Shown here: one piece after another, positions 1-32,753 of the stretch | Numbering within the stretch: position 1 is the stretch's first letter | How the letters are laid out: each line of letters opens with the position of its first letter | Virus record (IMG/VR): IMGVR_UViG_3300041402_000666 | Coordinates: 1-32,753 of that record | Source: a virus | DNA: 32,753 nt | Reading direction: 5' to 3' (one strand) | Position numbers and translations under genes: made by a program | The notes under the pieces: generated by a model | Told to the model about the DNA's origin: nothing | The model's input: the letters and a program-made list of their open reading frames with translations, nothing else | Database searches by the model: none

Positions 1-127
1 AGCACCCGTTATAGTTACCTTTAAGGATGTTTCGACGCCTTCAACTTCAAGATAGTATTCGAAACCTTCAGCACCAGAACCCGGTCCTGTATCCAATTCA
101 ATATATAACTTCTTGATCGTGCCACTC
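1..127. repeat. Terminal direct repeat, copy 1 (circular contig overlap)
   Basis: The first 127 bases are identical to the last 127 bases (32627-32753). A gene reads through the repeat in frame when the ends are joined. An exact overlap of 127 nt is what a de Bruijn assembler with k=127 leaves on a circular or circularly permuted molecule. I infer a genome of about 32,626 bp rather than a biological terminal repeat. Confidence 0.93.
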
Positions 128-639
128 GTGGGCATTACTTGTTTTCCATCATGATTAGTCCCGGGCGCACCACCACCGCCAGACCAATCAACATATTCTC
201 TTTGTGTTTTAGAACCCGAACCATATCCACCAGGCATCGGGCTTTCCCCTGAAACGTCTCCGGTGAAAATCGTTGAGTAACTTACACGGCTAACTGTCGG
301 AGTCCCAGAAGGTGTACATCGCATAGATATTTTATCTTCGGCAGCAATAGCAACTGTGTTGGATGTATCGGATCCTGTCGTATCGGTACCGGCTATGGTG
401 ACAGTAAGCGCCGTCGGGGATCCGTTCACCATAAGAGTAAAGGCATAGCTCTTTCCCTCTCCCACTCCCGGTGCCACGCTCAATCTAACGCGCAACGTCG
501 TCAACGTACCTGCGGTGGCTACTATCTGACGAACGCCAGATTCACCGGCAACCCAGTTGGCACTTCCATTTACTGTATTATATCGAACGGCTGAATTGAC
601 TAAATTCTCGTTCGGTCCAGCTATAAATACTGTATCCAT
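1..639 (-). CDS. Tail-tip/minor tail protein, N-terminal part (continues at 32626)
   Basis: ATG at 637-639 overlaps the TAA of the tape-measure gene (TAATG), so translation is probably coupled. The frame is open to position 1 and continues from 32626 to the stop at 30611. The joined gene encodes 884 aa; this piece gives residues 1-213. It holds the first copy (about residues 45-125) and the start of the second copy of a beta-rich repeat with a GTDTTGSD-like core. Its place directly after the tape measure is the usual site of distal-tail and tail-tip genes. The exact role, tail tip or receptor binding, is inferred. Confidence 0.82.
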   Translation of the reverse strand, partial: MDTVFIAGPNENLVNSAVRYNTVNGSANWVAGESGVRQIVATAGTLTTLRVRLSVAPGVGEGKSYAFTLMVNGSPTALTVTIAGTDTTGSDTSNTVAIAAEDKISMRCTPSGTPTVSRVSYSTIFTGDVSGESPMPGGYGSGSKTQREYVDWSGGGGAPGTNHDGKQVMPTSGTIKKLYIELDTGPGSGAEGFEYYLEVEGVETSLKVTITGA

Positions 640-1199
640 TATCTGCCCACACGATCATTTTCCCGTGTATATCGCTGTATTGTAGTAGCCAAATCACGCG
701 CCTGTTGTTCATTCCCCATGATAGCAGCAGTATTGATATTGACGTTAATAGCTCCCCTGCCTGTGCCGCCGCCGCCGAAGCCGCCAGTCATTGCTACGAT
801 TCCCGCGGTAGCCGCCCCCGCAACTGCTAGGCCAATACCTAATCGGGCCCAACCGACAGGCCCCATAAGGGCCTGGACTATCGCTTGGGAAACGGCTAGG
901 GACCGCAACCAAGTAATCAGACTCCGGATATAAGGGATCATCTGAATAATGGCAGATACGGTCGTCATTATTGCACCGCCCGTCATAAGGAAAGTCGCCG
1001 CCAATTTCGCCGTCGGACTATCAATCTGATTTATCAGGGCTCCAACCGCGGTCAATGCGCCCCCAACCGCGGTTAATGTCATTTTAAAATCCAGTGACGC
1101 CATGGTCGCTTGTTCGGTCGTCCCCGCATAGTTCTTCATTTGTGCGGAAGCTTCGTCCCTCATTCGAAGAACCATAACGGTTGAAACTTCTTCAGCCAT
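639..1199 (-). CDS. Tape measure protein, unusually short (186 aa)
   Basis: The N-terminus (VLRMRDEASAQMKNYAG) resembles the start of phage tape measures. The middle is hydrophobic and Ala/Gly-rich, with several possible membrane segments (about residues 40-140). A Gly-rich linker leads to a C-terminal INVNINTAAIMGNEQQARDL stretch typical of tape-measure ends. Tape measures usually have 600-2000 residues and set tail length at roughly 1.5 Angstrom per residue; 186 aa would give a tail of only about 28 nm. It follows the frameshifting chaperone pair and precedes the tail-tip gene, which supports the call. The SD AGGGG lies 8 nt before ATG. Alternative: a short membrane-active virion protein with tape-measure-like ends. 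Confidence 0.68.
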   Translation of the reverse strand: MAEEVSTVMVLRMRDEASAQMKNYAGTTEQATMASLDFKMTLTAVGGALTAVGALINQIDSPTAKLAATFLMTGGAIMTTVSAIIQMIPYIRSLITWLRSLAVSQAIVQALMGPVGWARLGIGLAVAGAATAGIVAMTGGFGGGGTGRGAINVNINTAAIMGNEQQARDLATTIQRYTRENDRVGR

Positions 1200-1208
1200 G
1201 ATTAACCC

Positions 1209-1379
1209 CTAATCGAAAGCCCCCGCCAAGACTGAAACGCCAACAGCCAGTAAAGCGACGCCGATTACGGCACTTCCAGTCAAGGCGACTTCATTCAGTT
1301 GGGCAGCAGCCATGGACCAACCGCCCGCTGATATCAGGCCCCCAATGATTATTTTCCAGGTAACTCGAAATACATTCAT
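1209..1379 (-). CDS. Small hydrophobic protein between tail chaperone and tape measure
   Basis: A 56-aa frame beginning MNVFRVTWKIIIGGLISAGG and ending VLAGAFD. Its ATG overlaps the stop of the frameshifted chaperone product (ATGA). Two hydrophobic segments (about residues 7-25 and 34-54) suggest a membrane-associated peptide. It fills the gap between chaperone and tape measure exactly, with only 9 nt before the next start. The function is unknown. It could help the short tape measure to pass the membrane, or be a split-off N-terminal piece of it. Confidence 0.6.
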   Translation of the reverse strand: MNVFRVTWKIIIGGLISAGGWSMAAAQLNEVALTGSAVIGVALLAVGVSVLAGAFD

Positions 1380-1971
1380 GGTTGCCAATCGCCGCCATAT
1401 TGGGCGACGTTCTTTACGCCTCGATATATTACCAACTCGTCCAGTAACCGTTCGGGCATTTCCCCCAGGACGTCGGGTGACAAGCCCGTTTCAGTAACCA
1501 ACATTGCTTCCCTTAATTGCGGCGGTACGCGGAATCTATTCGGTATTTTAAAGGCAAGGAATAGTCCTTCCCCTAGTTCGCGCCGCCGCTCTTTTGTAAA
1601 GGGAAGTTGTCTTCGTAAAGTTTGTCAGTCGCCTTCTTCAAGGCGCCAAACACGGCTTCCGATTGTTCACCCAGGACAGCAGCCGTCACTTCGCCGAAGG
1701 ACCAGGACGCGACCTGATTCAAGATGATAATTTCCTTGACGGCGGTCCAGTCTATTCGGGCAAGGTCAACGGTAACTTCCAGTTCTCCGACAGCAGTCTT
1801 CGTTTTGATACCCCCGCCGTCTTCCTGGGAAACCTTCAGCTTCCCCGCGCCTTCGGGATAAGTGAGATAGGCACGGGTCACTTCTTCAACGGCCCGCTGT
1901 GTCTTATGCTTAATGTCAGCGTAAAATTCCGCTGTGTTCCCATCGGGCAAGTCAACTTTGACTGTGTTCAT
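1376..1971 (-). CDS. Tail assembly chaperone, -1 frameshift product (gpGT-like, 198 aa)
   Basis: The 132-aa chaperone frame is read to the slippery heptamer at 1597-1603 (C CCT TTA in frame). It then shifts back one base and stays open for 73 more codons to TGA at 1376-1378. The downstream part starts TKERRRELGEGLFLAFKIPN and ends QYGGDWQP. No other start explains this coding-quality stretch, which covers the gap after the first stop. Lambda and most siphophages make a G/GT pair this way; the T extension binds tail tube and the G part the tape measure. The frame and heptamer are seen; their use is inferred from the family. Confidence 0.83.
1573..1971 (-). CDS. Tail assembly chaperone, unshifted form (gpG-like)
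   Basis: 132 aa, opening MNTVKVDLPDGNTAEFYADI and ending QKSGGAN. Size, position between tail tube and tape measure, and the internal frameshift site match tail assembly chaperones, which keep the tape measure soluble before the tube polymerises. The SD AAGGGGG lies upstream of the ATG. There is no catalytic motif. The sequence alone is weakly diagnostic; the call rests on gene order and the slippery site. Confidence 0.75.
   Translation of the reverse strand: MNTVKVDLPDGNTAEFYADIKHKTQRAVEEVTRAYLTYPEGAGKLKVSQEDGGGIKTKTAVGELEVTVDLARIDWTAVKEIIILNQVASWSFGEVTAAVLGEQSEAVFGALKKATDKLYEDNFPLQKSGGAN
1597..1603 (-). promoter_or_regulatory. Programmed -1 ribosomal frameshift site (CCCTTTA)
   Basis: On the minus strand the heptamer C CCT TTA sits in the zero frame of the tail chaperone, eight codons before its TAG. 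It fits the X XXY YYZ rule: after slippage both tRNAs re-pair on CCC and TTT. The GC-rich stretch just downstream (GAGCGGCGGCGCG) may act as a stimulator, though I see no clear pseudoknot. Confidence 0.8.
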
Positions 1972-2002
1972 TTCGTCTTCCCCCTTCGTTCAATATTCGG
2001 TT

Positions 2003-2437
2003 TTATACTACGGGAAAGGTGCCCCTAGATACCTGACCGTTGACTTGAAGTTCAGCGGTTGCCATGACTAGGTTCCCGACCCTAGATGTTATATTGTAAT
2101 TCCGAACCCAACAAGTCCCGTAATACTTCACGTCGCCGCTAGTTCCGCCTTCAGGACCGTAATTGAAATCAACGGCGGCGGTATGGGTCCGAAGTGGTCC
2201 CAGAACAGTATCCGGTCCGACAAGAGTATCGTCCGACCACATAAGCTCCAAGTTGATAATCGAGTTTTCAAGGGACGGGTGCCATTTACGGCCGGCATCG
2301 GCAAGCGAGGTCGCTTCCGACAATTCCCGTGGACCAGGAAGCCCGTTAATTGCAACAATGTAATCAGATAAGTCCCGCGAATCGCTTCCCGTGTCGTCAA
2401 TGAAGAATACGCTTTCCTGTGAATCAAAGAATGCCAT
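2003..2437 (-). CDS. Major tail tube protein
   Basis: 144 aa. The opening MAFFDSQESVFFIDDTGSDS and motifs DLSDYIVAINGLPGPRE and VNGQVSRGTF are typical of short siphophage tail tube proteins, in which an N-terminal 'Dxs.yv..i.g' segment precedes a beta-barrel. It lies between the tail-completion genes and the chaperone, the conserved slot for the tube subunit. The SD AAAGGGGG precedes the ATG. A second minus-strand frame (2128-2508) overlaps it but is out of register with the gene order and is rejected. Confidence 0.75.
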   Translation of the reverse strand: MAFFDSQESVFFIDDTGSDSRDLSDYIVAINGLPGPRELSEATSLADAGRKWHPSLENSIINLELMWSDDTLVGPDTVLGPLRTHTAAVDFNYGPEGGTSGDVKYYGTCWVRNYNITSRVGNLVMATAELQVNGQVSRGTFPVV

Positions 2438-2473
2438 TTCGCTTTGCCCCCTTTAATAACGTGGGCGGAACCC

Positions 2474-2977
2474 CTACTGTAAGGGCCCTTCCCCGTTGAT
2501 ATGGGCAATTATTCGCCGACCCATATCATTGACTATTGTTTGAATTTGCGGCCGTAATTGGGCGAATACGCGCTTATGGTACGGGTTCGCTTTGGCCGGC
2601 CCGACTGACTTCCTGAAGAATTCCTGGCTTCCAATGAAGAAATGAAGATATTTCGCATTCTTCGCGAATACAGGACCACGGCCTTGTCGAACAATGAATC
2701 CATAAAATACCCCTAGAGCGGAACGAGCCGCCTGGCGGATTTCAAGAGCCTGATTCATGGGACCGCCGATTATCTGAAAGACAGTTGACCGGGCTAGCTT
2801 GCCCGATATTTTCGGGGTTGCGTTGGCTAGGGGACCAGTCCCCGTCGCCGGTACAATAAGCCGCCCCAACTTGCGGAAGCCTTCATTTATCGAAATGCGC
2901 GTCACGGTATCCCCCGCTTCATGGACGCGACGGTTCAAGTCCTGGAGTTCGCTATCATCGAATTCTATTGTTGACAT
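2474..2977 (-). CDS. HK97 gp10-like tail completion protein
   Basis: 167 aa. Features match the HK97-gp10/tail-completion family: an amphipathic N-terminus (LQDLNRRVHEAGDTVTR), LIVPATGTGPLANATPKISG followed by a GKLARS segment, and a 'VFYGFIVRQGRGP' core. The usual 'G.L..s......v...yg..vE.G' pattern is recognisable, here with R-Q-G. It probably joins head and tail at the neck. The gene overlaps the upstream tail-terminator gene by one base. The family call is by pattern only. Confidence 0.68.
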   Translation of the reverse strand: MSTIEFDDSELQDLNRRVHEAGDTVTRISINEGFRKLGRLIVPATGTGPLANATPKISGKLARSTVFQIIGGPMNQALEIRQAARSALGVFYGFIVRQGRGPVFAKNAKYLHFFIGSQEFFRKSVGPAKANPYHKRVFAQLRPQIQTIVNDMGRRIIAHINGEGPLQ

Positions 2978-3417
2978 TATTCAACCCTTCCCGGGTCCAC
3001 GATTTCCCGGACATCAAGGAAGTGCCGCTTCCCCCGGTAACCGCCCTTCTTTTCTTGGATAAGGTCAGGTGTATTCGCCAGGGTAACATCGGTCCGCTGA
3101 ATTCCCGCAACCCCATTCAGCTTCGGGTACTTCGCCAGGGTGTCAATGACCTTCTGTGTTTCGGTTCCGACCCTAGTATCCAGTTCGGTCAAGTCACCGC
3201 GCCAGGGAACCATGACGTCCACGTTATATATCCATATCCGTCGTTCTATTTTCAAGGTCACTTGCTCTTTCCTGTGTGAATTGTATGACACGACGACAAC
3301 GCGGGCCTTACCCTTGCCCATTGGCCGCCGGTCGTAAAGTTTAGTATTATCCGAATCAAAGTCGGCGTGTTGGGTAATCGTATCAATGATACCAGCTTCG
3401 ATTGTCGCCTGGCTCAT
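2977..3417 (-). CDS. Tail terminator / neck protein
   Basis: 146 aa. A short alpha-beta protein with a helical start (SQATIEAGIIDTITQHADF) and a strand-rich middle (KARVVVVSYNSHRKEQVTLK; RRIWIYNVDVMVP), as in tail-terminator proteins that cap the tube. Position between the head-tail connector and the gp10-like gene supports this. The exact neck role could be swapped with its neighbours. Confidence 0.55.
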   Translation of the reverse strand: MSQATIEAGIIDTITQHADFDSDNTKLYDRRPMGKGKARVVVVSYNSHRKEQVTLKIERRIWIYNVDVMVPWRGDLTELDTRVGTETQKVIDTLAKYPKLNGVAGIQRTDVTLANTPDLIQEKKGGYRGKRHFLDVREIVDPGRVE

Positions 3418-3429
3418 TTCGAACCTTCC

Positions 3430-3954
3430 TTAATCTTCATCAACAAGCGACCGCCTTCCGGGGTAATCGTCCATACCCCGGGTAAAGATAGGAAGTTTTT
3501 CTTCCCCGTCTTCGTTTTCCTGGGAACCTGCAAATACTCGTTCCAAGCGGCGGACTCGCCGACCGGCGCGAAGGCGGTTTTCCCTGATTGCTTTCAATGC
3601 CGACTTGAACTTGTTTCCGTAAGTGCTCGCCCTGGTTTCCCCAGGTTGTTCGACTTCTTCATCGGGGTTATAAACGGTTGCGGGCAACGTTGACAAAAGA
3701 ACCGCGGCCGCCCCATACGTATTGGCCGCCTTCAGATATTGGTACGCTGTTGCATAATCGGTTTCTGATACGGGTACGGTAAAACCAGCCTGATCCAATT
3801 CCCGATTCAAGTCCGCGGCAGCATTATCCAGTTCGGTTTCAACCTGTGCTAAGGAAGGGACCGTTCCCGTCGTGAAGGTTCGGCTTTCGACTAGGTCCCC
3901 GATAAGCCGTTCGACATCTTTATGTCCAGCATATGTATTTGTTCCAACACTCAT
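3430..3954 (-). CDS. Head-tail connector (adaptor) protein
   Basis: 174 aa, mainly helical, beginning MSVGTNTYAGHKDVERLIGD. The N-terminal 'DVERLIGDLVESRTF' followed by 'LAQVETELDNAAADLNREL' resembles gp6/gp15-type adaptors that bind under the portal. The C-terminus is basic then acidic (RAGRRVRRLERVF; SLVDED). It is the first gene of the neck group and starts after a GAGGGGG SD. The adhesin cassette separates it from the capsid genes, which is not the usual order and suggests an insertion there. Confidence 0.6.
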   Translation of the reverse strand: MSVGTNTYAGHKDVERLIGDLVESRTFTTGTVPSLAQVETELDNAAADLNRELDQAGFTVPVSETDYATAYQYLKAANTYGAAAVLLSTLPATVYNPDEEVEQPGETRASTYGNKFKSALKAIRENRLRAGRRVRRLERVFAGSQENEDGEEKLPIFTRGMDDYPGRRSLVDED

Positions 3955-4000
3955 TTGCCATTACCCCCTCTATGTGTTATCCGGAACGGTGATAACAAAG

Positions 4001-4342
4001 TCATAGAACACCGAGCTTTAACCACCCATCCTTCCAGAGTGCCCACTTGAGCAGGTTCTTGAGGATAGTGTCCTTCTGGGCCAGGGTCAAGCTACCCCAG
4101 TTCTGTAGAGCCAGGATAGCTTTCTCGTGTATATCGTTGAACTCTTGAGCTAGCTGCCCCTGGTATAACTCCTCGTCAGTTTTGGGTATCGGGTCAATGA
4201 ATATTAGGACTCCGTGAGGTTCGTCCCCAGACTGCCAGTCAGGGTCGAAGTTATCGTGAATCATCTCATAGCCTAACCCCTGAGCCTCAGCGGTCTTCTC
4301 TGCTCGCTCTGTTGAATTGGCATAGCTATATTCGTATTCCAT
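4001..4342 (-). CDS. Phage protein of unknown function (adhesin cassette)
   Basis: 113 aa, acidic and soluble. The N-terminal part has YSYANSTERAEKTAEAQGLG and HDNFDPDWQSGDEPHG; the C-terminal half is helical with many aromatic residues (LLKWALWKDGWLKLGVL). No catalytic motif is seen. It uses a GGAG SD (AAGGAGAAGTA before the ATG), unlike the GGGGG of the backbone, and follows two adhesin-like genes with the same trait. I infer that it travels with them, perhaps as a fibre-assembly helper, but no function can be assigned. Confidence 0.62.
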   Translation of the reverse strand: MEYEYSYANSTERAEKTAEAQGLGYEMIHDNFDPDWQSGDEPHGVLIFIDPIPKTDEELYQGQLAQEFNDIHEKAILALQNWGSLTLAQKDTILKNLLKWALWKDGWLKLGVL

Positions 4343-4351
4343 TACTTCTCC

Positions 4352-4864
4352 TTAAATCTGCCTCGCTATGATTAGTGAATTAGCCAGTATTTTGGTATCA
4401 CTTGCATCTGAAGTATTTTGTGCCGCCTGAAATTGCACATGTCCTGCTGTAGCTCCATTCACTACTATTCCCCTTATCATAGCTATCATTATGTCAGAAG
4501 CTCCACCACGAACACTCCTAGCAGTATCAGTTATCCAGTCTATAGTCGTACCGCCACCAGCATTTTGCCCTAATATCATAGCGTGGTGTGTTGCACCTGA
4601 TGGGTCAGTGAAGAATACTTTTAAATCGGGAGTAGTGCCAGAATTAGAAACAAACAAGATCGTAAATTCCCAGGTCTCATTGGCACCAATAGGAAATAAC
4701 ATGTCGGTGATGTTTTGTAAAGTGGTACTACTTTGAGCAAGGGTTTGATCAGCAGCTTTCCTGGCTACAACAATTCCGTGAACACCAGTTTTTAAGGCGG
4801 CGTGGATAGCTATGTCGGCATCGACTTCGGCTTTTGTTACAACTCCCTGTGGTGGAAAACTCAT
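4352..4864 (-). CDS. Tail fibre / virion surface protein
   Basis: 170 aa. The opening has MSFPPQGVVTKAEVDADIAI then HAALKTGVHG, a His/Gly collar motif frequent in phage fibre and virion surface proteins. The rest is beta-rich and Thr/Ala/Gly-rich, as expected for a receptor-binding or fibre module (WEFTILFVSNSGTTPDLKVF; QFQAAQNTSDASDTK). It has a perfect SD, GGAGGTG, 5 nt before ATG, unlike the backbone genes. Part of a three-gene cassette lying between capsid and neck genes. Confidence 0.6.
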   Translation of the reverse strand: MSFPPQGVVTKAEVDADIAIHAALKTGVHGIVVARKAADQTLAQSSTTLQNITDMLFPIGANETWEFTILFVSNSGTTPDLKVFFTDPSGATHHAMILGQNAGGGTTIDWITDTARSVRGGASDIMIAMIRGIVVNGATAGHVQFQAAQNTSDASDTKILANSLIIARQI

Positions 4865-4881
4865 CTTTCACCTCCTAGACA

Positions 4882-5811
4882 TTATAATTGCGCTATCTTT
4901 ACGTTAGCGTGTTTGATAGTGAAATCATTGCCTCCAGTTAAGTTCCTAGCTGCCACGTGGATATAATCACCGGCTGTAAAGTCAAGTATTGATCCACTAC
5001 TAACCACCTGGAAATCGTTTACAGCCCCGGTTTTGGTTTGCGAATGGCATTTGACACACAATACCCCGTTTAAGTAAAAGGCGAATTCCCATACATCATT
5101 GGGATTTGATGGCGTAATACTAAAGCTGTAGGCTGACGTATATTTACCTGTTGCGCTTGGATCAGTAGCACGTAGATGCGACCCATGCTCCCCTACACTC
5201 GCACCATCATCGGCTACAAAAGCGGTGGCAATAACAAATGTATTGGTCGTCTGCTGCTCTATTACCCAAACACCATCGTAGCTTGTTGTCCCAGATATTG
5301 ATATTACTTCTCCATTAGCAAGCCCATGTCCAGCACAAGTGACCTCTGTTTTAGCTCCGCCGTTACTGGTTGCATACGCTGTTATAGCTAACTGTGAACC
5401 ATCTACAAATGACCAATCAGGGCTAACCTGACCTTCAATAAAACCTCTCAGGAGATGCCAGTCATTGGCGTCTTGTATGGGTGTGGCACCAGCGTTTGCA
5501 TTCATGTACATCTCCGCATAGTGGTGCCCTCGTAGTGATATCAATTGTTCGTTTCCCGCACCATCCTGAAAATAAAGATGATTATCGGACTTGGTATAAA
5601 CCTTGCCATGGTCAGCTACAGCTACCGGCGTGGTTATTTCATCAAGTTCCAGGTCATTGACATTCTTTAATGTTTGACCATTTATATCAACAAGCGCATT
5701 AGGTTTACCAAGTTCGTTTAGCAATATCTCATCATCACCGCTACTTTTGTGACGATGTTTGTGGGCAAGAAGCAATGCTCTGACTAAAGAGAGTTCTGTT
5801 GGCGTAACCAA
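4882..5811 (-). CDS. Tail fibre/adhesin-like structural protein
   Basis: 309 aa from a TTG start (no early ATG; GGGGG lies 8 nt upstream). The N-terminus carries HKHRHKSSGDDEILLNEL, close to the 'H..RH..GG.D.L.L' motif common in phage minor structural proteins. A linker (LKNVNDLELDEITTPVAVAD) follows, then a beta-rich region with CAGHGLANGEVISISGTTSY and TNTFVIATAF, resembling Ig-like or ubiquitin-like adhesin modules, and a C-terminal jelly-roll-like end. It lies next to another virion-type gene (stop adjacent to start). Likely exposed on the virion; whether on capsid or tail is open. Confidence 0.62.
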   Translation of the reverse strand: MVTPTELSLVRALLLAHKHRHKSSGDDEILLNELGKPNALVDINGQTLKNVNDLELDEITTPVAVADHGKVYTKSDNHLYFQDGAGNEQLISLRGHHYAEMYMNANAGATPIQDANDWHLLRGFIEGQVSPDWSFVDGSQLAITAYATSNGGAKTEVTCAGHGLANGEVISISGTTSYDGVWVIEQQTTNTFVIATAFVADDGASVGEHGSHLRATDPSATGKYTSAYSFSITPSNPNDVWEFAFYLNGVLCVKCHSQTKTGAVNDFQVVSSGSILDFTAGDYIHVAARNLTGGNDFTIKHANVKIAQL

Positions 5812-6183
5812 TTACTGAGTCCCCCAAAGAATCTCGTGAACAATGAACTTGTCAACGTTGATGATTTGGTCCGCCTGAAAATTGACATTATCGTCCTCTT
5901 GAATCAGCATATCGAAGATGTAAAGGACACCAGCGACCAGTTGCGCACCGCTGTTGAATTCCAGGGATACTTCCGAACTCCCATCGTCAACCTTCGCCGA
6001 AAAAACGGCAGCCGTATCAAGCTGGACTTGAATTCGGAATAAGCATGGCGGGTCTGATGGCGTAATATCAGCAGCCAGAAAATTAGTATTGGCGGCCTTC
6101 GCCGTATCGTGAATATGGGCCTTCTGAAGTGGAATAGCTTTACGTGTAACTTGCTTTGCGGAACGTGCGTCGCGTGAAGTCAT
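5812..6183 (-). CDS. Small virion-associated beta-rich protein
   Basis: 123 aa. A basic N-terminal tail (MTSRDARSAKQVTRKAIPLQ) is followed by a beta-sandwich-like body (CLFRIQVQLDTAAVFSAKVD; SSEVSLEFNSGAQLVAGVLY) ending in VHEILWGTQ. The backbone-type SD TAGGGGG precedes the ATG. Size and position after the head genes fit a decoration or fibre-attachment protein. No family is recognised with certainty. Confidence 0.55.
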   Translation of the reverse strand: MTSRDARSAKQVTRKAIPLQKAHIHDTAKAANTNFLAADITPSDPPCLFRIQVQLDTAAVFSAKVDDGSSEVSLEFNSGAQLVAGVLYIFDMLIQEDDNVNFQADQIINVDKFIVHEILWGTQ

Positions 6184-6261
6184 TTTCCATTACCCCCTAC
6201 ATTCTTATTCAGGACGGCCCCCGGGGAGCCAGTAACCTCTTAGTATTCAGTTATCAGGTAA

Positions 6262-6290
6262 GGGGGTCCCCAGGTTGACCAGGGGCCCCC
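6262..6290 (-). other. Very strong GC hairpin in a 120-bp gap
   Basis: GGGGG-T-CCCC (6262-6271) pairs with GGGG-CCCCC (6282-6290) around the loop AGGTTGACCA: nine G-C pairs with a single bulge. No U-tract follows on the transcribed minus strand, so it is not a standard intrinsic terminator. It lies in the gap between a 51-aa zinc-ribbon gene and the next virion gene. It may block RNA decay or tune expression between head genes and the fibre cassette. Confidence 0.6.
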
Positions 6291-6305
6291 GTGTTCCCGG
6301 TTCAA

Positions 6306-6461
6306 CTACGGTCCCGCTTCTTCTTCCGCTTCTTCCGTTACTTCACTATAAACGGGCTTCGTGTCGTGACCGCAACCAGGGCAAGGTCCTTCAAGCACGA
6401 CTACCGTTTCGAACCCGCAACCATTACAAGCGTACCGTTTTTCTTTCTTCTTTTTTAGCAT
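6306..6461 (-). CDS. Small zinc-ribbon protein
   Basis: 51 aa. A very basic start (MLKKKKEKR) leads into two knuckles, CNGCG and CPGCG, 16 residues apart, then a Glu-rich tail (SEVTEEAEEEAGP). The four cysteines form a standard zinc ribbon. The SD-like GGAAAGAGG precedes the ATG. It is paired with another zinc-ribbon gene just upstream. Its role in the virion operon is unknown. Confidence 0.68.
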   Translation of the reverse strand: MLKKKKEKRYACNGCGFETVVVLEGPCPGCGHDTKPVYSEVTEEAEEEAGP

Positions 6462-6491
6462 GGTTTTTTTCCTCTTTCCAATAATTCGCTT

Positions 6492-6734
6492 CTAATCTTC
6501 CAGGCCCGACGCCAAAAGCATAGTTTCCCTGGTCGGCCTAGTCTTAGAGTGTTCACGGTTCAACGTGTCGCGGACAATATCACTTGCCTTCTGTTTGACC
6601 CGCAGTGCGACGGGGGAATAAATTCGGACCATTAGCTTTCCACAATCGCAACGTTGTTCCTGGCCGCATTCGGCTATTGGAAGCCGCCTTTCCGTTTCCC
6701 CGTGTTCAGGACATTTGAAGCCGTATATTGGCAC
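6492..6734 (-). CDS. FmdB-like zinc-ribbon protein
   Basis: 80 aa from a GTG start that follows a GGGGG SD by 4 nt. The opening MPIYGFKCPEHGETE and the later CGQEQRCDCGKLMVRI match the FmdB/CxxC-CxxC regulatory-protein family ('MP.Y.y.C..cg...e....'), here with CPEH replacing one CxxC. The C-terminal part is charged (REHSKTRPTRETMLL). Such genes occur often among phage head genes, but their function there is not established. Confidence 0.68.
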   Translation of the reverse strand: MPIYGFKCPEHGETERRLPIAECGQEQRCDCGKLMVRIYSPVALRVKQKASDIVRDTLNREHSKTRPTRETMLLASGLED

Positions 6735-6748
6735 TCAACCCCCTTCTT

Positions 6749-7663
6749 TTAGGTGATAGCTATTGCGGTTAAACCAAGATAGTTCAAGCCCGTGTAACCC
6801 GTCCGCTTGCTTATACAGTGGTTGTTGTCGGCGAAGTTGACAAACTTGTTCTCGTCTATCATCAAATACCCCACCGCTGGCGTTCGCTGAACCTGAATTC
6901 CGATGGCGTTCGCGACGTCAAGGGAAGCGAAGCGATTTTCTACGACGAACAACATTGGGCGGCTTGTCGTATTGTTGTAAACACGGACGCCGTGGGCGGC
7001 AGCCCGAACCCTGAAGTGGTTTCGGCGGATTATGGACATATAACCGCAATCGGCAAAGACCGACCCCGTCGCGTAATCCATAAACGCGCAATCTTCAATT
7101 ATCGTGGTAGGCGCGTCAACCGTGTGGGCGTCGCCAACTCCCGAACCGACTTCGTTCCCCGCGACAATGGCCCAAAGCGCGGTCGCATTGCCCCCGAAAT
7201 AGCAATGGTGAACGTGGTTCCGCCAGGTGTTTGCTGAATGGGCGATTTCCAGAGATATTCCCGCGCCCTGGTCGTGGAATCCTAGATAAGCAAGTTCGGT
7301 CTGACCATTCGGCGAATCAATCTTGATTAGCGTTTCAGTCCCGTGGGTATGTATAGAAGGCTGGCCCCATTGGTGCCCCGAAGACATGACGCCTAGTAGC
7401 TTTAAGCCGTCCTGGGTAATCTGAAGCGTCGCGCCTTCCAGGTAAACGCCCCTACCAACAACGATTATCGCGTCGTCGGGTGCGACCGAAAGTGCCTGCG
7501 TAATGGACTTGAAGGCTTTGTCCCAACCGGACCCACTATTGGAATCGGAACCGCTATTCCAATCGCAGTAATATTTTAGACCCTTGACCTGGACCCCGTA
7601 TCCGACCAGGTCGTCAACCGATATTCGGTCGAAGTGGTGGTGGCCTCTCCAACGAACTGTCAT
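6749..7663 (-). CDS. Right-handed beta-helix (pectate-lyase-fold) virion protein
   Basis: 304 aa. After a short N-terminus comes YYCDWNSGSDSNSGSGWDKA, the 'G.D.n.G.s...p..ti..A' entry of pectate-lyase-fold proteins, then AFKSITQALSVAPDDAIIVV. Repeated short strands and turns follow (EDCAFMDYATGSVFADCGYM; RRNHFRVRAAAHGVRVYNN; VENRFASLDVANAIGIQVQ). This fold is common in tailspikes and surface-binding proteins. Unusually, the gene sits directly after the major capsid gene and before FmdB, so it could be a capsid-borne fibre. No catalytic residues can be assigned. Confidence 0.72.
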   Translation of the reverse strand: MTVRWRGHHHFDRISVDDLVGYGVQVKGLKYYCDWNSGSDSNSGSGWDKAFKSITQALSVAPDDAIIVVGRGVYLEGATLQITQDGLKLLGVMSSGHQWGQPSIHTHGTETLIKIDSPNGQTELAYLGFHDQGAGISLEIAHSANTWRNHVHHCYFGGNATALWAIVAGNEVGSGVGDAHTVDAPTTIIEDCAFMDYATGSVFADCGYMSIIRRNHFRVRAAAHGVRVYNNTTSRPMLFVVENRFASLDVANAIGIQVQRTPAVGYLMIDENKFVNFADNNHCISKRTGYTGLNYLGLTAIAIT

Positions 7664-7736
7664 TTCGTTTCCCCCTTTTCAGTTCGATTTCGGGAGCCGG
7701 TTCATATTCCAGGATCCCGATTTGCCAGTTCAATGC

Positions 7737-8699
7737 CTAGCTCATAACCGATGCGAAGTAAACACCCAGGTCGGCTCCTGTGACTTTGAAGTCGAACGCG
7801 TGTTTCCCTTTCAGGAAATCGCGGTCGCGGTCTTCCTGGACTGTTGGGATAATGTTCACAGTCAGGTCCGAATCGTCAATGTTCCAAGCGAAGGTATAAC
7901 CTGCCGCTGGTTCCCGCAAAGCGGGTCGTTCCGGAACATACAGAAGAAGTGCGTTCTTCCCCCAAACAAAAGCCTGAGTTGCAGAACTAGCCCCTTCCAG
8001 GGATGTTCGCTGGACACATTTCCCAATAAGAAGCTTTTCAATGTCCAGGGCTTCAGCGACTTGTTCCTGAGTCAGAATGCCGCGCCCGGTGTATTTATAC
8101 ATATCCAGGAGTAACGGGTGCCGGCGAAGTTTGCTGAAGACCTGTTTGCCGATTACCATGGTATTCGGTTCAACACCCGTATTCTGAAGGACCGTATCGC
8201 GATAAGTGTCAATATCATCGGGCGGATCCGAGTTATCGTAATCGTCCCAAGCGACGAAATCGGTTCCAACGGTTGGGTTCGTGTCCCATATTGAGCCCGC
8301 GAAGACTGCCGTAGCAATCTGAATTTCGCGGTTCAGCATGAATTGATGGGCCAACCATTCGGTTCCTGTTTCTTCCAGTTGGACAGCAACGTCCTGGTTC
8401 TTTTTGTCTTCCCAAGGTATCGCGTAGCCCAGGTGATAAATGTCGCAGTAATATTCGTCAGTCGAAAGCTTCATACGACCTTCGGGGTAAGTGTCCCCGG
8501 GTGTTCGGAGTTCAACCTGATTAGTCAACCAGGACCCCTTGTCCCAAACGTAGTATTTATCGCTTTGCTTTTCCACAGGGACTAACGGTAAGACCTGGTC
8601 AGCGATAAAGGTTTTATTCCGATACGCAATAGCGATTTCTGACAAGGCTGCATCAATATGAATATCGCCTGCGGTCGGATTGCCAAAATGTTGTTTCAT
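7737..8699 (-). CDS. Major capsid protein
   Basis: 320 aa, the usual size for HK97-fold capsid proteins without a delta domain. It begins MKQHFGNPTAGDIHIDAALS and continues with an 'ALSEIAIAYRNKTFIADQVL' segment typical of one common phage capsid family. Helical 'LNREIQIATAVF' and 'VIGKQVFSKLRRHP' segments resemble the E-loop-to-spine helix and P-domain of that family. It follows the protease/scaffold and decoration genes, with SD GAAGGGGG. A 70-bp gap to the next gene contains only that gene's SD region. Confidence 0.85.
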   Translation of the reverse strand: MKQHFGNPTAGDIHIDAALSEIAIAYRNKTFIADQVLPLVPVEKQSDKYYVWDKGSWLTNQVELRTPGDTYPEGRMKLSTDEYYCDIYHLGYAIPWEDKKNQDVAVQLEETGTEWLAHQFMLNREIQIATAVFAGSIWDTNPTVGTDFVAWDDYDNSDPPDDIDTYRDTVLQNTGVEPNTMVIGKQVFSKLRRHPLLLDMYKYTGRGILTQEQVAEALDIEKLLIGKCVQRTSLEGASSATQAFVWGKNALLLYVPERPALREPAAGYTFAWNIDDSDLTVNIIPTVQEDRDRDFLKGKHAFDFKVTGADLGVYFASVMS

Positions 8700-8740
8700 T
8701 GTAGCGTTTTCCCCCTTCTTCAGATTTTCAATGATACGGG

Positions 8741-9130
8741 TTAAGCCGTGTCAATCGCGCCTGGGAATGAGAAGTTGAATACCCCCATTTCCCCATCGCT
8801 ATCCGCGCCTTCGACGCAAGTCCCAACGCAATGAGTAGTAGTATCGGCCGTTTCCCAAAGTGCGACCTTGCCCCCACTGGCAATGCGGACCTTTTCGCCC
8901 GCGGCAATCGCTTCCGAGACTACGCCAGGAGCCCGACCGATAATAAGGACTTGCGCGGTTTCCCCGTCTTCAGGTTTATTTATAACCATGCCCGCGGGAA
9001 TATCAGTATCTGCTGAAGTCAAGGCGACCTGACGGTCAGCTTCCAGCTTACAACCGTAATACTGTTTCGAAGAAAAGTCGTCGCCCGCCTTCATGGATTC
9101 GGTCCAAATTAACTTTTCGTTTACGCCCAT
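8741..9130 (-). CDS. Capsid decoration protein (DUF2190-like)
   Basis: 129 aa. The core DIPAGMVINKPEDGETAQVL and later GEKVRIASGGKVALWE match the DUF2190/gpD-like pattern 'G.......g..v.v...G.......a.i..Gd.v..d..G'. Such trimeric proteins stabilise the expanded shell. It lies between protease/scaffold and major capsid genes, the standard place. SD GAAGGGGG, 10 nt from ATG. Confidence 0.72.
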   Translation of the reverse strand: MGVNEKLIWTESMKAGDDFSSKQYYGCKLEADRQVALTSADTDIPAGMVINKPEDGETAQVLIIGRAPGVVSEAIAAGEKVRIASGGKVALWETADTTTHCVGTCVEGADSDGEMGVFNFSFPGAIDTA

Positions 9131-9170
9131 TTTAAGCGTTCCCCCTTCTTATTGATTTATTGACCCGTTT

Positions 9171-9797
9171 CTACTGCCGCCTAGCGAAGTACAAGTCGGG
9201 ACGGGCTTTGGACACAGTCTTGATTGCTTGAGCCTTTGAAGCGTCCTTGTTTTCCGCCATGTATTTAGATACTTCGTTATCGAAGTCGGTTGGTCCAGCT
9301 ATCCTTGCAGTACCGACTATCTTCATCGCTTCAGCGGTCAGACGATTCGCTTCCTTAAGAGCCGCGTACTGTGTTTCTGCGGCATCCTTGCCCGCTTCGG
9401 CCTCAATGTCGGCCAGCTTTACAGCGTGTTCGCGGGCAGTCCCGGGAATCGCACTGAATTCGCGGGTCTTGTCTTCCCAATCCCGAATGCGCTTTTCAGC
9501 TTCCAGCTTTTCGATTCGGGATGTCGCTTTCGCGAATTCCTTCGACATTTCGCCTTCAGGAGCAGCGGCTTTCAATGCTTCAATGACGGCGACCATTTCT
9601 TCAACGGTCGCTTCAGCGCCCAGGCCCAGGGCGGCGGCTATATCGGCAACCCCCTTCCCTGGTTCTTCAGGCAAGGCTTCCACGATTTCGCCAACAGTTA
9701 CTTCGGCTTCGTCCTGGAACTTTTCCGCCAGATCCTTGACTAGCAGAGCCTTGATTTGGTCGGCGGTCATGTCTTTGAATGCTTTGAGTTTCTTCAC
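9171..9797 (-). CDS. Nested scaffold protein from an internal GTG start
   Basis: Inside the protease-scaffold frame a GTG (9795-9797, VKKLKAFKDM) follows AAGGGGG with a 10-nt gap, the same SD and spacing used by the decoration gene at 9130. The 208-aa product would hold only the helical, Glu/Ala-rich scaffold. Lambda (C/Nu3) and many phages make scaffold in this way. The SD and start are seen; their use is inferred. Confidence 0.62.
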   Translation of the reverse strand: MKKLKAFKDMTADQIKALLVKDLAEKFQDEAEVTVGEIVEALPEEPGKGVADIAAALGLGAEATVEEMVAVIEALKAAAPEGEMSKEFAKATSRIEKLEAEKRIRDWEDKTREFSAIPGTAREHAVKLADIEAEAGKDAAETQYAALKEANRLTAEAMKIVGTARIAGPTDFDNEVSKYMAENKDASKAQAIKTVSKARPDLYFARRQ

Positions 9798-10985
9798 GTC
9801 TTTGTTACCCCCTTCATTTGAGTGAGAATGCGCCTGGCCTTTTAACCAACCACAGACGCGGACAGGGTCAGTAATGCCAGGCTTGCCCGTCAGTTCAGAT
9901 ACACATTGATCGAAACCGACAGTCCCGACCCAGGCAATTAGAGGTTGAATATTCCCCTGGTATTCCTGGTCGGCATAAGCGCGGACTTCTTCGGCGACTT
10001 CCGCGTCGTCGCCCTGGTCAACGGAATGTTTACCGCCCACCATGCGTTCGAATAGTTCAGTAATGTTACCGAACAAAGCCCTGAATAATGGTGCGCCCTT
10101 CTTCCCCTTGATTATGTCCGCAACCTTACTTCGAATCTCGTCGAACTCGGATCGAAGCGTTGCAGGATCCGGTAGCTGATCGCCAATCTTAAACGACCAT
10201 ACCCGCGCACCTTTCCTAGTCCCGCCGAATACCAGGGCCTTTTCCAGGGTTGCCTTGTCAACTGCCGCTTCTTCCGCGCCCAATAAGGCAACCCCTGTTA
10301 TTACGGGACCGTAATCCCCGACCGTATCTTCAATCTCGACTGATACAGTCGAGTATTGGCCGCCTTCGATAAGTTTAGTTATCGGCTCGGGGATATTATC
10401 GAACGCTGCGACCAGAAGGTCGCCTTTGCGTTCGAGGGAAGTCATATTACCAATTTTGATTTGACCCTGACCGTTATCACCCGTTATCACTTCAATGGGT
10501 ACGCCCAGGGCTTCGGCTATTTTACGGTTGAATTCGTCAGACGTATGTCCGCATTTGATCGGCACTAGTAAAGGGACACCCGCCCGGAATGCCTTGACCA
10601 TTTCATCCAGATCATCGTTTTCCCAGGACTTTTCGAATCCCGCGCTATCAGTCCAAGTACCCGCAGCGAATATCGTGACTCCCGAAATCTTCTTCATGCT
10701 CGGAGCTTGAAACTGTTTCAACCAACCGAATCGGGTCAGTTCATAACCCGCTTCTTCAGCCGCAGTAGTCGCTTCCTGGTAAGCTATTGATTCCGATTTA
10801 CCAGCGACCAGAGCCACATCGTAAGCGTTCAGGAAAGGTTCGGGATACTTATCGGCTGCCATACCCGATGGCCAAGCTCCCGTTATCTTCTTATGTAACC
10901 AAGCGCAAAAGCCTTCAGGACTGGACTTGTCAGCGTTCTCTATAACACACTGGTCAAAATCAGCATACGGTCCGAATGGTGACAT
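9171..10985 (-). CDS. Prohead protease fused to scaffold
   Basis: About 604 aa from ATG at 10985, preferred over an upstream GTG at 10991 because GGGGG then lies 9 nt away. Residues 90-260 resemble Mu I/S49-like phage proteases, with VPIKCGHTS, LLVAAFDNIPEP and YSTVSVEIED; His and Ser of a serine protease are plausible but not proven. The second half is Ala/Glu-rich and helical (coiled coil, about 400-570) like scaffolds. A short Cys motif occurs twice: FDQCV...FCAWL near residue 10 and FDQCV...VCGWL near 358. A nested start at 9797 would give the scaffold alone. Confidence 0.75.
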   Translation of the reverse strand: MSPFGPYADFDQCVIENADKSSPEGFCAWLHKKITGAWPSGMAADKYPEPFLNAYDVALVAGKSESIAYQEATTAAEEAGYELTRFGWLKQFQAPSMKKISGVTIFAAGTWTDSAGFEKSWENDDLDEMVKAFRAGVPLLVPIKCGHTSDEFNRKIAEALGVPIEVITGDNGQGQIKIGNMTSLERKGDLLVAAFDNIPEPITKLIEGGQYSTVSVEIEDTVGDYGPVITGVALLGAEEAAVDKATLEKALVFGGTRKGARVWSFKIGDQLPDPATLRSEFDEIRSKVADIIKGKKGAPLFRALFGNITELFERMVGGKHSVDQGDDAEVAEEVRAYADQEYQGNIQPLIAWVGTVGFDQCVSELTGKPGITDPVRVCGWLKGQAHSHSNEGGNKDVKKLKAFKDMTADQIKALLVKDLAEKFQDEAEVTVGEIVEALPEEPGKGVADIAAALGLGAEATVEEMVAVIEALKAAAPEGEMSKEFAKATSRIEKLEAEKRIRDWEDKTREFSAIPGTAREHAVKLADIEAEAGKDAAETQYAALKEANRLTAEAMKIVGTARIAGPTDFDNEVSKYMAENKDASKAQAIKTVSKARPDLYFARRQ

Positions 10986-11160
10986 TCTCACTTACCCCCT
11001 TTTCGATGCCATTACGACGCCGCCAGTACTGAGTAATATTTTCGCCCGAGACAAGCGCAACCGCTCCGCAAACAAGGCAATCCTCAAAGGATTGATTCCC
11101 CATTCCGCGGGATAGTTCCTGATTGATAGTCATAGCATTTTGACAATTCGGGCACTCCAT
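10960..11160 (-). CDS. Small zinc-ribbon protein upstream of protease
   Basis: 66 aa from ATG at 11160 (GGGG 6 nt upstream). A longer frame reaching 11226 would run through the intrinsic terminator at 11178-11213, so I reject that start. CPNCQ (residues 3-7) and CLVCGAV give four zinc ligands; the C-terminus is basic (QYWRRRNGIEKG). The end overlaps the start of the protease gene by 26 nt. Function unknown. Confidence 0.6.
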   Translation of the reverse strand: MECPNCQNAMTINQELSRGMGNQSFEDCLVCGAVALVSGENITQYWRRRNGIEKGVSENVTIRTVC

Positions 11161-11177
11161 TTCAGACCCCAATTTAT

Positions 11178-11213
11178 AAAAAAACCCCGAAGGACGGTAA
11201 TCCGTCTTCGAGG
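11178..11213 (-). terminator. Intrinsic terminator after the RNA unit
   Basis: On the minus strand CCTCGAAGACGG-ATTA-CCGTCCTTCGGGG forms a stem of about 12 bp with one bulge, followed directly by seven Ts (11178-11184). This is a textbook rho-independent terminator. It lies just after the tRNA-like element, in the middle of the head operon, so downstream head genes need read-through or another promoter. Confidence 0.85.
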
Positions 11214-11242
11214 TTGGTCGGGCCAACTTTAAGGGCGGTCTT

Positions 11243-11317
11243 TGGTAACGGGCCGGGGAGTTGAACCCCGTTCTTCGGCTTATGGAACCGACGACTTTCC
11301 GGTTGTCCTACCCGCGC
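11243..11317 (-). tRNA. tRNA-like element, possible tRNA-Met(CAT), imperfect
   Basis: Reading the minus strand: a 3-bp D-stem (GAC/GTC) with a GG-containing loop; an anticodon stem TCGGT/GCCGA with loop TCCATAA (anticodon CAT, but C instead of U at position 33); a perfect T-arm CGGGG-TTCAACT-CCCCG; then a 7-nt 3' strand GCCCGTT, discriminator A and encoded CCA (11243-11245). The acceptor strands pair poorly: only CGGG/CCCG fits, and that is out of register. An outer GGCGG (11317-11321)/CCGCC (11234-11238) stem encloses the element. It may be a degenerate tRNA or a tRNA mimic. Confidence 0.55.
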
Positions 11318-11324
11318 CGCCTGT

Positions 11325-11340
11325 ATTCAATTGTTAAACC
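11325..11340. repeat. Degenerate direct repeat, left copy
   Basis: ATTCAATTGTTAAACC matches ATTCAGTTGTTAACC at 11463-11477, with one substitution and one indel. The two copies bracket the 123-nt structured RNA. Confidence 0.6.
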
Positions 11341-11463
11341 TATGTCAGCTAGTCACTCAGTTGCGGTATGTAAACGGTAGCTACTCCGCCCTACCCTTCA
11401 GTCACGTTCAACAGTTTTCTACCAGGATAACTGGCTCACTGTCGCTTTCGCGTAGCTGACATA
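11341..11463 (-). ncRNA. Candidate structured RNA with closing stem and pseudoknot
   Basis: As minus-strand RNA, a perfect 11-bp closing stem (TATGTCAGCTA, 11453-11463, with TAGCTGACATA, 11341-11351) encloses tightly abutting elements. These are a CGC-GAAA-GCG tetraloop hairpin (11443-11452), then a hairpin ACAGT...ACTGT (11411-11442) with inner GCCAG/CTGGT, then GGTAG/CTACC (11376-11395) whose loop holds GCGG that can pair with CCGC at 11363-11366, an H-type pseudoknot. Coding potential is absent. A promoter lies upstream and a tRNA-like element plus terminator downstream. I do not recognise an Rfam family. Confidence 0.62.
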
Positions 11464-11478
11464 TTCAGTTGTTAACCT
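11463..11478. repeat. Degenerate direct repeat, right copy
   Basis: ATTCAGTTGTTAACCT, the partner of the repeat at 11325-11340. It overlaps the stop codon of the 67-aa gene. The pair may be the trace of a duplication or of an inserted RNA element. Confidence 0.6.
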
Positions 11479-11675
11479 TTCGTCGCTTCTACGACCTGAT
11501 CTTTTGATTTAGTATGGTTCGTCTTTTTTAAAATGTCAAGTAAGCTGGAAATTGGGATAACGGCAACGTGCTTTTCCCCGTGCCGGCGGTCCTTAATAAC
11601 CAGGTTATCGCCGACGACCTGGGCCAGCTTTTCCGAACCACAGCAATCACAATAAACTATGTCGCCGTTCAGCAT
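11472..11675 (-). CDS. Small zinc-binding protein (CDCCG motif)
   Basis: 67 aa. The N-terminal VYCDCCGSEKLAQVVGDN followed by LVIKDRRHGEKH resembles small Com-like or 'CxxCGSEK' phage proteins found beside head genes; only one CxxC is present, with the later DRRHGEKH histidines as possible ligands. The C-terminal half is Lys-rich. The gene ends inside the repeat that flanks the structured RNA, and the promoter for that RNA lies within its 3' part. Confidence 0.6.
   Translation of the reverse strand: MLNGDIVYCDCCGSEKLAQVVGDNLVIKDRRHGEKHVAVIPISSLLDILKKTNHTKSKDQVVEATKG
11511..11539 (-). promoter_or_regulatory. Sigma70-type promoter in front of the structured RNA
   Basis: On the minus strand TTGACA (11534-11539), a 17-nt spacer, then CATACT (11511-11516). 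The -35 is perfect and the -10 matches 4/6. The predicted start near 11503 lies about 40 nt before the structured RNA, so RNA, tRNA-like element and terminator form a unit of about 325 nt. Confidence 0.55.
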
Positions 11676-11687
11676 TCTTTCCCTTCG

Positions 11688-12530
11688 TCAATCGTCATAA
11701 ATACCCCTTCGCCATTCGCCGTTACGAAAGACGGATATACGACAGCGACAATTCCCGCGACACGTCACTTGACCAGCAGGAACAGTCGGAAGCGTTCGCC
11801 AGCCGCCGGGATATTCGCCCGCCAGCTCAGCGCACCCATGGAATCCCGTGGAAGGATGACAATGAACTGCCCTCGGGTCCAGATCCCACCGGACGGGTTC
11901 AGGTGCTAAACCCTGGGCAGCCCGTTCGTCTTCACGAACTCCCCCCAGGGTCTTTTCCGTTTCAAATATAGCAACCCAATATCCGCCCGCATATTGAGCC
12001 GGCATAGCACGCCCCGCGGCACTTGCGTTTTTAATAGCCCGGGCAACAGCCCTTTGTTGTTCAGCACGAAGACCGCCAATTACCGCGATCCCGACGGCGG
12101 GTACCGCAGTTGCCAAGGCCAGGGTAAGCTTTTCGTGAATCTTCGGAACCAGGTTGTTTTTTATAAGTAAGACATTTTCGCGGATTTGGCCCTCGGTCAT
12201 TCCCAGGACCGCGGGAAGTTCGGCACGGGTACCAGCGGCTGTTTTGACGGCGTTCTGAATCCCCTTCGTTTGGATTTCAATTAGGCGTTCTTCCAGTTTT
12301 GGAATTTGCCCGTCCAAGTAGGTTTGAAGCTCGGGAATAGAAGCCCCCTTCTTCGCAAGCCTAGCTATTTCACGTTTCACGGACGCGGCCCATTTATCAT
12401 ATTCGCGAACCAGTTTCCTTTGCTGGCGGTTGGTCCCTTGTTCCCAATCACCCGATCCGATGCGTTGCTTTTGGCCCGCCTTCGGACGGACCCGGAAGCT
12501 ATTATACTTGACCCTCACGGCAATGCCCAT
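11688..12530 (-). CDS. Minor head (head morphogenesis) protein, Mu gpF-like
   Basis: 280 aa, mainly helical. The C-terminal motif is diagnostic: WDLDPRAVHCHPSTGFHGCA, then a 'Y.gGw..lP..pag.vtCrgNCRCrI' signature with conserved Cys and His residues of the SPP1 gp7/Mu F family. These proteins sit inside the head near the portal. It follows the portal gene after one inserted small gene. The start is uncertain: ATG at 12530 has GAGG too close, and an in-frame GTG at 12518 is an alternative. Confidence 0.75.
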   Translation of the reverse strand: MGIAVRVKYNSFRVRPKAGQKQRIGSGDWEQGTNRQQRKLVREYDKWAASVKREIARLAKKGASIPELQTYLDGQIPKLEERLIEIQTKGIQNAVKTAAGTRAELPAVLGMTEGQIRENVLLIKNNLVPKIHEKLTLALATAVPAVGIAVIGGLRAEQQRAVARAIKNASAAGRAMPAQYAGGYWVAIFETEKTLGGVREDERAAQGLAPEPVRWDLDPRAVHCHPSTGFHGCAELAGEYPGGWRTLPTVPAGQVTCRGNCRCRISVFRNGEWRRGIYDD

Positions 12531-12910
12531 TCCTCACCACTCCAAACTTTATTCCACTTCTCCTTCATTACAAAGGCTAGCCAGAGTTGTTCCATTGAAC
12601 CACCAACTTTGCTAAATAACCCTGCATCTAATAACCAATCAATAAAGCCAACTAAATCACGGGATAAATCTCCAACCCTAAAATCACTCTGATAGCGTTC
12701 CTTAGCTAACACCATCTCCTGTAACTGGTCTTGGCGTGGTAGCCAATGTTCACTATAAAGTCTTAGCCTGCCATTTGGGTGTGATACCAATTCTACTTTA
12801 GGTTTTCCATACTCGTAATCAACATAGTAATCACCAAAGTCTAGCTTGGTTTTGTATCCCCATATCCCCTCACAGTTACACATCTTAATGTATTTTTCCG
12901 AAGTGTCCAT
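12515..12910 (-). CDS. Conserved phage protein with WLPRQDQLQ motif
   Basis: 131 aa. The pattern CEGIWGYKTKLDFGDYYVD, then WLPRQDQLQEMV and SMEQLWLAFVMKEKWNK, recurs in many uncharacterised phage proteins, which I recognise as a family without a known function. It is wedged between portal and minor head genes (ATG overlaps the portal stop; its end overlaps the next gene by 16 nt) and looks like a moron. Helical C-terminal half, no catalytic motif. Confidence 0.6.
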   Translation of the reverse strand: MDTSEKYIKMCNCEGIWGYKTKLDFGDYYVDYEYGKPKVELVSHPNGRLRLYSEHWLPRQDQLQEMVLAKERYQSDFRVGDLSRDLVGFIDWLLDAGLFSKVGGSMEQLWLAFVMKEKWNKVWSGEEWALP

Positions 12911-14331
12911 TACTTACCCCCCGCAATTGACAATTCCTTCTCTATATTGCCGACAGTCTTATCCAAGCGGTCGAATTTATCGGGAAGGTCAAAGAGCCCG
13001 CCCATGGGCGGCTGCTCGACGTCACGTGGGGCACCCCGTTCTTCTTCGGGAAGGTCGGGAAGATCGGCAATGCTTCGGATATGATCTTCGTCAATATCGG
13101 TCGGCGTGAATATCCCCGCACCCTTCGCCGTGTTCAAAGCGGTAATAAGAGCATTCAGGTCAACCTTGCCCGGTTTTTCCCATTTGATTTTTGGATATCC
13201 AGATATTCCAGTCCAGGCATTGAAACGGAAAAGGTACGGGACCAGTTGAAGGTTCCAGGTTTCCAGAAGGTACCGCTGGACCGCTTCCAGGCCCAGGGTG
13301 AAAAAGTCCTGGGAACCTTTGACAAGGGCTTGGGTACCGACATTCCCCATTCCCAGAATAAGGAATTGCGCAAAGAAGCGCATTAACGTTATTTTGTGCC
13401 AGCGGTCAATGACGACGTTGGTATCGTATATCTTCGACCCACCGCTGTACGCCTGAATGTCAACGCCAGGCGGGACGATAAGGTAAACTTCTTCGTCCTT
13501 CCGCAGCCCCTTCAGCGCGGCCTTCAGATCCGTTATATCCTGTTCTTCGTAATTATCGTCAGTCAGTTTTGCATAAGGCATTCCACCAACATCGCGCTCG
13601 ATTCCGATTCCTTCCAGGTCTTCCAGATTCCGTGCGAACTTGTAAGGACGGTACAGAGCCCGAAGTATCGAATGACCCTGGGGATTTCCCTTCCGACCCC
13701 GGTACTTGAAATGTAAGCATTTCGTAATGGGAATCGTATATGTAGTCCCGTAATTCGGGTCATTCTGAACGAAGGCAACCAGCTTGTCCCGTTCGACCTT
13801 GTCATATTCCCAACGGTTCAAGCTTTCCTGGCCCCGCGGGTCAATGTTCCGCAACCAAAGGCGGCCATCATTCCTTTTGTCCAGGACGATTTCCCCCAGG
13901 GCAAACCCGAAATCCAGGCATTCCAGAGCGTCTTCAGCATGGGAAATCCAGGTCTGATTGTCCATAGTATTCATCACTTCCCATAACCATTCAGCGGCGG
14001 CTTCATCATTGGGGCTTCCCCCTGAGGCCGGTTCAACGTCAAATGAAGCGGCCTGAAGTGGAAGTTTAATCGCGTCAGTCAGGGCTCCGATAATAGGATC
14101 ATCCCGCATTTCCAAGTATAGCTTGACTTCGGTTGACCAGTTTTTGATTGCGTTCAGGTATTCTTCCCGAATGCGGCCGCCGATATGCTTCAAGCCCGTG
14201 ACGCCGATTACAGTCCGAATGTTACCGGCTTCCCCCTGATGTTTACGAGAAGACCGCCGTTCTCGCCGGCGGTCGCGTGCATTATACCTATTCTTCTTTT
14301 GGGGCGGATTTGACCTTCGTTCGTTCGTCAT
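12910..14331 (-). CDS. Portal protein (DUF935/Mu gp29-like)
   Basis: 473 aa. After a basic disordered start (KKNRYNARDRRRERRSSRKH) comes a portal body: MRDDPIIGALTDAIKLPLQA, AEWLWEVMNTMDNQTW, ECLDFGFALGEIVLD, and the clip/crown-region motif LGMGNVGTQALVKGSQDFF followed by a LFRFNAWTG segment, as in DUF935-like portals. It forms the dodecameric DNA channel at one head vertex and binds terminase. A promoter with near-consensus boxes lies 40 nt upstream. SD GAAGGGGG. Confidence 0.88.
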   Translation of the reverse strand: MTNERRSNPPQKKNRYNARDRRRERRSSRKHQGEAGNIRTVIGVTGLKHIGGRIREEYLNAIKNWSTEVKLYLEMRDDPIIGALTDAIKLPLQAASFDVEPASGGSPNDEAAAEWLWEVMNTMDNQTWISHAEDALECLDFGFALGEIVLDKRNDGRLWLRNIDPRGQESLNRWEYDKVERDKLVAFVQNDPNYGTTYTIPITKCLHFKYRGRKGNPQGHSILRALYRPYKFARNLEDLEGIGIERDVGGMPYAKLTDDNYEEQDITDLKAALKGLRKDEEVYLIVPPGVDIQAYSGGSKIYDTNVVIDRWHKITLMRFFAQFLILGMGNVGTQALVKGSQDFFTLGLEAVQRYLLETWNLQLVPYLFRFNAWTGISGYPKIKWEKPGKVDLNALITALNTAKGAGIFTPTDIDEDHIRSIADLPDLPEEERGAPRDVEQPPMGGLFDLPDKFDRLDKTVGNIEKELSIAGGK

Positions 14332-14370
14332 TCAGTAAATCCCCCTTCGGTTATTTCGGGCTTATTGCCG

Positions 14371-14399
14371 ATTCTACTTCCGTTACCCGATTGTGTCAA
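14371..14399 (-). promoter_or_regulatory. Near-consensus sigma70 promoter before the portal gene
   Basis: Minus strand TTGACA (14394-14399), a 17-nt spacer and TAGAAT (14371-14376): 6/6 and 5/6 matches at ideal spacing. It overlaps the end of the cysteine-peptidase-like gene and sits about 40 nt before the portal ATG. It probably starts the head-gene transcript. Confidence 0.7.
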
Positions 14400-14845
14400 C
14401 TTGGTACTATCGGGAATGCCAATGGATTAATTGGGACGATAAGATAAAATCCAACCACTTTCCCAATTTCCTTAGCATTCGCATTCGGGTCATGAACGAT
14501 ATCCCCGTTGTGGGTAACGACCATGTGAGTATCGCCTTTTTTCAATGTTGTGCTTTCGACTTCCAAAAGATGAAATCCCCGTAATGTCGTCATACGTGGT
14601 AAAGGGAAAGCCTGAATATAGATAGTTTGAAATCCATATTTCAATAACCATTTATTTAACTCAATAAATTCCAAAGATTCATCAACGGGTTTCCCGACAT
14701 CGTCCTTCCTAAAATAAGGGACGCAGTCGAAAGCTTCTTCCAATGGTATTTCGAATATTGAAGCGATACAGGCTTGAAAGCAATTCCCTTGTGCGCTTAC
14801 AGGCGAATCTGTACCGCTGAACCTTGTTTGATATACCTTCTTCAT
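14396..14845 (-). CDS. Papain-like cysteine peptidase-fold protein
   Basis: 149 aa. GNCFQACIASIFEIPLEEAF provides a Cys at a helix start, and KKGDTHMVVTHNGDIVHDPN a His plus an Asp/Asn, the order expected of papain-like or C39-like folds. A phage family with 'GNClqACiASil.lpl.eVp' and 'HavV..nG..vHDPhp' is well known but its function is unproven. It could act on a host protein or, less likely, on peptidoglycan, in which case it would be the only lysis-enzyme candidate here. It has a GGAG SD, unlike the backbone, and is probably acquired. Confidence 0.6.
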   Translation of the reverse strand: MKKVYQTRFSGTDSPVSAQGNCFQACIASIFEIPLEEAFDCVPYFRKDDVGKPVDESLEFIELNKWLLKYGFQTIYIQAFPLPRMTTLRGFHLLEVESTTLKKGDTHMVVTHNGDIVHDPNANAKEIGKVVGFYLIVPINPLAFPIVPS

Positions 14846-14869
14846 TTTGACTCCTATTGATACTTTCGG

Positions 14870-16081
14870 TCATTTCCTGAAAACTAATACATCCTCATGA
14901 TTGATTTGTTCCACGTCTGGGAATTTCTGATGATAAATTACTCGCCAGAACGACTGACCGGTTAGCTTGCGATAATGCCTTTCAACAAACTTAAACCCCG
15001 CCTGCTCACATAGCTTAATGGTATCAGTGTCTAGCCTGATTACTTGCTTGTTGCGGATAAAGTTTTTGGTAACTAGAATCATAAGACCACCATTCTTAAG
15101 CACGCTAAAGCACTGCTGATATACTTGGAGCATAGCTTCTAGGTAGAAGTCTGATTTGAGGTTGCCTATATTGGAAGGGTTATCTTCCATATACGCTATC
15201 GGTTTATGCCCTATGCCTCCGATTTGAGCGAATTTAGTGGTATCACCTATACGGTCATCGCTTCCTGTAGTCCCCTCATAAGGTGGGCTGGTGATTATGC
15301 TGTCAACTGGGTGATAACTCCAGTCTTGCTGTAAATTTCTCCCTTTACCCCCTTGATACTTCTTGGGGTCATAGCCAGCTTTCTTTAACCGTTCAGCCCT
15401 AGCTTCTTGCTTGCTATCGAGAACATCAACCGAGCCTTCGTATGGTGGGCTAGTAACTATCTTATCTATCTGACCATAGGGGAGATTGCCTATGTTATCA
15501 TCCCTCTCACCCGCAGTTCCTGATAACCTTGCACTTCTGCCAGGTATCAAATGCTCTAGCTCTGCAGGGTCATCTGTATGATGTGTTGTTTCAGCATAAG
15601 GTGGTGAAGTTATAATCTTATCAACTAATCCCTCAAGCTGGCGGGCATTCTTTAATGGCAATTTATTATGCCTGCGAATTGACTTTATAGTGGCAAAATC
15701 TAGTTTGGGATATTTAAGCCATAAGTCCTCGTAGGGATGCCTTCTTGCTCTCAATATATCTCTAGCATCACCCCACAGTATTGGGCATTCTCCCATCTTG
15801 TAACCCAGTTGGGGTTTCATATATACTAATTGACGATTATTTAATGCCATCCTGATAAATTTTTGCTCAAGCTCTACCAAGATGACATTCCTACCTACTG
15901 TGCAAGCCAGCATCGTAGTCCCGCTTCCAGCCATCGGGTCAAGGATAGTCTCACCTGCCTCTATGTACTTATCAACTATCCACAGTAAAAGCTGTGCATC
16001 CATTTTAGCCGGATGACTGAAGCTCTCAGGCACAAAGAACCGCTTCCTGAAGCTAGTGTCTCGTTTGAACTTAATCTTCAT
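14870..16081 (-). CDS. DNA amino-methyltransferase (N4-C or N6-A) with three TSPPY motifs
   Basis: 403 aa from ATG at 16081 (GGGG 7 nt upstream; an earlier ATG at 16108 overlaps terminase). FSHPAKMDAQLLLWIVDKY is motif X-like; ILDPMAGSGTTMLAC (about 47-60) is the SAM motif I. TSPPY, the catalytic motif IV, occurs three times, at about 158, 210 and 264, each preceded by an 'I(D/S)(K/S)II(T/V)' strand. Repeated NIGNL segments lie between them. The C-terminal half has a 'FSVLKNGGLMILVTKNFIR' methyltransferase strand. No partner nuclease is present, so self-protection against host restriction is likely. Confidence 0.85.
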   Translation of the reverse strand: MKIKFKRDTSFRKRFFVPESFSHPAKMDAQLLLWIVDKYIEAGETILDPMAGSGTTMLACTVGRNVILVELEQKFIRMALNNRQLVYMKPQLGYKMGECPILWGDARDILRARRHPYEDLWLKYPKLDFATIKSIRRHNKLPLKNARQLEGLVDKIITSPPYAETTHHTDDPAELEHLIPGRSARLSGTAGERDDNIGNLPYGQIDKIVTSPPYEGSVDVLDSKQEARAERLKKAGYDPKKYQGGKGRNLQQDWSYHPVDSIITSPPYEGTTGSDDRIGDTTKFAQIGGIGHKPIAYMEDNPSNIGNLKSDFYLEAMLQVYQQCFSVLKNGGLMILVTKNFIRNKQVIRLDTDTIKLCEQAGFKFVERHYRKLTGQSFWRVIYHQKFPDVEQINHEDVLVFRK

Positions 16082-16095
16082 AATTTCCCCATCGT

Positions 16096-17577
16096 TTATT
16101 CCCGCCACCGGGACCGCTTCCGTTCTACTTCAACGCCCTGGCGTAAGCCCTTCAACCTCGGCTTCAGGTACCGGAGTCCGTGGACGAGGACATCCACAAT
16201 ATCATCATGCGCACCGGCGGGGAAGTCCCCGACTTCCTTCAGGAAATCCGCCAGCCAAGTTGCATGCCGCGGGATAAGTACCTGACCAGCTTCCATGATT
16301 CCGGTTACAGTATGAGCCCGCGTGACCTTATCATCAACAGCCTTGACCGCCCGAATCGGGACCTTCGTGTCCTGGCGAAGCTGCTGGATAAGCGAAATGC
16401 CCGACGCTTTATCTTCAATGACAACGCGGTCGGGATTCCATTTATCATATTGGGCTTCGGCCGCACGGGTCAGGTCAGGGAATGTAGGTCTAGCAACGTA
16501 AAGGTCCAGAAGGTAATATCTCCTCGGCTTTGAAACAGTTCCCAGGGTTAGACACGCCGAACGGTCGTGCCGTTGCTTTTCCTTGTGGGCTGTATCCCAT
16601 ATCTGAATTAACCTGGAAAACGACCGGGGAAGGTCTTCGTCTTCATACGACTTGAACCAAGCTGTCTTGATTATACCGCCGCCTTCTGGTTGGGGCTTCC
16701 CGCGGTATTGTGCAGTCCACCAAAAGGGACCGGCAGCGACCCGAAGTTTCTTCAGGGCCGTTTCGTCATATCGTCCAGGCCAAAGGGCTTCCCCAGGCTT
16801 TCGCCCCAGGATGTCGTTTTCTTCAGCCAGAGCTGGAAAGTTTATGACTTGCCACGAATCAGGCTCGACTTCTTCTTCCAGGGTCAGTTCGCCTTCGTCT
16901 TCGGGCGGATTCCCCAACAAGGATCCCGCCAGGTCCTGTTCATGCCAGCGTGTCATAATCAGAATAATTGACCCACCGGGTTGAAGCCTGGGGCGGACGA
17001 CTGACCGATACCAGTTCCAGTTCCGACGCCGATACACTTCGGAAAGGGCTTCAGCATCGTTTTTAATCGGGTCGTCTATGATAATTAAATGGAAGCCCCG
17101 GCCGCTAAATGGTCCACCAATTCCCGCCGTAAACATGCCACCATTATAGCCACGAAGGGTCCAATGTCCCTTCGCTTTCGTATCCTGGCGAAGTTGAATC
17201 CCTAATTCATCGGCGTTTTCTGTAATAGAATCTTTCGCCTTGCCGCCCCACTCCGAAGCAAAATCTTTTTCATATGACGCCAGGCCAATCTTCTTCCAAG
17301 GGAACTTCTTCAAGAACCAAACGGCGGTCCAATGAGATACCAGTTCTGACTTTCCGTGTTGTGGCGGAATAGTGATTACTAGGAAGATGGGTTTTTCTGC
17401 ACACTCAGCAATTCGCTCCGCCAGGTAATCAATATGTCGAACCTGATCATAAGATCCATTCGATAAATGATTACCTAGTGTTGCCGGCGTCCTTGTCCAA
17501 TTGACAGTTTCCTCGGATCGCCTGATTTCGACGGCGCTGGCGGCATCTTTAAAGTGATATGGCGTTTTTGTTATCAT
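16096..17577 (-). CDS. terL: Terminase large subunit
   Basis: 493 aa. ATPase: Walker A-like PPQHGKSE (71-78), Walker B LIIIDDP (164-170), motif III MTRWHEQDL (209-217). Nuclease: IQIWDTAHKEKQ (D328), VVIEDKASG (E388, D389) and AHDDIVDVL (D458, D459), an RNase H-type active site. It packages DNA into the prohead through the portal. The start overlaps the C5 methyltransferase stop (ATGA) and a second methyltransferase follows, so the motor gene is sandwiched between two DNA-modifying enzymes. The packaging type cannot be read from the sequence alone. Confidence 0.95.
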   Translation of the reverse strand: MITKTPYHFKDAASAVEIRRSEETVNWTRTPATLGNHLSNGSYDQVRHIDYLAERIAECAEKPIFLVITIPPQHGKSELVSHWTAVWFLKKFPWKKIGLASYEKDFASEWGGKAKDSITENADELGIQLRQDTKAKGHWTLRGYNGGMFTAGIGGPFSGRGFHLIIIDDPIKNDAEALSEVYRRRNWNWYRSVVRPRLQPGGSIILIMTRWHEQDLAGSLLGNPPEDEGELTLEEEVEPDSWQVINFPALAEENDILGRKPGEALWPGRYDETALKKLRVAAGPFWWTAQYRGKPQPEGGGIIKTAWFKSYEDEDLPRSFSRLIQIWDTAHKEKQRHDRSACLTLGTVSKPRRYYLLDLYVARPTFPDLTRAAEAQYDKWNPDRVVIEDKASGISLIQQLRQDTKVPIRAVKAVDDKVTRAHTVTGIMEAGQVLIPRHATWLADFLKEVGDFPAGAHDDIVDVLVHGLRYLKPRLKGLRQGVEVERKRSRWRE

Positions 17578-18263
17578 TCAACCGCCTTCAATAAAAACTT
17601 CCCTATGTATTCGGTATAGGCTGGGGGGATTGCTTCCACGAGTTCTTTGGTAGTTTGCATCCAATCAATAGCCATAGCATTCATAAACCATTGCTTAAAA
17701 GTCCAGCCATTAGGCGGCGGTTTACCGCGACCAATACGCTTTCTTACCCTCTTCCCATCTTTGTCAATCTCTACATAACGCCTGCCCTTACTACCACTTC
17801 CATACACAGGAGCAAAGTCGGCATTTATAACGGTTCCCCAATGGTTACAACTGAAAGGTGAGAATGGTGGAGCTATATTCATCTCAAAATAACGATGACG
17901 AATAACATTTAATCCAAACATCGTTCCACACAATAGAAGTGAAGCAACCAAAGGAGCTTTCTGAACATTCTCAATTATGAATGGCTTGCTGGTCGCAACA
18001 AGTATAGTTCTTGTTGGCTGTATTAAGTCAGGATGGGTTGTCTCCCTAGCTACGTTATTATCAGTGAAAGCCTGGCAAGGCGGACTTGCGTGATAAGCAT
18101 CGTAACCTTCCAATGGAAACTCAAGGGCATCAGCTTGGTAGAACTTGAAGGGGTAATGGGGTTGCGGTTTGATGTCAACACCTTCTACTTCAAAGCCAGC
18201 ACGATGATAGCCCATACTGGCACCGCCGGCACCACAGAACAAATCTAACAACTTAGGTTTCAT
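17574..18263 (-). CDS. dcm: C5-cytosine DNA methyltransferase (phage orphan)
   Basis: 229 aa, shorter than typical M.HhaI-like enzymes (about 330). Motif I DLFCGAGGASMGYHRAGF (7-24), motif IV ASPPCQAF with the catalytic Cys (about 63), motif VI IIENV (96-100), and RHRYFE as motif VIII are all present. The target domain is short, with KGRRYVEIDKDGKRVRK. No restriction enzyme is nearby, so it probably protects phage DNA from host restriction. SD AAGGTGAA. It is preceded by 377 bp of palindrome-rich non-coding DNA. Confidence 0.9.
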   Translation of the reverse strand: MKPKLLDLFCGAGGASMGYHRAGFEVEGVDIKPQPHYPFKFYQADALEFPLEGYDAYHASPPCQAFTDNNVARETTHPDLIQPTRTILVATSKPFIIENVQKAPLVASLLLCGTMFGLNVIRHRYFEMNIAPPFSPFSCNHWGTVINADFAPVYGSGSKGRRYVEIDKDGKRVRKRIGRGKPPPNGWTFKQWFMNAMAIDWMQTTKELVEAIPPAYTEYIGKFLLKAVE

Positions 18264-18640
18264 TTCACCTTTCAGCCCCTTGGGTGGTAGGCTCGGCTGG
18301 ATTACGTCCTATTTAATCGTGGTAAAACGAACCACCTACCACCTTTAGGGAGAGCCTAAACCTACACCACCTTAACCTAGGCTTTCAACTCACCACCACA
18401 ACAGCCTAGCCTCAGTCCAGGCTCTTTGTGCCAGCTCATTTTCACCAGCCTATTCCTCCACTGTTAAACTCAAACTTGTTAACAGTTCTTTATTAGCTGT
18501 AACTGGCGCGCCAGCTAATCTTCACCCTTTCAGGCTAAAGCCTATCCTCCGTCCCTTAACTGGCACACTTGCTGGCTCGGTCAACTCTTCACCAAGTGAG
18601 ACTGATGGTTAGCTGCTCTCTGCCTGGACACCAGCAATAT
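18264..18640 (-). other. Non-coding, palindrome-rich region
   Basis: No convincing gene. It is dense in inverted repeats: GGTGGTAGG/CCTACCACC (18283-18291 with 18335-18343), enclosing GTGGT/ACCAC (18319-18335); TTTAGG/CCTAAA (18344-18360); CTGTTAA/TTAACAG (18461-18485); TTAGCTG/CAGCTAA (18493-18518) around the perfect 12-bp palindrome CTGGCGCGCCAG; and AGGCT-AA-AGCCT (18532-18543). Tiny frames with SDs (10-20 codons) occur but are not persuasive. It may be a structured leader of the methyltransferase-terminase operon or a replication or packaging site. Confidence 0.6.
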
Positions 18641-18913
18641 TTAACTAGTCTCCTTTCGCTTGAAAAAGTCATCATAAGAAGATTGTAAATTTCGCCAGAA
18701 CTGCACACTAGTTCCGAAAGCATCACTAAGCATACAAGCCATCATCAGCGTTATTCTTCTTTTACCAGCTAAGGTTTCCTCCACTATCTTTAATGAGCAA
18801 TCCATTTCTCTAGCCAGTGTTTCCCTCGTCCAACCCCTTGCTTTGAGTTCATCTTCAATCAGTTCGCAAGGTGGGAAGATTTCTGCTGGTTTTCTTTCAT
18901 TCTCTTTTGACAT
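18641..18913 (-). CDS. HigA-like XRE transcription regulator
   Basis: 90 aa. EIFPPCELIEDELKARGWTR, then REMDCSLKIVEETLAGKRRI and ACMLSDAFGTSVQFWRNLQS match the HigA antitoxin/VapI pattern ('pGe.l.eel...g.s...lA..lgv....i..i..gkr.it...a..la..fgts..fW.nlq'). The helix-turn-helix covers about residues 25-60. No HigB toxin lies beside it; the neighbour upstream is another HTH gene. GGAG SD. Possibly the phage's regulatory switch or an antitoxin that neutralises a host toxin. Confidence 0.78.
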   Translation of the reverse strand: MSKENERKPAEIFPPCELIEDELKARGWTRETLAREMDCSLKIVEETLAGKRRITLMMACMLSDAFGTSVQFWRNLQSSYDDFFKRKETS

Positions 18914-19213
18914 TCAATTAGTCTCCTTTCCCTTGGTTAATTGATAATGGGGATAAACTGTTAATTCAAGGCTTCTATCTGTTTCCTTCTCCCAGAATGA
19001 TAATAATTCGTCTTCACTTAATGCCATCCATCTCCACAAAGCAATGAACGAATCTGCTTTTACGACAAACGGCCTTTTATTAAATCTCCATACCGTGCAG
19101 AGTGCAACACCTGTCTCAGTAGCAACATCTCGATAGGTTTTATGCCTCTGGAACATTAGTGCCTTAAAAGTATCCCCTAAAGTATCAACCTCAACATTAA
19201 ATTCTATCTTCAA
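18914..19213 (-). CDS. HTH transcription regulator
   Basis: 99 aa from a TTG start with SD AGAGGAG 8 nt upstream. ALMFQRHKTYRDVATETGVA followed by LCTVWRFNKRPFVVKADSFI is an XRE-type helix-turn-helix: 'yrdvA.etGV...Tv.R'. The C-terminal WRWMALSEDELLSFWEKE is a helical tail. Its stop touches the start of the HigA-like gene, so both are one unit. They resemble a two-gene regulator pair rather than a toxin-antitoxin pair. Confidence 0.68.
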   Translation of the reverse strand: MKIEFNVEVDTLGDTFKALMFQRHKTYRDVATETGVALCTVWRFNKRPFVVKADSFIALWRWMALSEDELLSFWEKETDRSLELTVYPHYQLTKGKETN

Positions 19214-19247
19214 CTCACTCTCCTCTAATCAAAATATAAGACCATAA

Positions 19248-19343
19248 TCACCTCAAAAATATATTAGCCCAGATGCCAAAGGCTGATACGCCCAGCACCA
19301 CGGCTATGTAGACTATCCAAGCTATCTTTTGCCTTCTGGTCAT
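19248..19343 (-). CDS. Single-span membrane peptide (31 aa)
   Basis: MTRRQKIAWIVYIAVVLGVS continues with one clear transmembrane helix (about residues 8-29) after a basic N-terminus. It begins just after the preceding stop and shows no strong SD. Short and therefore uncertain. Confidence 0.42.
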   Translation of the reverse strand: MTRRQKIAWIVYIAVVLGVSAFGIWANIFLR

Positions 19344-19344
19344 T

Positions 19345-19866
19345 TCAGTTATCTGGGGACTTGAACTCGACTTCGACATAATGCGCAACCGCTTCCGGAT
19401 TCATTTCGGCGATTTCGTCTAGGACAGGGATTATTTCAATGGTGATTGCCGCAGACCAATTGGAAGCGAAGCCCCAAAACCAAGCATCGCCTTTCTGAAT
19501 AGCGCGATTCAGCTTTTCGACCGACGCTGGATGAACAAAGAAGCGAAACTTGGGTGCTTGTACTTCTTCTGAACACATTGGTTCTGATTCGCTCTGCAAT
19601 GGACCCCCTGTACCTTCCTGTGGCCATAGAAGTACGTCCCCCATACCTTCACTGACAATTACTTCTTCAGATAGAATGGTCGACTTACCTTCAACGTCAT
19701 TCAGTATGACCTTCCGAGTGACCTTCCGACGCATCTTCCGAATAGCTACCGAATGTGCCTGATTAGGACAACTGCGGTGAATCCGGTATGCCCGCTTACC
19801 AGGCTTTCGAATTACCTTGACATTACCTTTATTCAGTGGGGTTTTGCATTTCCGACAGTTCGCCAT
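19345..19866 (-). CDS. Unknown protein with N-terminal zinc knuckles
   Basis: 173 aa. MANCRKCKTPLNKG and RIHRSCPNQAHSV supply four Cys/His ligands near the N-terminus, followed by a very basic patch (KMRRKVTRKVI) that may bind nucleic acid. The C-terminal half is acidic and contains FRFFVHPASVEKLNRAIQKG and ITIEIIPVLDEIAEM. Its start overlaps no neighbour; the 56-aa gene ends 1 nt before it. No family is recognised. Confidence 0.6.
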   Translation of the reverse strand: MANCRKCKTPLNKGNVKVIRKPGKRAYRIHRSCPNQAHSVAIRKMRRKVTRKVILNDVEGKSTILSEEVIVSEGMGDVLLWPQEGTGGPLQSESEPMCSEEVQAPKFRFFVHPASVEKLNRAIQKGDAWFWGFASNWSAAITIEIIPVLDEIAEMNPEAVAHYVEVEFKSPDN

Positions 19867-20037
19867 TTATTCACCTTCTTCGAATACCTTCCTAACCACT
19901 ACTATTTTGCGTCTCTTTTTCCCGATATCATCTAACCGCCAACCCAAGTCATAGCAATCCGGGCATAACGTTTTGGTACAGTACCGCTCTTTAGCAATCC
20001 GGGCTGTCCTTTGACCACACACAGCACAGGTTTTCAC
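19867..20037 (-). CDS. Small zinc-ribbon protein
   Basis: 56 aa from a GTG start (in-frame stop just upstream; GGGGG 10 nt before). KTCAVCGQRTARI and YCTKTLCPDCYDLGWRL form a four-cysteine zinc ribbon; the C-terminus is basic (KKRRKIVVVRK). It ends directly before the next gene. Function unknown. Confidence 0.62.
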   Translation of the reverse strand: MKTCAVCGQRTARIAKERYCTKTLCPDCYDLGWRLDDIGKKRRKIVVVRKVFEEGE

Positions 20038-20073
20038 TTCTCACAATCCCCCTTTTCTTAACAAGTTGTTTAT

Positions 20074-20280
20074 TTATGCCCTGGTCCCCTTTTCCCGGTA
20101 GCCCTTGATGTGATTGATAGAAGTGCGAAGCACCCACAGAGCTTCCCGATTTGTTAAGTTCTGTAAATCCTGTAAGACCTTACCGAGCGCCACTATTTTA
20201 AGTTGGACGTTAGGTAATCCTATCTTGAGCTTGTTTCGAGTTTCAGGTAATAAGTCTTCGGCTTTGATTCTAGCAGTCAT
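20074..20280 (-). CDS. Small helical protein of unknown function
   Basis: 68 aa, beginning MTARIKAEDLLPETRNKLKI. Leucine-rich and helical (KIVALGKVLQDLQNLTNREA) with a basic end (GYREKGTRA). Its start follows directly on the stop of the putative small terminase, so the two may act together. No known family is seen. Confidence 0.58.
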   Translation of the reverse strand: MTARIKAEDLLPETRNKLKIGLPNVQLKIVALGKVLQDLQNLTNREALWVLRTSINHIKGYREKGTRA

Positions 20281-20973
20281 CTAATTTCCCCTTCCTTCGG
20301 GTAATTCTTTCGTCCGCCCATAATACAGATTTAAGACCTGGTCACCCCGTTGAATGAATTCCGCTTCTCGTTTCTTCACAAGCTCCGGCGGGTCATTGGT
20401 AATTACATTGACGGCCAGGAAGACAGCAAACATATCCTTGACTAGGGGCGGTAGGATTTCGATTATTACTTCTGCCTTCGATGTCGCTAATCCCCTCGCC
20501 AAGCGCTCCCCGTATTGGTAAGTCTGGGCCAACTTCCCGATCGTTGGTAAGTCCATTTCTAAAGTCGGCGGAAGACCACCCTGGACTTTCTTCTCGATTT
20601 CAGTTTGCCAATGCTTAATCCCCGCGGTGACCAATACTCCTATATCCTGAAACATTTGGGCGTGTTCGGTGTTCATTCGGTCAACCTCATTCTGGACTTC
20701 CTGAAAACCTGCGCTTTCATGCCTAGCTGCCCTTTCCAGGATTCGGGATTGCCAATGATATTGAGAGGAATACCTTTCCAAAGTTGATAGTGATATTTTA
20801 ACCCCGATGCTGCGGGTAAGTCCCCATAATCGTTTTAATGTTCGATTGGTACCCATTTGCTCATAAGTCAAGAAGAAGTATTCCTGGCGTTCTTCAGCCC
20901 GAACCGCATTCCAGGGTCTTGAGCCCGGGGGAGCCTTCTTATGACTTTGCTTCTTCGGTTTCGGTTCGGTCAT
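20281..20973 (-). CDS. Putative small terminase subunit (HTH protein)
   Basis: 230 aa. After a basic, Pro-rich start, RPWNAVRAEERQEYFFLTYE, NRTLKRLWGLTRSIGVKISL and STLERYSSQYHWQSRILERA form a helix-turn-helix ending in 'W..R', the pattern of phage terminase small subunits that recognise packaging sites. The rest is helical, suited to oligomers. It lies 2.7 kb upstream of terL, separated by small zinc genes, two regulators and a methyltransferase. Alternative: a general DNA-binding protein. Confidence 0.58.
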   Translation of the reverse strand: MTEPKPKKQSHKKAPPGSRPWNAVRAEERQEYFFLTYEQMGTNRTLKRLWGLTRSIGVKISLSTLERYSSQYHWQSRILERAARHESAGFQEVQNEVDRMNTEHAQMFQDIGVLVTAGIKHWQTEIEKKVQGGLPPTLEMDLPTIGKLAQTYQYGERLARGLATSKAEVIIEILPPLVKDMFAVFLAVNVITNDPPELVKKREAEFIQRGDQVLNLYYGRTKELPEGRGN

Positions 20974-21263
20974 GGTTTACCCCTCTTCGTGACCCTTGCT
21001 ACTTCTTTGATTGCCCGGTTACTCATACCAGGCTTCGGAATGAAAAGCTTCGATCCAGTCGGTTCGGCTTCTTCAATAGCTTCAGGTCGCGAGGTATGAT
21101 CTAGTATGAACATAACGTCGGCAATCAATTTCCTGTGTTTTAAGCACGTTTCAGGCTGGCCAAGTTCCTTAGCGAATATGGCACCGCAATTCGGGAACGG
21201 ACAACGGTAAAGGGTTTCACCCTTCGCATTCTTATTCGATCGAAACTTGCTTTTCTTATTCAC
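20970..21263 (-). CDS. Small C2H2-like zinc-finger protein
   Basis: 97 aa. I choose the GTG at 21261-21263, which overlaps the upstream TGA (GTGA) and has GGGGG 8 nt upstream, over an ATG 30 nt earlier. YRCPFPNCGAIFAKEL followed by ETCLKHRKLI gives a zinc site (C-x4-C...C-x2-H). The Lys/Arg-rich flanks suggest nucleic acid binding. The end overlaps the next ATG by 4 nt. Confidence 0.58.
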   Translation of the reverse strand: MNKKSKFRSNKNAKGETLYRCPFPNCGAIFAKELGQPETCLKHRKLIADVMFILDHTSRPEAIEEAEPTGSKLFIPKPGMSNRAIKEVARVTKRGKP

Positions 21264-21808
21264 GGCAAAGCCCCCTTCCGTTCGGTCGCGCAAAACTCCA
21301 AATAGAGCTCTTCCCAGGAAGCGGATGAAGCCCGGGCGCGGTTAAACTTGGTATCACTGTAATACCCCCAATCAACCCAACAAAGAGCACATAACCGTTT
21401 ATCGTTGTTTGGGCCGAATGTTACGTTTGATGTCCAGGTACCGCAACGCTGGCAATGAAAGACTAGGTCGAAACGAACCACGAAAAGGACGTCGCTACTT
21501 TTCCGCCAGTTATCGAAGAATTCCTGTGGACTAATCTCGCGAATAAGAATACCGTTTTCTTCCAAGTAAGCAAATCCCTCCAAGTCATAATCTTGGTCGG
21601 GTATATCACAACTTTGTTCTACGTAAACAGGTGTAGTTATCTTAATATTACCGATCTTCTTTCCACCGAAGCGGGCCTGGCGATCGTATGCGTTGTGAAC
21701 TGACCCATTCCGAAATCGTGCAGCATATGCCTTCGACCAGTTCCGCCGAGTCACCTTTTTCCGATTAGCCAAAAGCGCCGATGTGGTCCAGGCAAAGGAA
21801 ATATTCAT
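21260..21808 (-). CDS. ASCH-domain protein
   Basis: 182 aa. ISFAWTTSALLANRKKVTRR, then NWSKAYAARFRNGSVHNAYD, followed by GGKKIGNIKI and YDLEGFAYLEE reproduce the phage ASCH pattern ('fs..t..all.g.KtvTRR.W.......f..Gd...Ayd......g...i..i'). ASCH is a PUA-like fold linked to RNA or modified-base binding. The C-terminal part adds CQRCGTWTSNV and CALCW, a zinc ribbon not usual in the family. Its role in phage growth is unknown. Confidence 0.75.
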   Translation of the reverse strand: MNISFAWTTSALLANRKKVTRRNWSKAYAARFRNGSVHNAYDRQARFGGKKIGNIKITTPVYVEQSCDIPDQDYDLEGFAYLEENGILIREISPQEFFDNWRKSSDVLFVVRFDLVFHCQRCGTWTSNVTFGPNNDKRLCALCWVDWGYYSDTKFNRARASSASWEELYLEFCATERKGALP

Positions 21809-21809
21809 C

Positions 21810-22025
21810 CTATCTATCCTTCCTTCTTTTGCCGATTATCCACTTGCCGACAATCAATCCAATGCTAACCCCGACAATGGTGATGACTATCGACTCGTGG
21901 TGATATATCTGGTCCCATTGCCACCATACGCCTGCGGTTAGCTTCTGATGAATAACACCGCAAGCAGCTATTATCAGTAATAGCACGCCCAACGAGTAAA
22001 CTTTATGATGCTTTATCCAATTCAT
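21810..22025 (-). CDS. Small two-helix membrane protein
   Basis: 71 aa. Two transmembrane segments: YSLGVLLLIIAACGVIHQKL and SIVITIVGVSIGLIVGKWII, with a basic C-terminus (GKRRKDR). The ATG overlaps the preceding stop by 4 nt. The topology is holin-like, but its place in the early region next to a zinc-ribbon gene argues against a lysis role. Function unknown. Confidence 0.58.
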   Translation of the reverse strand: MNWIKHHKVYSLGVLLLIIAACGVIHQKLTAGVWWQWDQIYHHESIVITIVGVSIGLIVGKWIIGKRRKDR

Positions 22026-22228
22026 TTCGGTATCTTCTTCCCGTCAGAGTCCCGTTTCCAAGGGAAGCCCCCCAGGACGTCACGTTTCCTGACAAGTGGT
22101 TTCGCACCCGGGACTCCGCGGCATACGGAGCAAACAGGTACATCATTAGACCAATCCTTTTCGATTCCGTCTACGAGCTCCAATCGTGCCATGCCTAATC
22201 CGCATTGTGAGCACACAATTATATCCAT
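22022..22228 (-). CDS. Small zinc-ribbon protein
   Basis: 68 aa from ATG at 22228 (GGGGG SD). DIIVCSQCGLGMARLEL and DVPVCSVCRGVPGAK supply two CxxC knuckles; the C-terminus is basic (VRKRDVLGGFPWKRD). It lies between the RuvC-like gene and a membrane protein. Possibly a nucleic-acid-binding helper. Confidence 0.6.
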   Translation of the reverse strand: MDIIVCSQCGLGMARLELVDGIEKDWSNDVPVCSVCRGVPGAKPLVRKRDVLGGFPWKRDSDGKKIPK

Positions 22229-22241
22229 GTTTATTCCCCCT

Positions 22242-22733
22242 TTACGCCATTGCTTCAAGCTTCCGGACGCCAGCATGATAAACGCCGATGGCGATGGCAT
22301 CGTATTCGTGACTAGTCAGATCATCAGGTATCGATTGAAAGCGAAGGCGAATATTGTTCTTTGTGATTTCCTTCGATGCCGCCCGGTGACCGACGACAGC
22401 ATTCTTCCAAGTCGCTGGATTGATGGCGGTAATTGGGAAACCTGAAGTCTTCGCGTAATCTTGTATAGACTTATACGCAACCTGGAGCCCGGCTATATTC
22501 CGGTTGCGATTCTTAGAATGCCAGGCAAACCTTACGTCCTCGATTACGATTGCTTCAAAGCGATAATTCATATAAGCCTCAGCTATACCCGAGACAATAC
22601 GGGCAAACCGAGAACCGTATTCGACTTTCGCCACGTCTATCTTCCCCCAGGTAATCAGGGATTCACCCTGAAAGATAGCCCAACCCGTAACCGTAGAAGA
22701 TGGGTCAATTGATATGAATCGAAGCGTACTCAT
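22242..22733 (-). CDS. ruvC: RuvC-like Holliday junction resolvase
   Basis: 163 aa from ATG at 22733, which overlaps the initiator's stop (ATGA). The RNase H-fold acidic residues are visible: D10 in FISIDPSSTVTGWA, E65 in AIVIEDVRFA, and D145 in SHEYDAIAIG. The KNRNRNIAGLQVAYKSI helix and NPATWKNAVVG segment are also typical of RuvC. It cuts branched DNA, here probably to clear replication or recombination junctions before packaging. Confidence 0.85.
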   Translation of the reverse strand: MSTLRFISIDPSSTVTGWAIFQGESLITWGKIDVAKVEYGSRFARIVSGIAEAYMNYRFEAIVIEDVRFAWHSKNRNRNIAGLQVAYKSIQDYAKTSGFPITAINPATWKNAVVGHRAASKEITKNNIRLRFQSIPDDLTSHEYDAIAIGVYHAGVRKLEAMA

Positions 22734-23422
22734 AATATAGCTTCTTCCTTTCGGATCGGCGCAACATGGCATTCGAATGAAATTGGGGAATCTCCTATTA
22801 CACTGATCAGGGTCTTTTCGATAAGCGACCGTTGGTTTTGGTTCAAGTATTCAGCAATAAAGGCATTCTTCGCTCCGCAAATGAAGACTTCGCCGTTAAA
22901 TGATAGCGGTACGATATCCTTCAACCAGGTTCGGTAGTTTGCTTTATTTATCTGATAGCTTAAAGATTCCAAAACACTAGTCCATATATTATCTAAATCT
23001 ATATCTAAATATTTATTCTTTAAGGGTTTTTCTTTAGGGGTGTTCTTAGTCACATATGGGCGGGTACCGATATCGGTATCCAATGGTACCGATTGCCTAT
23101 ATTTACGTTCATTTTCTGGCCAAATATTCAACAGATGTATAATGTGGCGAGGGTGCCCTTCAAAGGATTCCAATTTTATCTCGATAATCTTAGCTTCGAT
23201 AAGTTCCCGCTTTGCCTTGACTACCGTCTTCGGACTGAAACCGCAATGTTTAGCCAGTTGATCTTGAGTCTTCCAGCAAAAGCCTTCTTCACCAGTAACC
23301 CGCTTCAGATGAAGGTAAAGGGTTTTTGCCTGGGGCGATAACTTAGCATCGTCAATCATGTGCGGTATCATTGAAAAGAAGCTGATAGGAGCATTATCTA
23401 AAATTCCCTTCTTATCGCTCAT
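22730..23422 (-). CDS. Replication initiator: HTH plus DnaA domain I
   Basis: 230 aa. The N-terminal half (LSPQAKTLYLHLKRVTGEEG; WKTQDQLAKHCGFSPKTVV) is a winged HTH of the helix_turn_helix_36 type. After a linker rich in Lys and Asp, IWTSVLESLSYQINKANYRT, WLKDIVPLSFNGEVFICGAK and NAFIAEYLNQNQRSLIEKTL match the DnaA N-terminal domain ('W..vl..l...is...f.tWl..i.p......l.l.vPn.f...wl...y...i'). AAA+ and DnaA domain IV are absent. DnaA domain I recruits helicase, so this protein may load the host DnaB. AT-rich and palindromic DNA inside the linker may be the origin. Confidence 0.78.
   Translation of the reverse strand: MSDKKGILDNAPISFFSMIPHMIDDAKLSPQAKTLYLHLKRVTGEEGFCWKTQDQLAKHCGFSPKTVVKAKRELIEAKIIEIKLESFEGHPRHIIHLLNIWPENERKYRQSVPLDTDIGTRPYVTKNTPKEKPLKNKYLDIDLDNIWTSVLESLSYQINKANYRTWLKDIVPLSFNGEVFICGAKNAFIAEYLNQNQRSLIEKTLISVIGDSPISFECHVAPIRKEEAIL
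22983..23093. other. Candidate replication origin inside the initiator gene
   Basis: Within the linker coding region lie two GGTACCGAT direct repeats (23063-23071, 23085-23093) and an inverted copy that forms the 14-bp palindrome TACCGATATCGGTA (23065-23078). Next to them is a strongly AT-rich stretch (22983-23022) with ATCTAAAT twice. Iterons beside an AT-rich segment inside the initiator gene is the layout of lambda O/ori. The sequence features are seen; origin function is inferred. Confidence 0.5.
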
Positions 23423-23789
23423 ACATGATCTCAGCTGGCCGATTTTTCTTGACAGAGTTACAATGGCGACAACACGGAACTAGATTACATAACTCATCGG
23501 TTCCCCCTTTCGATCTGGGTATGACATGATCAATGGAAAATGATTGCCACGGTTTCAGGATTTCCTGACAATACCAACACTTACCCCCCGTCTTATCCCA
23601 AACGGCTTGTCTCGTGGCATTATTAAACCGACGGGGAGTTACTTCTTCGGCCCTGGATATCGGCGAACTTTCCCGAAAAACAATACCTTTATCCCAAACA
23701 ATTTCGTCAATGAATAAGGGGCAACGTTCGTTTAATCTATATTTATATCCGCCGAAGGGGCCTCTAATCCAAACTTTACGGGCCCCCAT
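23412..23789 (-). CDS. HNH endonuclease
   Basis: 125 aa. TGGKCWYCQEILKPWQSFSI, then DHVIPRSKGGTDELCNLVPC and CRHCNSVKKNR form a complete HNH domain with two CxxC zinc knuckles and the catalytic DH pair plus N and H of the fold. The N-terminal part (KVWIRGPFGGYKYRLN) is of unknown role. It overlaps the initiator by 11 nt. Here, in the early region, it is more likely a homing-type or replication-linked nuclease than the terminase-associated HNH found beside terL in many phages. Confidence 0.85.
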   Translation of the reverse strand: MGARKVWIRGPFGGYKYRLNERCPLFIDEIVWDKGIVFRESSPISRAEEVTPRRFNNATRQAVWDKTGGKCWYCQEILKPWQSFSIDHVIPRSKGGTDELCNLVPCCRHCNSVKKNRPAEIMYER

Positions 23790-23792
23790 TCG

Positions 23793-24509
23793 TTATTCCC
23801 CCTTACTAGTATTTTTCTTCCCCTTTTCACCACGGGCGCCGTCGTTGAACGAACCGACCTGAAGAACCCGAATTAAATTATTCCCTTCCGGCGATGATTC
23901 CAATTTTTCAAGCGCGGCTATTGCCTCGAAAGGTTCCTTAATGTTACCGGGAAGAATACTAACTACGCTATCCATGACCGCTTCTGTCGCATTCAAACCG
24001 CGGCTGGCGATGCTATGGATTTCACCCGTACTATCGGTGACATAATCAATGGCAACACCGAACGGCTTTTCTTCTTTTTCAAAATGTTTGAATGTAGCCG
24101 TATAAATCTTTGTCACCCTCGGTAATTTCTCCTCTGGTTCTTCCCGGGACTTGTTAGAATCCTTCGACGTGCTGGGGTCAAGTTGAACTTCGGTTTGGGA
24201 TTGTAAGATTTCAAAGTGGATTTGTTTCGCATCAAACTTGAAATCTAGTGCCGATTGCGGACTTCCGATTATCGCGTACAAAGCACCGTGGGGTTGCTTC
24301 AAAAGGTTTACCAGGCGGAATACTTCGAACTGATCAACCTTCGCCTTGAACTGGATTTGGATTATCAGGTTCCCATCAGAATCGGTGCCAATCGCCTGTT
24401 TTAGATCTGTAATAGCCGGGAAACTAATTTCAACCCGGAGCGGTTTCGTAGCTTCAGCCGTTATACCTTTAGACTCGGACTTGCCTTTAGGTTGGTCTTT
24501 TTTGGCCAT
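23793..24509 (-). CDS. Early protein of unknown function
   Basis: 238 aa. Lys/Ser-rich ends flank a beta-rich centre (LRVEISFPAITDLKQAIG; NLIIQIQFKAKVDQFEVFRL; KIYTATFKHFEKEEKPFGVA). The C-terminus (GEKGKKNTSKGE) is charged and flexible, as in single-strand-binding and recombination accessory proteins, but no family is recognised. It lies between the RHH gene and HNH gene with SD AAAGGGGG. A ssDNA-binding role is only a guess from context. Confidence 0.6.
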   Translation of the reverse strand: MAKKDQPKGKSESKGITAEATKPLRVEISFPAITDLKQAIGTDSDGNLIIQIQFKAKVDQFEVFRLVNLLKQPHGALYAIIGSPQSALDFKFDAKQIHFEILQSQTEVQLDPSTSKDSNKSREEPEEKLPRVTKIYTATFKHFEKEEKPFGVAIDYVTDSTGEIHSIASRGLNATEAVMDSVVSILPGNIKEPFEAIAALEKLESSPEGNNLIRVLQVGSFNDGARGEKGKKNTSKGE

Positions 24510-24553
24510 TGATTATCCCCCTTTCGGAAAAGGAAACGGCCCGCAATAATATT

Positions 24554-24745
24554 TTACAGGCCGCGCTTGATAGTCTCGCCGTTGAAGTAACCGACGAAAT
24601 GGGCATTTACGAAAGCGGCGACGCTGTGGAATCCCAAGCGCTCGGCTTCTTCGTGAAGTTGTTCGTCAACACCAACCAGTAGACGCCAGTTCCGATTAAC
24701 TTTACCCGGCGCGACTTTACCCTTCTTATGTTTCGTTTGTACCAT
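24554..24745 (-). CDS. Ribbon-helix-helix-like regulator
   Basis: 63 aa from ATG at 24745; GGGGGG lies 8 nt upstream and a promoter just before that, so the longer frame reaching 24931 is rejected. A basic arm (MVQTKHKKGKVAPGKVNRN) precedes WRLLVGVDEQLHEEAERLGF, the strand-helix of an RHH fold, and a second helix SVAAFVNAHFVGYF. Such proteins bind short repeated operators. The GCGGTAC repeats in its own promoter are the natural target, giving autoregulation. Confidence 0.6.
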   Translation of the reverse strand: MVQTKHKKGKVAPGKVNRNWRLLVGVDEQLHEEAERLGFHSVAAFVNAHFVGYFNGETIKRGL

Positions 24746-24772
24746 GACAGAATCCCCCCTTTCGTTTGCCAG

Positions 24773-24802
24773 ATTGTACCGCCATAGTACCGCTAATGTC
24801 AA
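24773..24802 (-). promoter_or_regulatory. Promoter P2 with tandem GCGGTAC operator
   Basis: Minus strand TTGACA (24797-24802), 18-nt spacer, TACAAT (24773-24778). The spacer and -10 region hold GCGGTAC twice, 11 bp apart (one helical turn). It shares GGGCTTGACA-N3-GCGGTAC with the promoter at 28703. Located 30 nt before the RHH-like gene. Confidence 0.66.
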
Positions 24803-24810
24803 GCCCGATT

Positions 24811-25710
24811 TTAGAAAATCTTTTCGGCTTCCTGCTTCGCCTTGGCTAATTCGGATAATTCTTGAGCGGCTTCCCAAGCCGACTCCAAATCTGCAATTTC
24901 GGACGGGTCGTTGATACCGAAGGCAACGCAAAGATCTTCCCGCGTGACAGGCGGCTTCAATTTCAACGCCCGGGTCAGAAGATCTCCGGCGTGTTTTATC
25001 GGATCGGAAGTCGGTAGCGTATCGTCTGATACAATCGCGGGTGGTGCAGCCGCTTGTCGCTTACCCTGGGCGTCCTCATGGGCGGTTGGCAGGACAGCGT
25101 AGGTCGCTTTCGGTCCGCCAAAAGTGGTGACGTCAAGATACTCCGTTTTTAGGTCCAGGTAATTATCCAAGGACTTTTCGATGGCTTTCCAGTATTTCCG
25201 AAGGATACGGGTCCAGTCTTCTTTGCTGATTTCCAGATCATCGAATTCAATAGGGGTTGGGCAAGTCAAAAAGTTTCCGACCTGGGCAACCGCTGTTTGG
25301 CCTTCGATTGACCGGCGCTTAACGGCTTCCAAGGCTAGGTCGTCTTCCAGTGACCGACGAAAACCGCCACCGCTGCCCTTCTTTACTGAAATTGGTTTAT
25401 TCTCAACGTATATCTGAATGATGTTTCGGTCAGGACCATACTCTGAATTGGGACGGTCCCGTTCTTCAATATCAGCCAGGAAGCACGTCCCGACTTTTAA
25501 CTTCAGAATATATGCCTTCAGACTAATATTAAAGGCGGTATATTTCAGAGCCTTTCCAATTAGCGGATCCCCTTCGAATAAGGAATTGTTCTTTGCGTTC
25601 AGGGTAACGAGTGTCTTCCCTGAGGTTCCATATGGCTTTTCGGTAGGGGCTTGGACGATTTCAAGTTGTTGTTTCGGGAAAACATGTCCTGTTTTACTTC
25701 CATTTGTCAT
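24811..25710 (-). CDS. Early protein of unknown function (299 aa)
   Basis: The ATG overlaps the previous stop (ATGA). N-terminal half beta-rich (SGKTLVTLNAKNNSLFEGDP; FNISLKAYILKLKVGTCFLA); middle with RRSLEDDLALEAVKRRSIEG; a helical LRKYWKAIEKSLDNYLDLKT; then a Pro/Ala-rich linker and a helical tail with VTREDLCVAFGINDPSEIAD that looks like a small UBA/CUE-like or SAP-like bundle. Context with the coiled-coil protein upstream suggests a DNA recombination or annealing complex, but I recognise no RecT, ERF or exonuclease motif. Confidence 0.62.
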   Translation of the reverse strand: MTNGSKTGHVFPKQQLEIVQAPTEKPYGTSGKTLVTLNAKNNSLFEGDPLIGKALKYTAFNISLKAYILKLKVGTCFLADIEERDRPNSEYGPDRNIIQIYVENKPISVKKGSGGGFRRSLEDDLALEAVKRRSIEGQTAVAQVGNFLTCPTPIEFDDLEISKEDWTRILRKYWKAIEKSLDNYLDLKTEYLDVTTFGGPKATYAVLPTAHEDAQGKRQAAAPPAIVSDDTLPTSDPIKHAGDLLTRALKLKPPVTREDLCVAFGINDPSEIADLESAWEAAQELSELAKAKQEAEKIF

Positions 25711-26012
25711 CTTATTACTCCCGGTACCTTCGAATCATATGCCAATACTAATTCTGCTAACTCGCGAAGTTGTTGCTTCATCTCAGGAGTTCCTTCTTTT
25801 AACGCCAACTCTAAATTCTCATCGGGGAAGCTAGTCATTCCACCGCATTTACAACATTTCAGTAAAAGGAACGATGTATGATGCCCATCTTTTAATGGAA
25901 CATGGTCTAGGTTACCAATGAGAATAGTTTCTGTATTCAGATGGATACAATTATCAGGCGTAATCGGAACCTCTGTGACCGGAACGACTTTTTTCCAAAA
26001 CTTCCAATTCAT
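25707..26012 (-). CDS. Small zinc-site protein
   Basis: 101 aa. NCIHLNTETILIGN and LLLKCCKCGGMTSFPD supply Cys/His residues for one zinc site ('C.H........l.kC.kCg'). The helical C-terminus (KEGTPEMKQQLRELAELVLA) may dimerise. It starts 1 nt after the preceding stop and overlaps the next start. Function unknown. Confidence 0.6.
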   Translation of the reverse strand: MNWKFWKKVVPVTEVPITPDNCIHLNTETILIGNLDHVPLKDGHHTSFLLLKCCKCGGMTSFPDENLELALKEGTPEMKQQLRELAELVLAYDSKVPGVIR

Positions 26013-26013
26013 T

Positions 26014-26616
26014 TCACTTCACCCCCGTTGAAATAGTCTTCACGACGGCGCGGTAAGCTCGACAGCGCGGGTTCGTACAACGGATCGCATCCTGGTACCG
26101 GTTGAAGGCCGTTCGCTTAAAGGGCTTTCCACATGATGGGCAAGCCCCCCAATCTTCTTCCACGAAGAACCGCTTCGGATCGGGACGGATCGGATCTAGC
26201 GTGGGGACGTCAGTCGGGTCTTCGGATTCTTCCTTTTTAATTTCAGCAGGAACTTCGTCGGCACCGCCATGGACCACATCGGTTACTTCTTCCTGAGATG
26301 ATTCCTCGGGACCAGCGGTCGCTTCCTGGACGGTCGGCATATTAGCAACGTTCACGAAGGCAGGGCATTCAATAACCCGATCGGCTTCCACTCCGGTCAG
26401 GGCTTCATCCTTATCGGAAGCGAACTTTGGTTTCCCATCACATTCCCCGAATTCGTAGGCGCAATCGTCACAAAAGTTCACGGCCTCCTCCGGCGGGCCT
26501 TCTTGCTTCGGCTGCTGGATTGTCTTGGCGGTCTTCGACTTTGGTTTTTGCTGGTTAGATTTGCGGCGCTCTTCCCTACGCCGCTTCTTTTCTTCCTTTG
26601 ATAACTTCTTCGTCAT
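26014..26616 (-). CDS. Zinc-finger protein with acidic linker
   Basis: 200 aa. A very basic start (TKKLSKEEKKRRREERRKSN), then a first Cys cluster (FCDDCAYEFGECDGKP...ECPAF), an acidic Pro/Glu-rich linker (about residues 95-150) and a C-terminal zinc ribbon CPSCGKPF...CTNPRCRAYR. The end looks like a nucleic-acid-binding ribbon. Two metal domains joined by a flexible arm suggest a scaffold or adaptor in the early complex. No family is recognised. Confidence 0.6.
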   Translation of the reverse strand: MTKKLSKEEKKRRREERRKSNQQKPKSKTAKTIQQPKQEGPPEEAVNFCDDCAYEFGECDGKPKFASDKDEALTGVEADRVIECPAFVNVANMPTVQEATAGPEESSQEEVTDVVHGGADEVPAEIKKEESEDPTDVPTLDPIRPDPKRFFVEEDWGACPSCGKPFKRTAFNRYQDAIRCTNPRCRAYRAVVKTISTGVK

Positions 26617-26664
26617 TGGTTCAATTCCCCCTTATTTCGTACTTTGGAACTTATGTCAACCAGC

Positions 26665-26862
26665 CTAGTCATAGGGGAGATCTAAGATCTCCCCAGTCTC
26701 TATATAATGGTCAACTACCTGGACAGCGTTAGGAAAACCCATCGCTAACCGTCGCCTGTTATGCGAGTCTGCCTTAAAGATCAGTCTCAACAACTGAGAT
26801 CCGAAGTTTGTATCTCGATCGCTGCCATTTGTAATATGATCAAAATCAATACTGAGTGACAT
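26665..26862 (-). CDS. Small conserved phage protein
   Basis: 65 aa. FGSQLLRLIFKADSHNRRRL followed by GFPNAVQVVDHY reproduces a short pattern ('f..qLl.li.kAD..Nr.rL...fP..v..v..y') common in phage genomes, function unknown. A run of eight Gs acts as SD only 2-3 nt before ATG. It sits between the coiled-coil protein and the zinc-finger gene. Confidence 0.62.
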   Translation of the reverse strand: MSLSIDFDHITNGSDRDTNFGSQLLRLIFKADSHNRRRLAMGFPNAVQVVDHYIETGEILDLPYD

Positions 26863-26903
26863 ATCCCCCCCCTTTACATAAGAATACTTGTGCGCTTATT
26901 CGA

Positions 26904-28073
26904 CTATTTAGTTCGGACGGTAACGCCTGTTTCGGAATAGATTCTAACACCCAGTATTTCCTTCGTCCCCTTCGTTGATTTGGCAAAGCTACTCAGAAGT
27001 GACATATTCGGAAGTTTGTATTCGTCCGAAAGAAGCGCAAAGTCCACGACTTCAGCTTTCCAGTAGATACGCCCCCCCAGGGTACCTAGATCGGTTCTGA
27101 CATTCTTCGGGACTGCTGGGGGGGTCGGGGCGGTTCCCAAGGGCACCGTGATTTCCCCTGTACCACTTAAGGCTGCTTCTTCTTTGGCTAGGCGAAGCTT
27201 TTCGTCCTCAATGCGTTGCGCTTCAGCGGCCCTACGACGTTGTTCATTCCCGAATTCAGTTACCTTTTCCCTGGTTATTCGATCCGCTTCTTCAAACGGG
27301 GCAAGTAATGTTTTGAAGGCGCTGTTTACTTGGTCAAGATGTGAACGAATCGGTACGATATATTCCTTCCGCACTTCTTTCAGGGCATTCTTCGTCTTCG
27401 CAATTATGGCCAAGTCGTTGGCCGCCGGTTTCAAGTCTTCATTTGTGGATATGATTCGAGCTTGAGCAAAGTCGTGAAGCCTTACCCCTTCACGGTATAA
27501 GTCAATCGCTCGCTGGTCAACTTCAGGATTGACCTTGACCATGGCTATTCCTTTGGGAATTACAATTTCCCCGCCCTGATCTATGAAGGGCTTGTCAAGT
27601 AAAGGTCTAATTACGCGCCAATCTTCCTTCGCGGGCGTGGCTTCTTCTTCCTGAACGGTGTCAAGTTCGATCATTTTGATAATTTTCGCTCCCGACGGTA
27701 TGGTTTTGACTTGATCCCTAAAGGCGGCGATTTCAGATTCTGGGATATTGATGGCCGTCACCTTCGCCTTCCGGGTAGTATCCCGAACGGGAACGATTAC
27801 AATGTCGCCAACGTCTAGTGGCTCAACTGAAAAGTAGCTATATTCCCGTTGACTTAATTCCCCCCGAGTCTCAGAATAATAGCGAACCTTGACGATATCT
27901 AATCCTTTCGTATCTCCAGCAGGAAGTGTGATGGTAGCTTCTACAGTAATTTTATCACCATCTTCCAATGTAACTCCTTCAACGGCAATCGACCTCTCCT
28001 CGATGCACTTCGGGCAGCCCTCTCTCAAGTCAAATTCCCCATGCTTACAATGTCCCTTTGGTTGTTCGTTCAT
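26904..28073 (-). CDS. Coiled-coil phage protein of the recombination region
   Basis: 389 aa from ATG at 28073 (ATGA overlap with the upstream gene; a longer frame to 28124 is rejected). An N-terminal zinc knuckle (HCKHGEFDLREGCPKC) and beta domain precede the conserved C-terminal part: helices around KNALKEVRKEYIVPIRSHLD, FEEADRITREKVTEFGNEQR and RRAAEAQRIEDEKLRLAKEE, ending in IYWKAEVVDFALLSDEYKLP and LGVRIYSETGVTVRTK. This helix-then-'WkaeV.D...L...y..PN...l...ak..kg...ipGvr.y.e' ending is widespread in phages beside recombination genes. The biochemical role is unproven. Confidence 0.68.
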   Translation of the reverse strand: MNEQPKGHCKHGEFDLREGCPKCIEERSIAVEGVTLEDGDKITVEATITLPAGDTKGLDIVKVRYYSETRGELSQREYSYFSVEPLDVGDIVIVPVRDTTRKAKVTAINIPESEIAAFRDQVKTIPSGAKIIKMIELDTVQEEEATPAKEDWRVIRPLLDKPFIDQGGEIVIPKGIAMVKVNPEVDQRAIDLYREGVRLHDFAQARIISTNEDLKPAANDLAIIAKTKNALKEVRKEYIVPIRSHLDQVNSAFKTLLAPFEEADRITREKVTEFGNEQRRRAAEAQRIEDEKLRLAKEEAALSGTGEITVPLGTAPTPPAVPKNVRTDLGTLGGRIYWKAEVVDFALLSDEYKLPNMSLLSSFAKSTKGTKEILGVRIYSETGVTVRTK

Positions 28074-28234
28074 TTTATCTTCCTTCCTTTCGGTTCGCTG
28101 GCGACCTTGCCGCATGATGGGCAAGTCTGGAAGTCAGCGTGTTTTAGTACCGATCCAGCTTCCGTGTAATTCTTTCCGCAATGCGGGCAATGATATTCAA
28201 AGACCTGATATTTGGGTTCTTCTGGATTACCCAT
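28070..28234 (-). CDS. Small zinc-ribbon protein
   Basis: 54 aa. EYHCPHCGKNYTEAGSVLKH and DFQTCPSCGKVASEP contain two CxxC knuckles 20-25 residues apart, a classical zinc ribbon, with a basic end (KGRKIK). The ATG follows directly on the preceding stop after a GGGGG SD. A longer frame at 28144-28371 in another register covers this gene and is rejected. Confidence 0.66.
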   Translation of the reverse strand: MGNPEEPKYQVFEYHCPHCGKNYTEAGSVLKHADFQTCPSCGKVASEPKGRKIK

Positions 28235-28414
28235 TTATTTCCCCCTACGGTGGTATTTATACCGACTTTGATTTCGTTGATGATATTCCCGTTCGGCTCG
28301 TTCACGGTTACGGTTACGCTTCCGTTGTTCCAGAGCAACGTCAATGAACGCCACAACAAAGGAACCGACAATCAGTAGTATAATTCCGAGTAGTATACCT
28401 TCCCAGATTTCCAT
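28235..28414 (-). CDS. Small single-span membrane protein
   Basis: 59 aa. MEIWEGILLGIILLIVGSFV begins one transmembrane helix (to about residue 27); the rest is strongly basic and hydrophilic (EQRKRNRNRERAEREYHQRN), so the tail should face the cytoplasm. SD GAGGGGG. Its stop touches the next ATG. Early membrane proteins of this type may alter the host envelope; the function is not known. Confidence 0.62.
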   Translation of the reverse strand: MEIWEGILLGIILLIVGSFVVAFIDVALEQRKRNRNRERAEREYHQRNQSRYKYHRRGK

Positions 28415-28415
28415 T

Positions 28416-28661
28416 TTATTTCCCCCTCAATAGAATTCTAAATATCCTGATGATTCGATTTCGCTTCTTCCGCGGTCGATTATAGTTCCGCGCTGGAAGA
28501 TTGAACAACCAGCGCAACGTCTGATTCGGTGTCCTGCCTGGCAATCGGTTATTCAATATTTCCAGAACTTCGGTATCAATACGGACTGATTTACTGGTTA
28601 TCCTACTTGCCCCACGCATGGCTTCCAGGTCTTCAACCTGTTTCTTAGTCCTGTTATCCAA
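28416..28661 (-). CDS. Ribbon-helix-helix-like regulator, first early gene
   Basis: 81 aa from a TTG start (GGGGG 7 nt upstream). TSKSVRIDTEVLEILNNRLP, then GRTPNQTLRWLFNLPARN resemble RHH/CopG-type proteins ('..v.id.evle.L......t.n..lr.l'), followed by a very basic tail (RPRKKRNRIIRIFRILLRGK). It is the first gene after promoter P1, whose spacer carries GCGGTAC and a variant GCTATAC 11 bp apart, so autoregulation is plausible. Confidence 0.58.
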   Translation of the reverse strand: MDNRTKKQVEDLEAMRGASRITSKSVRIDTEVLEILNNRLPGRTPNQTLRWLFNLPARNYNRPRKKRNRIIRIFRILLRGK

Positions 28662-28702
28662 CTTCGTACCCCCTATTTATATGGCTTAATACTTATATAT
28701 TC

Positions 28703-28730
28703 AGTATAGCACTTGTACCGCCCTTGTCAA
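28703..28730 (-). promoter_or_regulatory. Early promoter P1
   Basis: Minus strand TTGACA (28725-28730), a 16-nt spacer, TGC extension and TATACT (28703-28708). It shares GGGCTTGACA-N3-GCGGTAC with P2. The start near 28695 lies about 35 nt before the TTG of the first early gene. Confidence 0.75.
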
Positions 28731-28926
28731 GCCCATTTGCAAAACAAAGACAAACTTTAGTACTACTCAGGGATCACTCTTTTGGGGGATATCAATTGCC
28801 AAAGGTGACGTAGCACTGTAATCAAAATTGTCAGGACCCGAGGGAATTATACTAGGATAGGGTATGGCAACCCGCTGGCGGTTATCCTGTGAGCTTAGAC
28901 TGCTATTCTAAGGGGATTGGTAAGGG
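28731..28926. other. Intergenic region between late terminator and early promoter
   Basis: No gene found on either strand. It holds inverted-repeat material around 28856-28890 (GGATA...TATCC enclosing CCGC/GCGG) and, on the minus strand, a weaker promoter-like pair CTGACA-N16-TACGTC (28807-28834) with the same ACA(A)GTGCTA ending as P1. Possibly regulatory. I see no protein-coding or tRNA signal. Confidence 0.5.
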
Positions 28927-28972
28927 CAAAATAATGGGTCCTGGGAGTTTGCCCGATACATCCCAAGACCCA
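28927..28972 (-). terminator. Intrinsic terminator at the end of the late operon
   Basis: Read on the minus strand, TGGGTCTTGGGA (28961-28972) pairs with TCCCAGGACCCA (28935-28946): 12 bp including one U.G pair, 14-nt loop. ATTATTTTG follows. It ends transcription after the holin-like gene and insulates the early promoter. Confidence 0.75.
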
Positions 28973-28987
28973 ATCCGAAAGGAAGAC

Positions 28988-29007
28988 GCCTGACTAATTA
29001 GCCAGGC
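28988..29007. repeat. 20-bp near-perfect palindrome after the holin-like gene
   Basis: GCCTG-A-CTAATTAG-C-CAGGC: symmetric with a single A/C mismatch. It lies just before the terminator. It could be a protein-binding site or a pre-terminator hairpin. Confidence 0.55.
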
Positions 29008-29021
29008 CCCCTATAAAGAGG

Positions 29022-29312
29022 CTACTTACGCTTCAGGTCTTTGACATCGCGTTCGGTACCAAGAATACGCTGACCAAACTCCGACCTGGCACTGGCACAA
29101 ATGATTTCGAAATTGTGAAGTTTCGTATTCAGCGCGGATAAACCGGTTTCCTTATGATCCAAGCGATTGATTATCTCTTTTTGGTTATCTTTGATTTCCT
29201 GGTCCCGGGCGCCTTGGCTCTTTCCATTCCTCCGCCAGGATACGACGACGCCGCTGACGGCGACCAAGGCAATGACAAAGCTTGAACCAGCAATCCAGAT
29301 TTCAGCGGTCAT
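29022..29312 (-). CDS. Holin-like membrane protein
   Basis: 96 aa. An N-terminal transmembrane helix (IWIAGSSFVIALVAVSGVVV, about residues 5-26) is followed by WRRNGKSQGARDQEIKDNQK and a long charged coiled coil to the end (GTERDVKDLKRK). One TM span plus coiled coil resembles XhlA/hemolysin-type holin partners. It is the last gene before the late terminator, a common lysis position, but no endolysin stands beside it, so the role is uncertain. SD AAGGGGA. Confidence 0.55.
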   Translation of the reverse strand: MTAEIWIAGSSFVIALVAVSGVVVSWRRNGKSQGARDQEIKDNQKEIINRLDHKETGLSALNTKLHNFEIICASARSEFGQRILGTERDVKDLKRK

Positions 29313-29330
29313 ATTTAATTCCCCTTCACT

Positions 29331-30191
29331 TTATACTAAATCTTCCTGAAGAATTAGTTGGCCTAGGGTGAGAATGCTATCATCTCCTGCCCCACCACTA
29401 CTAAGTGAATATAAAAGTATTTGCCATTCCAAACCACCAGTAGGAAGATTAGAAGATAATGTCTCCTCAAGAACGCCATCAACCCAGAATTCCACATCTA
29501 CCCCATTAGCTATGGAGATTTCGATTGTATGCCGTTGACCGGCATCGATTGTAATCGCACCGCCTACCGTTTGAGAAGTGCCATTAGCTACTATTGGCAC
29601 CCAGTTGGCACCGGTCCATTCTAGACCAGCAAAATTCTCAGCAGCACCCGATGGGAGAACCACGCCTGGCGTCTGTCTAAAACCAATGAAAATTCTAGTT
29701 ACAGCATCGTTATTGTTTAATGAGAATAATTGAGCAATGTAGGGATTCCTAGAAGCATTGAAACTTGTATCAAGGCTACTGCCTAATTCCCCTAGATTGG
29801 AAATGTAAATCTGCCCTACCTGATCATCATCAACTTTGAGAAATGCCTGTCCGGTACCACCTTGATCGAAATCACCACCACCCCCGCCACTGGTTTCGTT
29901 CACCTGATAAGCGAGAGCAACATCCATTTCCCAGTTAAAAATAATAGTCCGTTTATGTGGAGCCAAGTTCAGCCGAGGGCCAGCGTATAGATCAATATAA
30001 TCCCCTTCCGCCCATGGCAAGGCTACCGACCCGATATCTTTAGTCGAAGCACTGGGAACTATATCATCTTCTATTGTGACTGCGCCGGCTTGCCCCTTGA
30101 GGTACGCGATATTGTCGATGAGGTCGGTATTATAGACCGAGGACGTAACAAGGAAGCCCGTGGCGCGCTGTGTCGGTGTTGTCCAACCCAT
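29331..30191 (-). CDS. Tail fibre / minor structural protein
   Basis: 286 aa. The opening MGWTTPTQRATGFLVTSSVY and NTDLIDNIAYLKGQAGAVTI ('..TP..ratG.liT...wN.dlvdNi.ylkg..g.vt..d.l') is a well-known phage structural N-terminus. It is followed by a GGGGG-containing linker and a lectin-like C-terminal beta domain (GQRHTIEISIANGVDVEFWV; GVLEETLSSNLPTGGLEWQI). Probably a fibre or receptor-binding part attached to the tail tip. SD AGGGGGTG 8 nt from ATG. The preceding gene overlaps it by 121 nt. Confidence 0.68.
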   Translation of the reverse strand: MGWTTPTQRATGFLVTSSVYNTDLIDNIAYLKGQAGAVTIEDDIVPSASTKDIGSVALPWAEGDYIDLYAGPRLNLAPHKRTIIFNWEMDVALAYQVNETSGGGGGDFDQGGTGQAFLKVDDDQVGQIYISNLGELGSSLDTSFNASRNPYIAQLFSLNNNDAVTRIFIGFRQTPGVVLPSGAAENFAGLEWTGANWVPIVANGTSQTVGGAITIDAGQRHTIEISIANGVDVEFWVDGVLEETLSSNLPTGGLEWQILLYSLSSGGAGDDSILTLGQLILQEDLV

Positions 30192-30601
30192 CTTTTTTCA
30201 CCCCCTGTTGCACTTAATAATTCGTCCACGTGTTCGATATTTTCTAATCGAAGATTTGATAAAGTTTCACCCAGGTCCCAATTGCGGTAATCAATAGGAC
30301 GGTCTTTAAGCAATTCTTCAATTTGCTTTCGCTTCCCGGGGAAAATAGTTCTTCTTACCTTATGCCCGATGTATGAATTCAAGCATGAAAAACAGAAGAC
30401 AAACCCTTCTTCCCAGGCATATTCAAAACCGCCACAAGGACAACTAATTAACCAATTCCCATGGTTAATATGAGCTACAATAGGTACGGCGATATCATCA
30501 TATCCTGTATCGGGTATTCGAAACCTCTTTCGTCGTCTCTTAATTCTACGCTCTACATAGAATTCCCATTTGCATTCAAACCAGGTATTAGCTGTTATCA
30601 T
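30071..30601 (-). CDS. Zinc-knuckle phage protein with suspect C-terminus
   Basis: Reads as 176 aa. SCPCGGFEYAWEEGFVFCFS with Cys pairs (CPC...CFSC), then VRRTIFPGKRKQIEELLKDR and RNWDLGETLSNLRLENIEHV fit a known phage family ('CpCG......w..g..yC.sCgn....g....v.FP..r..Ie..L..Rp...RnW.pgEtv..l..EN.eHg') of unknown function. After residue 134 the reading enters the next gene out of frame and becomes low-complexity basic (SAPRASLLRPRSIIPTSSTI). One extra G in the G5 run at 30201-30205 would give a TGA there. The end is therefore doubtful. Confidence 0.62.
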   Translation of the reverse strand: MITANTWFECKWEFYVERRIKRRRKRFRIPDTGYDDIAVPIVAHINHGNWLISCPCGGFEYAWEEGFVFCFSCLNSYIGHKVRRTIFPGKRKQIEELLKDRPIDYRNWDLGETLSNLRLENIEHVDELLSATGGEKRWVGQHRHSAPRASLLRPRSIIPTSSTISRTSRGKPAQSQ

Positions 30602-30610
30602 AAAGCCCCC

Positions 30611-32753
30611 TCAGAATCCCAAAATAGTAGTTTCCCCGAGCTCCGAAAATCCTGTTTCTCCTAGCACCCAGAATAAACCTTCCGCCGTGCCTATAGCACG
30701 CTCCACAATCCAAGTACATCTATGCTCAAATTTACCTGACCTTAACTGATAGTCCTGGATCACCTTGTTAATATAATAATCCTGATCTACTCCCAATTTG
30801 GTAGATTTCACGGTTATCCTGTCACTGATCTTTCGGGAAAGACACTGTATCTTGATAGTATCATCCGGCCAAGCTGTCATAGCTTTGTGAGTGACTTCAA
30901 TAGCACTCGGGACCGGGTCTTTGAATCTAGCAATTAACCATTCGGCATAAGCCCGTAAATCGTTAGGATTCGATTTATAAGTAGCTACGATTTCAATTCC
31001 CCTTTTACCATAAGACGTTTGAGACGTGCTATCTTCTTCGATATGAGTGATCTCGTCTTCCTGATAAAGCTTCCCCATAATAATAGCCGTTCGGTTAGAT
31101 GGCGCACCCGTTGGCGGGGAACCTGGGACGACTAGATAAGCACCAACGGTACCGGCGTTTGACCATACCATTTTAATAACCTGGCCGTATTGGGTTTCAA
31201 CCACGCTCACATCACTTGTCACATCCGTGCCGGTTTTGTCATAAGCGGTGTTGGCATTCCAATGGGTACCCGCCGTTAGCGGAGTGTCATAACTGGAAAG
31301 AGCTAAAGAAAAGACGGCCCAAAGGGTAATCGATTCACCAGCAGGAATGAAGGGCGCGCCGGCAGCACCCGTGAATATACCCCAGAGGTAACTATTGGCA
31401 GCATCAGCGGTATATCGTTTACCTGTGAGCCGAGCATAGTTACCGATATTACGCTTCGACCATTCGTACGGTAATTCAATTGCGGTATCTTCGAAATCAG
31501 CCTGGCTAACTATATGAGCACCAGACAATCTATGATGGCGATCTTCCCATTGGGCATCGCCATCTACATCAATGTAAAAGAATGACTTCTCCTGTAATTC
31601 CAAATCTTGAAGTGCCGCTAACGCTAGAACCTGATGAAACCAAGCAAGCGCAAACGTATCTATTCCGGCATCTAAATCCCTATCCCCCCCAGGCCAAGCG
31701 GCAGCATCTAAGATATCTCCAACGAGTGTATTTGAATCAGTATTCGTCCTCAATTGAGTTTCGATTTCGACAATATTCAAATCATCCGAGCCGTCCAAGG
31801 CTACGATCGATGCAATTAAATTATCTAACTCGGCATGGGGCGTAATCTTATCGATTTTACCCGTAAAATGATCGTAACGTGTGCCCCCATAGACTTCGTA
31901 AAATTCAATCAAAACACCAAGGTCAAGCGTGCCGTAATATTCACCGCCGCTATTTTCAGGACTGAAATCGCCATTAAAATTGTCAGCGGTAATAAGAGCT
32001 ATTCCAGATCCAGCGTGCCCGAGCTCACGATCCTTACCCCGCTCGGTGCGCACCCCAAAGATTTTATCCGTGATATCCAGAGACGCCATTTTGACATAGA
32101 CATCATCTCGCAATCCTACAATAACAACAATACCCCACGTCATATAGGCTGCGGCATCTGGGCCATCCGGATCAATCAGTATGGTTGCTGTATCACCAGC
32201 CTCAAAGTCACTGGAATTTTCTAAATCCGAAGCATCGTTGTCGAGGTCTTCCCAAGTAACTGTTAGATCGGTACTAGCCCCATCTTTCCTGAGGGTAACA
32301 GTCCACGAATTACCTTCCCCTGGAGCCACATAACTCCACGCATGTAGGTTTTTGATATAACATTCGGGTAATACCTGATACATGTCAGATTCCGTTGTGC
32401 TGGCTACATAAGCCGAGCTATGTAAATGTCCGTAGGTATCAACCGACGCATTCGGCAGGGTTTGGTGACCCATCAAAACAGCTTCGCCATCGGTATCCGG
32501 CACGAATACACTACCCCATTTTGCCGCGGGATTGTTTGACGGACTACTCACTGGATTAATAGCTAGACGAATGATATCACCGGCGGAAACTGTTACAGTA
32601 TTACTTAGGTCGCTACCCGATGTATCAGCACCCGTTATAGTTACCTTTAAGGATGTTTCGACGCCTTCAACTTCAAGATAGTATTCGAAACCTTCAGCAC
32701 CAGAACCCGGTCCTGTATCCAATTCAATATATAACTTCTTGATCGTGCCACTC
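30611..32753 (-). CDS. Tail-tip/minor tail protein, main part (joins 1-639)
   Basis: Residues 214-884 of the protein that starts at 639 (32627-32753 repeats 1-127). Repeat units 2 and 3 of the beta-rich domain lie at about residues 168-260 and 295-385. From about residue 390 comes YVKMASLDITDKIFGVRTER followed by GHAGSGIALITADNFNGDFS, then FEVYG-type and WFHQVLALAALQDLELQEKS segments, as in phage tail proteins of the distal-tail/hub group. Late parts (IEVTHKAMTAWPDDTIKIQC; DQDYYINKVIQDYQLRSGKF) are hub-like. Probably forms the tail tip and contacts the host. Confidence 0.78.
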   Translation of the reverse strand, partial: SGTIKKLYIELDTGPGSGAEGFEYYLEVEGVETSLKVTITGADTSGSDLSNTVTVSAGDIIRLAINPVSSPSNNPAAKWGSVFVPDTDGEAVLMGHQTLPNASVDTYGHLHSSAYVASTTESDMYQVLPECYIKNLHAWSYVAPGEGNSWTVTLRKDGASTDLTVTWEDLDNDASDLENSSDFEAGDTATILIDPDGPDAAAYMTWGIVVIVGLRDDVYVKMASLDITDKIFGVRTERGKDRELGHAGSGIALITADNFNGDFSPENSGGEYYGTLDLGVLIEFYEVYGGTRYDHFTGKIDKITPHAELDNLIASIVALDGSDDLNIVEIETQLRTNTDSNTLVGDILDAAAWPGGDRDLDAGIDTFALAWFHQVLALAALQDLELQEKSFFYIDVDGDAQWEDRHHRLSGAHIVSQADFEDTAIELPYEWSKRNIGNYARLTGKRYTADAANSYLWGIFTGAAGAPFIPAGESITLWAVFSLALSSYDTPLTAGTHWNANTAYDKTGTDVTSDVSVVETQYGQVIKMVWSNAGTVGAYLVVPGSPPTGAPSNRTAIIMGKLYQEDEITHIEEDSTSQTSYGKRGIEIVATYKSNPNDLRAYAEWLIARFKDPVPSAIEVTHKAMTAWPDDTIKIQCLSRKISDRITVKSTKLGVDQDYYINKVIQDYQLRSGKFEHRCTWIVERAIGTAEGLFWVLGETGFSELGETTILGF
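32627..32753. repeat. Terminal direct repeat, copy 2
   Basis: Second copy of the 127-base end repeat, identical to 1-127. Removing one copy joins the tail gene at 30611-32626 to its N-terminal part at 1-639 without changing frame. Confidence 0.93.

Follow-up and report, generated by a model that had tools for sequence, protein, structure and literature searches.

A conserved promoter, hairpin and terminator unit before the capsid genes of an uncultivated phage clade: a candidate leader with an optional tRNA

Introduction

Why should a promoter be followed, after a few hundred base pairs and in the middle of the head genes of a phage, by an intrinsic terminator? The question is raised by positions 11178 to 11539 of the viral record IMGVR_UViG_3300041402_000666, the 32,753 nucleotides of which were analyzed and are referred to here as the window. 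The original prediction described this locus as a self-contained non-coding RNA unit in which a promoter, a 123-nt structured RNA, a tRNA-like element and an intrinsic terminator follow in order on the minus strand, the terminator being a gate before the capsid genes. Here, the locus is compared with its counterparts in related phages.

Results

Layout of the locus

The unit is surrounded by head genes, and the portal and terminase genes are upstream of it. The stretch 11471-11161 is free of genes, in agreement with the prediction that none would be found between 11472 and 11160; in the list of open reading frames (ORFs), the sole overlapping same-strand ORF is a TTG extension upstream of the next gene. 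The predicted promoter, 123-nt segment and terminator are all present, and the "tRNA-like" element is restated below as a tRNA gene. The features are as follows (all on the minus strand).

11472-11675, minus: zinc-finger-like gene, 67 aa, the 3' end of which holds the promoter (ORF; homologues in 24 loci)
11511-11539, minus: sigma70-type promoter, TTGACA-17-CATACT (kept in all homologues)
11482-11495, minus: 5' hairpin, GTCGT-AGAA-GCGAC, within the end of the zinc-finger-like gene
11462-11477, minus: spacer repeat GGTTAACAACTGAATA, upstream copy, containing the stop codon of the zinc-finger-like gene
11341-11463, minus: foldable 123-nt element with a terminal stem of 11 bp (this phage only)
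11324-11340, minus: spacer repeat GGTTTAACAATTGAATA, downstream copy, at the conserved position before hairpin 1
11317-11321, minus: hairpin 1, 5' arm GGCGG (invariant, 20 units)
11243-11316, minus: tRNA gene, CAU anticodon, CCA encoded, C1.U72 mismatch
11234-11238, minus: hairpin 1, 3' arm CCGCC (conserved, 20 units)
11213-11227, minus: hairpin 2, GTTGG-CCCGA-CCAAC, with its 3' arm overlapping the base of the terminator stem
11178-11215, minus: intrinsic terminator, stem of 14 bp followed by 7 T
10960-11160, minus: zinc-ribbon-like gene, 66 aa, 3' of the terminator (Cys_rich_CPXG match below cut-off)
9171-10985, minus: head maturation protease gene (PHROG 976, E 1.2e-15)
8741-9130, minus: scaffold gene (PHROG 673)
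7737-8699, minus: major capsid gene (PHROG 1005, E 1.3e-76)

The core of the unit is conserved in related phages

Ten viral contigs were recruited by their major capsid protein, and more were found by a core DNA pattern and by portal and capsid profiles. The alignment comprised 20 distinct complete units; a truncated unit (L045) and a distant one (L049) were considered apart from these. In 20 distinct contigs, the unit occupied a constant location between the 67-aa zinc-finger-like gene and the protease region, and its elements followed in the same order: TTGACA and a -10 element, a spacer that mostly reads TTAACAAYYGAATA, the hairpin GGCGG/CCGCC, the hairpin GTTGG-CCCGA-CCRAC and the terminator. 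A covariance model of the core identified one place per genome in seven near-complete genomes, with the weaker matches overlapping the same place, and also matched the core of L049 (E 0.0013), the portal of which is 53% identical. Among more distant contigs, L076 carries the promoter, hairpins and terminator before the protease gene, and L072, L073 and L075 have a TTGACA promoter immediately before the protease gene without a terminator; no such promoter was found before the protease gene of L046 and of L071/L077. Isolated relatives with about 30% identical capsids displayed no comparable gap before the capsid genes, and a spread of the unit beyond the clade was rejected on these grounds.

The promoter is kept in every homologue

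The promoter consists of TTGACA (11539-11534), a spacer of 17 nt and CATACT (11516-11511). By its sigma70 consensus score, it does not stand out from what chance would give in the region (3 sites observed versus 4.5 expected). Sites with an exact TTGACA and a -10 element number four in the window, this promoter included; all belong to the minus strand, the plus strand having none. What makes the predicted promoter convincing is its conservation, as TTGACA is kept in every homologue. The codons at the -35 position read CTT GAC in 21 of 21 units, and the preceding codon varies (TTA, TTG, CTA and CTT for Leu; also ATA and ACA); CTT accounts for 24% (113/475) of the Leu codons in the genes of the window. 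The hexamer of L049 is still TTGACA although it falls downstream of the stop codon. Judged from these comparisons, the promoter is under selection. The original prediction proposed an RNA made independently of head proteins; the promoter more probably serves the capsid genes too, since that of some more distant relatives sits directly before the protease gene; the capsid genes seem to be its lasting partner, with the terminator as a gate between the two.

Other control points were observed in the window. A site at 14399-14371 (minus strand; TTGACA-17-TAGAAT), some 40 nt before the portal start, is a separate portal promoter, by which the head genes fall into several transcription units. The second large gene-free gap (28661-29021, minus strand) harbors the strongest terminator of the window, which ends near 28934 (-22.5 kcal/mol), followed at 28730 (minus strand) by TTGACA-16-TATACT with an extended -10 element; this gap is probably a main control point of another operon. 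In the packaging region, an HTH antitoxin-like protein (PHROG 1381) adjoins an unassigned 99-aa protein (18641-19213, minus strand), a possible toxin-antitoxin pair.

The 123-nt element is private to this phage

The 123-nt element (11463-11341) has a perfect 11-bp terminal stem and a folding energy of -42.3 kcal/mol (z -3.4), which was reached by 3 of 1000 dinucleotide shuffles. The evidence for structure is moderate, as 2.4% of the 123-nt windows of the genome reach z <= -3. The element is flanked by direct repeats of 17 and 16 nt, not mentioned in the original prediction, that represent copies of the spacer (11340-11324 and 11477-11462), and it is restricted to this window, being absent from all other units. 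No match was obtained in Rfam at E 10, no similarity was found in phages, plasmids or E. coli genomes, and neither the exact core nor a same-stem pattern was detected in viral contigs. Thus, the predicted structured RNA folds better than its shuffles, but it lacks conservation and any homologue found. Three 19-nt pattern matches in bacterial genomes were dismissed, as at most 21 nt were common and about two such matches are expected by chance at the size of the collection. A 26-nt match in L014, L032 and L030 lies inside a methyltransferase-like gene and was taken as chance; in these three contigs a methyltransferase-like coding stretch (1563-2199 in L014) directly follows the portal gene in frame. 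L003 and L045 carry different, unrelated extra sequence at the place of the element, so this interval tolerates insertions.

Two near-invariant hairpins precede the terminator

The terminator of the unit (-19.3 kcal/mol here) reads CCCCG...CGGGG in all complete units except that of L069; only one other strong terminator was found in the window. Two short hairpins had not been mentioned in the original prediction: GGCGG/CCGCC around the tRNA (hairpin 1) and GTTGG/CCAAC before the terminator (hairpin 2). Both are near-invariant in sequence, including the loop of hairpin 2, and their conservation is such that they provide almost no covariation support. The 5' hairpin, which reads GGCCGC-GGAA-GCGGCC in several relatives, is absent from L004, L012 and L069. 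As a possible sign of a switch between hairpin 2 and the terminator, the R of CCRAC was compared to the bases after GGGG: A always occurred with TT, and G with TT, TC and, twice, CT (Fisher p 0.054, computed on related sequences).

Two pairings were tried and discarded. The tRNA segment CCGAAGAACGG can pair with the 3' arm of the terminator at 10 of 11 positions in this window, but was rejected as an antiterminator because the pairing fails in L010, L014, L019 and L028. In many relatives, the CCCGA loop of hairpin 2 can pair with the following gene's ribosome-binding region; this pairing was rejected since it is impossible in this window and in L003, L004 and L069.

The order from promoter to terminator before the capsid genes, as originally predicted, is conserved across the clade, and from it we infer the regulated part of the predicted gate. 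We regard the region as a capsid-operon leader with a terminator gate comparable to lambda PR'-tR', and assign this reading a probability of about 50%. Against it count the location amid the head genes instead of at the head of the late operon, the near-lack of covariation in the hairpins, the isolates that display no comparable gap, the distant contigs L046 and L071/L077 and the lack of a recognized antiterminator gene among the ORFs tested. Alternatively, the locus could be a stand-alone small RNA (sRNA) gene, the terminated RNA of which acts in trans or delivers the tRNA, with hairpins that bind and capsid genes transcribed from elsewhere. The persistence of the unit without the tRNA is in line with this idea, and the near-invariance of the hairpins, loop of hairpin 2 included, suggests sequence recognition beyond structure; moreover, StxS, a processed regulatory sRNA that acts in trans, is the terminated late-leader RNA from PR'-tR' in Stx phages (PMC7873438). 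However, an alternative capsid promoter was not found: between the terminator and the capsid start (2.2-2.5 kb), 12 of 12 phages lacked any sigma70-consensus site of at least 10/12, a threshold that a divergent promoter could escape. The distant relatives with a promoter directly before the protease gene and no terminator also argue against a stand-alone sRNA gene, which we consider unlikely.

A second alternative is a passive, leaky terminator without any switch, which would set the ratio of the capsid-operon transcript to the upstream transcript and the tRNA, with a fixed share of the transcripts begun at 11539 and at the portal promoter (14399) reading through. Phage L has intra-operon terminators, for which partial termination was proposed as the reason (PMC8022706). 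No Q-, N- or NusG-like antiterminator gene was recognized among about 40 ORFs tested, most of which match nothing, as is the case for most early ORFs; this result, too, is compatible with passive leakage. On the other hand, a fixed ratio needs no near-invariant hairpins before the terminator, and capsid genes usually require more transcript than portal genes, not less. Purely passive leakage is therefore doubtful to us, and the gated leader remains our preferred reading.

The tRNA gene is an optional, probably exchanged insert in hairpin 1

The predicted tRNA-like element matched the Rfam tRNA family (RF00005) at 11316-11246 with 31.3 bits (cut-off 29), and was not called by ARAGORN in the window. 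Seven further copies scored 36.4 to 54.2 bits, and the copy of L019 went undetected. This allele (L019 2637-2709) has a 4-nt D loop and an extended anticodon stem, yet its acceptor ends are identical. The nine alleles form a cloverleaf with compensatory changes in the D, anticodon and T stems, and ACCA is encoded in all eight complete ones; the tRNA of L045, at the end of its contig, was counted only as far as sequenced. The element is thus better named a tRNA gene with initiator-like features.

The tRNA was found inside hairpin 1 in 9 phages and was absent from 12. Every complete copy sits between GGCGG and GACCGCC, while the tRNA-less phages have a short loop at this site that closes the same hairpin 1. 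None of the five large tRNA-bearing contigs encodes any other tRNA. On the portal tree, the presence of the tRNA requires 7 changes, at least 5 of which are forced by well-supported branches; although the portals of L023 and L027 are nearly alike, the two differ in tRNA presence. The tRNAs of L010 and L028 are identical at 73 of 74 bases in distant backgrounds, and L014 and its sister L003 have only 54 of 74 tRNA bases in common. This pattern is, we infer, best explained by allele exchange via the conserved flanks. In L043, GGCGGCGCG is retained where the tRNA would lie and may be left over from a tRNA that was lost.

These distributions bear on the proposal that the 123-nt RNA and the tRNA belong to one self-contained RNA unit together with the promoter and terminator. 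All elements do lie within one predicted transcript, but no relative carries the 123-nt element and less than half have the tRNA: the tRNA is missing from 12 of 21 units and the 123-nt element from all but this one, and the promoter, hairpins and terminator are retained. By the refuting condition set in the original prediction, namely related phages in which the two RNA elements are not conserved, both elements are dispensable, and a single functional non-coding RNA composed of all four is highly improbable.

The tRNA resembles an initiator only in part

The nine alleles were scored for the initiator criteria of formylation and anticodon-stem G-C pairs (PMC7949028). As in bacterial tRNA-fMet, the anticodon is CAU and the 1:72 pair is mismatched, as C.U in 9/9 alleles compared to the bacterial C.A; C3:G70 is likewise shared by 9/9, and G2:C71 (8/9; the window's own copy has G2.U71) and A11:U24 (8/9) by most. 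In contrast to bacterial tRNA-fMet, the third G-C pair of the anticodon stem is missing: G-C pairs were found at 29:41 in 9/9 and at 30:40 in 7/9 alleles, but at 31:39 in 0/9 (U.G or C-G). Further differences are C33 in 6/9 alleles, with U33 kept in three, and A8 in 8/9. Because the 31:39 G-C pair is absent in all nine, the tRNA is classified as initiator-like and not as a member of the initiators. The features it has in common with initiators are thus those on which formylation depends, whereas it deviates in those required for selection at the P site.

A tRNA of this kind might replace host initiator tRNA that is destroyed by putative anticodon nucleases (e.g., VapC), its changed anticodon loop conferring resistance. 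The CAU anticodon and the formylation determinants kept in most alleles (criteria from PMC7949028) are consistent with this, phage tRNAs with changed anticodon loops have been proposed to evade such enzymes (PMC10264068), and frequent gain and loss of the tRNA fits a benefit that depends on host defence. Nevertheless, without the third G-C pair needed for initiation the tRNA may initiate poorly, the loop change is limited to the six C33 alleles, and, for the most part, phages confronted with a VapC that cleaves initiator tRNA have been reported not to carry such a tRNA. We thus judge nuclease evasion to be an improbable role. Its combination with the gate is a more speculative proposal, and a quite improbable one: hairpin 1 would be a recombining cargo slot in a capsid attenuator, the tRNA would be chargeable with methionine and formylatable despite an altered anticodon arm and would sustain initiation, and hairpin 2, overlapping the terminator stem, would switch the capsid genes on. 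If this were true, the phage would keep starting proteins while the host destroys its own initiator tRNA.

Discussion

Under the gated-leader reading, host RNA polymerase would start at about 11504 and mostly stop at about 11178, yielding a short RNA, about 325 nt long here and about 125 nt long in relatives without the tRNA. Readthrough when capsid is needed would be permitted by a phage factor or condition that acts via the hairpins. The loop of hairpin 1 would serve as a slot for a tRNA with initiator-like features, which, owing to this position, would be made even if transcription halts at the gate. We take the tRNA as optional cargo that is gained, lost and exchanged among relatives, and the 123-nt element, which lies upstream of the core, as an insertion private to this phage.

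The unit represents a conserved candidate for capsid control separate from the packaging genes in an uncultivated phage clade. Close pairs (L023/L027 and L021/L028) differ by one hairpin-borne tRNA, so the role of a lone phage tRNA becomes testable. With its formylation determinants kept and the initiator anticodon-stem pair missing, the tRNA is also of use for studying how phages influence the initiation of translation.

In antiterminator RNAs of the HK022 put type, hairpins close to the start of the transcript work in cis on RNA polymerase; the unit of this clade has two conserved hairpins, with no observed link to the polymerase. Among its nearest counterparts are the lambda PR'-6S RNA-tR' region and the StxS leaders, which likewise combine a promoter, a short RNA terminated by default, an intrinsic terminator and late genes. 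Unlike lambda PR'-tR', the unit described here lies in the middle of the head operon before protease and capsid genes, has two near-invariant hairpins before the terminator and comes with no recognized Q-type gene; it is considered analogous to lambda PR'-tR' and not a member of it because portal and terminase genes lie upstream. In some P22-like phages, such as L and Sf6, tRNA genes are located near the 5' end of the late operon (PMC8022706), and there, as here, the tRNA is present in some relatives only. The leaders of L and Sf6 precede lysis genes, however, whereas the unit studied here precedes capsid genes and holds a single CAU initiator-like tRNA, always inside the GGCGG/CCGCC hairpin.

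Pseudomonas phage LESphi2 (L139) carries a tRNA-Met and then a terminator between Q and holin, and thus resembles the unit in its lone CAU tRNA, the intrinsic terminator directly after it and the late control region. Its homology extends no further than the tRNA level, the acceptor stem differs, and lysis genes lie downstream. In phiLM21 (Sinorhizobium; L142) and RHph_TM3_3_3 (Rhizobium; L141), a tRNA-Met is flanked by a NusG-like antiterminator gene on one side and by the terminase genes on the other; these tRNAs display A11:U24 and a mismatched acceptor top, as in the unit of this clade. The pairing of an initiator-like tRNA with a late control region may be recurrent across unrelated phages. 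As tRNAs in late-operon leaders are already known, the unit described here is a variation on a known theme.

Follow-up and report, generated by a model that had tools for sequence, protein, structure and literature searches.

A structured RNA element of 123 nt (positions 11,341 to 11,463, minus strand) lies in a non-coding unit of a phage genome, with a copy of the boxA sequence on either side and a tRNA next to it. BoxA is the signal that bacteria place ahead of ribosomal RNA. The element is tentatively read, with a rough probability of 0.45, as a structured module that is specific to this lineage and belongs to a phage tRNA unit with boxA signals, located where a hairpin stands before boxA and probably acting in cis. 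Such action would most likely be on transcription or on the processing of the tRNA precursor.

The window, that is the whole stretch of DNA analysed, is a virus record of 32,753 bases whose main genes are on the minus strand, and it was assigned to a tailed phage by the portal, terminase, major capsid and head-maturation protease families found in it. The element is situated between a 67-aa gene, which ends at 11,472, and the next gene, the neighbouring genes being on the minus strand as well, and no open reading frame of at least 60 aa overlaps it on either strand. The original prediction of a structured RNA at this place had given neither the strand nor the two flanking boxA copies nor the tRNA. 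It had left a riboswitch, a ribozyme or a phage regulatory RNA open; a structured non-coding phage RNA is supported, because the promoter is conserved, the position is non-coding, a tRNA adjoins and a terminator lies downstream.

The tRNA unit in the window and in related phages

All parts of the unit are on the minus strand. It begins with a sigma-70-type promoter, TTGACA-N17-CATACT (11,511 to 11,539), which in most relatives reads TTGACA-N17-SATAAT, followed by a short hairpin, GGTCGTAGAAGCGACG (11,481 to 11,496), that overlaps the end of the 67-aa gene. The first boxA copy, GGTTAACAACTGAATA (11,462 to 11,477), contains the stop codon of this gene, and its final TA doubles as the first 2 nt of the element's closing stem. 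Beyond the element come the second copy, GGTTTAACAATTGAATA (11,324 to 11,340), of rrn type by its sequence, and a tRNA (11,243 to 11,316) enclosed by a stem of GGCGG (11,317 to 11,321) and CCGCC (11,234 to 11,238). The unit ends with the hairpin GTTGG-CCCGA-CCAAC (11,213 to 11,227) and an intrinsic-terminator-like stem with a T7 tail (11,178 to 11,212), which a simple terminator scan did not list. An 88-aa open reading frame (10,960 to 11,226), as listed, begins within this terminator region; its true start is more likely the downstream ATG of MECPNCQNAM.

Relatives were collected from IMG/VR by terminase-, motif- and head-gene-based searches, and 18 distinct complete units, the window excluded, were compared. 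The order is conserved in all of them. A TTGACA-N17-TATAAT-like promoter, lying inside the 67-aa gene at its 3' end, is usually followed by a hairpin, and then come one TTAACAAnnGAATA, GGCGG, an optional tRNA, CCGCC, a hairpin GTTGG..CCRAC and a terminator. The GTTGG hairpin is paired in 100% of cells, the inner helix of the terminator in 98% and the pre-boxA hairpin in 84% (16 sequences), with covariation not above that of shuffles for any of the three. This constancy of promoter, boxA, optional tRNA and terminator argues for a cis-acting module, and the units of L042 and L078, which have no hairpin and a degenerate motif, argue against it.

The 123-nt element is present in the window only, and the sites in all 18 relatives are empty. 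Each relative has one boxA copy and the window has two, which flank the element, as would be expected of a module added to the unit. The two copies are not the same: the first resembles the context in L003, the second has AGGTTTAACAA in common with L007, and one indel and one substitution separate the 17-nt flanks of the element. Extra folded sequence also precedes boxA in the close relative L007, as a different insert directly before the motif (about 8225-8340), and in L018, as a longer hairpin just before it; hence, the place before boxA appears to be where such units gain structure, which favours the same reading. Homology of the L007 insert to the element was considered and is not claimed (p about 0.02-0.07 when the hairpin common to both is counted and 0.08-0.27 when it is left out), which weighs on the other side. 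A relationship of the element to the tRNA unit was also examined, and no similarity was found (p 0.42).

The tRNA is initiator-like, with C1 facing T72 (a trait of initiator tRNAs), the anticodon CAT and an encoded CCA, features that are kept in nine versions from relatives. It passes the Rfam tRNA model weakly (31.3 bits, with a gathering score of 29), ARAGORN makes no call at this position, and the anticodon loop has a C at position 33. The tRNA occurs in L003, L007, L009, L011, L012, L045, L049 and L018 (cut by the contig end in the last) and is absent from the units of the other 11 relatives; its gain or loss within the GGCGG/CCGCC stem has happened repeatedly among relatives.

A near-palindrome, GACCAGGYCG, follows the promoter in eleven relatives (L008, L009, L011, L012, L013, L017, L023, L025, L045, L049 and L053), and just past the terminator stands its complement CGRCCTGGTC or a sequence close to it. 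The two could form an operator pair or a long-range helix. The window, L002, L003 and L015 lack the 3' copy. In the distant relative L084, a short unit of TTGACA, TATAAT, hairpin and T-run stands near 3700 just before the protease gene, the same place as that of the unit in the window.

Identity of the boxA repeats

The pattern CTTTRAMAAYTGAATA was found at nine sites in 8 of 151 Chloroflexota genomes, and the reversed control pattern at none. On placing the rRNA genes with Rfam, CTTTAACAATTGAATA was located 33 nt before 16S in L202 and CTTTAAAAACTGAATA 28 nt before 23S in L197, and in L201 the 23S begins about 85 nt past the motif. The surroundings of the sites in L198 and L199 are the same sequence as in L197, and in L200 the complement of the motif lies within the 16S trailer. 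In an Anaeromyxobacter genome, TTTGAAAACTGAATA is found about 110 nt before 16S. The phage repeats that flank the element are by their sequence rrn-type boxA, since the same sequence precedes 16S or 23S by 28-85 nt in Chloroflexota. The phage unit of L018 carries the exact form of L197, which supports a boxA-bearing module further.

The boxA match is a lead to a Chloroflexota host; GTDB genomes yielded no close prophage, the terminase relatives there having at most 42% identity. The boxA consensus of gamma-proteobacteria is GYTCTTTAANA (PMC5725501). The phage boxA is without the GYTC part, a point against the cis-acting module. In E. coli, boxB, boxA and boxC head the rrn operon and recur ahead of 23S, and 16S is enclosed by a leader-trailer helix (PMC10250234); boxB-boxA and this helix are the rrn precedent for a module of the proposed kind.

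On comparing two different genomes, it was observed that the boxA strand of the 16S leader in L202 is complementary to the 16S trailer of L200 over about 25 nt, and boxA may thus lie inside the leader-trailer helix in such Chloroflexota genomes. Separately, GCACTTTAACAAYTGAATA (or TACTTTAACAACTGAATA) stands shortly before a start codon in L217, L055, L221, L227 (two copies), L235, L236, L239 and L247, and in many of these viral contigs a sequence closely resembling CTGGGCGGGTAGGAAAGGAG comes next. Such phages may commonly have rrn-type boxA as an operon leader.

Fold of the element and its possible roles

The element folds on the minus strand with a minimum free energy of -42.3 kcal/mol (z -3.5 to -3.6 against shuffles); the plus strand gave z -1.8 to -2.3, and the interior of that strand alone +0.4. 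It is closed by an 11-bp perfect inverted repeat, TATGTCAGCTA/TAGCTGACATA, which ends exactly at 11,341 and 11,463 and pairs with a probability of 0.95, in keeping with a structured module. The 101-nt minus-strand interior without this stem reached z -1.56, and 21 of 300 shuffles folded equally well. The closing stem is the only part of the fold beyond chance and carries nearly all the signal. The ordered pairing, which had been held unlikely to arise by chance, is so for the closing stem and the fold as a whole; the folding of the interior does not surpass that of shuffles at a strict level, which counts against the cis-acting module. An 11-bp inverted repeat with such spacing occurs on average 0.55 times per shuffled window (32 kb) and is therefore not rare; the element is noteworthy because the ends of the repeat are also those of an insertion that has boxA repeats on either side.

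The pairings named in the original prediction, the 11-bp closing stem among them, can all be read on the minus strand, with different weights. ACAGT/ACTGT pairs with a probability of 0.99 and GGTAG/CTACC with 0.61, and the CGC-GAAA-GCG hairpin is a minor conformer (0.20) in competition with CGCG/CGTG (0.67). A GCCAG/CTGGT helix, absent from that list, reaches 0.99. The proposed H-type pseudoknot was not confirmed, a 4-nt loop-to-downstream match such as GCGG/CCGC being at chance level (34% of shuffles). In a fold of 361 nt, part of the first boxA copy pairs with the start of the second (GTTAA/TTAAC) and extends the closing helix; this pairing would compete with Nus binding, a hint that stands against the favoured reading.

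No Rfam class had been recognised for the element, and this was borne out with Rfam 15: in the window no gathering-score match to it was found, and none lies inside it even at E <= 10. Exact 19-20-mers taken at three places in the element had no match in IMG/VR, in scans that detect near-identical copies only and that distant homologues could escape, and four matches to its terminal-repeat pattern did not resemble it. No real match was obtained with blastn in INPHARED and PLSDB (16 Arthrobacter phage matches at E = 5 were attributed to chance), and only short, chance-level ones in 393 genomes of one Chloroflexota class. A single-sequence covariance model, an insensitive instrument, recovered only the element itself from these 393 genomes and 89 sequence sources. 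The element is in single copy in its genome and is known from one phage record; it is an orphan, a structured RNA class with one member, and selection on its structure is not demonstrable because there is only one sequence.

On the reading favoured here, the minus-strand unit would be transcribed from its own promoter through the rrn-type boxA antitermination signals and the stem-held tRNA to the terminator. The window would contain two structure-boxA modules in tandem, the 123-nt RNA replacing the hairpin in the second, and the element and one boxA were probably acquired together by recombination at the boxA repeat. The RNA would fold while emerging, and boxA would recruit NusB/S10 to RNA polymerase. 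The closing stem may insulate the domain and mark where the tRNA precursor begins at its 5' side, a part played for rRNA by the leader-trailer helix.

A small RNA acting in trans is rather unlikely. The element would be excised like the tRNA and act alone, perhaps by decoying a host protein or in the manner of a phage sRNA, with boxA signals and promoter serving its expression only. By analogy, a compact domain within its own stem, beside a tRNA and with a boxA before each, would have the layout of rrn stable RNAs; however, no homologue was found in IMG/VR, INPHARED, PLSDB or the 393 Chloroflexota genomes, and all relatives dispense with the element.

Slightly less probable again is an insertion that is mobile or without function, either MITE-like, with the 11-bp terminal inverted repeats and a boxA target-site duplication, or a neutral product of recombination. 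The perfect terminal repeats, the flanking direct repeats, the absence from all relatives and the non-significant interior fold are what such an insertion would leave, but the direct repeat occurs in every relative as a conserved motif that looks functional, and the second copy shares AGGTTTAACAA with L007 and is not identical to the first. There is one genomic copy where a MITE would have many, the four pattern matches in IMG/VR are unrelated, and Pfam scans of 30 window proteins found no transposase. Nor did these scans find a reverse transcriptase, which would adjoin a retron ncRNA.

It is improbable, though more far-reaching, that some phages, whose hosts may be Chloroflexota, imitate an rRNA operon in miniature, in the order promoter, boxA, stem-enclosed RNA, boxA, stem-enclosed initiator-like tRNA and terminator, and that the 123-nt RNA is the first of a new trans-acting class matured like rRNA. 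A riboswitch or a self-cleaving ribozyme, of a class not yet described, is very improbable: the fold has several helices and a possible pseudoknot and fits no Rfam class, but the pseudoknot is at chance level, the element has no relatives in the collections searched and precedes a tRNA and a terminator and not a switchable gene, and nothing positive was found for either.

Comparison with known systems

The 123-nt RNA stays an orphan until a second sequence turns up. MITEs are likewise short, with terminal inverted repeats and flanking direct repeats; the element differs in being single-copy, in having non-identical boxA copies as direct repeats and in that no transposase was found. GOLLD and ROOL are structured non-coding RNAs associated with phages, often near tRNAs, and are several hundred nucleotides long. 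The element has 123 nt and no Rfam match, and the likeness is that of a structured phage RNA near a tRNA. The nut sites of lambdoid phages also show a phage using boxA beside a hairpin for antitermination; here, the hairpin comes before boxA, which is the rrn order, no N-like protein was identified, and the signals precede a tRNA and not early genes.

Compared with the leader and spacer of bacterial rrn operons, the phage unit has no rRNA, its RNAs being the orphan and the tRNA; the closing stem is only 11 bp long, and the terminator follows at once. The promoter, the hairpin, the boxA sequence and the stem-enclosed stable RNA are alike, as is the repetition of boxA before a second RNA. The unit points to phages that use a host rRNA antitermination signal in a unit with a tRNA and a structured RNA of their own; service of boxA to phage stable RNAs becomes testable, and the form of boxA offers a lead to the hosts of uncultured phages.

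Follow-up and report, generated by a model that had tools for sequence, protein, structure and literature searches.

The window, by which we mean the whole stretch of 32,753 nucleotides analysed here, is a linear IMG/VR virus fragment of 32,753 bp with its recognisable genes on the minus strand. Of particular interest is the gene for a presumed replication initiator (Table 1), which PHROGs labels as a replication initiation / O-like protein and which is flanked upstream by an HNH endonuclease gene and downstream by a gene for a RuvC-like Holliday junction resolvase; no helicase-loader gene lies between the initiator and the resolvase. Elsewhere in the record, two DNA methyltransferase genes with a possible anti-restriction role lie near the terminase (14870-16108 and 17574-18263), and 18641-18913 encodes a small HTH protein with similarity to phrog_1381 (2.2e-13), a PHROG of antitoxin type. 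A host was sought among genome contigs; the terminase gave a single distant match (35% identity) and the N-terminal part of the initiator gave none.

Table 1. Features of the initiator locus; all coordinates refer to the window.
Feature	Position	Strand	Details
HNH endonuclease gene, next upstream of the initiator	23412-23789	(-)	Pfam/PHROGs matches
Initiator gene	22730-23422	(-)	230 aa: HTH_36, predicted disordered linker, DnaA domain I
HTH_36 / winged-helix DNA-binding domain, codons 27-80	23183-23344	(-)	PF13730, 4.7e-13, 49.2 bits (gathering cut-off 25)
Linker, codons 99-142, predicted disordered; holds the putative origin	22997-23128	(-)	pLDDT <50, residues 99-140
Half-site 1 (iteron)	23085-23093		coding strand ATCGGTACC; exact GGTACCGAT on (+)
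Half-site 2, inverted	23072-23081		coding strand GGATACCGAT; inverted GGTACCGAT with one mismatch (GATACCGAT) at 23072-23080
Half-site 3	23063-23071		coding strand ATCGGTACC; exact GGTACCGAT on (+); makes a 14-bp palindrome with half-site 2
Second element, DNA for TKNTPKEKPLKN	23015-23050	(-)	A-rich, AAAGAA/ACCC repeats; unusually high conservation at synonymous sites among the four A genes
AT-rich stretch, putative unwinding region	22983-23036		3' side of the half-sites on the coding strand
DnaA domain I (DnaA_N), codons 145-203, putative helicase-recruiting module	22814-22990	(-)	PF11638, 35.5 bits (cut-off 24.6)
RuvC-like Holliday junction resolvase gene, next downstream of the initiator	22242-22772	(-)

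Only two Pfam domains, HTH_36 (the same domain as pfam13730 below) and DnaA_N, rise above their cut-offs in the initiator. Its structure was modelled with AlphaFold2 from six sequences (mean pLDDT 59.9); the model has a winged helix at the N-terminal end and a C-terminal domain with a pLDDT of about 80, joined by the low-confidence linker. In comparisons with VIA-align, the C-terminal domain fits B. subtilis DnaA domain I (PDB 4tps_B) with a Z of 13.8 and an rmsd of 1.7 over 82 aligned residues. The N-terminal domain is best matched by the corresponding domain of the Geobacillus primosomal protein DnaB (5wtn, Z 11.4); it also matches the RepA_N-type Rep N-terminal domain, both in a Rep-DNA complex (4pql, Z 8.5) and as an initiator N-domain (5kbj, Z 8.1), as well as the N-terminal domain of B. 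subtilis DnaD (2v79, Z 7.5). An earlier note had described the protein as having HTH and DnaA-like domains, and both parts are borne out by Pfam and by the folds, except that the DnaA part consists of domain I only: Pfam finds neither an AAA+ ATPase nor a DnaA-box-binding domain here, and a protein without domains III and IV would fall outside the DnaA initiator family. The match to Phage_rep_O (PF04492) is below threshold, at 14.8 bits vs. a cut-off of 28.7, and a RepA_N domain is absent among Pfam matches up to an E of 0.1, the resemblance there being one of fold only. Judged by sequence, then, the initiator belongs to none of the lambda O, RepA_N and DnaA families.

The coding strand of the linker reads ATCGGTACC-att-GGATACCGAT-ATCGGTACC between 23063 and 23093, which amounts to three half-sites of the form ATCGGTA(T)CC, alternating in orientation. 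The two repeat copies and the inverted copy with its 14-bp palindrome, as first described in the earlier note, are all present, and the palindrome (TACCGATATCGGTA, 23065-23078) is perfect. Going toward the 3' end of the gene, the half-sites are followed by the A-rich second element and the AT-rich stretch. The nearly all-A/T character claimed for this DNA is likewise correct: the 50-mer at 22987-23036, which abuts the half-sites, is 84% A/T, the highest value among all 50-mers of the 32,753 bases. The surroundings, said to be at roughly 50% GC, actually measure 40-43% in 500-bp windows.

The repeats of the window gene are marginal by themselves, since 14 of 300 synonymous-codon shuffles reach their density. 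Words like GGTACCGAT with at most one mismatch are common throughout the window (25 seen vs. 6.2 expected), forming a cluster only in the linker. With ATCGGT, a motif taken from the relatives, the linker is the sole place in the window with at least three copies within 60 bp, and such a cluster turned up anywhere in only 3 of 400 simulated windows. Without its relatives, the window would make a weak case for an origin.

Related phages were fetched by scans with the window's terminase and RuvC proteins; phage and plasmid tblastn gave weak matches only, to the DnaA domain part. The initiators of these phages combine two N-termini with two C-termini. N-terminus A is the HTH_36 domain of the window, 82-86% identical to that of three others across 105 residues, and neither a scan of viral contigs with it nor one with the initiator protein alone added a further phage of this type; N-terminus B is unrelated and matches no Pfam family, and PHROGs groups it with DnaD-like loaders and replication initiators. 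At the other end, the DnaA_N domain of the window is 53-61% identical to those of two relatives, while C2 is helical and about 110 residues long, and Foldseek, run on the L009 model, finds no known fold for it at E <0.001. All four combinations are present: A with DnaA_N in the window, A with C2 in L045, L046 and L047, B with DnaA_N in L044 and L051, and B with C2 in L009, L011, L012 and L024. This alone shows recombination near the linker, and judged from the mosaic these phages have exchanged both ends of the initiator gene around it, as modules. L119, which by eye looked like a further carrier of DnaA_N, is not supported as such by Pfam. L149, with an initiator spanning the match at 5001, has a third N-terminus, by eye unlike A or B, joined to C2 through a linker with the peptide TETTSEITTETT, which makes a further combination of modules.

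Were the HTH domain to bind the linker repeats, the type of site would have to change with the N-terminus, whichever C-terminus is attached. This is the pattern seen. Linkers of the A genes hold 3 (window), 4 (L045), 4 (L046) and 5 (L047) copies of ATCGGT, as against 0 (L044), 0 (L051), 1 (L009), 0 (L011), 0 (L012) and 0 (L024) in the B genes, whose sites are instead palindromes of the form KGTCAAnTTGACM, such as GTGTCAACTTGACAC. The motif KGTCAA is found 5 times each in L044 and L051, 4 times in L009, 3 in L011, 5 in L012 and 6 in L024, vs. 0 in the window and L047 and 1 each in L045 and L046. Site type thus agrees with the HTH in all ten genes (4/4 A and 6/6 B) and never the C-terminus, each type being spread over both C-termini. 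The ten core initiators are not independent events, as they come from related phages found through the window's own genes. At several half-sites L047 has ATCGGTTTCC (or the complement) and L045 has ATCGGTATCC (or the complement), which looks like concerted change. One feature of the window is weakly developed among the B+C2 relatives, where gene maxima of AT richness are 58-68%.

The same co-segregation would be expected if the half-sites were an operator for repression or other control of initiator transcription by the initiator itself, and inverted half-sites beside the gene of an HTH protein are typical of operators. Such an operator would have to act from inside the coding sequence, some 330 bp past the start codon, in a region (22200-23900) where no promoter-like site is listed on the minus strand, only plus-strand ones at about chance level; it would also have no need for the adjoining AT-rich tract or for synonymous constraint extending beyond the sites. 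We regard it as quite improbable in place of an origin, though the half-sites may serve both roles.

Still less probable is that the repeats are a by-product of a repetitive, low-complexity linker protein and have no function as DNA. The marginal shuffle result for the window gene would allow this, as would the predicted disorder of the linker. However, repeat density exceeds that of all 300 protein-preserving shuffles in six of the ten core genes, all six of them relatives of the window (the other marginal ones are L051, L012 and L024, in which 10, 3 and 18 of 300 shuffles reach it); the half-sites occur in both orientations, so that the peptide is not simply repeated; and the type of site follows the HTH while the peptide changes. 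Least probable of all is that the linker DNA is conserved mainly as a junction at which modules are exchanged by recombination, as the meeting of all four combinations at the linker and a 12-bp array (below) common to many phages with differing N- and C-termini might suggest, for a junction should be conserved across partners, yet the sites change according to the HTH rather than its partner, and exchange would be expected at an origin-bearing linker in any case.

A wider set of initiators comes from a scan with N-terminus B, which confirmed 101 loci; 80 of these were taken, and 69 were left after removal of near-duplicates. Linker repeats were counted as significant where no more than 1 of 100 synonymous shuffles attained the density of the gene; by this measure 47 of these 69 type-B-like initiators pass and 22 do not, vs. 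12 passes among 151 control ORFs from the same loci. In all 47 significant initiators the densest 100 bp begins between -15 and +60 codons from the estimated end of the HTH.

Beside the sites lies the second element, where synonymous sites are constrained among the four A genes: identical residues have identical codons in 51 of 59 cases, vs. 334 of 529 in the HTH region, and none of 98 HTH windows of equal size reaches this codon identity. At the corresponding place the B family has a 12-bp array (consensus ACAGAGAnTACt, 2-4 copies) encoding peptides like PETTTENTTE; CAGAGA occurs in 49 of the 69 B-family genes, with 111 copies vs. 21 expected from synonymous shuffles. The array pattern is found in at least 120 stretches of viral contigs. 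Among the 80 array loci listed, taking the longest frame at each locus as that of the array, the reading frame is the same in 80 of 80, and 100 or more codons lie upstream in 74. The array, with a peptide like TETTTENTTE, is seen in initiator linkers of L153-L232 and L059-L138, which have various N- and C-termini. No account of this linker peptide came up in the open-access library searched. The array is thus kept at the DNA level while the iterons differ, and the natural guess is that it acts as an unwinding or loading element.

Other signals that might mark an origin or a regulatory site contribute little. Cumulative GC skew, which the earlier note had put forward as a check, drops nearly throughout the window, with a detrended minimum at 22264, and is uninformative, its range being as large in 41% of block shuffles. 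An origin built on DnaA boxes can be set aside: the single TTWTNCACA match in the window, below chance expectation, is at 8569, with none near the linker. No RNA element was matched in Rfam and no terminator-like site was found; as RNA, 22980-23110 folds with only mild stability (z -2.09).

The arrangement has several parallels among known replicons. According to PMC7466680, the O gene of lambda and of the Stx phages P27 and 933W carries iterons together with an AT-rich tract midway along its length, and the iteron number varies among relatives and alters protein length. The window gene likewise has its iterons and AT-rich tract in the middle; unlike those of lambda O, its half-sites are about 9-10 bp long and alternate in orientation, its N-terminus is HTH_36 and its C-terminus DnaA domain I. 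In the RepA_N plasmid pSK41, according to PMC5703833, the origin lies in the rep linker, the N-terminus binds there and the C-terminus recruits host DnaG, while the chimeric rep of pPR9 has a pfam13730 HTH and origin region in place of the RepA_N part and still replicates. The putative origin of the window is also in a linker, next to a winged helix similar in fold to 4pql and 5kbj, but here the replicon is a phage rather than a plasmid, the C-terminus is DnaA domain I and there is no RepA_N match in Pfam. SPP1, as outlined in PMC6316719, has oriL inside gene 38 (gp38); it supplies its own loader gp39 and helicase gp40, whereas the window record showed no DnaC/IstB-like loader and no DnaB-type helicase. 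The repeated sites of the window lie in coding sequence between the DNA-binding and C-terminal domains, binding being suggested by their co-segregation with the HTH, and they adjoin an AT-rich region; from its sequence the candidate origin is thus of the iteron-in-initiator kind seen in lambda O, SPP1 oriL and pSK41 rep.

The resemblance to DnaA at oriC lies in domain I. The roles of residues W6, N44 and F46 of E. coli DnaA domain I are treated in PMC5448010, and by alignment all three phage DnaA_N proteins retain their equivalents. As for the residues contacting DnaB, the F46 equivalent is kept and that of E21 is Asn in all three. Unlike DnaA, the phage protein has no AAA+ domain, no DnaA-box domain and no nearby DnaA box, and its domain I is C-terminal. 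In the open-access library searched we recognised no account of phage initiators with DnaA domain I, or of a natural two-by-two exchange of this kind; the architecture itself is already catalogued, given that a PHROGs replication family, phrog_26369, matches the DnaA domain I part of the window initiator.

A gene for a DnaB-type helicase was found in none of ten records, which points to probable use of the host helicase, these being linear fragments outside which such a gene could lie. The same applies to the loader: no DnaC/IstB-like one was found in the window record, itself a linear fragment. Of the close C2 records, 6 of 7 have a DnaC/IstB-like AAA+ gene (phrog_50) after the initiator, vs. 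0 of 3 DnaA_N records, and the figures become 6 of 10 vs. 0 of 3 when distant C2 contigs are included; the loader is absent in the searched stretches of C2 contigs G007, L081/L148, L084/L150 and L149, the last three being more distant. A strict rule by which C2 requires a phage loader and DnaA domain I does not is broken by these four loader-less cases, and the association of C2 with a loader is suggestive only. Directly after its C2-type initiator, L084 (5881-6360) has a gene for a stand-alone DnaA domain IV (Bac_DnaA_C, 3.4e-17), that is, a phage-encoded DnaA-box-binding domain without the remainder of DnaA.

Taken together, these observations favor the proposal of the earlier note, which had likened the locus to lambda O: we put at about 0.87 the probability that 22983-23093 is a phage replication origin within the linker DNA of its own initiator gene. 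The main support comes from the ten related initiators, in all of which the site type goes with the HTH whatever the C-terminus; the synonymous constraint beside the sites, the predicted disorder of the linker and the RuvC and HNH neighbors are in keeping with it. On the other side are the marginal repeats of the window, the uninformative GC skew, the GGTACCGAT-like words found window-wide, the 22 of 69 wider initiators without significant repeats and the lack of conservation at the E21 equivalent.

At such an origin, the HTH_36 winged helix would bind the alternating ATCGGTA(T)CC half-sites, probably as dimers on the inverted pairs, and assembly of the initiator there would open the adjoining AT-rich stretch. 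The many copies of DnaA domain I thereby gathered at the opened origin could bring in the replicative helicase of the host, in the manner of DnaA at oriC, and loading would fall to the loader that the host normally employs. Some relatives join this N-terminus and its sites to C2, mostly with a phage DnaC-like loader. Since one N-terminus with its sites is found joined to either C-terminus, the linker origin would also serve as the hinge for module exchange. A more general picture, which we offer tentatively and consider somewhat short of an even chance, is that these initiators are three-part cassettes, combining a DNA-binding domain and the iterons that belong to it, a linker melting array conserved at the DNA level, and an exchangeable helicase-recruiting end. 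The end in the window would be a captured DnaA domain I that draws the host helicase directly, making a phage loader needless, and the ACAGAGAnTACt array and the AAAGAA/ACCC repeats would be a strand-specific melting or loading element.

The comparison would place the origin of an uncultured phage group within about 110 bp. The natural domain swaps separate DNA recognition from helicase recruitment, and so allow one to ask whether DnaA domain I, tethered by another HTH, suffices for recruiting the host helicase. A simple comparative test for origins in uncultured phages also follows, which is to look in the disordered linker of the initiator gene for repeats matched to the HTH. The 12-bp array may itself be a general element of origins, one that can be recognised in many phages.
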